DNA of 64,000 nt from an uncultured cyanobacterium (GTDB lineage: Bacteria; Cyanobacteriota; Cyanobacteriia; CACIAM-69d). A program made the position numbers and the translations under genes. Position 1 is the stretch's first letter. Each line of letters starts with the position of its first letter. Where the stretch lies: the NCBI GenBank assembly GCA_937883785.1, contig CALGDE010000038.1:1-64000 (forward strand). The letters run 5' to 3'. Below, in pieces: positions 1 to 64,000 of this stretch. The notes beneath the pieces were generated by a model. It was not told the origin of the DNA, ran no database searches, and saw nothing but the letters and a program-made list of their open reading frames with translations.

Positions 1-218
1 ATTCGATGGCTGATCACTTCCCATCATCTCTCAATCCTGCAACGCCAGAAATTCTAATAAATCCCAAGAGACTTTTAAGTGCCAAGAGACTTTAATAGGT
101 GCCAGAAGGTTTACGCCGTGGAGGGGAAATTCTCTTCAGAAAAGGAAGTAAATCTAGGACGATCAAATTTATAACGATCAGTGTCGCTTTTTTCAGCCTG
201 CAACCTTAGCCTGTAATT

Positions 219-1034
219 TCACTTATTTAAAAAATCAGTAATCAAGTCTGAAATTCGATACTTCTGAGCATTATTGATATTGTCATAACCCACACCAAAC
301 CAAAGCACATCACGATTTTCCAACTCAATCCCCACACGCATCGTATCTGAGCCACGGCTAGATCTAGAAACGTCAATCCTGGAACCTAGTACCTCGCTTA
401 ACGCCAGTTCCCTTGTACTTTTCCCCCACAGCTTACGTCGCTCAAATATCAGCTGATTGCCAAATCTATCCATACTGCAAACAATAACGGGTGAGAACAC
501 TATAATTAGCGATCCAACCAAAAAGAAAATTCCGCCAAAAATAATAATCAGCCACGCAGAAGATATTTGTACCTGGAAATCGTTTTGATTAGAATCTTCT
601 AAAAACCCATTAATTTGGTTGGCAGTATCCACATGAGATTCATAACCGCTGGAATAGGCGGAACTTAAAGGAATCTGGAGAGGGCGACCGGGCTGAATTG
701 ACTGCTCAGTGGTTTTAATGAGAGCGCTTTTATCCACTATCAACACATTCCTGTAAGTTTCCCCGCCATCACTAGAAGAACTGAATTCAATATCAGCCTG
801 AATAATTTTATCAATGGGAAATGACTTCGTTTCCGATGAGAGTATTCCTATCCTTTTTATCTCGCATGAAGGCTCTGGCTGGGCTTGGCGATCGCAAGAA
901 AGAATTGTATTTTCTGTTAAGAAAACAATCACCAACAAACCAATGGCGGCAAAAACCGAGCCAAAGATCCACAGACCGATAGGGGTCACTGAAAATTTCA
1001 GCCTGCTTCTAGTATTTTCTTGAATCTTAAGCAT
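219..1034 (-). CDS. Hypothetical protein with two membrane segments
   Basis: Unrecognised protein of about 271 residues. It shows a hydrophobic segment near residues 18-40 and a second near 157-185, with a roughly 115-residue polar region between them that is probably on one side of the membrane, and a polar C-terminal domain of about 85 residues. The reading frame also opens with a TTG 45 bases upstream, but the ATG at 1034 sits just before the first membrane helix and is preferred; neither has a clear Shine-Dalgarno. It is divergent from the zinc-ribbon gene at 1372. The two-helix layout resembles DUF3592-like proteins, but no diagnostic motif was recognised, so no function is proposed. Confidence 0.6.
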   Translation of the reverse strand: MLKIQENTRSRLKFSVTPIGLWIFGSVFAAIGLLVIVFLTENTILSCDRQAQPEPSCEIKRIGILSSETKSFPIDKIIQADIEFSSSSDGGETYRNVLIVDKSALIKTTEQSIQPGRPLQIPLSSAYSSGYESHVDTANQINGFLEDSNQNDFQVQISSAWLIIIFGGIFFLVGSLIIVFSPVIVCSMDRFGNQLIFERRKLWGKSTRELALSEVLGSRIDVSRSSRGSDTMRVGIELENRDVLWFGVGYDNINNAQKYRISDLITDFLNK

Positions 1035-1371
1035 AGGATTCCAAAACAAGATTCTTAAAGAATAAATTTTAAAGGGCAAACTTCAAAAGGTGAAAGGAAC
1101 AGCTCTGATCATTGGTGTCTTTGTTGTTCCTTCATCTATGAACCTTTCCCCTGCGTAGCTATTAGCTATATTACTTTGAGCATTAGTGTCATATAGAACA
1201 CACACGAAAAACACACGCCAGACAATTAAGTTTTTAATAATTCTATTGTTGTGGTTTGCCTATTTAAGGCAGCCTAAGTTTAAATTGATTTCAAAGCGTT
1301 AATTTTCGGCACATTAAGTAGGCATATTAATCCGAAGCATTAGTTTCAATTTGGGATTGTAATTTGGCGTC

Positions 1372-2520
1372 ATGGCGGAACGTAGCAAGAAAATCTTATT
1401 GTTTTGGGACTGTCCAGAGTGTGGTCATAGTCATGTGGAAGGCCCCACCCAACGGTGCCCACGGTGCTTTTGGTGGCGCGATCGCCAGGTGGAATTTTAC
1501 GAAGCCAATGATTCTCGACTGCTGACGCCCGAGGAAGAAGCCCAATACACTCGTCCCGACTGGATTTGTAAAGTCTGTGGGGCGTCGAATGCGGACACGG
1601 GTCAGCCAGTGGCGGAGCTGCTGTGTGGCAGCTGTAATTCCTGGCAAACTAATAGCCTGGATTTGGGAAGCGATCGCCCGGAGGATGCAAACGTCGGCGC
1701 TCAGGTGGCAACGGTACGTGGGCAATGGCAGGAAGGGTTCCGCGTTGACGAAGGGGCGACATCCCCTCCCCCTCCTCCGAAAAAATCGGGCGGACTGGGC
1801 AAAAAAATTGTGGCGGGGGCGATCGCCCTAGGAATTGGCGGCACGGGCTTTGGAGCCTGGCAGCTTTTTAGTCCGGATATTATTGATGCGGAAATTACCC
1901 AGCGCACCTGGACCGTTAACGTTGAGATTCAGGAACAGCGTCCCGTAAGCGGCAGCGGCTGGAACCTGCCCAGCGGTGCCTACAACGTAAACCGCCGGGA
2001 AAAACAACGGACCACGCGTAAGGTTCAAACGGGCACCACCACGGAAAACGTCAAGGTGTCTTATCAAGCACAAACGGGCACCAAAGAGCAGTGCAGAACC
2101 ACCTCTGACGGCAATGGCGTAGGCACCAGAACCTGCCGCGACGTCCCCGTCTACACCACCAAATATCGCACCGAAACCAAAACCATACCGGTGTATCGCA
2201 ATGAGCCCGTGTACGACACTTGGTACACCTACACCGAGGATAAATGGGGCACCCAAACCACCGTTAGCAACAATGGCGTGGGCGACTCTCCCCGCACGGC
2301 TCCCGCGTTTACGTTAGACAATCAGCCTTACCCTGAACGCAGCCGCCCCCCTCAAGAAATTTGCTACATCACGGGTCAATTTGAACAGGACAACCAGGTT
2401 TCTCAGGAACAATGGTCTCTACCTTGTGCTCAATACGATCGCCTGAAGCTGGGGGAAACCGTTACCCTTGAGCGCCAGGGGGACAAAGTTAAGCTGGCTG
2501 ACGACACGGCGGATAAGTAA
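1372..2520 (+). CDS. Double zinc-ribbon, single-pass membrane protein
   Basis: A 382-residue protein of unknown function. The N-terminus carries two zinc knuckles, C14-x2-C17...C29-x2-C32 and C66-x2-C69...C85-x2-C88. In each a Trp lies two residues before the first Cys (W12, W64), and in the second an Asn follows C69 by four residues, so both resemble RanBP2-type zinc ribbons. A Pro-rich linker leads to one membrane helix at about 144-166. The C-terminal domain of about 215 residues is rich in Thr, Tyr and Val with repeated basic and aromatic stretches, and carries two Cys (in EQCRTT and RTCRDV) that could form a disulfide if extracytoplasmic. The ribbons should face the cytoplasm and the C-terminal domain the other side. 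The start is the ATG at 1372, without an obvious Shine-Dalgarno. Confidence 0.7.
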   Translation: MAERSKKILLFWDCPECGHSHVEGPTQRCPRCFWWRDRQVEFYEANDSRLLTPEEEAQYTRPDWICKVCGASNADTGQPVAELLCGSCNSWQTNSLDLGSDRPEDANVGAQVATVRGQWQEGFRVDEGATSPPPPPKKSGGLGKKIVAGAIALGIGGTGFGAWQLFSPDIIDAEITQRTWTVNVEIQEQRPVSGSGWNLPSGAYNVNRREKQRTTRKVQTGTTTENVKVSYQAQTGTKEQCRTTSDGNGVGTRTCRDVPVYTTKYRTETKTIPVYRNEPVYDTWYTYTEDKWGTQTTVSNNGVGDSPRTAPAFTLDNQPYPERSRPPQEICYITGQFEQDNQVSQEQWSLPCAQYDRLKLGETVTLERQGDKVKLADDTADK

Positions 2521-2636
2521 CGGTCAATCAATAACCAAGAAACATTAGTTCGACGAAAAGAAGGCTAATCGACAAAGGCTGACAAACAACAAGAAGGGGG
2601 CGATCGCCAATAGCAATCACCCCCTCAATTCCTTAG

Positions 2637-2655
2637 AAAAGGGCGCTTTACGCCC
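2637..2655 (-). terminator. Probable apcF terminator
   Basis: Read on the minus strand, GGGCG-TAAAG-CGCCC forms a GC-rich hairpin followed directly by TTTTC, 23 bases past the apcF stop codon. This is the standard form of an intrinsic terminator. Confidence 0.55.
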
Positions 2656-2677
2656 CCAGTTCCTTTCCAAGCAATTT

Positions 2678-3187
2678 TTAAATATCCACTTCGCTCAGTT
2701 CGCGAGTCATATGGTCAAAGGGAGCATCCACCACAGCATTGTTGGTCACTCCAGCTTCAGCCGCCATCCCCCGCGCCATTTCTTTCATAATCTGAATACC
2801 GCGCACCGTGGGAGCGATGGGTACCCCCAGGGAATTGTAAGTTTCCCGCAGACCGTACAACACCCGCTCGTTCAAAACATCCGCATCCCCCGCCACGATC
2901 GCATAGGACGCATAGCGCAGGTAATAATCCATATCCCGCAGGCAAGCAGCATAGCGACGAGTGGTATACGCATTGCCACCGGGGCGCAATAGCTCGGGCA
3001 CCTCTTCAAACAGCGCCAAAGAAGCTGACTTCACTAAGGATGCCGCATTGGCATTCAATACCGTTGCCACCGTCACCCGGTCCATCCCTGAGGCGAAATA
3101 GTCCTTCAGGGTATCAATGGCATCCCGATCAAAGTAGCGACCAGTAATATCGTAGGTTTTAATCAGGCTGGTAACGGCGTCGCGCAT
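2678..3187 (-). CDS. apcF: Allophycocyanin beta-18 subunit ApcF
   Basis: Phycobiliprotein of 169 residues, a minor beta-type subunit of the phycobilisome core that takes part in energy transfer from the core to the photosystems. The bilin-binding region is clear: Cys82 in TRRYAACLRDMDYYLRY, preceded by RPGGNAYT. The N-terminus (MRDAVTSLIK-YDITGRY) and the 169-residue length fit ApcF rather than ApcB, which is 161 residues. A GGGAG ribosome binding site lies nine bases before the ATG. The gene stands alone: no apcA, apcB, apcC or apcE lies nearby, which is usual for apcF. A hairpin terminator follows. Confidence 0.93.
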   Translation of the reverse strand: MRDAVTSLIKTYDITGRYFDRDAIDTLKDYFASGMDRVTVATVLNANAASLVKSASLALFEEVPELLRPGGNAYTTRRYAACLRDMDYYLRYASYAIVAGDADVLNERVLYGLRETYNSLGVPIAPTVRGIQIMKEMARGMAAEAGVTNNAVVDAPFDHMTRELSEVDI

Positions 3188-3211
3188 ATCGCTATTCTCC
3201 CAACAGGTTTT

Positions 3212-3463
3212 TTAAAAAAAAGAATTTTCCAGAACGTCCCTCAGAAAATTCTCATAATTGGTGCGGTCGGCGTCATTACAGCCCCAGAAAAAACAGGTAA
3301 GCAAAGGTAATGACAGAGATTTCGCACTCATAATAATTGCACAGCCAATAGCTTTGTTCCAAGGGGAATCGTTGTGTTCCTTAATGTTTCTCAGGCAGTT
3401 TTGCGATCGCCCAAAATCCAGCCACAACAGCATTTCAAGAAAAGCTTGATCAGAGTCGCCCAT
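3212..3463 (-). CDS. Possible small hypothetical protein
   Basis: An 83-codon ORF between apcF and glnA, on the apcF strand. Its main support is a good Shine-Dalgarno, AGGAG six bases before the ATG at 3463. The product would be acidic at the N-terminus (MGDSDQAF) with a hydrophobic middle (residues about 40-60) and an acidic tail. It matches no family that I recognise. It would end 24 bases before the apcF start codon, so the two could be cotranscribed. The alternative is that this is non-coding leader DNA for apcF. Confidence 0.3.
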   Translation of the reverse strand: MGDSDQAFLEMLLWLDFGRSQNCLRNIKEHNDSPWNKAIGCAIIMSAKSLSLPLLTCFFWGCNDADRTNYENFLRDVLENSFF

Positions 3464-3639
3464 CAAATGCTCCTGGACGCGTAACAACACATTAAAAGTT
3501 TTTCAGATTGCCTGAATCTTCCCCAATCCGCCCCACCCTTTCACTATCTTTGGCAAGTAGATTTTTGGGTTACATCGACAGCCCACATTCCACGAGTAAT
3601 CCTTCACAGCCAAGCCTTCTGACATCGCCGGGATTTTTA

Positions 3640-3681
3640 GTATCTCAAGATACAAACGCCCGTAACTGCCCTCCATAGGAT
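3640..3681 (+). promoter_or_regulatory. NtcA-activated glnA promoter (NtcA box plus -10)
   Basis: GTATCTCAAGATAC at 3640-3653 is an exact GTA-N8-TAC NtcA box. A -10 element of form TA-N3-T (TAGGAT, 3676-3681) follows after exactly 22 bases, the spacing known for class II NtcA-activated cyanobacterial promoters. Transcription should start near 3688, leaving a glnA leader of about 175 bases. This predicts activation under nitrogen limitation. Confidence 0.85.
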
Positions 3682-3863
3682 GATTCAGATTGTTAGGCAT
3701 AGCGGCTTCCGTCCGCTTTTGGGCTAAACCGTTACCTGGAGCGGGGAAGTGACTCAGTGGCGAGCATGGCAAAACCATCCCCACTCCCCCAGTTGCTGCA
3801 TCGACTACCTAGCGGTACCCGTACAACAGACAACTACTGGATACATAAACAAGGAGTCATTAC

Positions 3864-5285
3864 ATGACTAAGACTGCGCAAGATATCTTGCAGATGATTG
3901 AAAGCGAAGGCATTGAAATCATCGACCTGAAATTCGTCGACCTATTCGGCATGTGGCAGCACTGCTCCTTCCACAAAAGCCTAATTGACGAAGACGTCTT
4001 TACCGAAGGGGCAGCCTTTGATGGCTCCAGTATTCGCGGATGGAAAGGCATTCAAGCGTCTGACATGGCCATGGTGCCCGACCCCAACACGGCGTGGATT
4101 GATCCGTTTATGGAGACACCCACCCTCAGCATGATTTGCAGCATCATTGAGCCCCGCACCGGTGAGCCCTATGACCGCGATCCCCGCTCCATCGCCGCCA
4201 AAGCCCTGGAATACCTAAAATCGTCAGGCATTGGCGACACGGCCTTCTGTGGTCCCGAGCCAGAATTTTTCGTATTTGACGACGTGAAGTACGGGCAAGA
4301 CGAGTCCTCGGGCTACTACGAAGTGGACTCGGTGGAAGCCATTTGGAACTCCACCCGGGACGAAGCGGGCGGCAACTTGGGTCACAAGATTGGCTACAAG
4401 CGCGGCTACTTCCCCGTGGGCCCCTCCGACACCCTTCAGGACATTCGGACGGAAATGTTGCTGACCATGGCCAAGTGCGGCGTGGACGTGGAGAAGCACC
4501 ACCACGAGGTGGCCACCGCTGGTCAGTGCGAATTGGGGATGAAGTTTGCTGAACTAATCACCGCCGCTGATAACGTTCAAACCTACAAGTACGTGGTGAA
4601 GAACGTTGCCAAGAAATATGGCAAAACCGCCACCTTTATGCCCAAGCCCGTGTTTAACGACAACGGTTCTGGGATGCACACCCACATTTCCCTGTGGAAA
4701 GAAGGAGAGCCCCTGTTCTTTGGCGATAACTACGCTGACCTGAGCCAAACGGCGCTGCACTTTATTGGTGGTTTGCTGAAGCACGCCCCCGCCGTGTTGG
4801 CTTTCACCAACCCCTCTGTAAACTCCTACAAGCGCTTGGTGCCTGGCTTTGAGGCTCCCGTGACTTTGGCATACTCCGAAGGTAACCGTTCTGCGTCCCT
4901 ACGGATTCCCCTAACGGGCAGCAATCCCAAGGCGAAGCGCATGGAGTTCCGTTGCCCCGATGCCACCGCCAACCCCTATTTGGCATTCTCCGCCATCATG
5001 TTGGCGGGACTAGACGGTATCAAGAATCAAATTGATCCTGGCGAGTCTCTGGATGTGGATATTTATGAGCTAAGCCCTGAGGAGTTGGGCAAGCTACGGT
5101 CTACCCCGGCGTCGTTGGAAGGTGCGCTAAATGCCCTGAAGGAAGACAATGAGTTCTTGACCGCTTCTGGTGCCTTTACCGCTGACTTTATCGATAACTA
5201 CATTGCCTACAAGATGGAGAACGAGGTGGATCCCCTTCGCCTACGTCCCCATCCCTTCGAGTACGTGTTGTACTACGACGCGTAG
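3864..5285 (+). CDS. glnA: Glutamine synthetase type I
   Basis: GlnA, 473 residues, the normal length for dodecameric type I glutamine synthetase. It condenses glutamate and ammonium with ATP hydrolysis, the entry step of the GS-GOGAT cycle. Visible signatures are the N-terminal [13 protein letters not shown] region, the nucleotide-binding segment [14 protein letters not shown], the [13 protein letters not shown] loop and NRSASLRIP. The start is the ATG at 3864 with AAGGAG seven bases upstream. Expression should be controlled by NtcA through the box at 3640. In cyanobacteria the enzyme is usually also inhibited by small GifA/GifB proteins; neither gene is in this window. Confidence 0.97.
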
Positions 5286-5297
5286 GAAATGTTGGGG

Positions 5298-5334
5298 ACT
5301 TTTTCGGGGCGGCAGCGATCTGCTCCGAAAAAAG
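5298..5334 (+). other. Hairpin directly after glnA
   Basis: ACTTTTTCGG at 5298-5307 pairs with CCGAAAAAAGT at 5324-5334, and an inner GCAG/CTGC pair extends the stem. It begins 13 bases after the glnA stop and could protect the 3' end of the transcript or assist the stronger terminator downstream. Confidence 0.45.
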
Positions 5335-5380
5335 TTTCTTTATGGATGCCTTCTAATAAATATTGACTTCACTGAGTTTC

Positions 5381-5416
5381 AAGCTGTGATCTTTCCAGAT
5401 CACAGCTTATTTTTTA
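5381..5416 (+). terminator. glnA intrinsic terminator
   Basis: A perfect 11-bp stem (AAGCTGTGATC with GATCACAGCTT, loop TTTCCA) is followed by ATTTTTT. This is a strong Rho-independent terminator about 95 bases past the glnA stop. Confidence 0.85.
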
Positions 5417-5555
5417 CGTTATCTCGGTGGGCATCGGCGCGCTGGACAAGGGTGCTCAGCGAGACATACTGCGCAATTTTACGATGTGCACCTTCTGCCG
5501 TGTCTTCGTGAATATGTCGTGCTCCTGTAGATTACGTCTCTTAAGTTACGTCTCC

Positions 5556-7193
5556 CTACGTAAGGCAATCTAGTTCACCGGATTTCTGGGAGAATCGCAG
5601 GTTTTCTTGGTAGTCCACCGGGCAATCGATAACGGTGGGTACGTCCTGTTCTAGGGCTTCTTTTAAGGTGGGCAATAAATCATCGGCGGCGTTGACGCGA
5701 TATCCCTTCAATCCCATACTTTCGGCAAATTTTACAAAGTCAGGATTTCCGAATTCAATAAATCGCGATCGCCGGAACTGATCTTGCTGCTTCCACTCGA
5801 TTAATCCGTAGCCACCGTCGTTGAATACCAAGGTGACAAAGGGGGTTTTTGCTCGCAATGCGGTTTCTAATTCTTGGCAGTTCATCATAAAGCCCCCATC
5901 ACCGGTCATGGCAATAATGCGCCGGTCCGGATACACCAGCTTTGCCGCCAGGGCGCCGGGAATAGCGATGCCCATGGCGGCGAAACCGTTGGAAATTAGG
6001 CAGGTGTTGGGGCGATCGCAATGATAGTGGCGAGCAATCCACATTTTGTGGGCCCCCACATCGGAAATCACAATATCGTCCGAGCCCATCACCTGGCGCA
6101 CATCGTAAATGATTTTCTGGGGCTTAACGGGAAACCCTTCATCGCGGGCATAGTTTTCATAATTTTCTGACAGCTGCGATCGCACCTGGCTAATAAAGTC
6201 ATCGTTTTTGGTGCGGCGATCGGCCCGGCGTAAAATCTCTACCAATGAATCAGAAATATTACCCACCACGTCCACTTTAGGAACATAGCTACTGTCCGTT
6301 TCTGACTCGGTCAAGCTGACGTGAACAATGGGGATAGTACCGTCGGGGTTCCACTTTTTCGGCGAATATTCCACCAGGTCATAGCCCACCGCAATCACCA
6401 CATCTGCCCGGTCAAAGCAGCAGCTCACCACGTCTCGCTTCTGCAATCCCGTGGTCCATAGGGACAACGGATGGGTATAGGGAATGGCACCTTTCCCCAT
6501 AAAAGTATTCACAACAGGAATATTTAAACGGGTTGCAAATTCAATTAGCGCATCGCTAGCATTGTCTCGAATCACCCCATTTCCCGCCAAAATTAACGGG
6601 TATTCAGATTTCGAAATTAAAGCGGCCGCGTCGTTTAATTTCGAAAAAGAAGCATAGGTGGTAATGGGCTTTCCTAACCCTAAAGGTTTACCCTCCACTT
6701 CCATTGCCGCAATATTTTCTGGCAGGTCAATATGGACCGCACCGGGCTTTTCTGCCTGGGCTTTTTTAAAGGCTTTACGGATAATCTCAGGAGTATTGGT
6801 GGGACGAACAATTTGAGCATTCCATTTAGTAACTGGCGCAAACATAGCCACCAAATCTAAATACTGATGGGATTCAATATGCATTCGATCCGTTCCCACT
6901 TGCCCTGTAATGGCCACCAGCGGTGCGCCATCCAAATTGGCGTCAGCCACCCCAGTCATTAAGTTTGTCGCCCCCGGTCCCAAGGTGGACAAACAGACAC
7001 CCGCCCGTCCCGTCAGTCGCCCATACACATCTGCCATAAAGGCAGCACCCTGTTCATGGCGGGTGGTGATAAATTCAATGGACGATCGCCCTAGGGCTTC
7101 CAATAAAAATAAATTCTCCTCACCAGGAACGCCAAAAACGTAGCGTACTCCTTCCTGCTCTAAACATTGAACCAACAGTTCGGCAGTGTTCAT
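5556..7193 (-). CDS. Thiamine-diphosphate enzyme, probable 2-oxoglutarate decarboxylase (acetolactate-synthase-like)
   Basis: A 545-residue enzyme of the acetolactate synthase superfamily. The cofactor-activating Glu is in FGVPGEENL near residue 26, RHEQGAAFMADVYGRLTG follows, and the C-terminal thiamine-diphosphate motif starts at MTGDGGFMMN. By homology alone it would be called an acetolactate synthase large subunit. However, it follows a succinate-semialdehyde dehydrogenase gene on the same strand after 121 bases. In Synechococcus PCC 7002 this pair (A2770/A2771) was shown to convert 2-oxoglutarate to succinate via succinic semialdehyde, replacing 2-oxoglutarate dehydrogenase, and its N-terminal MNTAELLV...GVPGEENL resembles that enzyme. 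The decarboxylase assignment is therefore an inference from context and similarity. Confidence 0.82.
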   Translation of the reverse strand: MNTAELLVQCLEQEGVRYVFGVPGEENLFLLEALGRSSIEFITTRHEQGAAFMADVYGRLTGRAGVCLSTLGPGATNLMTGVADANLDGAPLVAITGQVGTDRMHIESHQYLDLVAMFAPVTKWNAQIVRPTNTPEIIRKAFKKAQAEKPGAVHIDLPENIAAMEVEGKPLGLGKPITTYASFSKLNDAAALISKSEYPLILAGNGVIRDNASDALIEFATRLNIPVVNTFMGKGAIPYTHPLSLWTTGLQKRDVVSCCFDRADVVIAVGYDLVEYSPKKWNPDGTIPIVHVSLTESETDSSYVPKVDVVGNISDSLVEILRRADRRTKNDDFISQVRSQLSENYENYARDEGFPVKPQKIIYDVRQVMGSDDIVISDVGAHKMWIARHYHCDRPNTCLISNGFAAMGIAIPGALAAKLVYPDRRIIAMTGDGGFMMNCQELETALRAKTPFVTLVFNDGGYGLIEWKQQDQFRRSRFIEFGNPDFVKFAESMGLKGYRVNAADDLLPTLKEALEQDVPTVIDCPVDYQENLRFSQKSGELDCLT

Positions 7194-7314
7194 AATTTCG
7201 GGTAAATGTAGGATGAGAAACAGCGAAACAGAGGCAAATTCAAGAAATATTTAAACTAATGACTAATTAAGAAATTGCCCTTTAAAATCGGAATGCCATT
7301 AAGGAATCGAAATA

Positions 7315-8703
7315 TCAGCGTCGCCATACTGTTTTGGTATTAACAAAAGCGCGAATTCCTTGGGCACTCAGCTCACGACCGTAGCCGGATAGACCAACGC
7401 CACCAAAAGGTAGACACGGGTCTGAGCTCACTAAACCATTGATAAATACAGCCCCCGCCTCAATTTCTTTAATGGCCCGCTCCGCTTCGCCATCGTCATT
7501 GGTCCAGGCGCTGCCCCCCAAACCAAAGGGCGTTTCGTTGGCGATCGCGATCGCCTCATCCAAATCACCCACGCGAAACACCATCGCCACCGGTCCAAAT
7601 AGCTCCTCGTAGCGGGTAGGGCAGGGGGGAATATCGGTCAAAATTGTGGGCGGAAAAAAATTTCCCTTTTGTAAGGGGGTGGGCAGGGTTTTAAGCAACC
7701 CCTGGCGATCGCCCCCCATCAGCACCTTTGCCCCAGAGTCCACCAGTGCCTGCACCTGCCCTTCCAACTCATCCGCCATTGCCGGCGTGGAAAGCGGTCC
7801 CACGTCAGTGGCATCGTCCATGGGATCCCCCACAACTAAATCCTTAAAGCACTGAATAAATTGCCGCAAAAATTCGTCGGCGATTTCCCCATGGAGAATA
7901 ATCCGCTTAATGGCAATACAAGACTGCCCGTTATTCATGGTGCGCCCGGTGACCACCGTATTTACCGCCGCCTCCAGGTCGGCGCTAGGCATCACAATGC
8001 AAGGATCGCTGCCTCCCAACTCAAGCACCGTGGGCTTAATGACCGTGCCGCAATGGGAAGCCAAGCTAGCTCCAGCCGCCTCACTCCCCGTTAAGGTTGC
8101 GCCCTTGATGCGATCATCCTTAACGATTGTCTCCACCTGGTCGGGTCGAATTAGCAGGGTTTGAAACACGTCGGGCGGAAATCCAGCGGCGCGAATCAAA
8201 GCCTCCACCTTTAAAGCCACCTGGGGCACATTGGACGAGTGCTTGAGTAACCCCACATTGCCTGCCATTAGGGTGGGCGCCGCAAAACGCAACACCTGCC
8301 AAAAAGGGTAATTCCAAGGCATTACCGCCAAAATAATTCCCAGGGGTTGATAGCAGATACCGCTGTAGCTAGCGTCGGTGGCGATCGCCTCGTCTGCTAA
8401 ATATTGCGCCCCGTGGTCAGCGTAGTGGCGACACACCAGGGCACATTTTCGAATTTCCGCAATTGCCGCCTTCCGGGTTTTACCCATTTCTAAGGTGGCG
8501 ATCGTTGCTAAATTGTCACAATCTTTATCCAGCAATGTGGCTAATTGACGGAGCCAGCGGGATCGCCCTTCAAAGCTGGTGGTGCGATAGCTTAAAAACG
8601 CCTGGTGTGATCGCTCGATACAGTGCTCAACGGCAGATGAGTCCATCGGGTCGAACCGCTGGGTCACGTCCCCCGTTGCGGGATTGATTGATGCGATTCC
8701 CAT
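7315..8703 (-). CDS. gabD: NAD(P)-dependent succinate-semialdehyde dehydrogenase
   Basis: Aldehyde dehydrogenase of 462 residues. The transition-state Asn is N131 in PWNYPFW, the general base is E228 in LELGGSDP, and the nucleophile is C262 in NNGQSCIA. The compact length and the C-terminal LPFGGVGLSGYGRE fit the succinate-semialdehyde dehydrogenase group found in cyanobacteria. It would oxidise succinic semialdehyde to succinate. It is the upstream partner of the decarboxylase-like gene at 5556-7193, so together they would close the TCA cycle without 2-oxoglutarate dehydrogenase. The start is the ATG at 8703. The 305-base upstream gap is largely occupied by a repeat element. Confidence 0.85.
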   Translation of the reverse strand: MGIASINPATGDVTQRFDPMDSSAVEHCIERSHQAFLSYRTTSFEGRSRWLRQLATLLDKDCDNLATIATLEMGKTRKAAIAEIRKCALVCRHYADHGAQYLADEAIATDASYSGICYQPLGIILAVMPWNYPFWQVLRFAAPTLMAGNVGLLKHSSNVPQVALKVEALIRAAGFPPDVFQTLLIRPDQVETIVKDDRIKGATLTGSEAAGASLASHCGTVIKPTVLELGGSDPCIVMPSADLEAAVNTVVTGRTMNNGQSCIAIKRIILHGEIADEFLRQFIQCFKDLVVGDPMDDATDVGPLSTPAMADELEGQVQALVDSGAKVLMGGDRQGLLKTLPTPLQKGNFFPPTILTDIPPCPTRYEELFGPVAMVFRVGDLDEAIAIANETPFGLGGSAWTNDDGEAERAIKEIEAGAVFINGLVSSDPCLPFGGVGLSGYGRELSAQGIRAFVNTKTVWRR

Positions 8704-8748
8704 TGGCCAGTCCCCTTCCGCCGTAAGCGATACAACGGTTTTAACCTT

Positions 8749-8938
8749 TAAGGGGCACCCTGTGTCGTCTACCGATTAAAAGATCCACCTTTCGGTTGGC
8801 TTTGCCACTGGGGCATATGCTCAGCGAGGAGCCAGAAGCTCTATACGGTGGGGAGTACACGCCCTCCTAAGCCAAATAAGCTAGGGGCGGTAACCCCCGT
8901 TATTGTTGGGATTGAAGCTTAACTAAGCACAGTCCCTA
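8749..8938 (+). repeat. Family 1 interspersed repeat, copy 1
   Basis: The core at 8831-8900 (GCCAGAAGC...GGGGAGTACACGCC...CTAGGGG..GTAACCCC) aligns with copies at 16979, 53644 and, inverted, 14241. It ends at 8931-8938 with AGTCCCTA, the same end as two other copies. The left end at 8749 is tentative. It fills most of the 8704-9008 gap upstream of the SSADH gene; nothing else was seen there. Confidence 0.65.
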
Positions 8939-9008
8939 GACCTGGCAAAAGCCCTGAAGGGAATTTTCAAGCCAAAACAAACCAAAACTGCCCACTCAAA
9001 AAAGCCCT

Positions 9009-10151
9009 CTAAAAATCAACGCCACGCTTCAGGTCCACGCCCTTCTCCGCGTAATGTTTGTGGCACACCATTTCCGAGTGAATACTGGCTAAATCAAAAT
9101 ACGCCGGATCATTTAAGCAGCGACCAGTGATGATAATCTCCGTATCCTTAGGTTTACGCTTCAGGTCGCGGGCGATCGCCTCCCCATCCAGCAATTCCAA
9201 ATCCACCGCCGGATTCAGCTCATCCAAAATAATGGTTTTATACAGCCCCGAGGCGATCGCCGCCCGGGCAATTTCCCAGCCCCGCTCCGCCTCAATAAAA
9301 TCCAACGGCTCCTGCTGACCGCGCCACACAATGGCATCGCGCCCGCAGCGCTGGTGATCCACCAGGTCAGGATAGCTTTGGTGCAATGCCTCGATGGCCG
9401 CATCCTCCGTATAGCCCGCGCCCCCTTTTAACCATTGCAAAATCAGCACCCGGTGGGACCGGTCTAAATTAATTCCCCGCCCAATGGCCTGAAGGGCCTT
9501 ACCCAGGGCGCTGGTGGATTTTCCTTTGCCAGCCCCCGTATACACCTCAATGCCAGCAATGGTTCCACCGTCAGTCCGCTGCCGGGGGCGCATTTCCGAA
9601 TGCAAATCAGCCACCTCAAGGATTTCTGGTGGCGCCCCTCGCCCGGTCACAATAATTTCCAATTCTTCCGGCTTGGCACTTAAGGTTTTCATCACCTCGT
9701 TAGCCGACAGCAATCCCAAATCCAACACCGGATTCAGCTCATCCAGCACAACGACCGAATATAGCCCCGAGGCGATCGCCCCCTTCGCCACATCCCAGCC
9801 TCGCTTTGCTTCCGCCTTATCCAGCTTGGTCACATCCTCAGGACCAAAAAACTCCGCTCGCCCGGTGCGCACATGATCAATTAAGTGGGGGAAACCCTGT
9901 TGCAAAGCAGCGATCGCCCCATCTTCGTCATAGTCACGCCCCGGCCCCTTCAAAAAACGCAACAGCAGCACCCGACTTTCCCAATCAGAACCGATCCCCA
10001 GCCCAATGGAACGCAGCACCACCCCCAGGGCCGCCTGAGACTTACCCTTACCAATGCCGTCATACACATGGATTTGACCGGTCATTCGGTCATCGCGCAC
10101 CTGTGCCGTACGAATACCAATGCCCTTGCGTCGCGTTACCCGTGTCGTCAT
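9009..10151 (-). CDS. Tandem-duplicated CobO/BtuR-type corrinoid adenosyltransferase
   Basis: A 380-residue protein made of two homologous CobA/CobO/BtuR domains. This family transfers the adenosyl group of ATP to reduced corrinoid in cobalamin synthesis or salvage. Each half has its own P-loop (GIGKGKS at about 32-38 and GAGKGKS at about 206-212), an LKG loop, an LDELN Walker B-like motif (about 134-140 and 307-313) and a VTGRG or ITGRC segment. Single-domain family members are about 200 residues, so this is an internal duplication. Both nucleotide sites look intact. The ATG at 10151 has AGGA nine bases upstream and is preferred over a TTG seven codons earlier. A third relative without a P-loop lies at 59337-59951. 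Confidence 0.85.
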   Translation of the reverse strand: MTTRVTRRKGIGIRTAQVRDDRMTGQIHVYDGIGKGKSQAALGVVLRSIGLGIGSDWESRVLLLRFLKGPGRDYDEDGAIAALQQGFPHLIDHVRTGRAEFFGPEDVTKLDKAEAKRGWDVAKGAIASGLYSVVVLDELNPVLDLGLLSANEVMKTLSAKPEELEIIVTGRGAPPEILEVADLHSEMRPRQRTDGGTIAGIEVYTGAGKGKSTSALGKALQAIGRGINLDRSHRVLILQWLKGGAGYTEDAAIEALHQSYPDLVDHQRCGRDAIVWRGQQEPLDFIEAERGWEIARAAIASGLYKTIILDELNPAVDLELLDGEAIARDLKRKPKDTEIIITGRCLNDPAYFDLASIHSEMVCHKHYAEKGVDLKRGVDF

Positions 10152-10266
10152 GGAAATTTTCCTAGGGAGCAATAAAAAGATGAAATTAAAAAATCAACCC
10201 AAAGATTCAAACGGAGTTAAATCAAGCCGCCTTAATCAAACACCCACGGAACCATCGTAATTAGTC

Positions 10267-10347
10267 ATGGATATGAACACTCACCGCCCCTGCGGTCCCC
10301 AAGAACCCCGCATCGAAGCTATCGAATTCAACTTTAACCAGTTTTAA
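10267..10347 (+). CDS. Possible micro-ORF, 26 codons
   Basis: ATG to TAA encoding a 26-residue peptide with a compact, non-repetitive composition (residues 9-20: CGPQEPRIEAIE). There is no clear Shine-Dalgarno. It lies 116 bases upstream of, and divergent from, the corrinoid adenosyltransferase gene. It is listed only because its composition looks protein-like; it may be chance. Confidence 0.15.
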   Translation: MDMNTHRPCGPQEPRIEAIEFNFNQF

Positions 10348-10671
10348 GTACAAAATTCAAACCTTTATAATCCGGATTCTTAAGACTGAGTTTGGCTGGC
10401 ATCTTATCAGCGAGGAAATTGCCCCAAAAGCGGACGGCATTTGCCTTTATCAAAGCTTTATCGGACTCCTGGGGATCCTGCATGAAGGTCGGCGATCACC
10501 CAAGAGCCTCATCCTAAAGCGACATTTGGAATTTCTGGGGGCGAAATTCACAATTTATCAATTAATAAATTCGCCAGCTTTATTAGTTGCCTTATTATTT
10601 CTTATCAATTTATTTTCTCTAGGTGATCTTTTATTCACGGAAAATTTTAAGGTACGGGAAAAGAGAAATAC

Positions 10672-10699
10672 GCCCCAAAAATCACTCGATTTTTGGGGC
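10672..10699. other. Perfect inverted repeat
   Basis: GCCCCAAAAATC, loop ACTC, then GATTTTTGGGGC: a perfect 12-bp stem inside the gene-poor region before sigC. There is no T-run after the stem on either strand, so a simple terminator is unlikely; a structured RNA or a binding site is possible. Confidence 0.5.
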
Positions 10700-11445
10700 A
10701 CCTTCCTTCAACCATTGCCGAGAAATATTGTGGGACGCCCTTGTTAAGACAAATCAATCTAAGTTAATCAACGGCGATTTAAACATCGGGATCATGCAGG
10801 TTTTTCAGAGACAAACGCCAACAGAAACCCTTTTCCATCAAGGAGTACACGAGAAAACGCGGGATTCGCAAAACTTAACATTCCTGCATCGAAGAAATCT
10901 TTTTCAAGGAAATTGAATCGGCGTTTATCTAATTTTTTGTTGCATTTCGTTCAGTTAGTATCCAATCCATAACTAATCTTTGAATGTGCAGAATTAAATC
11001 ATGCACAATGGTGATCCAGATCGCTTTACCTGAGAGATATAGGCCACAAGTCATTGCGATCCGGCTGACGTTTCCTAGGTGATGGAGATTAATTGCATCT
11101 CAAGTAAAGATCACTGAAAACAATGTGGAATGTCCTTAAGATGAAAACCGTGGGCTTTAGCCATTACCCTTGTCCTTAATTCAGACGTGCAAACGGTGTT
11201 TGGATCTGTGGGAGTAGCCCTCTAAGGGTGAACATGACGATTCCGAATCGAAAACAGGCTGAGGCTTAAAGACTTTGTTAACAATTAATCGCAGCTTGCG
11301 ACGATTGGGCACCATAGGGACCTAAGCACCTTTTAAACCCCTGTTAGTATTCCGGAGTTATATCCAAGCATTTAGAGAGACCTTAGTTTTTCCGCTGGCC
11401 GGTTTTCCACTGGCGCACCTAGTAAAAGGATTTAACACAAACGCC

Positions 11446-12711
11446 ATGCCTGTAAATTTAGATAATTCCAATGTGCCCCAGGCTCAGTCCGCTGACCTAG
11501 CAGCACCTGCGGCGATCGCTCCCTCCTCGGAAAAGGCTGATGGGGCAGCGCTAGAGTCGGCTGAGGCGGAAATGGAAGAGCTGGAGACGGTGCCAGCTGG
11601 GCGCACCAAAAAGCGGGAGCGGCGGCGGACCACTGACTTAGTGCGGCTATACCTTCAGGAAATTGGTCGCGTGCGGTTGCTAGGGCGCGACGAGGAAGTG
11701 ACTGAAGCCCAAAAGATTCAGCGCTACATGGGGCTTCTGGAAATTCGCGCTAAGGCGGCGAAGGATGAGGAAGATCCCGTTACCGCTCGCTATGAGCATG
11801 TGTTGGAAGTGCGTGATCAACTGGCGGCTAACTTGGGACATCGTCCCTCGAAAGAGCGCTGGGCTCGAGCGGTGGAAATGGATAGTGCCGCTTTGAAAGA
11901 GTTGCTCGTTGAGGGCAAGAAGCGCTGGGCAGAAGTGGCTGAAATGGCGATTGCCGATCTAGATGCCATCCAGAACCAGGGGGTTCGCGCTAAGGAGCGG
12001 ATGATTAAGGCGAATTTGCGCCTAGTGGTATCCGTGGCGAAAAAATACCAAAATCGTGGGCTGGAGCTGCTGGACCTCATTCAAGAGGGTACTTTAGGGC
12101 TAGAGCGAGCGGTAGAGAAGTTTGATCCAACCAAAGGCTATCGCTTTAGCACCTATGCCTACTGGTGGATTCGTCAGGGAATCACTCGGGCGATCGCCAC
12201 CCAAAGCCGCACCATTCGCCTACCGGTACACATCACCGAGAAGCTGAATAAGATTAAGAAAGCTCAGCGCAAGATTTCTCAGGAACGTGGACGTACCGCC
12301 ACTTTGGACGATATTGCCAAGGAGTTGGAGATGACTCCGGCCCAGGTTCGGGAAGTGCTGATGCGTGTGCCCCGGGCCGTATCTTTGGAAACCAAAGTGG
12401 GTAAGGACAAGGACACAGAGCTGGGCGATTTGCTTGAAGCCGATGATGCGTCGCCGGAAGATTTACTGATGCGCGAGTCTTTGCAAAAAGATTTGCAGAA
12501 TCTGCTGGCACAGCTAACAAGCCGAGAACGAGACGTGATTCAGATGCGTTTTGGCTTGGGACATGGCAGCCCTTATTCCCTTGCGGAAATTGGACGGGCG
12601 CTGGATTTATCCCGGGAACGCGTTCGTCAAATTGAGGCAAAAGCCTTGCAAAAGCTACGTCAGCCTCGCCACCGCAATCAAGTGCGCGACTATTTAGAGG
12701 CACTAACTTAA
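11446..12711 (+). CDS. sigC: RNA polymerase sigma factor, group 2, SigC-type
   Basis: Sigma-70 family factor of 421 residues. Region 1.2 reads DLVRLYLQEIGRVRLLGRDEEV. Region 2 contains DLIQEGTLGLERAVEKFDP and the -10-recognising YAYWWIRQGITRAIA, and region 4.2 contains SLAEIGRALDLSRERVRQIE. The about 100-residue insertion between regions 1.2 and 2.1, with LGHRPSKERWA, and the GRDEEV sequence match SigC-type group 2 factors rather than primary SigA, whose corresponding segment usually reads LLRADEEIELA. SigC-type factors are linked to heat and carbon or nitrogen stress responses. The N-terminal 55 residues are low-complexity and acidic. A shared terminator separates it from convergent recA. 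Confidence 0.88.
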   Translation: MPVNLDNSNVPQAQSADLAAPAAIAPSSEKADGAALESAEAEMEELETVPAGRTKKRERRRTTDLVRLYLQEIGRVRLLGRDEEVTEAQKIQRYMGLLEIRAKAAKDEEDPVTARYEHVLEVRDQLAANLGHRPSKERWARAVEMDSAALKELLVEGKKRWAEVAEMAIADLDAIQNQGVRAKERMIKANLRLVVSVAKKYQNRGLELLDLIQEGTLGLERAVEKFDPTKGYRFSTYAYWWIRQGITRAIATQSRTIRLPVHITEKLNKIKKAQRKISQERGRTATLDDIAKELEMTPAQVREVLMRVPRAVSLETKVGKDKDTELGDLLEADDASPEDLLMRESLQKDLQNLLAQLTSRERDVIQMRFGLGHGSPYSLAEIGRALDLSRERVRQIEAKALQKLRQPRHRNQVRDYLEALT

Positions 12712-12777
12712 ATAAAGCGTTGCTCTAATTTTTTCTGTAGATCTCAATCCTGTAAATCTTAAGTAGAGTTCAAAAAG

Positions 12778-12824
12778 CCAAAAAGAATCCCTGCAAGCAA
12801 AAGCGTTGCAGGGATTCTTTTTGG
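12778..12824. terminator. Bidirectional terminator between sigC and recA
   Basis: A perfect 17-bp stem (AAAAAGAATCCCTGCAA and TTGCAGGGATTCTTTTT) with A-runs on the left and T-runs on the right sits between the convergent genes sigC and recA and can serve both. Confidence 0.9.
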
Positions 12825-12868
12825 TCTCTATGGACCGGCTTCAGTGTCTTCCGAAGTGAGCCCGACCT

Positions 12869-14062
12869 CTAAAAAGCATCTTCAATGGAACCAGGATCCT
12901 TAGCTTCATCACTGGCGCCATTGGAGATTGCGGCATTTTCAGCCGCCCCTTCAATGCCGCTGCGATTGTAAATAGCTCCGCTCTCAATCAGTTTCTGGGT
13001 TAGCTCAGCCTCAACTTTTGCCATGACGTCGGCATTTTCCTTTAAATACAAAATGGCATTGTCGCGCCCTTGGCTAATATTTTCGCCGTTATAGCTATAC
13101 CAGGCTCCTTTACGCACAATAATTTCGTGCTTTTCCGCCAGGTCCACTAAGCACCCCACCGACGAAATTCCCTGACCAAAAATAATGTCAAATTCGCCAA
13201 TGCGGAACGGCGGCGCAACTTTATTTTTCGCCACTTTCACCTTGGCGCGAATACCAAATTCTTCGGTACCTTTTTTCAGGGTTTGAATACGGCGAATATC
13301 AAGGCGCACCGACGCATAGAACTTCAGTGCGTTACCACCGGTGGTAGTTTCTGGGCTGCCATAGGTAACGCCAATTTTCAGGCGAAGCTGGTTAAGAAAA
13401 ATTACTGTGCAGCCGGACTTACCAATATTTCCGGTGATTTTCCGCAGGGCATGGCTCATAAGTCGAGCCTGAACCCCTACCTGGGTGCTGCCCATTTCCC
13501 CTTCAATTTCGGATCGGGGTACTAGCGCCGCCACGGAGTCGATCACCACAATATCGATCGCCGCAGACCGCACCAGTTGATCCACCACCTCCAGCGCCAT
13601 TTCCCCCGTATCAGGCTGGGAAATCAGCAGGTTATCGATATCAACCCCAAGGGCTTGAGAATACACCGGATCCAAGGCGTGCTCAGCATCCACAAAAGCA
13701 GCGATGCCACCGGCTTTTTGCACTTCGGCGATCGCATGAAGTGCCAGCGTTGTTTTACCGGAGCTTTCTGGACCATAAATTTCAATCACCCGCCCCTTTG
13801 GCAAGCCGCCGCCCAGGGCTATGTCCAACGTCATCGCCCCCGTGGGAATAGTTTCAACCCGCATCCGCCCGGCATCCCCCAGGCGCATAATTGAGCCCTT
13901 GCCGTGAGAACGCTCAATTTGCTGCAGGACCATATTGAGCGCCTTTTCCTTTTCAGGATCGGTAGTCAGAGGCGCGGGCTCATCCTTTTTTGTCGCCTTG
14001 GTGGACCCTTTAGCGGTGGAGCTTCTGGAACTGGAACTGCTTTTAGAGCTTGATCTTGGCAT
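12869..14062 (-). CDS. recA: Recombinase RecA
   Basis: RecA, 397 residues: DNA-dependent ATPase for strand exchange and activation of LexA self-cleavage. The Walker A motif is GPESSGKTT at residues 97-105. Walker B ([16 protein letters not shown]) and the L2-region [13 protein letters not shown] are clear, and no intein is present. The N-terminus carries a Ser/Lys-rich extension of about 38 residues (many consecutive Ser), longer than in most bacteria. The C-terminus ends in an acidic tail. The ATG at 14062 is used. A TATAAT -10 candidate lies about 130 bases upstream on the minus strand; no exact cyanobacterial LexA box was found. Confidence 0.97.
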
Positions 14063-14240
14063 GGCACTATGGGGCGTTGTTGGATGGCGCTGGAAAATAA
14101 AAGCCTAAACTTCAGAGCCTACTGCGTTAAGGGTAACACCAGGATATTCACCTGACTCCCGGTCGTTATTACCAGCAATTTAGGGGTTCCCAGATTATAG
14201 TACATCAATCATTAATCGCCCCTTGGCAATCTTTCCAAGG

Positions 14241-14333
14241 GGGGCTGGGGCTCAGCGTTTTGAAAGGGTGTGGACTCCCCACGGTGTCAGGCTTCTGGGC
14301 GCTTAATTGATGGCACATTGATGACAGTCCCTA
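14241..14333 (-). repeat. Family 1 interspersed repeat, copy 2 (inverted)
   Basis: On the minus strand this reads TAGGGACTGTCATCAAT, then CCCAGAAGCC...CCGTGGGGAGTCCACACCC, matching the other family 1 copies in order and spacing. The terminal AGTCCCTA (plus strand, 14326-14333) equals the ends of copies 1 and 3. A short hairpin (CCCCTTGG/CCAAGGGG, 14219-14242) borders it. It lies between recA and the OB-fold lipoprotein gene. Confidence 0.65.
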
Positions 14334-14375
14334 GCTCCTTTATGATTCTTGACTTAATTCAATCAGCGACAGCCC

Positions 14376-14879
14376 TTAATCTTCGAGGGGCGATCGCCGC
14401 CGTTCAATGCCAAAAGCCTGGTCAAAGTTTGTGGATTCAATTTCAATGGGGCGGTATTTCGCCGTCAGCTCCACCCGAACGGAATCACCCACCGCGGGCA
14501 ACGGTAAACGGTCTGTGCGAATCCACAGGGTGCCGGTGCCGTCATCGATGCGATAAAGTCCGGCATCAACCAAGGGGGCGGTGGCGATTACCTTTCCGAC
14601 GATTACCATCACCTCAGGTTCTGGTGCCTCTGGCGCCCCTGCGGGGTCTGGCGAACTTTCCGCCAGCACCGTTGTTTCCACCTGAGCAACGGTAGAAACG
14701 GGCACGTCCTCACCACCACCGCCACAGGACAGCAACGGGCTAGCAAGGGTAATTAGTGCAGCGGCTTGGGCGATCGCTCGCCGGTTGCCCAAGCTGTGGG
14801 CATTGACTCGGCGATTTTTGTGGACAAAAATTCTGCGTGCGAAAGGTAGCCGCAAGGATTGCTTCAACGTCCGTTTCAA
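14376..14879 (-). CDS. OB-fold lipoprotein, hypothetical
   Basis: A 167-residue reading frame. A lipobox (PLLSC, followed by four Gly) at about residue 52 predicts an envelope lipoprotein. After a Pro/Ala/Glu-rich linker comes a compact beta-rich domain (VIVGKVIAT...YRIDDGTGTLWIRT...GDSVRVE), the pattern of a nucleic-acid-type OB fold used in other periplasmic proteins. The frame begins at TTG 14879, which would give an unusually long, very basic signal sequence; an internal TTG near 14792 would place a classical 23-residue signal directly before the lipobox Cys. Function unknown. It is divergent from folD. Confidence 0.65.
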   Translation of the reverse strand: MKRTLKQSLRLPFARRIFVHKNRRVNAHSLGNRRAIAQAAALITLASPLLSCGGGGEDVPVSTVAQVETTVLAESSPDPAGAPEAPEPEVMVIVGKVIATAPLVDAGLYRIDDGTGTLWIRTDRLPLPAVGDSVRVELTAKYRPIEIESTNFDQAFGIERRRSPLED

Positions 14880-14987
14880 AAGTTTCCCCTAAAATTTTGC
14901 TTTGATTTGCTTTAAAAAATTCTCTTTAAAAAATCCCACGTCACCCCAAATCCTGTGACAAACTTGACCATTGAGTTAGGTCGATCT

Positions 14988-15872
14988 ATGACATCAGCGT
15001 CCACCATTCACATCCTTAACGGTAAAGCTCTTGCCCTGCGGATCCAAGAGAAGCTGGCCAAAAAGGTTGCCCAGCTAACCACTGAGCGAGGACGTCCGCC
15101 GGGGCTAGCGGTGCTGATGGTGGGGGACAATCCAGCCAGCGCTGCCTATGTGCGCAATAAAGGGCGGGCATGCGATCGCATCGGTATCGCATCATTGGGG
15201 CGGCACTATCCGGCGACGGTTTCCCAGGAGGAGCTCACTCAGGAAATCCATCGCCTTAACGACGATCCCAATGTGGATGGAATTTTGGTGCAGTTGCCTT
15301 TGCCGGAGGGGTTGGATGGCAACGCGCTGTTGTTAGAAATTGACCCTGATAAAGATGCGGACGGACTCCACCCGACGAACTTGGGACGGCTGGTGCGCTC
15401 CGAAGAGGGGCTGCGCAGTTGTACGCCAGCGGGGGTGATGGAAATCCTAAGGGGTGCAGGAATTGACCCGGCGGGCAAGAAAGCGGTGGTGATGGGGCGC
15501 AGCATTTTGGTGGGCAAGCCCATCGCCCTAATGCTCCTGGACGCCAATGCCACCGTCACCATTGCCCATTCAAAAACGCCAGATTTAGCAGCGGTCACCC
15601 GCGAAGCAGACATTTTGGTGGTGGCTGTGGGGCGTCCTGAGATGGTGACGGCAGAAATGGTGAAGCCGGGGGCAGTGGTGATTGATGTGGGCATTAACCG
15701 GGTGGATAAACCGGAGGGGGGCTCGAAGCTGGTGGGGGATGTGGAGTTTGAGCCGGCGGGGGCGATCGCCAGCTCCATCACCCCAGTACCCGGCGGCGTC
15801 GGTCCCATGACCGTCACTCTGCTAATGAAAAATACCGTGGCCAGCTACGAACGGCGCACCGCCCCCAAGTAG
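14988..15872 (+). CDS. folD: Bifunctional methylenetetrahydrofolate dehydrogenase/cyclohydrolase
   Basis: FolD interconverts 5,10-methylene-, methenyl- and 10-formyl-tetrahydrofolate with NADP. The substrate-site sequence [15 protein letters not shown], the QLPLPEGLD motif, the DKDADGLHP segment, the nucleotide-binding GRSILVGKP and the C-terminal [12 protein letters not shown] are all present. The ATG at 14988 gives 294 residues, close to the usual 280-300, and has an AGG seven bases upstream; a GTG 11 codons earlier is the alternative. The gene stands alone on its strand between the OB-fold lipoprotein and rimK. Confidence 0.95.
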
Positions 15873-15992
15873 CTGCTTTTCCTGGTAGCTTTTCTTGAAG
15901 GCTAAAGTTCTTGCTGGCAGCGTTGTGATCATGCGCCAGCTTTCTGAATCATTAGCTTTCTGAATCATGCGCCAGCCTTTACTACGGCGCTC

Positions 15993-16937
15993 CTAAGCCT
16001 CCGACGGCGACAAATTTCTTGTGGAAATCCTCACGCCAGGCGCCTTTGCCCGAGAGGACTTCGCGCTAATTGACTTTTCAATAAACGTGATAATCCGCTC
16101 TGCCACATCCACCTGAGTCGCTTTTTCAATGCCTTCTAGCCCCGGCGACGAATTCACCTCCATGACCACCGGTCCATGGTTAGAGCGCAGCAAGTCTACT
16201 CCAGCCACTTTCAGCCCCATTGCTTTCGCCGCCCGCACCGCTGTGGATCGCTCCTCCGGCGTTAGCTTTACTTTTTCCGCATAGCCTCCCCGATGCAAAT
16301 TGGAGCGAAACTCGCCGGGTGCTCCCTGTCGCCGCATGGACGCCACCACCCGATTGCTCACCACTAAACAGCGAATATCCGCTCCCTTCGCTTCTTTAAT
16401 AAATTCCTGCACCAAAATATTTGCATCCAGCCCACGGAACGCCTCAATTACCGACTTAGCTGCACTGTCTGTATCGGCTAAAACCACGCCAATGCCCTGG
16501 GTGCCCTCCAGCAGCTTAATCACCAGGGGCGCGCCCCCCACAATGCCAATCACCCCGTCGAAATCCTTGGTGGAATGGGCGAAACCGGTCACCGGCAACC
16601 CAATGCCCTCCCGCGCCAGCATTTGTAGGCACTGTAATTTGTCGCGCGATCGCGTAATCGCCTCCGCCCCGTTCAGCACAAAGGTGTGCATCATTTGAAA
16701 CTGACGCACCACTGCCGATCCATAGAACGTACGGGACGCTCCAATGCGGGGAATAATCGCGTCAATATCCGTCAGCTCCTTGCCCTGATAAATCACTTTC
16801 GGTGAGTGGGCTGTAATGTCCATATAGCAACGCATATGGTCAATCACATCTACGGTATGACCGCGTTCCACCGCCGTCTCTCTCAAACGGCGAGTGGAGT
16901 AAAGGGACGCATCACGGGACAAAATGCCAATCTTCAT
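15993..16937 (-). CDS. rimK: RimK-family ATP-grasp ligase
   Basis: ATP-grasp enzyme that adds glutamate residues to the C-terminus of ribosomal protein S6 in other bacteria. The product from the ATG at 16937 begins MKIGILSRD, the family's normal start, and has 314 residues; an in-frame extension of 24 codons looks non-coding. ATP-grasp elements include [32 protein letters not shown], and the metal and substrate loop [14 protein letters not shown]. The next gene upstream on the same strand (17208-17747) is a RimK-type zinc protease, a partner commonly found beside rimK. A family 1 repeat lies between them. Confidence 0.93.
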
Positions 16938-16978
16938 ATGCTCAAATCGAGAATGCTCGCGGCGTATAATCAACCAAA

Positions 16979-17147
16979 CGCCAGAAACCCTACCCAGAGG
17001 GGAATACACGTCTTTTCAAAATAAAAAGACTAGGGGACAAAACCTTTTCAACCCTGAACTTGCAAAATTTGCAAATTTACCTGGGCCTACAAATTTAATG
17101 GATGACACCCCTTAGAAGAACAACCTAAAAGACATAAGAAGTCCCTA
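16979..17147 (+). repeat. Family 1 interspersed repeat, copy 3
   Basis: The segment GCCAGAAACCCTA...GGGGAATACACGTC...GACTAGGGG aligns without gaps over about 60 bases with copy 1, and the right end AGTCCCTA (17140-17147) matches copies 1 and 2. A short stem, GTCTTTT/AAAAAGAC, follows the core. It occupies most of the gap between the zinc protease gene and rimK. Confidence 0.65.
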
Positions 17148-17207
17148 GGGCAGTTCTTAAAATAAATTTTGAGGTTTTAATTTTGGGATTTGGCATTGAA
17201 AAGGGAT

Positions 17208-17747
17208 TTACGACACCGATAGCGGCGAGGGCTGGGCACACAGGTAAGATTTGCTGGGATCCACCGTCACGCGAGATTCCATAGCCCGTCGCCCCAGGAG
17301 CATTCCAAACCCCATGCTGTTGCGATTAGCCAAGGTAATTTCTGTTTTCCAATGGTGCCGCCCCAACATAATCACCGTTTCGATCACATAGCGGTCTTCG
17401 GGAGTGCCGTTGGAGCTGGTGACAGAACGATAGTCCACTACGGGATATTCGATTACTGGGGAAATGGCGATGATATCGTTGGCGGGAAATTCTGAGGTGG
17501 AGTCGGGGCGAAATTGCTGAAATTGGCTGGGAATGCCGTTGGGGTTGTCGTGCTGACGCAAGCACACCCGAAAGCGCACTTTATCGATGTGGGATCCCCG
17601 CTGGGAATTTTTGTGGGAAATGGGTTCCAAATCTTGCACGTGCAAGGCGGAGGTTTTGGCGCCGGTGTCCACCTTCACAGCGATGGAAGGGATTTTAAGG
17701 TCGGGAAGGCTTAGGTATTCTTGCCAGCCAATTGTTATTTTCTCCAT
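17208..17747 (-). CDS. RimK-associated retropepsin-like zinc protease (COG4067)
   Basis: A 179-residue protein of the ATP-dependent zinc protease family, which has a retropepsin-like fold. The active-site-like motif KVDTGAKTSALH is near residue 27 and the conserved C-terminal MGFGMLLGRRAM is present. The family is often encoded next to rimK and is thought to act on the same glutamylated substrate, although its exact activity is not well established. The ATG at 17747 is chosen over a TTG four codons upstream. It is followed by rimK on the same strand after 270 bases. Confidence 0.85.
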   Translation of the reverse strand: MEKITIGWQEYLSLPDLKIPSIAVKVDTGAKTSALHVQDLEPISHKNSQRGSHIDKVRFRVCLRQHDNPNGIPSQFQQFRPDSTSEFPANDIIAISPVIEYPVVDYRSVTSSNGTPEDRYVIETVIMLGRHHWKTEITLANRNSMGFGMLLGRRAMESRVTVDPSKSYLCAQPSPLSVS

Positions 17748-18040
17748 GGTTATTCCCAAGGGATTGTGGCGATTCGCATCGCTACAGCGGCGAATCTGCG
17801 GTGAGTTTACAGAGGGTCGGCCTTGCCTAGAACCTTGATTACCCAGTGTATCGGCGGTGATAGGGAAGGTGGGAAATTGTGATGAACCTGGGGAAATGGG
17901 GTTGACGTGGGCAATGGTGCATAGGCTTTTGGGGCTGATTTCTTAACAATCACGACGGCGATCGCCATAGGCTCCAGCGGAGGGATACAATGCCCTTCGT
18001 CTGTTCTTAACTTTTTTGGCCTATTCCTGTCGTTTCTGCC

Positions 18041-19015
18041 ATGACCACCATCAGCGAATCTTCAACAGCTGCCAATTCTCTTCAAAACTCTGGTTTAAAG
18101 GGCTCCAGTCTTCAAGACTCTGATCTTAAAAATTTTGATTTAAAGAGCTATCTCAAAGCCCGGCAGCAACTGGTGGAAACGGCGCTGGATCAGACGATCG
18201 CCGTGGTCTATCCCGACACCATCTACGAATCTATGCGCTATTCGTTAATGGCCGGCGGTAAGCGGCTACGACCGATTTTATGTCTCGCCGCCTGCGAGCT
18301 GGTAGGTGGATCCACAGAGGCAGCGATGCCCACCGCCTGCGCTCTGGAAATGATTCACACCATGTCCCTAATCCACGACGATTTACCGTCCATGGACAAC
18401 GACGATTACCGGCGGGGCAAGTTGACCAACCACAAAGTATACGGAGAAGACGTGGCAATTTTGGCGGGGGATGGTCTTCTCGCCTATGCCTTTGAATACG
18501 TGGCTGTTAACACCAAAGGGGTCGCCGCAGATCAGGTGCTGAAGGTGGTGACCTGTTTGGCGCGGGCCGTGGGGGCGGCAGGACTGGTGGGAGGGCAGGT
18601 GGTGGATTTAGCCTCAGAGGGCAATCCAGATACCACCCTGGAAACGCTGAACTTTATTCACCTGCATAAGACGGCGGCATTATTGGAAGCCTGCGTTGTT
18701 TCCGGGGGGATTTTAGGGGGCGCCAGTGAAGCAACCCTAGAGAAACTATCGGGCTATGCCAAAGATATTGGTCTAGCGTTCCAAATTGTGGACGATATTC
18801 TCGATATCACCGCCACCCAACAGGAACTGGGTAAAAGCGTTGGCAAAGATGTTGATGCCCAAAAAGCCACTTACCCTAGCTTGGTCGGGCTACAAGAGTC
18901 CCGCGATCGCGCCCAAGAATTAATTACCCAAGCTCAAGCTCGATTGAACGCTTTTGGGGAAACGGCAAAACCCCTCCAGGCGATCGCAGATTATATTGTT
19001 GCCCGCACGTACTAA
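18041..19015 (+). CDS. crtE: Geranylgeranyl diphosphate synthase
   Basis: Trans-prenyltransferase of 324 residues that builds geranylgeranyl diphosphate from IPP and DMAPP for carotenoids, the chlorophyll phytyl tail and quinones. The first Asp-rich motif is D113-D114-x4-D119 with [10 protein letters not shown], the short x4 spacing of the bacterial type II/CrtE group. The second is D251-D252-x2-D255 in [16 protein letters not shown] binds the allylic substrate. The N-terminal 35 residues contain imperfect repeats of the type [11 protein letters not shown] and are an unusual extension. The ATG at 18041 is used. Confidence 0.94.
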
Positions 19016-19340
19016 CTTCATAAACGGTTTAATTTCCCTCAATTTTTAAGCGCTGTTATCAGAAATCTCCTCTGCGGCATAGCGTCAAAACAGCCTGTGC
19101 CATTAAAAACACGGAGAAAAAGCCCCCGATAGCCCTTGTTTTATGGGGAAAAGGGGCGGTTCAGCCCAAAAAATAAACTTCGCCGAGAGTTTTATGAAGT
19201 TGCTGTGAAGTATGAGGAAACAGCAAAGACTTCACAGTTAATTGAAGAGTGGATAAAGATGCAAAATCGGGGGTTCCGGGGGGTTGGTCCCCGCGAGTAA
19301 CTTGTGAATGTAGTTGCTCGCTAGCTCTGGATTTTTAGCT
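19016..19340. other. Intergenic region without recognised features
   Basis: A 325-base gap between crtE and the PEP-CTERM gene. I see no gene, repeat copy or clear promoter. GGGGGTTCCGGGGGG near 19269 is a G-rich stretch in the probable leader of the PEP-CTERM gene. Confidence 0.5.
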
Positions 19341-20129
19341 ATGAAATTGAGTTCCACTTTTACAAAGCTTTCCGCCGTTGCTGTTTCAGGCGCGATTCTT
19401 TCTTCCGCTGCGATCGCCGAAGCAGTCAGCATTAACCGCACCACCGGCTTCTGGACCGGAGTGACCGGCGGCGAAGAAATCGTTTATGGAAACAATGACG
19501 GTGTATCCACCACCTTCGGTGACACCAGTGTTCAAGATTCCACCGGTGAAAACCAAGCCCGCTGGGGCACCCCTTTTCAGGGCAGCGCTAGCGACCACGA
19601 TTCCAAAAGTGGTCTAGGCTTCGAAGGCGTTGGCGCCACGGATGTGGATTTTGGTGAAGTCTTCCAGTTGGGAACCCTAACCCACTACAACAACCCCATC
19701 CACACGGGCGGAGCCGCTTCCGCAGCCAGCCTTGATGTGGAGTTGGACTTGGGCGATCTGGGCATCAAAACCTTCGACTTCAACTTTGACATCGAAGAAA
19801 CGCCCAACTCGGAGTCTTTGGCAAACTGCGCTTACGAAAGCGACGTTCCCTGTGCTGATCGCATTTCCTGGACCAGCGCCTTCTCTTCCGAAAGCTTCAC
19901 CGTTGAAGGTCAAAAGTACACCGTTGAGCTGTTGGGCTTCAGTGAAACCGCTGGTTCTGACCTAATCCAAGAGTTTATCTCCCAGGAAAACCGCAGCTCT
20001 TCCGTTAACCTGTTTGCTCGGTTAACCATTGCCCCTCCTTCCACCGGCGTACCTGAGCCTGCTGCTCTATTGGGCATTGGCTTTGTGGGCTCTTACCTGG
20101 TGGCTCGTCGCCGTCGCCAACAAGGCTAG
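19341..20129 (+). CDS. THxN-type PEP-CTERM surface protein
   Basis: A 262-residue exported protein. It has a signal peptide (residues 1-26, MKLSSTFTKLS...AIAEA), a beta-rich acidic ectodomain with the LGTLTHYNNPI sequence typical of the THxN family of PEP-CTERM proteins, and a C-terminal sorting signal: VPEPAALLG, a hydrophobic helix and RRRRQQG. PEP-CTERM proteins are cleaved and anchored by an exosortase and are linked to extracellular polysaccharide; no exosortase gene lies in the window. The ATG at 19341 is preferred to a TTG nine codons upstream. A weak GGCG/CGCC hairpin with TTTT follows at 20146-20161. Confidence 0.88.
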   Translation: MKLSSTFTKLSAVAVSGAILSSAAIAEAVSINRTTGFWTGVTGGEEIVYGNNDGVSTTFGDTSVQDSTGENQARWGTPFQGSASDHDSKSGLGFEGVGATDVDFGEVFQLGTLTHYNNPIHTGGAASAASLDVELDLGDLGIKTFDFNFDIEETPNSESLANCAYESDVPCADRISWTSAFSSESFTVEGQKYTVELLGFSETAGSDLIQEFISQENRSSSVNLFARLTIAPPSTGVPEPAALLGIGFVGSYLVARRRRQQG

Positions 20130-20365
20130 GGTGACCGAAGGTATTGGCGGGCTCGCCTTTTCCAAAAGTGTTGAGCCGTAGCAATATTCAGGGGCAACTA
20201 CAGCACGATTTCGTGAGCCTAGTGAACGAAACTCTGTTCAGCTCTTAGGAGGAGGTTTATCGACACAGCTTGCGGAATTCAAAGGATTTAGCAAGCGTTC
20301 GAATATAAAGACCGTCCGCCTGATCTTCAATAGTCCGAGTTCGATAGTTTTATTTCAATTCTTAG

Positions 20366-22378
20366 GTGGCTTTGGGTAACGTTCCCAAGTCACCTAATTT
20401 TTTGCCGTTTTTTGACTTTGTGGGGCGGGCAAGGGCTAAATTTTCTGTATGGTCTGCGGTAACTTATGGAGTCTGGCGAGTGACTTTAGAAAGGGCTTGG
20501 AAAGCATTGGCGATGTTCACCGGGGGCGGGGCGATCGCCACTTGTACCTTTGCGATGGTCAATCCAATGATGGCTAAAGCCCATCCCACGGGACAGGTCT
20601 CCGCCGAAATATCCACCGCCACGGCGGCAAAGCTTCAGGTGGTCTATCCCCCGGAAGCCCATAAAACCACCAGCGATCGCATCTTCTTGATCGGCAGTGG
20701 CGGTCCAGGGGTAACGGTAACGGCGGGGGATGGCGAAGCTGTGGGGATTCACCAAAGTCCCCAGGGAAATTTTGCCCCAAGCTTTCCCCTGACCATGGGG
20801 GAAAATCGCTTTATTTTACGCCAGGGAAATCGCACCCTCACCAGGGTTGTGACGCGGACGCCGGTGAGGGTGCCGGGGGACAGCGGCTGGGTAGACGATC
20901 AGGTGCTACCTCAAGGAAATTTGGGGCGCTTGCCGGGGGAGCAGCTCTGTTTTCGGGCAACGGGCTTAGTGAGCCTATCGTTAATGGGGTTGTCGCCGCT
21001 GGTGCAATTCACTGGAGGGAAATCCTCTATCAATATTCCTGTTTCCATTCAAGGGGCAGGCGCGCCCCTGCTAGACAACAAGGCGGCGCTGGTGGATCAG
21101 ACAGATCCCAATGGGGATAATCCACTGCTGGGGTTTTACGGCGGCTGTGGAACCTTGCCAACGGTGGCAGGAAATTACGGTCCTGGCGTATTACAGGGGG
21201 GTCGGGGTTCGGTGGCGCTGGGGACTTTAGAAATTTTGGATCCGGACCGGCTGCCGATGGTAGAAGTGACGGCGATGGGCGGGGTGGCGCGCACGGGACC
21301 CAGCACCAACCATTCCCGACTGACGCCCCTGCCCCAGGGAACGCGGGCAACGGTAACGGGCTACGACGGCGAATGGCTGCGGCTAAGCTACGGCGCTTGG
21401 ATTCGTCAGCGGGAAACGACGGCAGTGTCCAACGGGGAGCCCTTACCCGCCCGTCTGCGCAGCGTCACCAGCCGCCCGCCACGCAACGGTGCACACCTCT
21501 CAACCCTGGATAATGCCACGGAAATTCGCTTTCCCTTAGATCGAACGGTGCCGGTGTCCTTGGACCAGGGCGATCGCCATGTGACCTTAACCCTGCACAA
21601 CACCATTGCTGAAACAGATATCGTAGCTGTGTCCCGGGATGCCGCTGTCGAGCGGGTAACCTGGCAACAAACGGAGCCCACCACCTTAGAATTCCGCGTG
21701 GATTTGCGCGGGCGACCTTGGGGTTATAAGGTGCGCTACCACAACAACACCCTGGTGCTGCGCCTTAAGCATCCGCCCATATTGGGGCAAAATTCCGCCC
21801 AGCCCCTTCAGGGAACGGTGATTTTAATTGACCCAGGACATGGGGGCGATAAGCGGGGGGCGATCGGTCCCACGGGATACCCGGAAAAAGATGCCAATTT
21901 GCTGGTGTCTCTAGCGTTGCGAGATGCACTGCAGGCAAAGGGGGCGCGGGTGGTGATGACCCGGGACACGGATAAATTTGTCAGCCTGGGCGATCGCCAA
22001 ACCCTAATCGCCGAAACAGAGCCCACCCTGGCGCTGTCCATCCATTTCAACGCCCTTCCCGACTCGGGAAATGCAGAGACCACCGCCGGCATCGGTATGT
22101 TTTGGTATCATCCCCAGGCGCAACATCTATCGGAACATTTGCAGGACGCCCTTACCCGCCGCCTCAATCGCCCCACCTACGGCGTTTTTTGGAACAACCT
22201 TGCCCTCACACGCCCCAGCGCAGCCCCAGCGGTATTGCTAGAACTAGGATTTATGATCCACCCAGAGGAATTTGAATGGATTCGCGATGCCCAAACTCCC
22301 TCGGCGATCGCCACCGTCTTAACCGACGCCATTACCACTTGGCTAAAACCCAGCCACGATGAATACCGGCCGCGATAA
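20366..22378 (+). CDS. N-acetylmuramoyl-L-alanine amidase, AmiC-type
   Basis: A 670-residue periplasmic amidase that cleaves the peptide stem from N-acetylmuramic acid during cell separation. The C-terminal Amidase_3 domain (about 485-660) has all zinc and catalytic positions: His in DPGHGG, Glu in GYPEKD, His in LSIHFN and Glu in LLELGFM. An SH3-like segment lies near 290-350 (TAMGGVARTGPSTNHSRL...GEWLRLSYGAWI), and an AMIN-like beta domain is probable at about 370-475. A hydrophobic stretch at about 45-68 is the likely signal anchor. The start is the GTG at 20366; a later ATG would shorten the N-terminus but leave all domains. Confidence 0.9.
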   Translation: MALGNVPKSPNFLPFFDFVGRARAKFSVWSAVTYGVWRVTLERAWKALAMFTGGGAIATCTFAMVNPMMAKAHPTGQVSAEISTATAAKLQVVYPPEAHKTTSDRIFLIGSGGPGVTVTAGDGEAVGIHQSPQGNFAPSFPLTMGENRFILRQGNRTLTRVVTRTPVRVPGDSGWVDDQVLPQGNLGRLPGEQLCFRATGLVSLSLMGLSPLVQFTGGKSSINIPVSIQGAGAPLLDNKAALVDQTDPNGDNPLLGFYGGCGTLPTVAGNYGPGVLQGGRGSVALGTLEILDPDRLPMVEVTAMGGVARTGPSTNHSRLTPLPQGTRATVTGYDGEWLRLSYGAWIRQRETTAVSNGEPLPARLRSVTSRPPRNGAHLSTLDNATEIRFPLDRTVPVSLDQGDRHVTLTLHNTIAETDIVAVSRDAAVERVTWQQTEPTTLEFRVDLRGRPWGYKVRYHNNTLVLRLKHPPILGQNSAQPLQGTVILIDPGHGGDKRGAIGPTGYPEKDANLLVSLALRDALQAKGARVVMTRDTDKFVSLGDRQTLIAETEPTLALSIHFNALPDSGNAETTAGIGMFWYHPQAQHLSEHLQDALTRRLNRPTYGVFWNNLALTRPSAAPAVLLELGFMIHPEEFEWIRDAQTPSAIATVLTDAITTWLKPSHDEYRPR

Positions 22379-22559
22379 ACAATCCCCAAGACCCACCCCA
22401 CAAAAACAGCGCCCGTACCCCCTAAGTTCGCTACAATTATTGCCGCGACCCTAGGCAGCACCGTTGATTTCCACCGTAAAAATTAGCGCCGCGATACCTT
22501 CTAGGATTTCTTTCACCAACTTTCACAGCGATAGCCCGAACAGGGAATAGTGCCACCGC

Positions 22560-23108
22560 ATGAGTCCAGAAGATATGACTTGGGACGTTCCCACCATCAC
22601 CATCACCGATCCCGCCGGGCGTCAGCTTAACTGCTACATCGAACACGCCCTGGAAGTGGAGGGGCAAGATTATTTGCTGCTTCATCCCATTGATTCGCCG
22701 GTAGAAATTGTCACCTGGGAACAGGACGACGACGATACGCCCACTGTGGTGGAATCGGAAGACACCATTAAAGTGCTGTTTCCCACGGCAAAGGCAGTCT
22801 TGGCGGAGGAAAATTTATCCCTCAAAGAGTCGGCTGTTACGTTAACGGTGGCGGGGGAGTTGCCTGAGCTGTCGGAAGATGACGACGATGAAATGGACGG
22901 CGACGGGGAAGAGCTAGAGGCGTTCCAGTGGCTGGCCAGCTTCTTCCACAATGACCAGGAATACGCCGTTTACACCCCCCTGGACCCATTTTTTATCTTG
23001 GCGCGGCGCGGCGCGGATGGCGAGCCGGAGCTGTTGTCACCTGAAGAATTTGAGCGCATTGAGTCGATTTTGCCCAACCTAGAGGATCACTTTTTCGAAG
23101 GGCTTTAG
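22560..23108 (+). CDS. DUF3727 (DUF1292-like) acidic protein
   Basis: A 182-residue very acidic protein of the DUF3727/DUF1292 type, widespread in cyanobacteria and also in plant chloroplasts. It starts with a small beta domain (TITDPAGRQLNCYIEHALEV) followed by an Asp/Glu-rich linker at about 118-130 and a second repeat-like half (FFHNDQEYAVYTPLDPFFILAR). Function is unknown. It lies 204 bases upstream of mltG on the same strand, with yqeG after that, an order that I recall from other cyanobacteria. Confidence 0.82.
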   Translation: MSPEDMTWDVPTITITDPAGRQLNCYIEHALEVEGQDYLLLHPIDSPVEIVTWEQDDDDTPTVVESEDTIKVLFPTAKAVLAEENLSLKESAVTLTVAGELPELSEDDDDEMDGDGEELEAFQWLASFFHNDQEYAVYTPLDPFFILARRGADGEPELLSPEEFERIESILPNLEDHFFEGL

Positions 23109-23312
23109 TTCGGTTTGTGGAAGGGGTTTCAAAAAGGAGGCTTCTGGCGGCTAGTGTCTGGTTGCTCGCTGGCGGTTAGATTCTAACGGTCGGGCTTTAG
23201 ATTCTAACGGTCAAATTACTGAGGGGCACATCGGGATCAAGGAGTTGCCGACACAATGCCATGATGGGGAAGGGCAAAAAATAGGCTGGGATTAAATTCG
23301 AGGACAGTACCG

Positions 23313-24446
23313 GTGAAGGGTCTAAAGCGCGGCTTATCGGCAATTGTGGTGGTCGGAGCAATGGGAGTAGCAGGCTGGCAAGGCTGGGCCTGGTGGAGCT
23401 GGGCACGATCGCCTGTCCTATCCAGCCCCCAATCCGTGACCTCTGCTTTTAACGCCAACGGTTCCGGTGAAAATGCTGAAGGGGGAGCCCTATCGGCGGA
23501 CCCGGTGCAAGTGAATATTGAGCGAGGCACGTCTATCCGCCAAATGGGTCAGGATTTGGAAGACCTGGGGCTGGTGCGATCGGCGTTTGCCTGGGAAATT
23601 TGGACCCGATGGCTATCCATGTGGGAAGGACCGGGGCAGTTCCAGGCGGGCACCTATGAAATTGCGCCCACGGAATCCTTAACAGATATTGTTGAAAAAA
23701 TTCGCAGCGGCAAGACTATTCAGCAGGGTTTTACCATCCCCGAAGGCTGGTCTTTGCGGCAAATGGCGAATTATTTTGAAACCCAGGGCTTTTTCTCTGC
23801 GGAAGAGTTTCTTGCCGCGGCTCGCAATATTCCCCGAGATCGCTTCCCCTGGCTTCCCCAAGGGATCCAAACGGTGGAAGGCTTTTTATTCCCCGAAACC
23901 TACCAGGTGCCCACCAACGGATTTACCGCCGCCGCCGCTGTGGACGTGATGCTGCGCCAGTTTGAGAATACCGTCCTTCCCCTATGGCAGGACCGCCAAA
24001 AGGCCACCACGCCCCTGGATTTGGATTTAAAGGACTGGGTAACCCTAGCTAGCATCGTTGAAAAAGAAGCGGTAGTGCCCCAGGAGCGATCGCTTATTGC
24101 CGGGGTATTTACCAACCGTTTGGAAAAGGGACAGCGGCTAGAGTCTGATCCCACAGTGGAATACGGGCTCAATGTGCGCCAAACCGCTGATCGCCCCCTC
24201 ACACTCAAACAGGTGCGCACCCCCAATCCTTACAACACTTACATGAACGCAGGACTGCCCCCTTCGGCGATCGCGGCCCCCGGCAAAGCCAGTTTAGAAG
24301 CCACCTTGAATCCCGAACCCACGGACTATTTCTTCTTTGTGGCTCGCTACGATGGCACCCACGTGTTTAGCAAAACCTTTACCGAGCACGACGCAGCCGT
24401 AAAACGGATTCGCCAAGAGCGCAATCGTCAACGTCAACAACCCTAA
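23313..24446 (+). CDS. mltG: Endolytic murein transglycosylase MltG
   Basis: A 377-residue YceG-like lytic transglycosylase that cuts nascent glycan strands and is thought to set their length. It has an N-terminal membrane anchor (about 8-31), a LysM-like region (VNIERGTSIRQMGQDLEDLGL) and the catalytic domain with ASIVEKEA, whose Glu is the catalytic residue, followed by VFTNRLEKGQRLESDPTVEYGL, PYNTYMNAGLPPSAI and the C-terminal FFVARYDGTHVFSKT. The start is a GTG at 23313 with GAGGA eight bases upstream. Confidence 0.95.
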   Translation: MKGLKRGLSAIVVVGAMGVAGWQGWAWWSWARSPVLSSPQSVTSAFNANGSGENAEGGALSADPVQVNIERGTSIRQMGQDLEDLGLVRSAFAWEIWTRWLSMWEGPGQFQAGTYEIAPTESLTDIVEKIRSGKTIQQGFTIPEGWSLRQMANYFETQGFFSAEEFLAAARNIPRDRFPWLPQGIQTVEGFLFPETYQVPTNGFTAAAAVDVMLRQFENTVLPLWQDRQKATTPLDLDLKDWVTLASIVEKEAVVPQERSLIAGVFTNRLEKGQRLESDPTVEYGLNVRQTADRPLTLKQVRTPNPYNTYMNAGLPPSAIAAPGKASLEATLNPEPTDYFFFVARYDGTHVFSKTFTEHDAAVKRIRQERNRQRQQP

Positions 24447-24638
24447 AAGCCACGCTCAAACTGACCACGGAACCCATCATAGAAACAGCTATAAATTGCC
24501 CTATCGTCTGCCAACGATGAACCGGGATATTTCCCTGACTGTGGCAAGATGGAAAAGTTGGGCATTGGGCGATCGGCCGAGATTGGAGGTTGTGACCAGT
24601 GCTAACGGACGTTAGCTGCTAATTATTGGACGTTGCTT

Positions 24639-25163
24639 ATGAGCTGGGGGGCGCTATTACAGCCAGATTTGGTTCTTGGGAAGACCGTTGTGTCCCTATC
24701 GCCTCAAATGATCAGCAAATATCAACTCGAGGGGCTGATCCTAGACGTGGACGACACCTTAATTTCCACCCGCACCCGGGAGGTGTCCCCGGAAGTGATG
24801 CACTGGTTCGAACAGGTGCGCCCACTTTTGAAGCACGTTTGGCTGGTTAGCAACAATATTAGCGACGCTCGCATTGGAGCCGTCGCCAACACCCTATCGG
24901 TGCCTTACATTATCAGCGCCGCTAAGCCTTCCCGCCGTAAACTCCGTCGGGCGTGGGAGTCAATGAATTTAGACGCGGGGCGAGTGGCAATGGTGGGAGA
25001 TCGCCTCTTTACCGACGTGCTGGCAGGCAACCGGCTGGGGCTGTTTACGGTGCTCGTCAAGCCCATGTTTGCTCCAGGTCAGACCGTGGGACGCTACCCG
25101 GTGCATGCCTTTGAAGTGTGGTTCTCTGAAATGATGGGCGCTTCTTTAGAGGCGGAGTCGTAA
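24639..25163 (+). CDS. YqeG-family HAD phosphatase
   Basis: A 174-residue HAD-superfamily IIIA phosphatase of the YqeG/GEP4 type. The nucleophile motif is LDVDDTL, motif II is WLVSNN, the motif III Lys is in AAKPSRRK and motif IV is MVGDRLFTDVLAGN. Mitochondrial GEP4 dephosphorylates phosphatidylglycerophosphate, so a role in phosphatidylglycerol synthesis, which thylakoids need, is plausible but not shown here. The ATG at 24639 is used; a TTG two codons earlier is possible. Confidence 0.88.
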   Translation: MSWGALLQPDLVLGKTVVSLSPQMISKYQLEGLILDVDDTLISTRTREVSPEVMHWFEQVRPLLKHVWLVSNNISDARIGAVANTLSVPYIISAAKPSRRKLRRAWESMNLDAGRVAMVGDRLFTDVLAGNRLGLFTVLVKPMFAPGQTVGRYPVHAFEVWFSEMMGASLEAES

Positions 25164-25290
25164 TTACGCGCCCCTGAAAAGGATCACTAACGGTGCCGAG
25201 AATCCCATGTAACGGGGAAGTCCGAGAGCTGTAGATTTTTATTTTTGTATATGGCGTGGGGCCTTACGGAGATACCACACCTAGCAGGGC

Positions 25291-25968
25291 TTAAATCATG
25301 ATGTCGCGAATAGGCTGTCCGGTAAGACAGCGCCAGTGACATTCAAATAAGTCGGGCGTTTGAACACCGATGCTCGCGATCGCCGGTTCTCCCGGAAATG
25401 GCAACACCCGATCAAACCAAACTTTCCCCACGTCTTTCCCGTCTGTTTCCAGCCCCAAGCCCAACAAATATGCCGCTGGAGGTACATCCAGTAGCTTCAG
25501 AACTCGATGTCCAAGACGATAAACTGCCTGTCGCTGGCGATCGCTCAAATAAAACGGCTGCTGATAATTTTCCTGGGCGCCATCAGCACTAATCGCTTCA
25601 GCGTAAAGCGGCCCCTTGCCCGTCATCACAATCGGCAGCCAAAAGCTTCCTGCTCCCGTTTCGCAGCCCAATCCATCAATAACCTGCCGACGAACACCTT
25701 CAGTGTCGTTGCAGCGAATAGTCGTTAAAAAAAGTCTGTGTGATCGCCCTTCAGGCAGCAGGTCGCCCAGCTCTAACTCAGCGGTGAGAGGGCAAAAAAT
25801 ATCTCGCTCCGAGTCAATATCCTTCAAAGCTTCTTGAAGCCCGCCAGAGGATACAACCCTAACGGTATCGACCACGTCATTAAAAGCGGTGATTGCCCTA
25901 GACAACCTCTCTGAAGACCAGCCGGCAGCTTTTGCAGGCTCAACCTCATCCACGACAATAATCAACAA
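25291..25968 (-). CDS. Hypothetical cyanobacterial protein
   Basis: A 225-residue soluble protein that matches no family I can name with confidence. It starts with a buried beta strand (LIIVVDEVEP) and contains several short hydrophobic strands, a Trp-rich C-terminal section (FECHWRCLTGQ) and no membrane segment or known catalytic motif. The start is a TTG at 25968 with GGGAG six bases upstream, a good ribosome binding site. It lies 12 bases after the stop of the coiled-coil gene and is probably cotranscribed with it. Confidence 0.65.
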   Translation of the reverse strand: MLIIVVDEVEPAKAAGWSSERLSRAITAFNDVVDTVRVVSSGGLQEALKDIDSERDIFCPLTAELELGDLLPEGRSHRLFLTTIRCNDTEGVRRQVIDGLGCETGAGSFWLPIVMTGKGPLYAEAISADGAQENYQQPFYLSDRQRQAVYRLGHRVLKLLDVPPAAYLLGLGLETDGKDVGKVWFDRVLPFPGEPAIASIGVQTPDLFECHWRCLTGQPIRDIMI

Positions 25969-25980
25969 CGGCGGCTCCCG

Positions 25981-26526
25981 TTAGGCGTTTCCAAAGGTGG
26001 GAACCGGCGCTGCTTCAGGCTCAAAGTCTGGCAAATTCAAAGACCCAGGACGGTGACTGCTGGTCGCTAGACGATAGTTTAGACTTTGCAACTCCGACTG
26101 TAAGTTGCGATTTTCCTGTTGAAGTGCAGCCACCCGATCCCGCACGGTCTCCAGACGCTCCTCAAACTTCTTCCGATACAGGTTCGGTAAATCTTGTACT
26201 ACTTGCTCCAGCATTCGACTGCGATCACCCAGCTCTTGCACCGACTGACGCAGTTGGTAGATTTCCGAGTCCTTATCCGACAGTTGGTCCTGGTAAAACG
26301 CCACCTGTTGCTCCACCTCATGAAGCTGGTCCCGAAGCGCTTGAGCTTCCACCTGCTGCCGTTCCGAAGTTTCCGCTGATGGCACTAGCCCCGGAGTCCC
26401 CTTCACCAATCGAAACAGCTCCTGGGACAGCTGCTGCACCAATTGGTCTCGCATTTGCAGCTCATCGTGCAAGCGCGACACTTCCATAGTCAAATCGGGG
26501 GTGGGAGTAAATTCTGCTGGATTCAC
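25981..26526 (-). CDS. Coiled-coil protein, hypothetical
   Basis: A 181-residue protein that is nearly all helix. Heptad-type sequence rich in Gln, Glu, Leu and Arg runs from about residue 12 to 155 (for example LRDQLHEVEQQVAFYQDQL), followed by a Pro-rich tail. It would form a long coiled coil, and a scaffold or division-related role is only a guess. The start is a GTG at 26526 with AGG five bases upstream. First gene of a likely two-gene unit with the hypothetical gene at 25291. Confidence 0.7.
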   Translation of the reverse strand: MNPAEFTPTPDLTMEVSRLHDELQMRDQLVQQLSQELFRLVKGTPGLVPSAETSERQQVEAQALRDQLHEVEQQVAFYQDQLSDKDSEIYQLRQSVQELGDRSRMLEQVVQDLPNLYRKKFEERLETVRDRVAALQQENRNLQSELQSLNYRLATSSHRPGSLNLPDFEPEAAPVPTFGNA

Positions 26527-26794
26527 GGCAACCTAGCTTCTCGCAATAAGCAACAATGGAAAAGTGAAAAACGAAATAACAGTGATGCCCCTAAAGTCTG
26601 CTTAAATCGTTTGCGGCGGTCCTGTACGTTTAGGCAACATTTGCAATAATACTATCGCTGATCTCCTAGCGATCGGCAAGGTACCTTGCAATAAAGTGCT
26701 GTAGTTTCCCCATATTTTCTTTCTCACATCATCTATTTCCTCAACCGCACTGGCTTTACCCGCAAACTTTACTGATTAAATATTGACCAAGTCT

Positions 26795-27574
26795 ATGCTG
26801 CCCCGTGAAGACCTGTTAAAACGTGCCGACAATCGAGACGTCATTGCGCGGGCGATTGACCTAGCGGAGCAAGCCGTTAAAACGTGGGAAGTGAGCATTA
26901 GTGACTTCCTCTCTCCTCCGGAATTAGTCGATATTCAAAGTTGCTTCCAAGGACTCGCCGACATTATTTCATTAAGTTGGGGTGGCTATCCCCAAGCAGA
27001 GCGACAGCGTCTGGGATTTGCCCGCAGCGAGTTGCCCCTTCTTAAGGAACAGGTGGAAGTGGCAGCCATTTCCATTAGCGGCAATTTTCTATTCGATTCC
27101 GCCACCCACCGTGATTTTTTGGGATCACTATTGGGCACAGGCTTAGTGCGGGAAAAAGTCGGCGACATTATTGTGCTGGGAGAGCGAGGTGCCCAGGCAG
27201 TGGTTATGCCTGAAATTGTGCCCTTCCTGGAAACATCTCTAACTCAGGTGCGATCCGTCCCGGTTCAGGTTCGCCCAATTTCCCTTGATGAACTCAAGAT
27301 TCGCGAACCCAAGAAAAAAGAAATGACCACGGTGGAAGCTTCAATGCGCCTAGATGCGATCGCTTCAGCAGGTTTTGGCATGTCCCGAAGCAAAATGTCC
27401 GACTTTATTAATCGAGGGGACGTGCGGGTGAATTGGAAGTCCACGACCACCCCCAGCCACGCCCTACAAACCGGAGATCTCGTAGCAATTCGTGGAAAAG
27501 GTCGCCTTACCATCGGTAACGTTGCTATTACCAAGAAGCAACGATATCGAGTTCAGCTAACGCGCCTCGTATAG
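26795..27574 (+). CDS. Photosystem II S4-domain RNA-binding protein
   Basis: A 259-residue YlmH-like protein, annotated in cyanobacteria and plants as photosystem II S4 domain protein. The N-terminal two thirds (LPREDLLKRADNRDVIARAID...TWEVSISDFLSPPE) match the family, and the S4 RNA-binding domain follows at about 180-245 (MRLDAIASAGFGMSRSKMSDFINRGDVRVN). It is thought to act in photosystem II assembly or ribosome-linked RNA binding; the exact role is unsettled. The ATG at 26795 is chosen because the family usually starts with MLPR; a TTG lies four codons earlier. Confidence 0.88.
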   Translation: MLPREDLLKRADNRDVIARAIDLAEQAVKTWEVSISDFLSPPELVDIQSCFQGLADIISLSWGGYPQAERQRLGFARSELPLLKEQVEVAAISISGNFLFDSATHRDFLGSLLGTGLVREKVGDIIVLGERGAQAVVMPEIVPFLETSLTQVRSVPVQVRPISLDELKIREPKKKEMTTVEASMRLDAIASAGFGMSRSKMSDFINRGDVRVNWKSTTTPSHALQTGDLVAIRGKGRLTIGNVAITKKQRYRVQLTRLV

Positions 27575-27606
27575 TCTCGGCAATCTAAAACGTGGAGCAG
27601 CGTCCC

Positions 27607-27625
27607 AGTGGGTGAACCACCCACT
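27607..27625. other. Hairpin between convergent PSII S4 and hpsC genes
   Basis: AGTGGGTG and CACCCACT pair perfectly around the loop AAC and overlap the hpsC stop codon. There is no T-run on either side, so it may block 3' exonucleases rather than terminate. Confidence 0.35.
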
Positions 27626-28778
27626 ATGGATCGCCAGCAGTAGTTGTCGGCAAAGAACCACCAAGCTGACTGGGCACTTTATTGGCAACCCCTCGATTCA
27701 ACACCTCAGTTTTGACGGTGGGCAAATTACAAATTCCCTGAGTTCCTGTCAACAAGTCTTGGCGCTCAGTGCGTAAGGTGCCTTCTAGGGTGTTGCCACA
27801 GGCTTGAGCGTCTAAGCCATAGCGTCCCTGAGGATTACCCCGCACAAACAGCACCACCTTTTGGTTAAAGGATGTGGTCACATTGGTGGCAGATCCAGCC
27901 ACTGCATCATCACGGACACAGGCATACACGCTCCGAACCTTGTCAAATCCTTCAGCGTTTAAAGCTTCCTTGCTGGGCGTAATTTCGTACCGCTCCGGAC
28001 ATTCCTGCCCTTCCTGCAAGTCCTGTTGATCTGGTGTTGCGTCAACATAATCCACCAGTACAGCGTCATCAGGGGTGATGCTGGTGGCAGAGGCCCATTG
28101 TCTAAACGTGACATCAGTAGAGTTGGGATCAGGGCTGCCCCCCAAGTCTCCCAGCTCACCCGTGGCGGTGAATCGGGATAGCTCCGCTCGAGTTAATCGA
28201 GCCTGACCGTCCCAGCGATTATCAGGATCGGCTTGACTTAGAAAGTAAACTACAAGGGTATAAGAGCGCTGAGCCACCGCATAGTTAGCGCATTCGGCGA
28301 TATTGCAGTTAGCAGGCAGGGGGTCTAGTTTCCAAAACGCAATCACCGGCACGCTATCGTCAGGAACCCGTAAATTGCCACCCCCATTGAAAAGCCCCTG
28401 ACAGGGCTGAATGTCTGGCGAAGGCGTTCCCCCTTGCCATAAACAATCGCCCGTATACACATAAGCAGCCTCCCGAAGCTCACTACTCATATACTCCGAA
28501 GCGATACTCATTTCTCGCTGAGTTTCGGTGCGCGCTAGCTCTTTCCGGTTCGATGACACCAGATCAACCACCAGGGTTAGCAAGCCAACAATAATAATGC
28601 TGGAGATGATCAGCGTAATTAGCAGTTCCGCCAAGGTAAAACCGGCGGTACTTTTTTGGGATCGCCCCTTAATTAAATGGGCCAAATACCAACGCAAGGT
28701 TCCATGGAAACGCTGGAGAAGCGATCGCTGGTTAGTGCCGTTCAAACGGTCAGTATTGCTGAATAGTCCTAGTCGCAT
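27624..28778 (-). CDS. hpsC: Hormogonium polysaccharide secretion pseudopilin HpsC
   Basis: A 384-residue type IV pilin-like protein. A prepilin site, G46-FTLAE51, precedes a hydrophobic helix of about 23 residues (LLITLIISSIIIVGLL). The leader of 46 residues is much longer than in ordinary pilins. The C-terminal domain has several Cys pairs. It is the third gene of hpsABC, overlapping the hpsB stop by 10 bases. In Nostoc punctiforme the hps genes are needed for exopolysaccharide secretion and gliding of hormogonia. The assignment rests on size, fold and gene order together with the giant hpsA. Confidence 0.85.
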   Translation of the reverse strand: MRLGLFSNTDRLNGTNQRSLLQRFHGTLRWYLAHLIKGRSQKSTAGFTLAELLITLIISSIIIVGLLTLVVDLVSSNRKELARTETQREMSIASEYMSSELREAAYVYTGDCLWQGGTPSPDIQPCQGLFNGGGNLRVPDDSVPVIAFWKLDPLPANCNIAECANYAVAQRSYTLVVYFLSQADPDNRWDGQARLTRAELSRFTATGELGDLGGSPDPNSTDVTFRQWASATSITPDDAVLVDYVDATPDQQDLQEGQECPERYEITPSKEALNAEGFDKVRSVYACVRDDAVAGSATNVTTSFNQKVVLFVRGNPQGRYGLDAQACGNTLEGTLRTERQDLLTGTQGICNLPTVKTEVLNRGVANKVPSQLGGSLPTTTAGDP

Positions 28779-29551
28779 TCTTCTTCAGTCCCCCCAAGAG
28801 ACAAGCAAAACGTTTTATAGGAAACGTTTAAATCTGAACGGGCAATGCGGGTGTAAGCCACCGCCAAAGGCTTAATGGTTTGCTCGCCAGTGCCTGCCCG
28901 AAGCTCCAATTTTGCAGGTTCCGAATCTAACGCCGCCAAATTACTCCGTAACGCCGGCGTGTCAGCCCAAACCCGAACCCCCAGCCCAAAGACCAGTGGA
29001 ATCTCCGCTCCCTCCGCAGTGGTTGCCACCGTTTGAGGATTGTCCTCGCTGCGAAACACTTGAATTAGAAAGTCTGATTCACAGTCGCCGTTCACATCCA
29101 CAGGCAATAATTCATTAGCAGCCGGAGGCGTGAAATTATTGTCCAAGGTGTCGTCACAGGGTTGGTGGGTCGAACTCAGCGAGTTAGTTAATACGGAATC
29201 AGGGGGAGGCGTTTTCGTCACTTCTGCCGAGCCCGCCCCTGGCAAATCGCCGCTGTCGTAGGCACCTTGCTCCACCAAAACTCGGACTTTATCCACCTCA
29301 CCCTGGGCAATTTGAACCGCCTGTTCAGCTCGGTTGGTTTGAACCCGTGCCGCCGTTGCCAGGAATAATGGCGGCGTAATAGCCACCCCCACAACGGAAA
29401 TAATGACGATCGCCACAATGCACTCAATCAGGGTCAAACCCGACTCCGCATTGGCTTGTTGCGATCGCCCAGCCAACGTCGCCCATCGTTTAATCCATGC
29501 CAATCTTAGCCGTGGCGACATCCTGGGTGTGACTTTAGAGAAAGGCGTCAT
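28769..29551 (-). CDS. hpsB: Hormogonium polysaccharide secretion pseudopilin HpsB
   Basis: A 260-residue pseudopilin-like protein with prepilin site G38-LTLIE43 and the helix CIVAIVIISVVGVAITPP. The globular part is polar and probably periplasmic or part of a pilus-like complex. It sits between hpsA and hpsC on one strand: 88 bases after hpsA, with a 10-base overlap into hpsC, so translational coupling with hpsC is likely. The ATG at 29551 is used. Confidence 0.85.
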   Translation of the reverse strand: MTPFSKVTPRMSPRLRLAWIKRWATLAGRSQQANAESGLTLIECIVAIVIISVVGVAITPPLFLATAARVQTNRAEQAVQIAQGEVDKVRVLVEQGAYDSGDLPGAGSAEVTKTPPPDSVLTNSLSSTHQPCDDTLDNNFTPPAANELLPVDVNGDCESDFLIQVFRSEDNPQTVATTAEGAEIPLVFGLGVRVWADTPALRSNLAALDSEPAKLELRAGTGEQTIKPLAVAYTRIARSDLNVSYKTFCLSLGGTEEECD

Positions 29552-29611
29552 AGTTTTAAACCAGTAGGCAGAAACAAGGGCAAGTGAGGCAAAAAATCAG
29601 GTAAGGATCGA

Positions 29612-29629
29612 GGGGGCTAAGCCGCCCCC
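29612..29629. other. Intercistronic hairpin between hpsA and hpsB
   Basis: GGGGGC and GCCCCC pair around TAAGCC in the 88-base hpsA-hpsB gap. There is no T-run on the coding strand. It could stabilise the hpsA 3' end or lower readthrough into hpsB. Confidence 0.4.
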
Positions 29630-29639
29630 AATGTAGACC

Positions 29640-32600
29640 TTAGTCACAGTCGTCAGTGTCGTGATCCGCGATGGACTTGCGCAACAGGCAAATATAGGGA
29701 TCATCTGCCGCAGGCTCCCCGTAAAACTCACTGCGGGTATCTCCCAAGGTGACAAATCGACTAGCGATCGGTCCCGCAGGAGCATACTGCAGACCCACGT
29801 CATAACCCCAGCGTCTTTGGGGAGCGCCATAGTAGGTCAAGAACTCTCGACGTTGAACCTCCTGAGTCGTCTCCCAAGCGTCCGTATCGTAGGGTCCCGT
29901 AGACGAAGTGCGGAAGCTTAGCTGGAGAAAGGCACCGGCAATCCTTAAAGGAGTGTCGCCCCAATTCTCCAATAGCGGCAGGAAGTTATGTAGCCCCCCA
30001 TAGCTTTGGTTAAATCGGCTAGGACCAATACCACTTACAAACACCGCATTTGTGGTGGTCTCGCTAGCAACGGGAATCTCCGCTCGTACGGCAGTGGCAT
30101 TACCTCCACCAGTCCGGGGAATTTCGAAGTCGCTAGTGGGATATTGACTAGCAACGCCATTGGTTTTCCGGAGAATTCGACCGGCAAAATCCACCGCTGG
30201 CGGTGACATTACATCAAACCGATTCTCGTGCCACCACTCTGAAGGTTCCGCAAGGGTAGTGGGGCGATCAGTGTTCGTAAACGAGGTGTAAATCGTATTA
30301 CCGTCGCTGGTGGAGCAGCCATACAAATCACCAATATCGAATCCCACAGATCTCAGGCTATCTTGCACACTTCCTTCACAGAAGTTGTTCGACAGGGGGG
30401 TAACAATATCAGCCAGCAGCTCCACAGGGCGCCAATCATCTTGACTGGGGTTGGCGAACTCACTGTTGAGGGAATTACGAGTGTAGAAGTTGCTGTAGTC
30501 ATCTGCCAAGGTATTTTGGAACTCCTCCACAGTGCCGCCGCCGGATCTGTGGAAATTCAAATCTCCCTTGATGTACAACGCGTTATCGGAAACAAACGAA
30601 AGACCATATAAGTTTTCGTCCTCGTCACCGCCCCCCACACGACGCACTGTTTCCGCATTTCTGAGGCGGAATCCATGGGCACGCCGATCAGGGTCGGGAT
30701 AGTAGTCCACAGGTTTAGGACTAATTCCCGTAGCGTCGTTAATCGGAGGATCTTTACCGGGGAAAGAGTTGACCAACATACGGTTAGTGGTTTGCTCCGG
30801 ATTACCTTGATAGGTATTCCAAGTGGTGGATGCCGGTCGAGCAATCCCATCCTCACGCAAGCTGTCTTCTCGGAAGCCGTATACGATGCCACCATCTAGT
30901 CGATCTTCAATATCTCCAAAAGGAATCCAGGTATCAGGGGAAATTTCGCCAGGCGAGTTCCCTCCATCCCTCAACATATCCACATCGAGATCCAATGCTC
31001 GGGACACCAGTAAATCTCGACCGCTGAAAAACGCAGCGTCTATGATGCCTGGGTGATGATAAGCCACCGGAGCGCCTCCAGTGCCCTGTACCGCAATTAA
31101 GCTGAGTTCTGAGCATACCGGAGCAGAGTTTCCGCAGTCACCAGGTGGTGTCACATCCCGGTCAACGGGAATCCTCCAGTCCCCCAGGGGCAGTGGTTTG
31201 ATGGCGATCGCCGCAGGGTCAACTGCTGCAAATTGTGTACCACCAATAATTCCGCTCACCTCTGTATCCGTAAGGAAAGTATCGATGTAGTCTTCGTCCA
31301 GACCAGTTCTTGGCTGGGTGTAGGTCACCTCAACATCTTCAGTCACGGTATCCACTGAAGGATCCGGTCCGGCGCTAAGGGTAACGGCTTGAGTCGCAAC
31401 GCGATCGCCTTTGAAATCATGGGTCTCAGTGGGGAAGAGGTAGTACAGCGATGGGTACTTAGCCTCCACCGGACACAAGGTAGTCGCGAGATGTAAGAAA
31501 CGACGCTCAGAGGCAAAGTCCGTCGGCAGCCCAAAGCCGAAGTAGTCATTACCGGTAGATTGGCTGAAATCACAACCAAACTCGTAATACTCTCCCTGGT
31601 AGAAGGTCCGTCCACCAAAGGCATACCAAGCAGTGCGATCAAACTGATTATTGCCGTTGCTGTCTTCGCCATTGTCAATGACACCACTGCCATCACCGTC
31701 AAACTCGTGGGTGTCGTCGGTGGTGCCGTTGCCGTTGTAGTCGAAGCCTGTTTCGTTTTGAACGTCTAGACGCCCATTGAAGTTGACATCCTCATCGGGG
31801 TCCAAAACGCCGTTGTCATTCAGGTCCTCGCCAACGCCACTGAAATTGGTGAACGTATCCCCCGGGTTACTGGGGTAAACGTATTCAATCTCGTAGCTGA
31901 ACTGGTGCAAATTGGGATTGGCGCCAGAGGTATTCACTGCTCGTCCAAAGGTGGGAGCGAAGCCAAAGTTGCGATCGCGCCACACCTGCTCCTTCAAGGC
32001 AATCAGCCGAGCCCACCGCTGAAAATCAGTGGGGTCAACGCCATTTTCATTGGGATTACCATTGGCGTCCCCAAGGGCAAACACGTAAGCGTCCGGCGGT
32101 ACTCGAGGAGATTCATCCTGCCATCGACCAGCCTCTGCGAAGGGCGGGCTCGGTTCCGGCGTCAATTGAGCATCCGCCAACTGAACTTCCACATACTTGC
32201 TCACATCAGATGCACTGACCGCCAAGGCATCAGCAGAACCACCGGTAACGGAAGTTTTTGCCGGATACACCCGAGCCGAAAAGGGGCGATCACTCTGCTT
32301 GTCGTTGCGGAATAAATCCACCTTGCCTTTGTCAAACTCATCACCGCGAGCGTTCAAAAAGTCGGTTCTCACACCCACAGGCGCAGCAGCATCTAAAGAC
32401 CATGCCGCCACATCAGAGTCAGGCAAGTTGGGGTCCCCTTGGGTTCCATCATTAATATCAGGAAGACTGCTATCAAAGTTCGAAGTCTTATCACCAACGG
32501 CACCTAGCTCATCCGCCAGGTTTTCTAAAATCGTCTGGGTATTGGCATTGCCGTAATCTAGAGCATCTAAATAGCTCAAGTTGTACGCCAGCATCCCCAT

Positions 32601-34925
32601 AGTCAAGCCAGCGGTTTGCTGATTGCTTTGATCCGCCGGGCTGTTGAGGCTATCGGAAAGACTACGATTCAACTCAGAGAAGTTCCCCCACTTCGTCAAC
32701 TCCGGATAGGGGTGAACCGTGCCGCTTTCCTGAACCGCAGGGAAGGCTCCGTCGGGGTCGCCGGAGAGTGCCGCCAGGTTTTCAACGGCATCCCTCAAAG
32801 CAGTATTGCTAAACTGCACCGTCGCAGTACTCGCTCCAGTGGACGCTGGCATCATTGAATTCAAAGTGCCGGCGTCAAACTCCCAGCCATTGGTGCCGCG
32901 CCCTTCAAAAAAGTCAGTTAAGAGCTCGTCGCCATTGTTTCCGAATTCTTCACCGAACAAGCTACGCAGTCCTGCATTGTCACGCACTGCAAAGGGTTCT
33001 GGAGGCTGCTCAAAAGTTTGTGCATTTTTCAAGCTGCCAGGACTACCAGGGTGAGTAACCGTTGCCATTGCAGCCACTGGCTCAGCGCCGTTTTCGTAGT
33101 TGTGGTGGTACACCAATGCTCCCTGAACAGCAGCCAAAACATCACGCAGCGATCGCCTCTGCAACGCCGCATGGGGACGACCTGCATCAAAATCAGCGGC
33201 ATTTTGGGGATAGCCCAAGGGATTCAGCGAATCACTACCTAACTCCAGACGCTGTCCGACAATTAGTCGTAATCCTTCCTGAATTGCCCGGCGCTCCCAA
33301 TAACCATCAAGCCCTAGATCGGCGTTACTTGCCGGGTTAGAATTTCGAGTCAATTCTGCGGCGCCATTGATAGGCGTTCCTACAACTGTTCCAGCAGGTA
33401 AAGCAGTGGTCTCCTCTGAGCCGCCCCCATAGGAAGCCCGGGGTCCATACCGATTATCTGCCCGGAAAAAGTCATCCAAATAGGGCTTACGTAGGGAATC
33501 ATTTTGGGCGCGGCCAGCTTGAACATAGGCCTGCTCAGCCCATTCTCCCGAACGGAAGTTTCCAGGATCTCGCCGAATGGATAAGTCTTCCGTAAATAAG
33601 GGTAGCGGATCCATCGCGATGCTAATGGCAGAGGTGGTGTTAATGGAGTCGGTCTCTGCCGAAAAGTTATTGGACGTAATAACCGGTGCGCCGCGGGAGG
33701 TATTTTCCGTATCCTGCTGATAGTGAATCGAAGCAAAACCTTCCCTGCGGAAGTTTCCAAAACGATTCGTCAGGGACGAAGCCACAAAATCACCGTTGTA
33801 GTTCTTAGGGGCTGATCCAGCAAGGCTGCCTTCCCCTGATGCGGAAATCTGAGACGCGTCCAGGCTATACAAACAAGAAGCGGGAGAACTGACGAGGTAA
33901 AGGGTCAGTCTAGAGCTATTGGCAACGAAGAAGATGCTGCCTTCTGTATGCATGGCACCATTCCAGTTGAAGTCAGGACCAGGAAATAGCTCTAGGTCGT
34001 TGCGGAACCACGCTGCCCAGCGGTTACCGCGAGCCGCCAGCTTATCCTGCTGAAGTTCTAGGGTGGCAATGGTATTCAGTCCACCGCTAGTTTCAAATTC
34101 TCCAGACTGAACCTTGGGAACAACTACCGCGTCAATTTGGAAGTTTTTTCGAAGGTTAGCAGTGGTGCTAGCGTCCTGGAACCAACCGCTTTCAAGCGGC
34201 GGCAGGAAATCTTCTCCCAAGCGCTCAATAAGATTACAGCCATCCGCCGTGTTGTCACTTTGTAAAGGACCAGAACGTACTTCTAAATTGTCCGCTCTGT
34301 CTTTTAGGGCCGCAGGGGATTGGTTAAACAGCGTCGCAGCATCAAAGGTGCCACCTGTGGGCTTCGGCGTCTTAAAAGTAATTGAGTAGGCAATGACGGA
34401 GTCGTCAACGTCATCTCCATTGGTGTCAGCCTCATACTGCCAAGCGTTGTCGTTAGTTCCATCGCCGTTAATATCTAGGCGCGTTTCCCCTGGCAGGGTG
34501 TAAGGATTACCGTCTAAGTCCGGCACCAGGTCATTGTCATTGAGCATCAGGCTCAACAGGTATTCCTCAGGAGGAACCCCCGTGGGCGTGCGTCGTGGAT
34601 CGGAAGCAAACAACTTTTCCAGCTTGGACTTTGCCCGATCAATTGCTGGAGTTGCAGCGTTATAAATAATCTTCTGCTGCCGATCACCCGCCACATTTTC
34701 AACGCGATTAAGGGAGCGCAATGAAACTGCAGTAATGGTTAATGCCACCACCACCAGTAGCAATGAAGTGGTTGGCAAAATAAAGCCACTTTGGGTTCGC
34801 CGGAAAGCACCTTTGCGTATTTTCCGGGGAAGGGGCGATCGCTGCCGTATCCATTGTTGGGCACGTCCGAACCAGTGCCCCAAACGATAGATTAAATCCA
34901 AATAGAATCGACGTAGCTTAGACAT
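29640..34925 (-). CDS. hpsA: Hormogonium polysaccharide biosynthesis protein HpsA
   Basis: A giant 1761-residue protein. A basic N-terminus of about 45 residues leads into a pilin-like segment (SGFILPTTSLLLVVVALTI, helix about 48-68), then RSLNRVENVAGDRQQKIIYNAA and an Asp/Asn/Gly-rich extracellular region. Two kinds of calcium-loop-like sequence occur: DINGDGTNDN and DTNGDDVDDS near 145-170, and a cluster near 1030-1085 (DLNDNGVLDPDED, DYNGNGTTDD, DGDGSGVIDNGEDSNGNNQFD). The size, pilin-like start and downstream hpsB and hpsC fit HpsA, which is needed for surface polysaccharide in Nostoc hormogonia. It is the first gene of the cluster. Confidence 0.9.
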   Translation of the reverse strand: MSKLRRFYLDLIYRLGHWFGRAQQWIRQRSPLPRKIRKGAFRRTQSGFILPTTSLLLVVVALTITAVSLRSLNRVENVAGDRQQKIIYNAATPAIDRAKSKLEKLFASDPRRTPTGVPPEEYLLSLMLNDNDLVPDLDGNPYTLPGETRLDINGDGTNDNAWQYEADTNGDDVDDSVIAYSITFKTPKPTGGTFDAATLFNQSPAALKDRADNLEVRSGPLQSDNTADGCNLIERLGEDFLPPLESGWFQDASTTANLRKNFQIDAVVVPKVQSGEFETSGGLNTIATLELQQDKLAARGNRWAAWFRNDLELFPGPDFNWNGAMHTEGSIFFVANSSRLTLYLVSSPASCLYSLDASQISASGEGSLAGSAPKNYNGDFVASSLTNRFGNFRREGFASIHYQQDTENTSRGAPVITSNNFSAETDSINTTSAISIAMDPLPLFTEDLSIRRDPGNFRSGEWAEQAYVQAGRAQNDSLRKPYLDDFFRADNRYGPRASYGGGSEETTALPAGTVVGTPINGAAELTRNSNPASNADLGLDGYWERRAIQEGLRLIVGQRLELGSDSLNPLGYPQNAADFDAGRPHAALQRRSLRDVLAAVQGALVYHHNYENGAEPVAAMATVTHPGSPGSLKNAQTFEQPPEPFAVRDNAGLRSLFGEEFGNNGDELLTDFFEGRGTNGWEFDAGTLNSMMPASTGASTATVQFSNTALRDAVENLAALSGDPDGAFPAVQESGTVHPYPELTKWGNFSELNRSLSDSLNSPADQSNQQTAGLTMGMLAYNLSYLDALDYGNANTQTILENLADELGAVGDKTSNFDSSLPDINDGTQGDPNLPDSDVAAWSLDAAAPVGVRTDFLNARGDEFDKGKVDLFRNDKQSDRPFSARVYPAKTSVTGGSADALAVSASDVSKYVEVQLADAQLTPEPSPPFAEAGRWQDESPRVPPDAYVFALGDANGNPNENGVDPTDFQRWARLIALKEQVWRDRNFGFAPTFGRAVNTSGANPNLHQFSYEIEYVYPSNPGDTFTNFSGVGEDLNDNGVLDPDEDVNFNGRLDVQNETGFDYNGNGTTDDTHEFDGDGSGVIDNGEDSNGNNQFDRTAWYAFGGRTFYQGEYYEFGCDFSQSTGNDYFGFGLPTDFASERRFLHLATTLCPVEAKYPSLYYLFPTETHDFKGDRVATQAVTLSAGPDPSVDTVTEDVEVTYTQPRTGLDEDYIDTFLTDTEVSGIIGGTQFAAVDPAAIAIKPLPLGDWRIPVDRDVTPPGDCGNSAPVCSELSLIAVQGTGGAPVAYHHPGIIDAAFFSGRDLLVSRALDLDVDMLRDGGNSPGEISPDTWIPFGDIEDRLDGGIVYGFREDSLREDGIARPASTTWNTYQGNPEQTTNRMLVNSFPGKDPPINDATGISPKPVDYYPDPDRRAHGFRLRNAETVRRVGGGDEDENLYGLSFVSDNALYIKGDLNFHRSGGGTVEEFQNTLADDYSNFYTRNSLNSEFANPSQDDWRPVELLADIVTPLSNNFCEGSVQDSLRSVGFDIGDLYGCSTSDGNTIYTSFTNTDRPTTLAEPSEWWHENRFDVMSPPAVDFAGRILRKTNGVASQYPTSDFEIPRTGGGNATAVRAEIPVASETTTNAVFVSGIGPSRFNQSYGGLHNFLPLLENWGDTPLRIAGAFLQLSFRTSSTGPYDTDAWETTQEVQRREFLTYYGAPQRRWGYDVGLQYAPAGPIASRFVTLGDTRSEFYGEPAADDPYICLLRKSIADHDTDDCD

Positions 34926-35324
34926 AACCCAACACTGCTAAAGAGTGAGACCCGTAATCAAGTTAGGCGCACTTAGAAGTTCCTGACGCACCACCTTAAA
35001 AATCTAGTCGCTGCGTCCACCATCGCTTTACTGACGCTTGTTCGACCAATAGGTTCCGAACCGAGCTTTCAGCTAAAGACAGAGACTTCTATAATTACTA
35101 GGGTACCCATTCCTTTCAAAGATGACTCATCTCAACGGCGGAACTGTAAATGTTTCCACCAACAGCCTTTGAAGGGACATCCTGAAAGCTTCTGCCCATA
35201 GTCATTTCCGCGTCACGAGTAACTTGGCGAAAAAATTGGGCTAGTTAATTTGAGCTAGTTAAAGATTTCCACCGCCATTCATTTAAAGCCCTGGTCAATT
35301 CTTGGATTATTAATTCTGGAATTG

Positions 35325-35441
35325 TCAATTCTGGAACCAGTAGGACAGCTAGAGATCGCTGACCGGACGGGTTTTCGCAATATCATACGAAGTAAATACT
35401 TCGTATTCAGCTCCAATTGCACTGGTTATAGAAGAATTGAT
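35325..35441 (+). repeat. Family 2 interspersed repeat, copy A
   Basis: It starts TCAATTCTGGAACCAGTAGG...GATCGCTGACCGG and contains ATTCAGCTCC, then GCACTGGTTATAG and ends AATTGAT. The two ends are inverted repeats (TCAATTCT...AACCAGT). It is shorter than copies C and D, with the central segment rearranged around a small palindrome, ACGAAGTAAATACTTCGT. Confidence 0.6.
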
Positions 35442-35473
35442 CACAGCCAGATTTTAGGATCGCCCATACAAAA

Positions 35474-35508
35474 CTCCACCTTCCTGGATTCTGTCCCAGA
35501 AGGTGGAG
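35474..35508 (-). terminator. Probable rpmB terminator
   Basis: CTCCACCTTC and GAAGGTGGAG form a 10-bp stem; on the minus strand it is followed by TTTTG. It lies 108 bases past the rpmB stop. Confidence 0.5.
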
Positions 35509-35615
35509 AGCAAAACTTATTCCTTACAGCCTATTTCTCGACTCCTTTCAGAAGTGCCACTAAAGTATCTAGACAGTTCTAGACAGCTTGCGAAAGGCAC
35601 TTTCAGAGATCTTGC

Positions 35616-35852
35616 CTAAAACTGGTTTAAATCAATGCCCGCGCTCTTCGCGTAAGCTTGGATGCCTTTGCTGTTCAAAGTCTTGATTGCGGTGGTGGAC
35701 AGGCGCAAGCGGACCCAGCGGTTACCTTGGGGCCACCACACACGCTTTGTTTGCAGGTTTGCTTGTTGCAGCTTCTTAGTACGGCGGTGGGAGTGGGATA
35801 CGGCGAAGCCGTTGTTAGCTTTCTTTCCGGTTAGCTGGCATTTACGGGACAT
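35616..35852 (-). CDS. rpmB: Large-subunit ribosomal protein bL28
   Basis: A 78-residue basic protein with the L28 pattern [27 protein letters not shown] and [19 protein letters not shown]. Only one zinc-type Cys (C5) is present, so this is the zinc-independent form. Isolated gene, ATG start, with a hairpin terminator downstream. Confidence 0.96.
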
Positions 35853-36183
35853 GGTTTTGCTAGAAGTTTCAGTAATATCAATAAATGATGCGGAAGGAGG
35901 TACAGAAGCGGCGATCGCCTAAAGCCATTGCTTCAAAAAGGTGCCCTTCAACACAAGCACCGCTTTCACTTCTTTCGCCCCATTCGCCTGCGGTTCATCA
36001 GTATACCGCCGTACGTTCAAGTTTCACGTTCACATTATGAAAGAGCCGCAATAAAGCTGGCGAGGCACGCAACTGTTACAAGATGTCTTCAACCTTCGTT
36101 GTTCTACCTTTCCCAGCGTTGTCATGGCGAATTCAGCCACAGCTTGTTCACTTTGTGGTGCTTTTTAGGAGAGATGTCTTGAA
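35853..36183. other. Intergenic region between rpmB and pentapeptide gene
   Basis: 331 bases. It should hold the rpmB promoter on the minus strand. I see no gene and no copy of either repeat family. Confidence 0.5.
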
Positions 36184-36933
36184 TTACAGCTCTTTAAGCA
36201 CATGCCCCGCCAGAAGAGTTCCTTCCACCTGAGCATTCTCAATATTGATGCGAGATAAGTTAGCGCCTTCCAATCGGGCGTTGCGCATATCCGCGTTGAC
36301 TAAGTTGACGCCGTGTAAATCAGAGCCGCTCAAGTCAGCCCTTTGTAAAGAAGCTTCGCTCAAGTCAGCGTCCCGCAGGTTAATCCCCAGAACGTCCATT
36401 GGATAACCGCCCCCTTGCTCAAAGCTGATGGTTTGCAGCCCCGCCATGGTCTGCCGAGCTCCATCCAAAATGGCTCTGTGTAGGTTAGCTGAGTCAAGGT
36501 TTGCTCCCAACAGATTTGCCCCTGACAAATCAGCACCTTGCAGGTTCGCAATCACTAGCCCTGCCAAGCTCAAATCAGCTCCCGACAGATTCGCACTTGT
36601 GAGGTCTGCACCGTGGAGGCGGGTGTTGATTAAAGAGGCCTGACTTAAGTTGGCTTCAGCGAGGTTAGCTTTGTTAAGCATTGCCTCATTTAAATTCGCG
36701 CCCGACAGGTCTGCTCCAGACAGGTCAGCACTCACCAAATCAACCTCAGAAAGGTCCGCATTAGTCAAATCGCACCCAGAACAGGATCGCGTTTCCAATA
36801 GCTGTTGCAAAGCGGCAGGATCGGCAGCGTTACTCGGAGAGGAAAGTCCACTAATAGCCATTGTTGCCAACACGGCAAAGGTGGCGGAAGACTTGGAAAA
36901 AACTGTAGCGAACTGACCTGCTGCGCGTTTCAT
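36184..36933 (-). CDS. Secreted pentapeptide-repeat protein
   Basis: A 249-residue protein. A signal peptide of about 36 residues (ending SSPSNAAD) is followed by a short segment with a CxxC (SCSGCDL) and about 30 pentapeptide repeats of the A(D/N)LSx type (LSGADLSGANLNEAML), forming a right-handed quadrilateral beta helix. A non-repeat interruption occurs near 160-175 (TMAGLQTISFEQGGGYPMDV). Such proteins are abundant in cyanobacteria; the role of this one, probably in the periplasm or thylakoid lumen, is unknown. The ATG at 36933 is used. Confidence 0.9.
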   Translation of the reverse strand: MKRAAGQFATVFSKSSATFAVLATMAISGLSSPSNAADPAALQQLLETRSCSGCDLTNADLSEVDLVSADLSGADLSGANLNEAMLNKANLAEANLSQASLINTRLHGADLTSANLSGADLSLAGLVIANLQGADLSGANLLGANLDSANLHRAILDGARQTMAGLQTISFEQGGGYPMDVLGINLRDADLSEASLQRADLSGSDLHGVNLVNADMRNARLEGANLSRINIENAQVEGTLLAGHVLKEL

Positions 36934-37656
36934 GTATACCCCTCACTGAGAACCTGCTCCTATTATTCAGAGTAATTCAGGGGTTTGCAGTGATGGCGGA
37001 GTGTAACCAGATATGACAGAAATTTTTGAAGCGTGCGATCGCATCTCGATGAATTAATGATCCAGATCACAATGGGGTGCTCATCCCTTCTTGCTGTCTT
37101 TAAGATAAATTTCTCAAATCTTTAATATTTAGCCCCTTAATGCATAAAAATGGACGATTTTTTCGACCCACGCTTCACAGACACATCATTGCCATCGAAA
37201 CTTGTCACCCAGATTCATAGGCTTCCGTGGGATCCCATAATTTTCTTCCCTGGGAACTGCCCTTAGCTGTTCGTCATCGTGATGCCTTGGTGTGATCAAC
37301 GGGGCATCCAAACGGCAATCTTCCCCAACCCCATAAAAAGCAGAAAGGACCGGCCCCAAAGAACCAGTCCAAAAACCCCGTAGCACGTCCATCACAGCTA
37401 CGGCTTACTTGCAATCACGTTAAAAGCAGGAGAATACGCGTCAAGCTTTCCCAAACTTGATGGAGACCGTAACTTTCCCAACTTACGGGTCGCCAAGACA
37501 TCCTGCGTGATCTAGAGCAAGTGTAGCTGAAGATACGATTTATATCTTTATTAAGAGGGGATCAGTCAGGGGATCTGGATTTTCGACCGTTTATTACGGT
37601 CTGTTTGTGGAATGGACTGACGGACTAAAGCCATAAAAATCCCTGCGATCGCCGCC
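36934..37656. other. Intergenic region between pentapeptide gene and pdxA
   Basis: 720 bases without a convincing gene. The one clear element is the hairpin near 37347 that could terminate pdxA transcription. A 69-codon ORF overlapping that hairpin was rejected. Confidence 0.45.
37335..37370 (-). terminator. Possible pdxA terminator
   Basis: On the minus strand GGACTGG-TTCTTTGGGG-CCGGTCC is followed by TTTCTGCTTTTTA. It lies about 290 bases past the pdxA stop, which is rather far. Confidence 0.35.
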
Positions 37657-38850
37657 TTAAACTGCGCTAGCTAAACTTCCTTTCCGCTGGCGTTGGCGAA
37701 CTAAGCGCAGTCCCCAATCAAGGGCGGCGGTCATGCTGGTGGCGTCGGCAATGCCTTGTCCAGCGATGTCAAAGGCGGTGCCGTGATCGGGGGAGGTGCG
37801 AATAAAAGGAAGTCCGGTGGTGGTGTTAACGGCGCGATCAAATCCCATTAGCTTCACGGGGATTAACCCCTGGTCGTGGTAGAGGGCTAAATAAGCGTCG
37901 GGCAAATTCAGCAGGATGCCTGGCTGGGTTTGCTGGGTGAGCCACTGACGATCAAACCAGGCACGACCAGGGTTGACCCACAGGGTATCGGGGGGAACAA
38001 GTCCAGTGAGGGTCACTTCTGGATAGTTGCGTCGGGCTTGGGTTAGCCAGGGTAGGAGGCGATCGCGTTCTTCAGTGCCCAACTGTCCCCCCTCGCCGCT
38101 GTGGGGGTTTAAGCCAGAAATTGCAATGTGGGGACGGGCAATGCCGAAGTCCTGGCGCAAACTTTGAATCAAGAGATCAAGCTTCGTATCAAGTAAATTT
38201 GAAGTTAAGGCGTTGGGAACATCGCAAATGGGGATATGGGTTGTGGCCAGCAAAACCCGCAGCGGCCAACCAGTGTGAGGCGATCGCGCCACAAACATCA
38301 TGGCAAAGCGATCACAGTTAGCCCGGTCAGCCAGCACTTCCGTTTGACCGGGCCAGTGGTGTCCCGCAGCTTTCCAGGAAATTTTAGCGATGGGGGCCGT
38401 AACAACGCCTTGGCATTGTCCAGCTCTTGTTAGGGCGATCGCCCGATCTAGCCATTGAAACCCCGCATCTCCAGCGGCAGCGCTCACTTGTCCCAGGCGA
38501 ATCTCCTGCCGTTGCACAGAAGATAAAGGGCGATCATCCCAGACAAGCCGCCGCGGATCGGCAATGGTGGCGATGCCACGATCACGCAAGGTCTCATAGC
38601 AGGCGATCGCCCAATCGCGGCATCCCACCACAACGCAATGGCGCGCAATTTCATCGTTAGCCAGCGCCTTCAACACCACTTCTGGCCCCACACCCGCCGG
38701 ATCTCCCAAGGTAACGGCGAGGTTTACTGAGTCCCTGGGGTCGCTATTTCTGGAGCCGCCAACGATGCCTTCTGCCTCTATCAAAGTATTGCCTGGGGCA
38801 TTTACGGTCGCATTGGAGGGAGTTGCGTCTGGATTTGTTGCTGTGTCCAC
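37657..38850 (-). CDS. pdxA: 4-hydroxythreonine-4-phosphate dehydrogenase PdxA
   Basis: PdxA oxidises 4-phosphohydroxy-threonine for the DXP-dependent pathway to pyridoxal phosphate. The family N-terminal motif VTLGDPAGVGPEV starts near residue 46. TAPIAK with the substrate-binding region HHWPGQTEVLAD, the metal-binding GLNPHSGEGGQLG and the C-terminal YHDQGLIPVKLMGF and RTSPDHGTAFDIAG are all present. The start is a GTG at 38850, giving a low-complexity N-terminal extension of about 44 residues; the real start may be internal. 397 residues against the usual 330-350. Confidence 0.93.
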   Translation of the reverse strand: MDTATNPDATPSNATVNAPGNTLIEAEGIVGGSRNSDPRDSVNLAVTLGDPAGVGPEVVLKALANDEIARHCVVVGCRDWAIACYETLRDRGIATIADPRRLVWDDRPLSSVQRQEIRLGQVSAAAGDAGFQWLDRAIALTRAGQCQGVVTAPIAKISWKAAGHHWPGQTEVLADRANCDRFAMMFVARSPHTGWPLRVLLATTHIPICDVPNALTSNLLDTKLDLLIQSLRQDFGIARPHIAISGLNPHSGEGGQLGTEERDRLLPWLTQARRNYPEVTLTGLVPPDTLWVNPGRAWFDRQWLTQQTQPGILLNLPDAYLALYHDQGLIPVKLMGFDRAVNTTTGLPFIRTSPDHGTAFDIAGQGIADATSMTAALDWGLRLVRQRQRKGSLASAV

Positions 38851-38957
38851 GCCGTCTAGCTTTTAAATCATGGGTATCAAATTTATTGTCGCTGACTTGT
38901 TGCCCCTTGGCCTGTTGCACCTTGGTTTATTTCTGCGAAGTCGAAAATCCCACAGAG

Positions 38958-39099
38958 TCAAAAATCACAGTCAATCCAGCAAGAAATAGGACAATTTTAG
39001 CCACGCAATCAAAACTGAATCTGCATTATTGGTTTCGCAAACCCTTCGCGAATGATGACCTTCAGCGATCGCCGACTTTTCTATTGGCTCAATAGTTGA
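38958..39099 (-). repeat. Family 2 interspersed repeat, copy B (inverted)
   Basis: On the minus strand it reads TCAACTATTGAGCCAATAG...GGCGATCGCTGAAGGTCATC, then a small hairpin, TTCGC...GCGAA, then GCAGATTCAGTTTTGATTGCGTGG and AAAATTGTCCTATTT. It aligns with copies C and D along its whole length and ends in TTGA. Confidence 0.65.
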
Positions 39100-39189
39100 T
39101 GGTAAAGGCGCAAAAAACAAAATCCAGGGCCACCTTTTCAAAGCCCCCCTGACTTAAGAGTTCTCAGAATAGGCACCTTCCCATCAAAA

Positions 39190-39227
39190 GCAATCGGGTT
39201 TAACCAGCGGTGGTCAAACCCGATTGC
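39190..39227. other. Large perfect inverted repeat
   Basis: GCAATCGGGTTT and AAACCCGATTGC (12 bp) enclose a 14-base centre that itself pairs ACCA with TGGT. On the minus strand TTTT follows directly, so it could be a terminator in that direction, but the nearest upstream minus-strand gene (crcB) ends more than 600 bases away. Confidence 0.55.
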
Positions 39228-39849
39228 ATCGGTAAAACTAACTGAAGACAGATCAAATTCAGACAGAATAATTTTCAGTAACAGTCAAAGCTAAGGGTTT
39301 ACACGATCACGATCAAAGCAAGAGGCACAGGGTGGTCGATTCAGACCGCTGTTTTGGTCCCGGGCACACTTCAAGCGAGCAGCAAGTGGACTTCTCAAAA
39401 GAAAACCGAACGCTTTCCTCCACTGAAACACCGCTTTACTAAACACTTGCTGCACAACCTTTGCTTAGAATTAAACAAGAAAGCCAACAGAATAAGTGTG
39501 TAGAGTACGGGGCACTTTTTTACAAAATGCGCCACTGTTTCGTCGTAATGTTGAGTCTGGAGCATGGGGCACGCACTCCATCGTCATTGCTTTTTCTAGG
39601 GGATTCTGCTTCCCTTTTCGTGCCTAGTAACTAATCTATCACCGCCAGCTTCACCTGGGGCGATCCTTTATAAAACACCAGTCAGAGGAGAGTAAAACCA
39701 TCTTTATCTTTTACTTTTATTGCTCTGAGTTGCCCTGCATTTACAGTTTTTACGGAAAAGTTTGATGGCGATTTGTTGTTCCAACTGTTTCCAATCAAAC
39801 CCCAGTTGAATAGAAAGCCCTATTAATAAGGGTCCAGAAACGTTTTACC

Positions 39850-40245
39850 TTATGCGTTCCAGGATTTTGCCACTACTACGCCGACCTGTACGGCGGCTAA
39901 TCCCAGGGCGATGCTGCCTAAACCATAGGTCCAACCTAACCAGGGGCGATCGCCATTTAGGAGCCGCCAAGTTTCCAAGGCATAGCTAGAAAAGGTGGTG
40001 AAAGAGCCCAAAAAGCCCACCAGCAGCCAAAGCTGCCAGTTTGGGTGAGTTTTGGGGGTTTGGCTAAACCAGGTAATGGCGATGCCCATCACCAGGGATC
40101 CCACCAAATTTGCCGTTAGGGTTCCCCAGGGGAGGAAGCTGCCAAAGAGGCGATTGCAGACGGTAACGGTTAAGTAGCGGGAGACGGCGCCAGGGATAGC
40201 GCCGAGGGCGACGATCGCGGAAGAGTACCAGAGGGTTGTTTCCAT
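39850..40245 (-). CDS. crcB: Fluoride exporter CrcB/FluC
   Basis: A 131-residue four-helix membrane protein that dimerises into a fluoride channel. Signatures are GAIPGAVSRY in helix 1, WGTLTANLVGSLVMG in helix 2 and the conserved GFLGSFTTFSSYALE in helix 3, which lines the pore. It acts in the cytoplasmic membrane and removes toxic fluoride. The ATG at 40245 is used. I looked for a fluoride riboswitch in the leader on the minus strand and did not find one. Confidence 0.94.
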   Translation of the reverse strand: METTLWYSSAIVALGAIPGAVSRYLTVTVCNRLFGSFLPWGTLTANLVGSLVMGIAITWFSQTPKTHPNWQLWLLVGFLGSFTTFSSYALETWRLLNGDRPWLGWTYGLGSIALGLAAVQVGVVVAKSWNA

Positions 40246-40496
40246 AAAAATAGGCCGCAGAAAATAGGTCGCGACAAGGGTTGCAATAAAGGTTTTAGGC
40301 TGTTCAAGCAGGTTTCAGGCACATTAAGCAGAGTGCTGCAAATGCGCTGGGTAATTATTACCCTTGGTATACTGAGAAGCCCAGAAGCTATCGCACGGTA
40401 AGTAAAGTGCAGACCCTTGTCGGTAGCCTATGCAGCTTTTTTCGCTGATTTTGAAGGCTAATTCTGCTTTTTGTCATCGCGTCAGCGATCGCGCCC

Positions 40497-42425
40497 ATGG
40501 ATAGTTCCTTTGAAATTTCACAATTAATTGTGCTGACCGTGGGGGTTGGCATCGGTGCTCAGGTACTGGCGAATTATCTGAAAATTCCAGGCATTGTTTG
40601 CCTGCTAATTTTTGGCATTGGTTTGGGGCGTGACGGGCTGGACTGGCTGCACCCTCAGCTGTTGGGCACTGGGCTGGATGTGATTGTGTCCCTGTCGGTG
40701 GCGCTGATTTTATTTGAGGGGGGGCTCAATCTAGAGCTGCGTGCCCTGAATAAGGTGTCGGGCAGCTTGCGCAACCTGGTGACCTTAGGCACATTGATTG
40801 CATTTCTTGGAGGCGGGTTGGCGGCCCACTGGCTGGGGGAATTTCCCTGGGCGATCGCCTTTTTATATTCATCGTTGGTTGTGGTCACCGGTCCGACGGT
40901 GGTGGGTCCGCTGCTGAAAAATGTGCAGGTGGAAAAGCGAGTGGCGGCGCTGCTGGAAGGGGAAGGGGTATTGATTGATCCCGTCGGCGCAATTTTGGCA
41001 GTGGTGGTGCTGGATGTGGTGCTTAACGGCGGCGCGGAGCCCCTGGACGTGATTAGTGGTTTGGCGGTGCGTTTGGGGTTGGGGGGGCTGATTGGGGCGA
41101 TCGGCGGGCTATTGGTGGCGCAGTTTTTGAAACGGGCCACCTTTGTGTCCGATGAGCTAAATAACCTGGTGGTGTTGGCCAGTATGTGGGGCACCTTTGC
41201 CCTGTCCCAGGGAGCCGTTAGCGAGTCCGGGTTGATGGCCACTGTGGCGATGGGTATTGTGCTGCGGGCGTCGTCGGTGCCCGATGAGCGAACCCTGCGA
41301 CGATTCAAGGGACAGCTAACAATTTTGGCGGTGTCGGTGCTGTTTATTTTACTGGCGGCAGATTTGTCCTTAGCCAGTGTGGCAACCCTTGGGTGGGGCG
41401 GTCCGGCGACGGTGCTGGTGCTGATGTTTTTGGTGCGCCCACTGAATGTGTGGCTATGTACCTGGAATAGCGATTTACGGTGGCAACAAAAGGCGTTTGT
41501 CAGCTGGGTGGCACCTAAGGGTATTGTGTCGGCGTCGGTGGCGTCGTTGTTTAGTATTTTGCTGACCCAAAATGGCTTAAACGGCGGCGACGCCATTAAG
41601 GCGCTGGTGTTTTTGACCATCACCATGACCGTGACATTGCAGGGATTGACGGCACGTCCTGTGGCCCAGTGGTTGGGATTGCGATCGCGCGAAGCCACAG
41701 GGGTATTAATTGTGGGCTCCACGCCCATTAGTCGCTTGGTAGCCGGGCTTTTCCAGAAGCGGGGCGAAACGGTGGTGCTGGTGGACACGGACAAAGAGGC
41801 CTGTGCAGCGGCAGAGCAGGAAAATTTAAAGGTGTTTCTCAGCAGTGGCTTAGATATGGAAACCTTGGAAAAGGCCGGTTTGGAATCCTTGGGCACCTTT
41901 GTGGCGATGACTAAAAATGGTGAAGTTAACGCGGTTTTAGCCCAGCGGGCTGCCGAAGAGTTTGCCCCTCCACGGGTGCTAGCAGTGTTTCCTCGGGAGC
42001 AGGCTGAGGCAGCAACGGTGAAGATTCGCCAGGCATTTAAGGCGGACGTGATGATGAAGGAGTGGAATCAAAATTTAGCGAACCAACAAATTAAATTTGG
42101 AACAACCACAATTCGCCAGGAAACTGACAGCCAAGCAGACCAAATTCAGCATTTGCGACGATTGATGGGTAACGATTCCCTATTGCCTTTGCTGGTGGAG
42201 CGCGATCGCCAGCTTTACATCGCCGACGTGGACCATCAGTGGCAACAGGGGGACCAAATTTTCTACCTGTGGCGCGACTCTCGCCCCCAGCTAATGAAGA
42301 AACTGTCTGGGGATATCCAGTCGGAATTGGTACCGGAAAAAATCGCCATGGTGGAAGACTTTCCCACCGATACGCCTGACGCCCCAGAGACCACGAACCC
42401 TCTACCCACCCCCAGTGAAGCTTAA
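40497..42425 (+). CDS. CPA1-type cation/proton antiporter with C-terminal TrkA-N domain
   Basis: A 642-residue transporter with about 12 membrane segments (residues 8-405), a cytosolic Rossmann-like TrkA-N domain (about 403-520, starting GVLIVGSTPISRLVAGLFQKRGE) and a TrkA-C-like end. VVTGPTVVGPLL, GEGVLIDPVGAI and the following helices are the ion-binding region of NhaP-type Na+/H+ antiporters. It would exchange Na+ (or K+) for H+ and help salt and pH balance, with the TrkA domain as a nucleotide-responsive regulator. The ATG at 40497 is used. Its stop at 42423 is followed in frame by a 15-bp minisatellite. Confidence 0.9.
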   Translation: MDSSFEISQLIVLTVGVGIGAQVLANYLKIPGIVCLLIFGIGLGRDGLDWLHPQLLGTGLDVIVSLSVALILFEGGLNLELRALNKVSGSLRNLVTLGTLIAFLGGGLAAHWLGEFPWAIAFLYSSLVVVTGPTVVGPLLKNVQVEKRVAALLEGEGVLIDPVGAILAVVVLDVVLNGGAEPLDVISGLAVRLGLGGLIGAIGGLLVAQFLKRATFVSDELNNLVVLASMWGTFALSQGAVSESGLMATVAMGIVLRASSVPDERTLRRFKGQLTILAVSVLFILLAADLSLASVATLGWGGPATVLVLMFLVRPLNVWLCTWNSDLRWQQKAFVSWVAPKGIVSASVASLFSILLTQNGLNGGDAIKALVFLTITMTVTLQGLTARPVAQWLGLRSREATGVLIVGSTPISRLVAGLFQKRGETVVLVDTDKEACAAAEQENLKVFLSSGLDMETLEKAGLESLGTFVAMTKNGEVNAVLAQRAAEEFAPPRVLAVFPREQAEAATVKIRQAFKADVMMKEWNQNLANQQIKFGTTTIRQETDSQADQIQHLRRLMGNDSLLPLLVERDRQLYIADVDHQWQQGDQIFYLWRDSRPQLMKKLSGDIQSELVPEKIAMVEDFPTDTPDAPETTNPLPTPSEA

Positions 42426-42463
42426 GGTCGAGCACGTAAGCGTTTAAACACCGGCTTCAAAAG

Positions 42464-42553
42464 CGGAGGCTTCAAAGACGGAGGTGTCAAAGACGGAGGT
42501 GTCAAAGACGGAGGTGTCAAAGACGGAGGTTCAAAAGACGGAGGCTCCAAAGA
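42464..42553 (+). repeat. 15-bp minisatellite (six units)
   Basis: Six 15-bp units of consensus CGGAGGTGTCAAAGA with a degenerate unit before them (from 42451). Three central units are identical. The unit is five codons long, and in the frame shared by the antiporter and GH57 genes it would encode GGVKD repeats with no stop codon. Confidence 0.9.
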
Positions 42554-42638
42554 CAGAGATATTACTCCCAGCGGACCCTCGGTGGATTACAATGCCACCA
42601 ACTTTGCATCCGTTAACCTTCTTCGGCGGACCCGGCTT

Positions 42639-44228
42639 ATGACCCTCGGCTACGTTGCCCTCGTACTTCACGCCCACCTGCCCTTTGTGCGCCACCCGGA
42701 AAGCGACTACGTGCTGGAGGAAGAGTGGCTTTACGAAGCAATTACCGAGACCTATGTGCCGCTTCTCCAAACCTTCGAGGGGCTAAAGCGAGATGGCATT
42801 GATTTTCGCCTCACCATGAGCATGACGCCGCCGCTGGTGGCTATGCTTCGAGATCCACTGCTCCAAGAACGCTACGACGAGCATCTGGCTCAGCTTCAGG
42901 AGCTGGCGGAAAAAGAATATGTCCACAATGAATTTAACGGGCATATTCGCTACTTAGCCGAGCACTATATTCAAGAGTTCGGAAACGTCCGCGAGCTGTG
43001 GGAACGGTACGATCGCGACCTGGTAAAAGCGTTTAAGCAGTTTCAAGACTCAGGCAACTTAGAAATCATCACCTGTGGAGCGACCCACGGATACTTGCCG
43101 CTGATGCAAATGTATCCCCAGGCAGTGTGGGCTCAGCTAAAGGTGGCCTGTGACCATTACGAGGAGCACTTTGGGCAGCGACCTCGAGGAATTTGGCTAC
43201 CGGAGTGTGCCTATTACGAAGGCGTAGAGCGAATGCTGGCGGATGCTGGGCTACGGTACTTCATTACTGACGGGCACGGCATTTTATATGCTCGCCCCCG
43301 TCCCCGATTTGGCACCTACGCGCCGATTTACACGGAAACAGGGGTGGCAGCCTTTGGGCGGGATCACGAATCGTCCCAGCAAGTGTGGTCGTCGGAGGTG
43401 GGCTATCCCGGCGCGGTGGAGTATCGGGAATTTTATAAGGACCTGGGCTGGGAGGCAGAGTACGAGTACATCAAGCCATACATTATGCCTAACGGTCAGC
43501 GGAAGAATGTGGGCATCAAGTATCACAAAATCACCAGCCGAGACGGGGGGCTATCGGAAAAAGGGCTTTACGATCCTTACTGGGCGCGGGAGAAGGCGGC
43601 GGAGCACGCTAGCAACTTTATGGGCAACCGAGCCCAGCAAATTGAGCATTTACAGGGAATGATGGGTCGCCCGCCCATTGTGGTGTCCCCCTACGATGCG
43701 GAGCTGTTTGGACACTGGTGGTACGAGGGGCCGTGGTTTATTGATTACCTATTCCGCAAGTCCTGGTTTGATCAAAAGTCCTTCCGTATGACCCACCTGG
43801 CGGAGTATCTCCAAGAGAATCCGACGCAGCAGGTGTGTCGCCCGTCCCAGTCCAGTTGGGGACACAAAGGATTCCATGAGTATTGGCTAAATCAAACCAA
43901 TACCTGGGTGTATCGCCATTTGCATAAGGCGGCGGAGCGAATGGTGCAAATGTCTTTGCGAGATCCGGCGGATGAGTTGGAAGAGCGAGCGCTGAACCAG
44001 GCGGCGCGGGAGTTGCTGTTGGCACAGTCGTCAGATTGGGCGTTTATTATGCGCACCGGGACGATGGTGCCCTATGCGGTAAGGCGAACGCGATCGCACC
44101 TGATGCGTTTCAACCGGCTTTATGACGATATTCGGTTGGAAAAACTTGACTCGGGCTGGCTGGAAAAGGTAGAGCAAATCGACAATATTTTCCCCAATAT
44201 CGATTTCCGCGATTATCGTCCCCTTTAA
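42639..44228 (+). CDS. GH57-family 1,4-alpha-glucan branching enzyme
   Basis: A 529-residue glycoside hydrolase family 57 protein with a C-terminal DUF1957 helical domain. Motif 1 is HAHLPF, motif 2 includes ITCGATHGYLPL, motif 3 is IWLPECAYY, whose Glu is the expected nucleophile, and motif 4 is SPYDAELFGHWWYEG, whose Asp is the expected acid/base. These fit the GH57 branching enzymes that introduce alpha-1,6 branches into glycogen, although other GH57 activities cannot be excluded by sequence reading alone. The ATG at 42639 (MTLGYVALVLHAHLPF) is the family's normal start; a GTG 19 codons earlier is in frame and lies close to the minisatellite. Confidence 0.9.
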   Translation: MTLGYVALVLHAHLPFVRHPESDYVLEEEWLYEAITETYVPLLQTFEGLKRDGIDFRLTMSMTPPLVAMLRDPLLQERYDEHLAQLQELAEKEYVHNEFNGHIRYLAEHYIQEFGNVRELWERYDRDLVKAFKQFQDSGNLEIITCGATHGYLPLMQMYPQAVWAQLKVACDHYEEHFGQRPRGIWLPECAYYEGVERMLADAGLRYFITDGHGILYARPRPRFGTYAPIYTETGVAAFGRDHESSQQVWSSEVGYPGAVEYREFYKDLGWEAEYEYIKPYIMPNGQRKNVGIKYHKITSRDGGLSEKGLYDPYWAREKAAEHASNFMGNRAQQIEHLQGMMGRPPIVVSPYDAELFGHWWYEGPWFIDYLFRKSWFDQKSFRMTHLAEYLQENPTQQVCRPSQSSWGHKGFHEYWLNQTNTWVYRHLHKAAERMVQMSLRDPADELEERALNQAARELLLAQSSDWAFIMRTGTMVPYAVRRTRSHLMRFNRLYDDIRLEKLDSGWLEKVEQIDNIFPNIDFRDYRPL

Positions 44229-44246
44229 ATTTGATCTACTCTGATG

Positions 44247-44410
44247 GACTCTTGAATTAGTAGAACAGCTAGCGATCGCTAAGGGTCATCGTTTGCGGGG
44301 CAATATAGTGCAGATTGCGGATTCAGCTTCGATCACGTGACTCAAAATTGTCCTGTTTTTTATCGGACAGGACTTATATCGAGTCCGGTTGTACTGACTA
44401 TAAATTTGAT
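44247..44410 (+). repeat. Family 2 interspersed repeat, copy C
   Basis: GACTCTTGAATTAGTAGAAC...GCGATCGCTAAGGGTCATC...GCGGATTCAGCTTCGATCACG, then ACTCAAAATTGTCCTGT. It contains a 7-bp stem (GTCCTGT/ACAGGAC, 44350-44373) and ends ACTGACTATAAATTTGAT. It lies between the convergent GH57 and DUF4132 genes. Confidence 0.7.
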
Positions 44411-44459
44411 TTCATCAAGTTCAACGAATCCACACTGTCAAAAGCGGTGACGGTGGGCG

Positions 44460-47096
44460 TTAACGTGCCGGCTTCAGCTGACTGATGATGGTGGGGTCGG
44501 TGATTGCCTTGTCGTCAACCAGCAGAAAGGCTTTACTCAAAATAATCGACAGCATATTGTCTCCCTCAAATGGCAGAAAGATGCTACCGCCGTTGGGCTT
44601 GCGGTCCGGAACGATGCACAGGTACTGATCGTTGGGTTCCATCAGAATATTGCCGCTACCCAAGTGGATTTTGTAGGTGCGGATATGACCGCGCACCACT
44701 AGGAAGCGATCGCTAAAGGAGCAGCGATCGCGGATTTTCAGCTTCGGAATCAGGGTTTCCAATAGCTGGCGTCGGGTTTTCGCGGTGCCAGACAATTCAC
44801 CGAAGGAATAGCTAGTCCAATAGTCTCGATATCGCCCTTCAGGACCACCGTCGGACCAGTTGGGATCATTGCCCACGCTGGCGACGCCCACAAATAAGTC
44901 CACGTCCCGCAGGACTTCAGAGAGCACCAAAGGTGGAATCTGGTCGAGGGGGGTGGGGGTGTCTGGGTCGTCGCGATCGCGGCCATAGTCGCCGGAACCG
45001 GTATAGGCAAAGTTCTGCGCCGCATCGATGGGATAAAAACGCACTTGGTCCGTGGCGAGGTACCAATAGGTGCCGGTTTCGTTAGTATCCGAGCCGTAAT
45101 CTTCGCCGATACCGTCCACCCAAAATTCAGCACGTAAATTCCACTGGGGTAGGCTCAAGCTAGCAGGCGGAAAGCAATCATCCACCATCAGCCGTAGGGT
45201 ATTTTTCCAGCCGCGATGACCACAAAGGGCGCTGAACTGGTGCTGCTTCAAAATATGGGCAGCAAAGCGATTGGAGTAGATTTTCGTATTTTCTTCGGCG
45301 GCGGTTAGCAGATAAATTTCCCGGTGGGCTTGCTTAAAGGGCTGCTGAATTTCATGGTTCACCAACCAATTTCGCCAGGTGAGAATGGTGGCAGAGGATG
45401 CGTCGAGGGGATGCCACAGGCGCACTTGGGTGTGTTCGTTCAACTTCTCCAGGGGCTGATCATTAATATCCACCAGGGATTCGCCCAGCCAGATTCCCGC
45501 AGTTTCCTCACCGTTGGAGTTGGTAAACCACCAAATTAGCCGCCGCGCCAGGGTTCCCATCAACGGATGGTTTAAATAGCGCTCCTGCCAAGTGGGAAAG
45601 TTCCAGTTTTTTTGCTGCAAGTATACCGACTCCAGGCGATCGCGCTGGGCGGGCATCATCTTTTTGATATCCTTTGCCGCCTGCTTCAGCTCCTTTAACT
45701 CCTCGGCAAAATTGTCCTTGATCACCTTGGGCACTGACTTTTGTAGCTTACCGTCAGGCTTAATCCACCGCAGCACCGTTGAGCTGGTACCTGTCACCTC
45801 TAGCTCCGCCGTAAAGTCGCCTAAGGTTTCCCGTCGCAGCCCCACTTCTTCTAAGCCATAGGTGGGCACCGCCATTTCCTCAATTTCTTCCCGAGGCAGC
45901 CCTGCCCGTATCGCCGCCGCCGTCAATGCTTTTTCAATGCCCTTTTGCGCTGTCCCAAATTTCACCTTCACCTTCATCAGCGCCAACTGCCCGATCGCCT
46001 CTGTCCCTGGCATCTGCCCCAGCGCCCACACACAGGCGTTGCCCACTCGCACACAGCGCGGTCCCACCCCCGGCACCTTGCGGTAAGCGGACTGGGCTAA
46101 AGCACCGAGGGATCGCACCAGCTGTGCCCCCGCCGCCGCCTCTGTTTCTGGCAGCTTTGTCGAAACTAATGACGGACAAAGCCACACTAAGCCCTTCAAA
46201 ATATCGGCGTTTTTGTCGTTGATCATCAGGTTGGGATCTGGCTCCCATTGCGATCGTCGCTCTGCCGGGCGGGTGCGGGGCTTATCCAACAGGATCAACC
46301 AGTCCGCCAAAAAGTTCGTAACGTCTAAAGGATTTAATTTTTCTAGCTCGGCGTCTGCTTTTTTTGACCAGGTTTTTGAAGGCTTGGGCGCCGTGGCAAG
46401 GGTGCAGTGATCTAACAGTTCTGCCCAAATATTGCGGTCTTTTGCCGAAAGTTGTTGGAGGGTGGCGATCGCCCGGTCTGCCCAATATTCCCCCACCACC
46501 AGCGGTAGATCCAGCGATCCCTTCGGCAACAGTTTTTGCAGCTGGCTCAGATGTTTTCGCATTTGAGCATCTAGGGAATAGCGGTTGCCAAAAAACTCGC
46601 AGGCTCCCTTAATAGAATTCTCCAATTCCGGGGTCAGGGAATGGGTCTTGAGGTGGTTTTGGACAGCTTTAGTAAGCGGCCCTCCTCCCCCGTACAAGCG
46701 ACCATAGGCACAGAATTGATCGATAAACCGAATAAGGCTGTCGTGCTCAAAGGGAAGTTTGCGCTGGGTCAAACGGAGAAAAACTTCGTAGACTCGGCTA
46801 GTTTCTTGCCAAGAATAGCGAGGCTCAATTTTTTGACTTTCCGAACTCACGTCAGCATTAGCAACTTTGCACGCCTCCAAATCACGCTTTTGGTCAATGC
46901 ACCACTGGAGCATTGCCAGAGCCAAATCCCTTTGCTCCGATCGATCCAGCGCTTCGACCTCTTCACTGACGCTGAGATTTTTAATGCGATACTGCTCTGC
47001 GTAGTCCAAAGACTTGTTGTCAACCTGAGCAATTTCTTCAGTCAGCGCAAAATAATACGTATCCGGCGTTTCGTAGGTGTCGCGGGCGGCAACCAT
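44460..47096 (-). CDS. DUF4132-type protein (MolR-like)
   Basis: An 878-residue soluble protein. The C-terminal half matches my recollection of DUF4132 proteins (MolR family): LRAEFWVDGIGEDYGSD, TYWYLATDQVRFYPID, LSEVLRDVDLFVGVASVGNDPNW and a terminal domain with RFLVVRGHIRTYKIHLGSGNILM. The N-terminal 400 residues are helical and repeat-like, with no ATPase motif. The biochemical role is unknown; related genes occur near MoxR-type ATPase and vWA gene sets in other genomes, but none is present here. It follows the small gene at 47188-47583 on the same strand after 91 bases and is probably cotranscribed. The ATG at 47096 is used. Confidence 0.75.
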   Translation of the reverse strand: MVAARDTYETPDTYYFALTEEIAQVDNKSLDYAEQYRIKNLSVSEEVEALDRSEQRDLALAMLQWCIDQKRDLEACKVANADVSSESQKIEPRYSWQETSRVYEVFLRLTQRKLPFEHDSLIRFIDQFCAYGRLYGGGGPLTKAVQNHLKTHSLTPELENSIKGACEFFGNRYSLDAQMRKHLSQLQKLLPKGSLDLPLVVGEYWADRAIATLQQLSAKDRNIWAELLDHCTLATAPKPSKTWSKKADAELEKLNPLDVTNFLADWLILLDKPRTRPAERRSQWEPDPNLMINDKNADILKGLVWLCPSLVSTKLPETEAAAGAQLVRSLGALAQSAYRKVPGVGPRCVRVGNACVWALGQMPGTEAIGQLALMKVKVKFGTAQKGIEKALTAAAIRAGLPREEIEEMAVPTYGLEEVGLRRETLGDFTAELEVTGTSSTVLRWIKPDGKLQKSVPKVIKDNFAEELKELKQAAKDIKKMMPAQRDRLESVYLQQKNWNFPTWQERYLNHPLMGTLARRLIWWFTNSNGEETAGIWLGESLVDINDQPLEKLNEHTQVRLWHPLDASSATILTWRNWLVNHEIQQPFKQAHREIYLLTAAEENTKIYSNRFAAHILKQHQFSALCGHRGWKNTLRLMVDDCFPPASLSLPQWNLRAEFWVDGIGEDYGSDTNETGTYWYLATDQVRFYPIDAAQNFAYTGSGDYGRDRDDPDTPTPLDQIPPLVLSEVLRDVDLFVGVASVGNDPNWSDGGPEGRYRDYWTSYSFGELSGTAKTRRQLLETLIPKLKIRDRCSFSDRFLVVRGHIRTYKIHLGSGNILMEPNDQYLCIVPDRKPNGGSIFLPFEGDNMLSIILSKAFLLVDDKAITDPTIISQLKPAR

Positions 47097-47187
47097 GATG
47101 CTTTACCTCAGCAATGATCAACGACAGCAATAATCAACGACTTCAAGCCAACTTCAAGCCAACAACGTTCCGATGGTGAGCAACAAA

Positions 47188-47583
47188 CTAACCGCCCACA
47201 AGCGGCATTAGCTTGAGAAACGTTGCTGAGGTGTCTGGCTTTAGAACAATTTCCTGCTCCAAAGAGTCCGCCTGTTCGTCGTTGATTAACAAAATAAATC
47301 CGTTGTTTCTGAAAGCGGCGATCGCCCTTTCGTACTGGGTTTCCCAATCAATGGGTCGAACCCGTTTCATGCGATAGCCATTCAAGGTTTGTTCCGCATC
47401 CGTCGGCTGCACCAACCCCTGAAAAACGTCTGTTTGCCGCGCATTGTAATCTTTAACGTCCTGATAAACGCGACGGCGAATCAACTCCTGCACCGTAATG
47501 GTTTCCGTCAGAATATCCAACACAAAAACTGGGCGATCGCTGCCCAGGTTAGTGGCATCGCAAATAGTGACACGGTTAGCCAT
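47188..47583 (-). CDS. Small hypothetical partner of the DUF4132 protein
   Basis: A 131-residue protein without signal peptide or membrane segment. The N-terminal 50 residues (RVTICDATNLGSDRPVF and DILTETITVQELIRRRVYQD) show strand-turn-strand-helix order that could be a beta-grasp-like fold; this is an impression only. The rest is polar, with a C-terminal EQEIVLKPDTSATFLKLMPL segment. The ATG at 47583 is chosen over a TTG 14 codons upstream. Its position directly before the DUF4132 gene on the same strand suggests that the two act together. Confidence 0.6.
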   Translation of the reverse strand: MANRVTICDATNLGSDRPVFVLDILTETITVQELIRRRVYQDVKDYNARQTDVFQGLVQPTDAEQTLNGYRMKRVRPIDWETQYERAIAAFRNNGFILLINDEQADSLEQEIVLKPDTSATFLKLMPLVGG

Positions 47584-47796
47584 AGCTATTGTTAAAAAAG
47601 GAGCGTTAACAGCAGAACAGCTCACGAGCTTTCAATTGTTGTTGCCGAAATTTATGTACTTCAATCATTTTAGCAATCTTCCTTTCATGGGGGCACTTTA
47701 GCCTTCTACCCTTAAGCCCCCTTAATGAAACCTTGCGGCGATCGCCCAGAATCGCAAAGATAAGAGAGTAATGCCACATATGCAGGATCATCATCT

Positions 47797-48261
47797 ATGC
47801 CCGCCACCGTTGCCGATGTAATGAGCCGTGACCCGATTACGGTTGCCCCAGAAACGCCCATGAAAGAGGCGATTCAACTTTTGGCAAAACATCGCATCAG
47901 TGGAATGCCCGTCTTAAGCGACAAGGGCAAGCTGGTGGGAGTTATTTCCGAAACTGACTTAATTTGGCAAGAATCAGGCGTAGATATCCCCCCCTACATT
48001 ACGATTCTGGACAGCGTTATTTATCTCAAAAATCCCGTCACCTTCGAGCAAGAATTACACAAAGCCATGGGGGCGACCGTTTCAGAGGCGATGACCACCA
48101 AGGTGAAAACCACAACCCCCGAAGCTACCTTGCGAGATGCCAGCCGGGCGCTTCACGGTGATGGCGTTCATCGGCTGCCGGTTTTAGATGAAGGGGGCAA
48201 AGTGGTGGGGATTTTGACGCGGGGAGACATTATTCGAGCGATGGCGGCGGGGCTGTCCTAA
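47797..48261 (+). CDS. Two-CBS-domain protein
   Basis: A 154-residue protein made of a tandem CBS pair (about 5-60 and 85-150), with ADVMSRDPITVAPETPMKEAI and ATVSEAMTTKVKTTTPEATL as the domain starts and GVISETDLI and GILTRGDII as ends. CBS pairs bind adenine nucleotides or other adenosyl ligands and usually regulate partner proteins. It is a free-standing sensor with no fused enzyme. It is convergent with the GAF-GGDEF gene, so the two are not cotranscribed. The ATG at 47797 is used. Confidence 0.9.
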   Translation: MPATVADVMSRDPITVAPETPMKEAIQLLAKHRISGMPVLSDKGKLVGVISETDLIWQESGVDIPPYITILDSVIYLKNPVTFEQELHKAMGATVSEAMTTKVKTTTPEATLRDASRALHGDGVHRLPVLDEGGKVVGILTRGDIIRAMAAGLS

Positions 48262-48283
48262 GTCGCGTCCCCCAGGCTTCTAT

Positions 48284-48329
48284 CAATTTTGGGATTTATA
48301 GTCGACCAATTTTGGGATTTATAGTCGAC
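48284..48329 (+). repeat. 23-bp tandem duplication
   Basis: Two identical copies of a 23-base unit (CAATTTTGGGATTTATAGTC plus GAC) at 48284-48306 and 48307-48329, at the left edge of family 2 repeat copy D. Confidence 0.9.
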
Positions 48330-48474
48330 CTTTGAATGAATAGAATCCCCAGCGATCGCTAAGGGTCATCATTCGCGCAGCGGCTGCGAGGCAAATAGTG
48401 CGGATTCAGCTTCATGACGGGACTCAAAATTGTCCTGTTTTTATCGAATTTTTATCGAGCTGACCATATTTGAT
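48325..48474 (+). repeat. Family 2 interspersed repeat, copy D
   Basis: TCGACCTTTGAATGAATAG...AGCGATCGCTAAGGGTCATC, then a palindrome, CGCAGCGGCTGCG, then GTGCGGATTCAGCTTC and ACTCAAAATTGTCCTGTTT, ending TGACCATATTTGAT. It aligns closely with copy C and with the reverse of copy B. It lies between the convergent CBS and GGDEF genes. Confidence 0.7.
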
Positions 48475-48512
48475 GGGACTTATGTGCCATCTACGGGATG
48501 ACTGTCCTTAAC

Positions 48513-50333
48513 TCAAGACGTGGGTTTGTTGTTTTTAATAACGGACCGATCATTGCCTTTGAAGGGCTTCTGAGATTGAAAGGTACGCCAGGTATTGCGT
48601 CCGCCTTCTTTCGCTTGGTATAGTGCCGCGTCAGCAAATTCAATGAGGGACTGGGGCGACTGACCCGCCTCAGGAATAATGCTGGCAATGCCGAGGCTGA
48701 CGGTCACCACATCAGCGTGGCGATGGATGGAGTCTGGGGCAGGAATAGCTAACTCTTGGATGGTGCGTTGCACTTGCTGGGCGATCGCCACCGCACTTTC
48801 CCCTCCAGTACGGGGCAAAATCACCGCAAACTCTTCACCGCCGTAGCGAGCCGCTAAACCAGAGAAACTTTCAACCGCTTGATGAATCGCTTGGGCCACC
48901 TGCTGCAAACAGCGATCGCCCTCCACATGCCCAAAGGCGTCATTAAAACATTTAAAAAAATCAATATCCACCAAAATCACCGTCAATGGACGCCGCTGCT
49001 GCATCATCAACTGCCACTCCTCATGGATGCAATCATCAAAGGCGCGACGGTTGGCAATTTGAGTCAGCTTATCCACCTTGCCCATTTCCCGTAGCTCAGC
49101 ATTTAGTGCCTCCAGCGATTGCACCATCCCCGCCAGCCGATCCGCCTGCGCTCGCACCTGGGAATGCAAATTTGCATGGTCCAACGCCACACTGAACTGG
49201 GCCGCCAACTGGCGCACAAAATCCACCTCCGTCGTCAACCAACGGCGCGTATCACCACACTGATGAATACACAACAATCCCCATAGAATCTCCCCATCAA
49301 ACAGCGGCACAATAATTTGAGCTCGAATTTGGAACTGCTCCAAAATCGTCACATGGCACTCCGACAAATTAGCGCCGCGAATATCATTTAAAACCTGTAG
49401 CCGCCCCTGCTGGTACAGCTTGAAATACTCGTCTCCAAAACAGCGATCGCGCACCTTACACATCAGCGCCGACTCGTAGGTGGGCAGCACACTTTCCGCA
49501 ATAAACTCGCCGTAATGGTAATTCGTCTCTAAATCAAAGCGAAAAATACCAACGCGATCCGCCGCCATTACCCGCCGTACCTCCTTAACCGTTGTTTTAA
49601 ACAGCACATCCAGTTCAAGGGAGTCACGAATTTCAGCGGTCAGATGCAGCAATAACCCCTGCAAAGCATTAGCCTGCTTAAGGGCCCGCGCCTTGTCCTT
49701 TGTATTTTTCAACAACTGGGACTGCTTCACCGCAACCCCTAGCTGGGACGCCACCTGGGACAGCAACATCATTTCATGCTCCTTCCACTGATGGGGTCCT
49801 GAATGCTGGTAAGCCCCTAAAATGCCCCAAAGCTTGTCACCCACAAAAATAGGACAGGTTGCATAGGCACGAATGCGAAACCGCTCTAACGTCTCCAAGT
49901 GGCATTTGGATAGGTTGGACTCATAAATATCAGAAACGTACAGCGCCCTATTTTGTCGAAAACATTCGCCTTGGGTTTCCTTAAGGTAAGTGTCACTCCA
50001 GGAGGATCCGGTCCTCCATACGCTTAGCTCCTCCCAGCCCGCCTCAATAAACTCAAACCCATCGACAAATTCCCCTCCCCACTCTGAGTTGAAGCGGTAC
50101 ACCGTTACCCGCTCAATGCCCAGAAGCCGGCAAGTTTCCTTGGTCGCCGTGCAAAAAATAGTTTTTGTGTCCAGGGACGCCCGAATTTTGCTGATGACGT
50201 TGTAAACCGTCTGCTGCTGGCGATTAACCGCCTCCAACTCGCTACGACACGCAGTCAATTGTTGCTCGAGCTGGGAAACACTTGGTAACCCCAGCGCCCG
50301 AGACACAGTCCCGGAGATAAGTCGACGAAGCAT
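48513..50333 (-). CDS. Diguanylate cyclase with two cyanobacteriochrome-type GAF domains
   Basis: A 606-residue soluble protein: coiled coil (about 18-42), GAF1 (about 50-205), linker helix, GAF2 (about 235-390), helix, then GGDEF (about 420-585). Both GAFs carry the bilin-attachment Cys-His pair of cyanobacteriochromes, C144-H145 in LSKCHLETLERFRIRA and C326-H327 in LSECHVTILEQFQIRA. GAF2 also has a canonical DXCF motif (D296-R-C298-F) and GAF1 a GECF variant at 122-125. The cyclase signature GGEEF is intact at 498-502, while the upstream RxxD product-inhibition site is missing. It should make cyclic di-GMP from GTP, probably under light control, affecting motility or aggregation. Chromophore binding is inferred, not shown. 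Confidence 0.85.
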   Translation of the reverse strand: MLRRLISGTVSRALGLPSVSQLEQQLTACRSELEAVNRQQQTVYNVISKIRASLDTKTIFCTATKETCRLLGIERVTVYRFNSEWGGEFVDGFEFIEAGWEELSVWRTGSSWSDTYLKETQGECFRQNRALYVSDIYESNLSKCHLETLERFRIRAYATCPIFVGDKLWGILGAYQHSGPHQWKEHEMMLLSQVASQLGVAVKQSQLLKNTKDKARALKQANALQGLLLHLTAEIRDSLELDVLFKTTVKEVRRVMAADRVGIFRFDLETNYHYGEFIAESVLPTYESALMCKVRDRCFGDEYFKLYQQGRLQVLNDIRGANLSECHVTILEQFQIRAQIIVPLFDGEILWGLLCIHQCGDTRRWLTTEVDFVRQLAAQFSVALDHANLHSQVRAQADRLAGMVQSLEALNAELREMGKVDKLTQIANRRAFDDCIHEEWQLMMQQRRPLTVILVDIDFFKCFNDAFGHVEGDRCLQQVAQAIHQAVESFSGLAARYGGEEFAVILPRTGGESAVAIAQQVQRTIQELAIPAPDSIHRHADVVTVSLGIASIIPEAGQSPQSLIEFADAALYQAKEGGRNTWRTFQSQKPFKGNDRSVIKNNKPTS

Positions 50334-51244
50334 GGAAACTTTGAGTTAATAAAGTTAGCAGGGCTACCGATATGTAGCCAAAAGTCCCGTTTCTAGTAGT
50401 TCGAAGCAAGTGGAGTCGTCATTAGTTATGGGGTGACGCGCAATGGGAAGACCAAGGTGTAGCTGTAGGCCTAGCAGATAGTTGTTGACGTGATAAAGCG
50501 ATACTACTGAATCAGATTGTTAAAGAAAATAGCATTTTTGACATTAGTCAAGCTCACTTTGACTTATTTTTTTTGATTCAAAGAAACCCTCAGGAATACT
50601 TTGCTCTTTCACAAGGCTTAGAAAACACTTCGTCTTTACTTGTGGTAGCTGCTGCTTAGGAAAAACGTTGTGGAGTGAATTAGAGGGCAAAGACTGGTCG
50701 AAATATAGCTTATGTTACCTGAATCGTCGAAAATCTATGGAGTATCGAGGCTTAGGACTTAATATTTTTTTAGTTGGGGTTGTCGTAATATACCCTTCTG
50801 AGCTGAGATTTTGTGGAAGATCACTCCGAAGAAATAATCTTGCGCCCCCCCTAAATCGCTTCCACTGCCTGTCCTGCAATATAAAAGCTCCACACATAAA
50901 CAACAAATCAATTTGAATTGATGGGATCAGTTTTACTTTTAATTACTATTAGTATTCATTATGGGACTGCCGTATTTTCCCGAAAACCAATCTTGTTCGA
51001 GGGATCGCATCTACCATTCGTTACTTTATGTTGATTGCTTTCATTTCAAGTCCCTTTGTAGCGACCAAAGTAGTGATCAAATCTAGGAGCGGAATCTTTC
51101 CAGGTTTAGCTTTCAGACTCTCTCGGCGTTTGCTTGGTAAATTCATTGCTGGGCTTGATAGCTTAGCCCCTTTTTCTCGCACCTAGATGTGCCGCCCCCC
51201 AACTAAGCGTCCAAACGGTAAACCATCCCTATAAAATTTGAGGT
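50334..51244. other. 0.9-kb intergenic region upstream of metG
   Basis: AT-rich DNA between two divergent genes with no recognised element. ORFs of 60-80 codons exist near 50668-50916 on both strands but lack ribosome binding sites and protein-like composition. Promoters of both flanking genes should lie here. Confidence 0.5.
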
Positions 51245-51274
51245 GTGAATTCCACCGTTAGTAACGCCTCTTTT

Positions 51275-52861
51275 ATGACGACCCCCGCCCTCAATACCGT
51301 ATCTGACACCTTTGCTCTGACCACCCCTTTGTACTACGTGAACGGGCGTCCCCATATCGGCAGCGCTTACACCACAATGGCGGCAGATGCGTTGGCTCGG
51401 TTTTATCGTCTGCGGGGGCGATCAGTGCTGTCCATCACCGGCACCGATGAACACGGACAAAAAATTGAGCGCACGGCCCAGAGTCGCAACATTGCCCCCC
51501 AGCTCCACTGCGACGAAATGGTGGGTGAATTTAACCGCCTTTGGGAAAAGCTCAATATCCAATATGACCGCTTTAGCCGCACCACTACCCCCCGACACCA
51601 TTTAATTGTCAAAGAGTTTTTCCAGCGAGTATGGGACAAAGGAGATATTTATCTGGGGGAGCAGCAGGGATGGTATTGCGTTGCCTGTGAAGAATTTAAG
51701 GAAGAGCGCGACTTAACGGAAGAGAAATGTTGCACCACCCATCCCAACCAAAAGGCAGAGTGGCGCGACGAATCAAATTACTTTTTTCGCCTGTCAAGCT
51801 ATCAGGAACGGTTAGAGGAACTTTACTCCGCTCACCCAGAGATGATTCAGCCTGAAAGCCGCCGCAATGAGGTGCTGAGCTTCATGAAACAAGGGCTTCA
51901 GGACTTTTCTATTTCTCGAGTGAATCTAGCTTGGGGATTTCCGTTTCCCACGGATCCGGACCATACCATTTATGTGTGGTTTGACGCCCTTCTGGGGTAC
52001 GTAACAGCATTGTTGGATCCTGATGACGAGCCCACCCTCGACAATGCTTTAAAACGTTGGTGGCCTATTGATTTACATATTATTGGTAAGGATATTTCGC
52101 GCTTTCACGCTCTTTATTGGCCGGCAATGTTAATGTCCGCTGGGTTGGAGGTGACTCAGAAACTTTTTATCCATGGATTTCTAACTAAAGATGGATTGAA
52201 AATGGGAAAAAGTACCGGCAATGCACTGGATGCTTTTGAGCTTACGGATCGTTATCAATCGGATGCGGTGCGTTATTACTTTCTGAAGGAAGTGGAGTTT
52301 GGACGGGACGGAGATTTCAATGAAACGCGATTTGTAAATGTTTTAAATGCGGACCTGGCCAACGATTTAGGCAACCTGTTGAATCGAACGCTGCGCATGG
52401 CTCACAAGTATTGTGAGGGCAAGGTTCCAGCGGTGGCGATTCCTGATAGTGATGCACTGCGATCGCGAGGGGAAGCTTTAGAAGGTCAGGTGGTTAACGC
52501 CTATAAAAATGTGGCGTTTCACGAAGCCTGTGGAGCCGTTTTAGGTCTTGCCCAGGCGGGGAATAAGTACTTAGATGAGCGGGCTCCCTGGACAAAATAC
52601 AAGGAAGGAAAGCAAGAGATTGTGGAGGAAATTCTTTACGCCGTCCTAGAGTCGGTGCGCTTAGCGGCTTACTGGCTATCTCCCATTACACCCACTTTAA
52701 GCGGAGCAATTTATAAGCAATTAGGCTATGACGTTTCCTTTAGTAATTTAAAGGAAGAAGCGGCGATCACCCTTAACAATCATGGGCAATGGGGAATATT
52801 AAGCGCTGGGCAAATTATGGAGAAACCTCAACCGGTATTTCAAAAGCTAGAACTTGCTTAA
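51275..52861 (+). CDS. metG: Methionyl-tRNA synthetase
   Basis: Class I aminoacyl-tRNA synthetase of 528 residues that charges tRNA-Met. The ATP-site motifs are HIGS in GRPHIGSAYTT and KMGKS in KDGLKMGKSTGN. ITGTDEHGQKIERTA and the zinc-knuckle region CVACEEF...CCTTH are present. It lacks the C-terminal EMAP/OB tRNA-binding domain, as in other short bacterial MetRS. An in-frame GTG 10 codons earlier (51245) is an alternative start; neither has a clear Shine-Dalgarno. Confidence 0.96.
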   Translation: MTTPALNTVSDTFALTTPLYYVNGRPHIGSAYTTMAADALARFYRLRGRSVLSITGTDEHGQKIERTAQSRNIAPQLHCDEMVGEFNRLWEKLNIQYDRFSRTTTPRHHLIVKEFFQRVWDKGDIYLGEQQGWYCVACEEFKEERDLTEEKCCTTHPNQKAEWRDESNYFFRLSSYQERLEELYSAHPEMIQPESRRNEVLSFMKQGLQDFSISRVNLAWGFPFPTDPDHTIYVWFDALLGYVTALLDPDDEPTLDNALKRWWPIDLHIIGKDISRFHALYWPAMLMSAGLEVTQKLFIHGFLTKDGLKMGKSTGNALDAFELTDRYQSDAVRYYFLKEVEFGRDGDFNETRFVNVLNADLANDLGNLLNRTLRMAHKYCEGKVPAVAIPDSDALRSRGEALEGQVVNAYKNVAFHEACGAVLGLAQAGNKYLDERAPWTKYKEGKQEIVEEILYAVLESVRLAAYWLSPITPTLSGAIYKQLGYDVSFSNLKEEAAITLNNHGQWGILSAGQIMEKPQPVFQKLELA

Positions 52862-53033
52862 TCTATTGCTTAAATTTGCCTAAGAAGGGGGGACGGTCAG
52901 CATAAATTCGTCCATGATAAGTCTATAGATAGAGCGATAAATGGAATCGACTTTTTAGCAGAAATGTGACAGAAAGACGAATTCCAAGCTGCTTTTTATT
53001 TACATAAAAAACCTAAATATAGGATTTTGGCGA

Positions 53034-53618
53034 ATGACAGAGAATCTAAGCCGCCATCCCCTTTTCACTCCGGAGCAAGTGCTGGAAAACCGTGGCAGAG
53101 TTGCTATTTTTATTGACGGCTCCAACCTGTTTTATGCAGCGCTCCAGCTCAGCATAGAAATTGATTACACAAAACTGTTAAGTCGCTTGACCTCTGGCTC
53201 TCGACTTTTACGGTCCTTTTTCTATACCGGGGTAGACCGTACCAATGAAAAGCAGCAGGGTTTTTTACTATGGATGCGCCGTAATGGGTATCGGGTGATT
53301 GCCAAGGATTTGGTGCAATTACCGGATGGGTCAAAAAAGGCAAATCTAGACGTAGAAATTGCCGTGGATATGATGGCCTTAGTGGGGACGTACGATACGG
53401 CGGTGTTGGTAAGTGGCGACGGGGATTTGGCTTATGCCGTGGATGCGGTCAGCTATCGCGGCGTTCGGGTGGAGGTGGTGAGCTTGCGGTCCATGACCAG
53501 CGATAGTCTGATTAATGTGGCGGATCGCTACATAGATTTGGACTATATCAAAGGGGATATTCAGAAAAACTCTCGCCATCAATACACCTACCGTCCTTTG
53601 TCGGAGGATGAGATTTAG
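53034..53618 (+). CDS. LabA-like NYN-domain protein
   Basis: A 194-residue NYN (PIN-like nuclease fold, former DUF88) protein of the LabA group. Acidic active-site positions are visible in VAIFIDGSNLFYA, KANLDVEIAVDMM and LVSGDGDLAYAVD. In Synechococcus elongatus LabA works in negative feedback of the KaiC clock output; other family members may be RNases. The conserved acidic residues would allow metal-dependent nuclease activity. Single gene, ATG at 53034. Confidence 0.88.
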   Translation: MTENLSRHPLFTPEQVLENRGRVAIFIDGSNLFYAALQLSIEIDYTKLLSRLTSGSRLLRSFFYTGVDRTNEKQQGFLLWMRRNGYRVIAKDLVQLPDGSKKANLDVEIAVDMMALVGTYDTAVLVSGDGDLAYAVDAVSYRGVRVEVVSLRSMTSDSLINVADRYIDLDYIKGDIQKNSRHQYTYRPLSEDEI

Positions 53619-54404
53619 GAGTAGTTATCGAGGCGGCTATCACTAGGGCGTGTCACCTATGGAGCGTCAGAAGCTTTATGTAGTGGGGGGTACACGCCTT
53701 TCTGAAGCGAAAAGCGCTAGGGCTTGAAACCCTCGCTGCTAAAAGCTTTGAGCCTTAAATGATGACGGCCCTTAGGTTTTCCAGTGCTTTTGAGCATGCC
53801 TTTAAAGAGAGCGTTGAGAGTCTTCTTAAGAAAGGGGGCTTAGTCTTGTGATGGGAATTTATTAACAGGACTCATGTAAAGTCCCCTTTACCAAGCTAAT
53901 CCTGTAGGGGGTTTGGAAGCACTCTGGAGGTGCCAACGACAGCATGGGACTTTCAGGAATTCAAGGATTGTACAGAATTTAAAAGTGATCGCTGAAACCC
54001 TATTGATTTCGTTGTTCTCCAAAACCCTTGCAAGATTAGCTCACCAAGGGGGGAAGTCGGTGCAAGTTTTTTTATCCTCAAACAGCATGTCTAGCGTGAG
54101 TCCTGACTGATCAGCGAGGCGTTTAAGAGGCTGTAGCTGGGGAACTTCATAAGTACTGTGGCAGTCTGACACACAGTGCTGGCGTTACAGCGTTGGTATC
54201 GTTGTGGCTGTTTGGCTTTTATCTGACTGTAGATCACTGGCGATGGGGCGATCGCGATAAACTTGCCAGTACGCCGTTATGAATTGGCATGACTGGCCTT
54301 CATTAATCTTGCCCTGGGTTGAGTTGCACGGGTGATGACCTAGAGCAGTGATTTCAGAGCCAAAATCTTAACGGCAAAATTCCCTACCGGCGGTGAGAGT
54401 GGCA
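53619..54404. other. Intergenic region between labA-like and lptC
   Basis: 0.79 kb. It starts with a family 1 repeat copy (53644-53774). The remainder has short repeats such as CTGTGGCAGTCTGACACACAG near 54160 and no convincing gene or RNA. Confidence 0.45.
53644..53774 (+). repeat. Family 1 interspersed repeat, copy 4 (with both ends)
   Basis: It starts TAGGGCGTGTCACC and ends GATGACGGCCCTTA; the ends are imperfect inverted repeats flanked by TA on each side. The core GTCAGAAGCTTTATG...GGGGGGTACACGCC...GCTAGGGC..GAAACCC matches copies 1 and 3. Confidence 0.7.
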
Positions 54405-56054
54405 ATGGCTCCTTTGGTTAAACTTTGGCTCGTTTTGGCGCGTCCGCTGGGGGCGATCGCACTGGTATTGGCGCTGGGATTAGGAGCATGCAGCAGTGGG
54501 CCGTCGGGGTCATCGGAGGAAGATTCGGAGGCGTCGCTAGAGGAATTTGAAGGGGATTTAGTCTTTGAAGACGTCAACCTAGACCGGGCTGGGGATGACG
54601 GACAGCCTTTGTGGGAGGTGTCTGCGGAAGAGGCACGGTATTCTCGTGATCGCCAAAAAGGTCAGCTTAAAAATCCCACGGGTAAGCTGTACCAAGATGG
54701 GGAGGCGGTGTATGAAGTGGAAGCCACCCAGGGATTTGTGGAGCAAAACGGAGTCATTTTGCGCCTGGCGGGGGGAATCAAAGTTAAGGACCTACGCGAT
54801 GGGGGAACCTTTGAAGGGGAAGAGGGCAGTTGGCAGCCTCAACTGGGTGTCTTTGATTTACAAAAAGGGGTGGTGTTGGAGCGAGAAGGGGATCGCCTGA
54901 CAGCCCAGTCGGGTCAGGTATTTAGCCAACAGCGAAATTTTATTCTCAAAGACAACGTAGCCCTGGTGTCGCTGGCGGATAAGGATAATCCGGCGGCGGG
55001 GAAAACGGAGCTTAAAAGTAATGAATTGATTTGGCAGATGGGTCCCAATCAGGTGGACGCGGCGGGAAGCGTGAATTTAACCCAAGTGGACGGCGCTAAT
55101 AAAACGAAGCTGCAGGCAGAGCGAGTGGTTTGGCAGCGGAATGAACAAACGATTCAGGGCATTGGTAATGCTCGGCTTCAGCAGTCGGGGGACCCAGGTG
55201 CGGGGTCGACGGATATCCGGGCGCAACGGCTGACTTGGCAACAAAAAGAGCAGGTGCTTCAAGCCATCGGGCAGGTGGTGGCGATCGGGCAAAATCCGGC
55301 GGTGCGCATTGTGACGGAGCGGGCAGTGCTGCGGCAAAAGGAGCAGTTGCTCACCAGTGATGTGCCCACGGTGATGGAGCGCTACAACTGCGCTGGCGGA
55401 TCCTGCGTGGTGAGCGATCGCGCCCGGGGAAATGCCATCGAAGCGCGGCTGGCGGAGCAGGTAATTTACCTACGGGGCAATGCCAACGTTACCTTGGCGG
55501 ATCCAGCGATTAGCGCTGACAGTGAGCTGATGCGGTGGTTTGTGAAGGATCAGCGGTTAATCGCAGACCAGCCGGTGACAGTGGTGAACCAGCAGGACGG
55601 GGTGGTGCTCCAGGGAAATTATGGCGATGTAAATATGAAGACCCAGGTGGCAAATTTGGTGGGTAACGTGCGCGGGCGATCGCGGCAAAATCAGGCAACA
55701 ATGCGAGCCCAGCGACTAGCGTGGGCAATGAAAGAAGAGCAGGTGCAGCTGGTGGGTAATGTGTTTTACCAGCAGGCCAGTCCGCCGCTAACATCCACAG
55801 GGGATCGGGCGGCAGCAGCGATTAAGGACGGACAATTTGTGCTGATTTCCGGACCGGGGCAGCGGGCTCGCACCACATTTATTACGGAAGAAACCCAAGG
55901 CGGCAGTCCTAACTCCCAGTCTGAAGCTCAGCCGTCGCCAGCTCCTGGAACCACGCCGGGCGCAGCCCCAGGTACGGCACCGGGAATAACACCGCCGCCG
56001 CCACGTCCTGGTGATTTGCCCAATGTGCCCCGGCGAGAGTTGCGGGGAGGGTAA
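54405..56054 (+). CDS. lptC: LptC-family lipoprotein, long cyanobacterial form
   Basis: A 549-residue exported lipoprotein. Signal peptide and lipobox LGAC at about residues 26-29, then acidic linker, then a long series of beta strands typical of the LptC/LptA/OstA beta-jellyroll (LWEVSAEEARYSRDRQKGQLKN, LTAQSGQVFSQQRNFILKDNV). Proteins of this fold carry lipopolysaccharide from the inner to the outer membrane. The jellyroll extends about 450 residues, so one chain may combine LptC and LptA-like roles. The C-terminus is a Pro/Gly-rich tail. First gene of a tight cluster with GNAT, grxC and tadA. The ATG at 54405 is preferred to a GTG four codons earlier. Confidence 0.85.
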   Translation: MAPLVKLWLVLARPLGAIALVLALGLGACSSGPSGSSEEDSEASLEEFEGDLVFEDVNLDRAGDDGQPLWEVSAEEARYSRDRQKGQLKNPTGKLYQDGEAVYEVEATQGFVEQNGVILRLAGGIKVKDLRDGGTFEGEEGSWQPQLGVFDLQKGVVLEREGDRLTAQSGQVFSQQRNFILKDNVALVSLADKDNPAAGKTELKSNELIWQMGPNQVDAAGSVNLTQVDGANKTKLQAERVVWQRNEQTIQGIGNARLQQSGDPGAGSTDIRAQRLTWQQKEQVLQAIGQVVAIGQNPAVRIVTERAVLRQKEQLLTSDVPTVMERYNCAGGSCVVSDRARGNAIEARLAEQVIYLRGNANVTLADPAISADSELMRWFVKDQRLIADQPVTVVNQQDGVVLQGNYGDVNMKTQVANLVGNVRGRSRQNQATMRAQRLAWAMKEEQVQLVGNVFYQQASPPLTSTGDRAAAAIKDGQFVLISGPGQRARTTFITEETQGGSPNSQSEAQPSPAPGTTPGAAPGTAPGITPPPPRPGDLPNVPRRELRGG

Positions 56055-56056
56055 GG

Positions 56057-56548
56057 ATGACCGTAAGTTTTAAGGTACGCGCCGCGACGCCGGACGATGG
56101 ATCAGCGATTATGGCGTTGATTATTGAGCTGGCGGAGTTTGAAAAGCTGCGCCATCAGGTGACGGGCACGGCGGAGTTACTGGCGGAACATTTGGGGGGT
56201 GAATCCCCCGCTATCGAAGGGCTGGTGGCGGTAAACGGCGATGAAATTCTGGGATATGCCCTGTTCTTCTCCACCTATTCCACCTTTCGCACTCAACCCG
56301 GCTTGTATTTAGAAGATGTGTACGTGCGTCCGGCGTTTCGGCGGCGGGGAATCGCTACGGCGTTGATTGGCAAAATTGCGGCGATCGCCCTAGAGCGCCA
56401 CTGTGGACGATTTGAGTGGGCAGTATTGGATTGGAATGAGCGGGCGATCGCGGTTTATAAAGGACTGGGGGCGGAAGTGTTGCCCGATTGGCGAGTGTGC
56501 CGAGTGGAGGGTGACCGTTTGCTCCAGCTAGCAAAGAAAAGTGATTAA
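56057..56548 (+). CDS. GNAT N-acetyltransferase, diamine acetyltransferase-like
   Basis: A 163-residue GNAT enzyme. The acetyl-CoA-binding segment is VRPAFRRRGIATALIGKI, and YLEDVYVRP, RFEWAVLDWNERAIAVYKGLGAEVL closely resemble the spermidine/spermine or thialysine acetyltransferase subgroup. The amine substrate is not known. It starts two bases after the lptC stop, so translation is probably coupled. Confidence 0.88.
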   Translation: MTVSFKVRAATPDDGSAIMALIIELAEFEKLRHQVTGTAELLAEHLGGESPAIEGLVAVNGDEILGYALFFSTYSTFRTQPGLYLEDVYVRPAFRRRGIATALIGKIAAIALERHCGRFEWAVLDWNERAIAVYKGLGAEVLPDWRVCRVEGDRLLQLAKKSD

Positions 56549-56570
56549 TAGCAACACAGAAAAAGCAACT

Positions 56571-56894
56571 ATGGAAGCAATGAATAGTTTTTTTCAGATG
56601 TTTGGTCGTGCCGCCGTGCCCCCGGCCGCAAACGTGGAAATTTACACTTGGCAAACCTGTCCTTACTGCATCCGCGCCAAGCTTTTACTGTGGTGGAAAG
56701 GGGTGAACTACACCGAGTACGCCATTGACGGAGATGATGCAGCCCGTGATGCGATGGCAGAGCGGGCAAACGGCGGACGGTCCGTGCCCCAGATTTTCAT
56801 TAATAACAACCATGTGGGCGGCTGCGATGATCTGTACGCCCTTGACGGTCGCGGCGGACTCGATCCCCTATTGTCCGAGTCCCCGGCGGGCTAA
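56571..56894 (+). CDS. grxC: Glutaredoxin, GrxC-type
   Basis: A 107-residue dithiol glutaredoxin with CPYC in WQTCPYCIRAKLLL, the glutathione-binding RSVPQIFINNNHVGGCDD and the TVP-like cis-Pro loop. An about 20-residue N-terminal extension precedes the thioredoxin fold. It reduces protein disulfides and glutathionylated proteins. The ATG at 56571 is chosen; a GTG start would overlap the preceding gene by eight bases. Confidence 0.93.
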   Translation: MEAMNSFFQMFGRAAVPPAANVEIYTWQTCPYCIRAKLLLWWKGVNYTEYAIDGDDAARDAMAERANGGRSVPQIFINNNHVGGCDDLYALDGRGGLDPLLSESPAG

Positions 56895-57476
56895 TTGACC
56901 GAAGATAATCAGTCAGATTTACTAACCCCCAGGGTGATTACGCTGGGCAATTCGGCGCGAAAATGGTTTGGATTAAATCGCGATTGGTTGGACCCCAACC
57001 ATCCGATTCACCATCAGGGAATGGCGATCGCCCAAGCAGAGGCTAATTTAGCAGCCCAAAAGGGCGACGTTCCGGTGGGAGCCACAGTTCTTGATGCCCA
57101 AGGCAATCCCATCGGTCGCGGGCATAACCAAAAGCACAATCTCGGTGATCCCACCGCCCACGCAGAAATTTTAGCCCTACGGGAGGCGGGACAAACACGA
57201 CAAAATTGGCACCTAAACGACTGCGTCCTGTATGTGACCCTAGAGCCGTGTCCAATGTGCGCTGGGGCATTGGTGCAGGGGCGCATTGGGTTGCTGGTGT
57301 TTGGGGTACCCGAGCCGAAAAGTGGGGCGATCGCCAGCATTATGAACCTAGCCACCCAACCCTGGTCCAACCATTATTTCCCGGTAATCGCCGGGGTTAA
57401 CGCGCCCCAATGTGGGCAGCAACTAACGGACTGGTTTGCCCGTAAACGCAATTCTGCGACAGAAAAAAACGCCTGA
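56895..57476 (+). CDS. tadA: tRNA adenosine(34) deaminase TadA
   Basis: Zinc deaminase that converts A34 of tRNA-Arg(ACG) to inosine. The zinc and proton-shuttle motifs are HAE in TAHAEILALREA and PCPMCAGAL. The reading frame opens at a TTG directly after the grxC stop and has an unusual 42-residue N-terminal extension; the first ATG (57021) would give 151 residues, nearer the family's normal 150-165, but it would cut into the first helix. Which start is used is unclear. Last gene of the lptC cluster; it converges on thyX with 14 bases between stops. Confidence 0.92.
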   Translation: MTEDNQSDLLTPRVITLGNSARKWFGLNRDWLDPNHPIHHQGMAIAQAEANLAAQKGDVPVGATVLDAQGNPIGRGHNQKHNLGDPTAHAEILALREAGQTRQNWHLNDCVLYVTLEPCPMCAGALVQGRIGLLVFGVPEPKSGAIASIMNLATQPWSNHYFPVIAGVNAPQCGQQLTDWFARKRNSATEKNA

Positions 57477-57490
57477 TGGGAAAAAAACCA

Positions 57491-58309
57491 CTACGGAGAC
57501 AGGCGAGCCTTAGCCAAGCGCTTTTCCTCGTACCAGGTGGCAATTTCCGGCATCCAGGCGCGGAAATGCTCCATCAATAATTCACACAGCTTTTGAATTT
57601 CCAGTTGAGCATCGGCCTTGGCGCGTAAATCTAGCAGGTGCATTAGCGATCGCGCATTGCAGCTCAGCACAAAATGCTGGCGAAAGTCGAAGGGGATCAA
57701 CCCACGGGCATGCTCCTCCGATAAACCGTCTTGAATGCGATCGCGATAACGCTGGCAGCCCAACAGGCACCATTCCAAATCCGCCTGGCGCTGTTCCTCG
57801 GAATAAAAGTACTGCTTGCCCTGGCGATCGCGATAGTCCCCCACCGGTCGCAAATAAAACACATCCTCCACATCCCGCTTCCCTTCCGCCACATCCACCA
57901 CGCGCATGCCCGAATAACGCATACTCTGTACATCAAAGGACACCCCAACGCGATGGGTACGCAATTGCTGCATGGTGGAATGGGGAAAATAGCCCACGTT
58001 AAACACAATTTGCGGATGCTCCAGAGGACCGAAGTGCCCGCGGTTCCCCCGCAGCAAATGCTTCAGGATGAGCTCGCCCGCCTTGCGCTCATCGGGGAAG
58101 CGATCACGATCATCAGCCACAAACCCCTCCGAGTAATCCTGGTGCATCGCCGCCCAAATCACCTGCTGAGGGTTGGTCATCGCTGACAACACCTCAACCC
58201 GAAACTTATTTCGCCCCCCTAAACCAGGAGCGGACAAAATACTTTTAGCGGCAGTTTTCACTGCCACCGCAACATTTCCCGAGTTTGCTGAAGAGTTTTT
58301 AGCATCCAT
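57491..58309 (-). CDS. thyX: FAD-dependent thymidylate synthase ThyX
   Basis: ThyX, 272 residues, makes dTMP from dUMP with FAD and methylene-tetrahydrofolate. The ThyX motif RHRxxSxNExSxRY is present in variant form as RTHRVGVSFDVQSMRY. Further family features are HFGPLEHPQIVF and the C-terminal HFVLSCNARSLMHLLDLR. An N-terminal extension of about 35 residues is low-complexity. It lies downstream of dcd on the same strand after 185 bases, a sensible pair since dcd feeds dUMP synthesis. The ATG at 58309 is used. Confidence 0.95.
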   Translation of the reverse strand: MDAKNSSANSGNVAVAVKTAAKSILSAPGLGGRNKFRVEVLSAMTNPQQVIWAAMHQDYSEGFVADDRDRFPDERKAGELILKHLLRGNRGHFGPLEHPQIVFNVGYFPHSTMQQLRTHRVGVSFDVQSMRYSGMRVVDVAEGKRDVEDVFYLRPVGDYRDRQGKQYFYSEEQRQADLEWCLLGCQRYRDRIQDGLSEEHARGLIPFDFRQHFVLSCNARSLMHLLDLRAKADAQLEIQKLCELLMEHFRAWMPEIATWYEEKRLAKARLSP

Positions 58310-58494
58310 AAAAATCGCCTCTAGAAATCGCCTCTTAGTCCTAAAAAAATCTCAAAAACGTACATCAAAAGAAAAACTTAAGCCGGGCACACACCATCAA
58401 GCTGAAGCAGTGGGCAGCCTCCATATCTCCACCGTTTGCCAAAATCTCCGCATTTTGCCAAAGTCTCTGGGCTTCAGCACAGGTTTGATGCCCC

Positions 58495-59085
58495 CTACAC
58501 CCGAGGAATAACAATGGTTTCTGGCTGATCCTGGTATTTTCCGCGTCGGGTATCATAGGACACCTTGCACGGCTCCCCTTCAAAAAACAGCAGCTGCACT
58601 ACTCCCTCATTGGCATAGATCTTCATGTCTGCCGGGCTAGAGTTGGAAAATTCCAGGGTCAAATGCCCTCGCCACCCTGCCTCTGCCGGGGTTAAATTGG
58701 CAATCAGCCCCGCCCGCGCGTAAGTAGATTTACCGATACAAATCACCGTCACCGTAGGCGGCACCTGCAACATCTCTAGCGCCACCCCCAAGCCATAGGA
58801 GTGCCCAGGAATAATAAAGAACTGCCCGTGCTCGTCCTCCTGTAAATCGGTGGACTCTAAATTGCTGGGGTTGAAATGCTTGGGATCAACGACGGTGCCC
58901 GGCACATGGCGGAAAATGCGAAATTCCTTAGGAGACAGGCGAATATCGTAACCATAGCTACTGAGCCCAAAGGAAATTACTGGGCGATCGCCCTCCGCCG
59001 CCAACCGTCGCACAAGCTGACTTTCGAAGGGGGAAATCATCCCCTTCTCCGCCATTTTGGCAATCCACGCATCATTTTTAATCAC
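58495..59085 (-). CDS. dcd: dCTP deaminase
   Basis: Dcd, 196 residues, deaminates dCTP to dUTP. Signatures are SSYGYDIRLSPKEF, GKSTYARAGLIANLTPAEAGW with the catalytic Glu, and LEFSNSSPADMKIYANEGVVQL. The start is a GTG at 59085. It probably forms a dTMP-supply pair with thyX. Confidence 0.95.
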   Translation of the reverse strand: MIKNDAWIAKMAEKGMISPFESQLVRRLAAEGDRPVISFGLSSYGYDIRLSPKEFRIFRHVPGTVVDPKHFNPSNLESTDLQEDEHGQFFIIPGHSYGLGVALEMLQVPPTVTVICIGKSTYARAGLIANLTPAEAGWRGHLTLEFSNSSPADMKIYANEGVVQLLFFEGEPCKVSYDTRRGKYQDQPETIVIPRV

Positions 59086-59188
59086 GGCGTTTCTCTGCCT
59101 CTCTATGCCTCAAAACCATCATCGCCGCCGTTATAGCTGCGTTTCCTTCGGGGCGGGGGAAAAATTACGAATAAAGAATTACGAATCG

Positions 59189-59320
59189 TTAGGGCGTGCC
59201 ATCAATTAATAATCACAACCCTGGCGCAACAGGGATCAAACTCCCCTTTAAAACAAACAATGCCCAGGGTTAGACCTTTATGGGGGCATTGAGTTGAAAT
59301 TGAGTTGACGGCAGCCCTAA
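59189..59320. mobile_element. MITE-like element, relative of family 1
   Basis: 132 bases bounded by imperfect 22-bp inverted repeats: TTAGGGCGTGCCATCAATTA at the left and, reversed, TTAGGGCTGCCGTCAACTCA at the right, with a TA at each edge. The ends match those of family 1 copy 4 and the centre contains GGGGAGT, though diverged. There is no coding capacity. It occupies most of the dcd to BtuR-like gap. Confidence 0.6.
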
Positions 59321-59336
59321 GCAGCAACAGACGCCC

Positions 59337-59951
59337 CTAAGGACGCAACCGGCGAACTTCCGTAACGCGATCTGCCACCGCCAACAGCCAATCAGGAAGA
59401 GTCGGTCCGTTGAAGATTACGTCCACATAATCCGCCCGTGTTTCTAGGAATTCCAGCACGGCCTCGGGGGTAATGGCTCCCAGGCTCACAGCCACACTGA
59501 GCTCATCCAATACCACCACGTCGTAACGGTTTTCTTGCACTTGTTCCGTAACGTAGGTCCACAGGGTCTGAATGCCTTCAATTTCCGCTTGTGTCAGCGT
59601 ATCCACCGCCGGGTCAACGGTGCGATCCAGCATTCCTCGAATCCAGTCCAGATTTTGCACCAGGGACACGGGATGAGCCGTCCCTTGGTTGATCCCGCCC
59701 TTTAAAAACTGCACCAGCAGTACCGGGGTACCGTGTCCTGCCAGACGCATAGCTTGGGCGATCGTGTCCACAGGAAATAGGCGTTGGGGATAGGTAAATA
59801 CCTGCACCAAACCTTCAGTGCGATGGGGTTGCGCCTCTTCCAAAGGCGGAGAATAGTCGGTGCGAGTGAGGGTGTCGACTTGGGAGACCATTGCCACCTC
59901 CGCCATTCGTTGTGTTTGCTTGGTTCGTTCGAGTCGTTCTCTAATGCGCAA
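59337..59951 (-). CDS. BtuR/CobA-like protein lacking the P-loop
   Basis: A 204-residue protein whose core aligns by pattern with corrinoid adenosyltransferases: VLLVQFLKGG, YDVVVLDELSVAV (Walker B-like) and the ending DVIFNGPTLPDWLLAVAD. The region that should hold the GxGKGKT P-loop reads TYPQRLFPVDTIAQAM, so ATP binding in the usual way is unlikely. It may be a regulatory or corrinoid-binding relative. The reading frame starts at a TTG; ATGs at residues 16 and 21 are alternatives. Compare the intact tandem enzyme at 9009-10151. Confidence 0.75.
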   Translation of the reverse strand: MRIRERLERTKQTQRMAEVAMVSQVDTLTRTDYSPPLEEAQPHRTEGLVQVFTYPQRLFPVDTIAQAMRLAGHGTPVLLVQFLKGGINQGTAHPVSLVQNLDWIRGMLDRTVDPAVDTLTQAEIEGIQTLWTYVTEQVQENRYDVVVLDELSVAVSLGAITPEAVLEFLETRADYVDVIFNGPTLPDWLLAVADRVTEVRRLRP

Positions 59952-59956
59952 CTCAT

Positions 59957-60403
59957 CGCCGTTGCAAGGGGCTGAATCGGCTTTTATTGAATATCGAAAA
60001 CCAGGTCGTTAAGTCGGGACATTCAATATAGAGGATCAGAAGATATGGCGTGTGAATCGTATCTTTCTGATTACATAACTCTATATATGGATTCTATCTG
60101 GATTTTCCGTTGAATTTCGTAGATATTTCTAGATACTTTCTGAGACAAGGTTAAAGCCAGGTCTTTTCTGTGGCGATCCTTTGCAGCGGTGCAACAGTTG
60201 TAAGGAATCGCGAGAAAAATCTGTCATTTGACTGGAAACGATCAAAAATCCGCCTGGATTGCCCATTATTACTGGGTTTTTATATTGACGCCCAAAAACA
60301 CATCAGCTATAACGAAACTGTCTTCTGATGGCTTGGCAAACGCAACGTGCCGATTCCATCACAACAATAATTTTTAGAAAACTCTGAAAACTGGGGCTCA
60401 GCA
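59957..60403. other. Leader and promoter region of the HU genes
   Basis: 447 bases, AT-rich. It contains an 8-bp inverted repeat (TATTGAAT...ATTCAATA, near 59987-60030) and a consensus promoter at 60285-60313. No gene seen. Confidence 0.5.
60285..60313 (+). promoter_or_regulatory. Sigma-70 type promoter of the first HU gene
   Basis: TTGACG and TATAAC separated by exactly 17 bases, about 90 bases before the HU start codon. A near-consensus -35/-10 pair. Confidence 0.65.
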
Positions 60404-60676
60404 GTGAACAAAACGCAACTTGTTGACAAAATCGCCCAGGGGGCGGAAATCACCAAAGCCGACGCCGGGCGGGCTTTGGATGCTTTTATTGATGCCGTTA
60501 CGGAAACCCTAAAGGATGGAAACCAAGTGTCCCTAGTGGGCTTTGGAACTTTTTCCGTTCGCGATCGCGCGGCTCGCACCGGGCGCAACCCTCAAACCGG
60601 CGAAGAAATTCAAATCGCGGCAGCTAAGGTTCCAGGATTTAAGCCTGGAAAAGGACTCAAAGACGCCGTCAACTAG
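60404..60676 (+). CDS. HU family DNA-binding protein, copy 1
   Basis: A 90-residue histone-like protein [29 protein letters not shown] forms the helical body, [26 protein letters not shown] the DNA-bending arms with the intercalating Pro. It compacts and bends DNA as a dimer. The start is a GTG, and its upstream sequence lacks a strong Shine-Dalgarno. A second HU gene follows 161 bases downstream; the two could form heterodimers. Confidence 0.96.
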
Positions 60677-60837
60677 TGAAGCTTTTAGGTAAGCCGAGTT
60701 TTTAGTCACAGTTGCATATGGAAAATTTATATGGACGATATGTAACTAAAACCGGAGCCAAATTTAAGCAGAAGTTAATCCAACAACCATTACAGTTCCA
60801 ACCACTAAACTTAGAGCGAAACTAAAGCGAAACTATT

Positions 60838-61113
60838 GTGAATAAAACCGAACTTGTTGACTTAATCTCCGAGAAAGCCGGCATGACAAAGGCCCAATCC
60901 AAGGCGGCGTTGGAAAGTATTTTGGAATCAATTACTGAATCTTTGAAGGAGGGGGAGCCGGTACAGTTGATTGGCTTTGGCACTTTCAAAACGAATCACC
61001 GGGCAGCACGAACCGGGCGTAACCCTCAAACCGGTGCTGAAATTCAAATTGCTGAGGCTAATGTGCCGGCGTTTGTGGCGGGTAAGGCATTGAAGGACGC
61101 GGTGAAGTCTTAG
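60838..61113 (+). CDS. HU family DNA-binding protein, copy 2
   Basis: A 91-residue HU paralogue that also starts with GTG. The arms are nearly identical to those of copy 1 ([19 protein letters not shown]), whereas the body ([27 protein letters not shown]) is diverged and the arm start differs (TFKTNHRAA against TFSVRDRAA), so the paralogues are not a recent duplication. A bidirectional terminator follows. Confidence 0.96.
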
Positions 61114-61217
61114 GGGGTATTTGCGAAATAATCGCCTTTGATGGATGGTTTTTAGTGCCGACGGGCACACTGTCCAACGTTGAGCGTCGCAAACCACGCA
61201 AACAGGCAGCATTTATC

Positions 61218-61255
61218 AAAAAAGCGAGTCGTGCACAGTTGCGACTCGCTTTTTT
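61218..61255. terminator. Bidirectional terminator after the HU genes
   Basis: AAAAAAGCGAGTCG and CGACTCGCTTTTTT form a perfect 14-bp stem with A- and T-runs, between the convergent HU and TPR genes. Confidence 0.85.
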
Positions 61256-61281
61256 GGTGGAACAGCGTTGTGAGGAACCCA

Positions 61282-63018
61282 CTAGCTGGAAATCACCAGT
61301 TGATTGCAAACTACGTCGCGGTTGCGTTTAGCCCGATCATGCTCTGGCTTAAGGGCGATCGCCCGGTCGTAGGATTCAACGGCATCATCGTAGCGAGTTA
61401 GATGGGCTAACGCGTTGCCCCGGCTGTACCAGGTTTCGGGATCCTGGTCGTCTAGGGCGATCGCCTGCTCGTAGGATTCCAGCGCCTCATCAAACTGCCC
61501 CAGCTTGCTCAGCACGATGCCGCGATTGTGCCAGGCACCGGTATTTTTCGGGTTGTGCTCTAGGGCTTTGTCGTAGGACGCCAGAGCCTCGGCGGTGCGT
61601 TGGAGTCGCACCTGGGCATTGGCCAGGTTGTACCAGGCTTCGTGGCTGTCCGGCTTAAGGCTCACCGCTTGGCTATAGGCTTCCAGGGCCTCCTCGTACT
61701 GGCTAAGCTTTGACAGGACGATACCGCGATGGAGCCATAGGTTAGCGTTGCCGGGGGCAATCACCAGCGCCTGCCCATAGGAGGTCATGGCGTCGTCATA
61801 TTTGCCCAGACGCCCCAGCACTAAGCCTCGGTTGTACCAGCCTTCGTAGTCGTTGGGCTTGATATTGACGGCGCGTTCATAGGCCGCGATCGCCGCTTCG
61901 TAACGCTGTAGTGCCTCCAGGGCTACGCCCTTACCTAGCCAAGCTTCGTAGCAGTTTTCGTCGCGATCTAGCGCTTTTTCATACTGTTGCAGCGCCGCCT
62001 CATACTGCCCACCGCGCACCATGCTCTCCCCCTGCTGCACGTAGGTGGCGGGGGTAAAGCCAAACTGAATGCCCGGCGGTTGTTCCTGATTGGGGAAGGT
62101 CAAAATCGGCTTTTGGGCGCTAACGGGCTGTAGCTCTTGAATTAGAGCTTTGATTTCTTCGCGAATTTGGGGCTGTAGCTGATCAATTAAGGTGGCGGGC
62201 GTGCTTCGGATAAATTCTTCTAGCAGTTCCGCCTTATTGGCTTCCGCCTGCCCCGCCAGAATTTGCATATCTGACATAAATTCGTGCTCCAGCTCAGCAA
62301 TACGCTGGGCGATCGCCACCTTATCTTCATCAAGGGCGCTGTTAAATTCGTCCGCATACTGCTGGGCAGAACGCCGCCGTCGATTTAGCTCGTTTTTAAA
62401 GACCGCTAGCTCTTGCTCGGCACTGCTGCGCACGTTTTCCACTTCGTCCTGAAGCTGATAGATCAACTCCTGGGCTTCACCGTGCACCTGCTTAACCCGC
62501 TCTTCCAATCCATCGATGGATCGGTTTGCCCGATGCTGGGCCTGGTGTACCCGCTTGTCCAGGTTTTGTAGATCCGTTAGGCGATCCCGCACTGATTTCA
62601 CCAAATGCTGAATCACCTGCCGTCTCATTGCCCACAGGGTCCCCGTTGCCACCAAGGGACACAGCCCGGCCACAATCATCAGCCAGCTTAGGCTTTGATT
62701 AATGCCGCCCACGCTGTCCCCCAGGTCAGCAGTTTCATCCACAAAGGCGACGGTTTCCGAGGAGGCGATGTATTGGGGCGCACTCGCCGGGGACGAGGCG
62801 GCGATTTCCTCGGGCTGGGCTAAACCGTCGAAATCTGCCAGCGCAGAGGGGAATTCGGCGGTATTTTCAGCGGCGTTTTTAGTGCCTTTTTCAGAACTTG
62901 CTTCTGGGGCGATCGCCCCATCGATAGGTGCCGGCTGGGCGGCGTCAGCAGTGCCAACAACGCCCGCGGCTAAACCGAGGGACAACAGGGAAAGAGCAAG
63001 GGAGCGGTCAGAACTCAT
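61282..63018 (-). CDS. Membrane-anchored coiled-coil TPR protein
   Basis: A 578-residue protein. A signal-like segment (residues about 5-25, ALSLLSLGLAAGVVGTADA) is followed by an Ala/Glu-rich stretch, a membrane helix (about 110-132, LSWLMIVAGLCPLVATGTL), a long coiled coil (about 138-270) and seven consecutive TPRs (about 326-563; for example EAWYNLANAQVRLQRTAEALASYDKAL). With the signal cleaved, the coiled coil and TPRs would be cytoplasmic. Its partner is unknown. It starts 66 bases after the wecB stop on the same strand and is probably cotranscribed. The ATG at 63018 is chosen over a TTG two codons upstream. Confidence 0.85.
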   Translation of the reverse strand: MSSDRSLALSLLSLGLAAGVVGTADAAQPAPIDGAIAPEASSEKGTKNAAENTAEFPSALADFDGLAQPEEIAASSPASAPQYIASSETVAFVDETADLGDSVGGINQSLSWLMIVAGLCPLVATGTLWAMRRQVIQHLVKSVRDRLTDLQNLDKRVHQAQHRANRSIDGLEERVKQVHGEAQELIYQLQDEVENVRSSAEQELAVFKNELNRRRRSAQQYADEFNSALDEDKVAIAQRIAELEHEFMSDMQILAGQAEANKAELLEEFIRSTPATLIDQLQPQIREEIKALIQELQPVSAQKPILTFPNQEQPPGIQFGFTPATYVQQGESMVRGGQYEAALQQYEKALDRDENCYEAWLGKGVALEALQRYEAAIAAYERAVNIKPNDYEGWYNRGLVLGRLGKYDDAMTSYGQALVIAPGNANLWLHRGIVLSKLSQYEEALEAYSQAVSLKPDSHEAWYNLANAQVRLQRTAEALASYDKALEHNPKNTGAWHNRGIVLSKLGQFDEALESYEQAIALDDQDPETWYSRGNALAHLTRYDDAVESYDRAIALKPEHDRAKRNRDVVCNQLVISS

Positions 63019-63084
63019 AAGCAATCACACCAAGCGCGACTTACCTCCCCTTTTCGGCAATCGCGGCGGTAATCCGGGAACTCA

Positions 63085-64000
63085 TTACCCCCCGGTGCCT
63101 ATCTTCATATCGTCACTGCCCTGTGCGCCCGCCCCACCCTGTCCTAAAAACTCAGCGGAAATATCCACAATGCGCCGGGAGGCTTGCCCGTCCCCAAAGG
63201 GATTGGCCGCCTGGGCCATCTGGTCGTAGGCGGCGGAATCGCTCAGTAATGTGGACGCTTTGGGGATCACCACATGGGGATCGGTGCCCACCAGCTCAGC
63301 GGTACCTGCGGCGATCGCCTCCGGTCGCTCGGTGGTGTCCCGCAGCACCAGCACTGGCTTACCCAAACTCGGCGCTTCCTCCTGGAGCCCACCGGAATCG
63401 GTGAGTAACAAATAACACCGCTGCATCGCCCCGATCAGCGCCCCGTAATCCAGCGGCTCCGTCAAAAATACGCGGGGATGGGACCCTAGCGCCTCCGTCA
63501 GCGGTCCGCGCACTTTCGGGTTTCGGTGCAGGGGCAACAGCAGCGCCGTGTCGTCAAATTTATCCAGCAGGGTCAGGAACGATTTAGCAATATCTCCCAG
63601 GGGCTCCCCCCAGTTTTCCCGCCGATGCACCGTTGCCAGCAATACTCGGTGGGCATCCCAATCCAGAGATTTTTCGAAATTTACGGTGTTGGCGATCGCC
63701 GCCACGGGACAGTCAGGCTTTTTATCAGCCACGGTGAGCAAAGCGTCAATAACTGTATTTCCCGTACGATGCACTTTGCCCATGACGTCAGACTTTTTCA
63801 GATTTTCCTCAGCCAGGGGCGTGGGGGCAAAATGTAGCTGGGCAATTTGGGAAATCAGCCGCCGGTTTGCCTCCTCGGGAAAGGGACTATATAAATTGTC
63901 CGTGCGCAGTCCCGCTTCCACGTGCCCCACAGGAATTTGCCGGTAAAACGCCCCTAGCCCCGCTGCAAATGCCGTGGTGGTATCTCCCTGCACAATCACT
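63085..64000 (-). CDS. wecB: UDP-N-acetylglucosamine 2-epimerase (non-hydrolysing), N-terminus beyond window
   Basis: The last 304 or so residues of WecB; the first part, about 80 residues, lies past the right edge of the window. It interconverts UDP-GlcNAc and UDP-ManNAc for polysaccharide synthesis. Present are the QGDTTTAFAAGLGAFY segment, VGHVEAGLRTDNLYSPFPEE, the HRRENWG loop, and the UDP-binding DSGGLQEEAPSLGKPVLVLR and TTERPEA. The C-terminal tail GQGGAGAQGSDDMKIGTGG is a low-complexity extension. It leads into the TPR gene. Confidence 0.93.
   Translation of the reverse strand, partial: VIVQGDTTTAFAAGLGAFYRQIPVGHVEAGLRTDNLYSPFPEEANRRLISQIAQLHFAPTPLAEENLKKSDVMGKVHRTGNTVIDALLTVADKKPDCPVAAIANTVNFEKSLDWDAHRVLLATVHRRENWGEPLGDIAKSFLTLLDKFDDTALLLPLHRNPKVRGPLTEALGSHPRVFLTEPLDYGALIGAMQRCYLLLTDSGGLQEEAPSLGKPVLVLRDTTERPEAIAAGTAELVGTDPHVVIPKASTLLSDSAAYDQMAQAANPFGDGQASRRIVDISAEFLGQGGAGAQGSDDMKIGTGG

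Follow-up and report, generated by a model that had tools for sequence, protein, structure and literature searches.

Does a single cyanobacterial protein read two colors of light, one in each of its sensor domains, and pass both to one diguanylate cyclase? The question is raised by a gene on contig CALGDE010000038.1 (GCA_937883785.1), of which positions 1-64,000 of the forward strand were analyzed (64,000 nt; the window). An initial annotation had described its product as two cyanobacteriochrome (CBCR) GAF domains on a GGDEF cyclase, and had proposed that each GAF senses a color of its own. Read letter by letter, the open reading frame of 606 amino acids begins with ATG and is preceded by an in-frame stop five codons upstream. 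Pfam recognizes GAF in two stretches (8e-45) and GGDEF (5e-48), with no further domain, while comparison with known structures matches GAF1 and GAF2 to CBCRs (1.6e-42 and 4.6e-34) and the GGDEF domain to WspR (4.4e-43); with E-values of this order the domain matches are not due to chance. An AlphaFold2 model computed from the protein together with 17 relatives (mean pLDDT 80) comprises two GAF-like units and a GGDEF unit with long helices between them. Its best full-length match in the PDB is 5llw, with a poor global superposition (TM about 0.3); its single-domain matches are WspR (3i5b, target TM 0.93) and the CBCR GAF structures 5dfx (0.83) and 3w2z (0.79).

48513..50333, minus strand: complete coding sequence, 606 amino acids, GAF1-GAF2-GGDEF (reading of the open reading frame and Pfam).
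49623..49781, minus strand: predicted continuous helix, residues 185-237, linking GAF1 to GAF2 (AlphaFold2, block pLDDT 73-89).
49083..49235, minus strand: predicted helix, residues 367-417, linking GAF2 to the cyclase (AlphaFold2 model).

The gene is flanked by a CBS-domain gene and metG in the window and in a sister species of the same genus, and not in other relatives; as this neighborhood is conserved in the sister species alone, no operon partner is proposed. An Rfam search of the 64-kb window gave no match, and the signals in promoter and terminator scans did not rise above chance. Nearby on the minus strand lie a gene for an 878-amino-acid DUF4132/DUF7737 protein (44460-47096) and, beside it, a 145-amino-acid open reading frame with no Pfam or NCBIfam match (47188-47625).

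The first sensor domain carries the following features.

49716..50201, minus strand: GAF1, residues 45-206, extended red/green (XRG) CBCR domain (1.6e-42 to 5zoh and 6bhn; XRG clade 100/99).
49983..50000, minus strand: W112-S-D-T-Y-L117, WXDXXL motif (alignment; motif definition from PMC11284453).
49959..49970, minus strand: G122-E-C124-F125 at the position of the GGRY motif, with C124 in place of AnPixJg2 Arg301 (alignment).
49899..49904, minus strand: C144-H145, the GAF1 bilin attachment pair (aligned to AnPixJg2 C321-H322).

The WXDXXL motif defines the XRG lineage (PMC11284453). GAF1 has this motif without the second cysteine of a DXCF motif, has the Cys-His pair, and in a maximum-likelihood tree of 97 CBCR GAF domains, several deep forks of which are weakly supported, lies inside the XRG clade (100/99). 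Aligned to AnPixJg2, its residues W112, D114, C144, H145, Y157 and Y175 stand at W289, D291, C321, H322, Y334 and Y352; R301 and Y302 are replaced by Cys and Phe. The initial annotation had taken the GECF of GAF1 for a DXCF motif with Gly in place of Asp, a reading that spacing and alignment rule out: the DXCF cysteine lies 28 residues before the bilin cysteine in GAF2 (C298 to C326) and likewise in TePixJ, whereas C124 lies only 20 before C144. GECF occupies the GGRY position, and the true DXCF register is D114-T115-Y116-L117, in which the Asp is kept and the second Cys has become Tyr. The pocket arginine of GGRY is present in 48 of the 51 XRG domains and replaced by Lys in one; the remaining two are the GAF1 domains of the window protein (C124) and of its sister (Gly). 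C124 is thereby ruled out as a conserved functional cysteine. Since the GGRY arginine is usual in the clade and not defining, the membership of GAF1 in XRG stands.

By its WXDXXL motif and its place in the tree, GAF1 is an XRG single-Cys domain, for which we predict bilin binding and a red/green photocycle. Three residues (Cys, Val and Ile) enable the conversion of phycocyanobilin (PCB) to phycoviolobilin (PVB) in unusual XRG domains; GAF1 has W112, T115 and G173 at these positions, none of the three, so ordinary PCB chemistry is expected. In AnPixJg2, five residues including Arg301 are listed as crucial to the stability of the cofactor (PMC8156171); GAF1 lacks the equivalent of this arginine and might therefore hold its bilin poorly.

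The second sensor domain differs in its cysteines.

49158..49670, minus strand: GAF2, residues 222-392, DXCF dual-Cys CBCR domain (4.6e-34 to CBCR structures; ortholog clade 100/95).
49437..49448, minus strand: D296-R-C298-F299, DXCF motif and second Cys (ungapped alignment to the DPCF of TePixJ).
49353..49358, minus strand: C326-H327, the GAF2 bilin attachment pair (alignment, AnPixJg2 C321-H322 register).
49269..49271, minus strand: C355, third Cys, on the D-ring face at the position of AnPixJg2 A350 (conserved in the DXCF branch of GAF2).

The alignment of GAF2 with TePixJ is gapless over the DXCF motif and the canonical cysteine, and the assignment of a dual-Cys DXCF domain made at the outset holds. 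Both Cys-His pairs, C144-H145 and C326-H327, are present and align exactly on AnPixJg2 C321-H322; comparison with characterized CBCRs, which the initial annotation had put forward as a check, places both pairs on the chromophore site, in its favor. In the tree, GAF2 belongs to a DXCF branch that adjoins XRG and is separate from PixJ- and SesA-type sequences. Most domains of this branch share a Phe at the beta-2 position, a Phe at the helix position and Cys355; in GAF2 the two are F277 and F334. The SesA- and PixJ-type sequences L035, L038 and L066 have Val, Leu and Ile at these three positions; L066 is read as PixJ because it is closely similar to a stretch of TePixJ. A cysteine at the C355 position occurs in 20 of the 31 DXCF-type domains examined and is absent from the SesA- and PixJ-type sequences. 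The two Phe positions have been linked to red/green and teal-DXCF photocycles (PMC5240096), and from these two positions and the branch placement we predict, with moderate confidence, that GAF2 is of the blue/teal rather than the blue/green type. The assignment of GAF1 to the WXDXXL (XRG, red/green) domains strengthens the proposal of two colors.

The output domain retains its catalytic apparatus.

48588..49082, minus strand: GGDEF cyclase domain, residues 418-582 (Pfam 5e-48; WspR 4.4e-43).
48828..48842, minus strand: G498-G-E-E-F502, catalytic A-site motif (WspR alignment and reading of the sequence).
48858..48869, minus strand: S489-F-S-G492, where the RxxD inhibition site is expected (WspR alignment and comparison with relatives).

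The metal and substrate residues, GGEEF and the series DIDFFK..ND..GH, match those of WspR. As first annotated, GGEEF is intact at 498-502 and RxxD is missing at the I-site, where S489-F-S-G492 stands; RxxD-like words at residues 430 and 538 fall outside this site. Outside the genus, RxxD is kept by all 12 relatives with a readable GGDEF domain and GGRY by 13 of 13; only in the genus of the window, in the window protein and its sister, are both missing. Mutation of the RXXD arginine in SesA abolishes product inhibition (PMC5871770). The window protein is best read as a cyclase that would have weak or no product feedback, although secondary inhibition sites could still operate.

A search of 390 genomes of the class gave 25 with a match of 1e-105 or better. 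Of these, two belong to the genus of the window, and the sister protein is 85% identical to that of the window. Eleven, from other families (L041-L051), encode a complete GAF1-GAF2-GGDEF protein that is 49-53% identical, and the XRG-DXCF-GGDEF layout is thus a conserved family; a further copy is interrupted by a contig end (L011), another is broken (L058), and the rest are mostly longer multi-GAF proteins. Distribution is patchy, with the protein in two of six genomes of the window's own order, and a search of contigs found, besides the sister species, just one GGDEF protein, which is unrelated. Because the GAF1 domains cluster together in the tree, as do the GAF2 domains, the two domains probably came together once and have since been inherited or transferred as a unit. 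Two members deviate from the layout. In L034 (genome G045) the family XRG GAF is fused to a GGDEF domain that lacks its first part, and GAF2 is absent, by deletion or assembly collapse. The broken copy L058 (genome G298) is frameshifted, has lost its GAF1 bilin cysteine (QFH) and is apparently decaying.

Between the window protein and its sister, dN/dS is 0.084 for GAF1, 0.065 for GAF2 and 0.129 for GGDEF, rough values given a dS of about 0.9. Under purifying selection of this kind, the changes at RxxD and at the GAF1 arginine look tolerated or selected, and not like decay. In the sister ortholog, codon 450 is an in-frame TAG (L010, 1148-1150), one base different from the TTG of the window; this may be a true nonsense mutation or an artifact of a draft assembly in 730 contigs.

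The window's own genome has 24 GGDEF and 14 EAL matches. In a survey that combined searches with motif-level inspection, and in which GGDEF reading frames without a GAF match were read in part, the window protein was the only GGDEF protein found with a CBCR GAF and a bilin cysteine; the other CBCRs found were histidine kinase-like or multi-GAF reading frames. The former include L078 and L079 (contigs C120 and C128), with CBCR GAFs that have DPCI or DPCV for DXCF, followed by C-H; in L081 (contig C157), four or more tandem GAFs read VQDTYL-GGRY-CY. Three ferredoxin-dependent bilin reductases are encoded, two in tandem at 35501-37111 of contig C104 (L074, L075) and one on contig C100 (L073), so chromophore should be available; the set suggests synthesis of phycoerythrobilin and phycocyanobilin. 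The initial annotation had also drawn a parallel with SesA and its light control of cell aggregation. SesA (Tlr0924, from Thermosynechococcus) is a CBCR-GGDEF enzyme whose output route has been described as passing via a PilZ-cellulose synthase. The functional comparison is a fair one, but the aggregation output is weakened: no PilZ domain was detected in the window's own genome by a search that was positive in control genomes, including Synechococcus elongatus, and the PilZ-cellulose synthase route is thus unsupported there.

Taken together, the protein is likely a soluble two-sensor CBCR diguanylate cyclase, gated by two colors of light, that has lost its primary inhibition site. GAF2 would bind bilin via C326 and form a second, reversible bond via C298; its dark state should absorb blue (violet-blue) light and its photoproduct teal (or green), with phycoviolobilin the probable chromophore. 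Light-driven changes in each GAF would travel through the unbroken linker helices to a GGDEF dimer and so to cyclic di-GMP; by analogy with SesA, and with PadC for control through the helix, the two photocycles would bias a shared helical stalk and, through it, a single cyclase dimer. Loss of the primary inhibition site would make output more dependent on light and phosphodiesterases than on product feedback. More tentatively, and with considerable doubt on our part, this may be a natural light-gated cyclase without feedback, in which the two photocycles are the main on/off control and the ratio of colors is read as cyclic di-GMP. Feedback-free SesA has been obtained only by mutation, and when light-activated it rendered Synechocystis cells inviable.

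A rival reading concerns GAF1, which in this genus might be a non-photochemical or poorly chromophorylated dimerization domain, leaving only GAF2 photoactive and the protein a one-color (blue/teal) cyclase like SesA. The Arg301 equivalent, present in 48 of 51 XRG domains, has given way to Cys or Gly in the two species of the genus, motif residues neighboring it are also altered, and of the two GAFs of Synechocystis PixJ1 the second alone binds a bilin (PMC5812497). Yet GAF1 retains W112, D114, C144, H145 and Y175, its dN/dS of 0.084 indicates strong purifying selection, and we consider a silent GAF1 unlikely. The same substitution allows another reading, in which C124 is an unusual second cysteine of GAF1 and the photocycle is a non-standard dual-Cys one instead of red/green. 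The residue stands in the bilin pocket at AnPixJg2 R301, and CBCRs have repeatedly gained extra cysteines near the chromophore (PMC11284453). This seems very improbable to us, as the sister protein, otherwise 85% identical, has Gly there, the position is not among the second-Cys sites named in the CBCR literature consulted, and the arginine replaced is described as cofactor-stabilizing.

That the whole protein is decaying into a pseudogene-like sensor of low activity also appears improbable, if a little less so. The in-frame TAG of the sister copy, the losses of RxxD and of the GAF1 arginine, a dN/dS higher in GGDEF than in the GAFs, and the frameshift and lost GAF1 cysteine of the distant relative L058 would all fit decay. 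Against it, the coding sequence in the window is unbroken and retains every catalytic motif, dN/dS is 0.129 or lower across GAF1, GAF2 and GGDEF, and the sister TAG is a single base from TTG in a 730-contig draft.

The protein points to a conserved family in which sensors of predicted red/green and blue/teal types stand in series on one cyclase, a compact natural case in which to study how two photocycles may be joined in a single output and a possible starting point for multi-color cyclic di-GMP tools. The cellular role of product inhibition in diguanylate cyclases has been called an unresolved issue (PMC5871770), for which a genus without the inhibition site, set beside relatives with RxxD, offers a ready comparison.

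Among the closest known systems is SesA, with a DXCF CBCR GAF directly before a GGDEF domain of the GGEEF type in a light-controlled diguanylate cyclase. Its DXCF cysteine we take to be residue 499. SesA is a blue light-activated enzyme, and R676 is the arginine of its RXXD motif (PMC5871770). L035 and L038, in which the DXCF cysteine and the RXXD arginine are 177 residues apart, fit both positions and are read as its likely orthologs. In both, the N-terminal sensor region is longer and looks CBS- and PAS-like by eye, RxxD is present, and there is one CBCR GAF, with a C-Y pair, and no XRG GAF; the window protein, with C-H, two CBCR GAFs and no RxxD, is ruled out as a SesA ortholog by its architecture and the missing RxxD. 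GAF1 resembles AnPixJg2 and Slr1393g3 in its WXDXXL motif, bilin Cys-His and pocket tryptophan and aspartate, and differs from them in lacking the Arg-Tyr of GGRY and in having Tyr, Leu, Leu and Thr at AnPixJg2 positions 293, 308, 318 and 336. GAF2 shares with TePixJ and other DXCF CBCRs the gapless register of DXCF and canonical Cys; it is set apart from the TePixJ type by its two Phe residues (beta-2 and helix), a short insertion, the third cysteine C355 and a separate branch beside XRG. Proteins with several differently colored CBCR modules are well known (PMC9614035), and Cph2 of Synechocystis has been described as a four-color sensor (PMC5812497); two-color integration is thus not new in kind, and the XRG-DXCF-GGDEF architecture may have been described before. 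Cph2, like the window protein, ties two photosensory modules on one polypeptide to cyclic di-GMP turnover, but its phytochrome module is of the GAF-PHY type, it contains an EAL domain along with two GGDEF domains, and its two sensors are on separate catalytic parts. PadC, the phytochrome-activated diguanylate cyclase of Idiomarina (5llw), with which the model superposes as poorly as given above, has a bacteriophytochrome sensor and no tandem CBCR GAFs, yet it shares the order of bilin sensor, helical linker and GGDEF domain.
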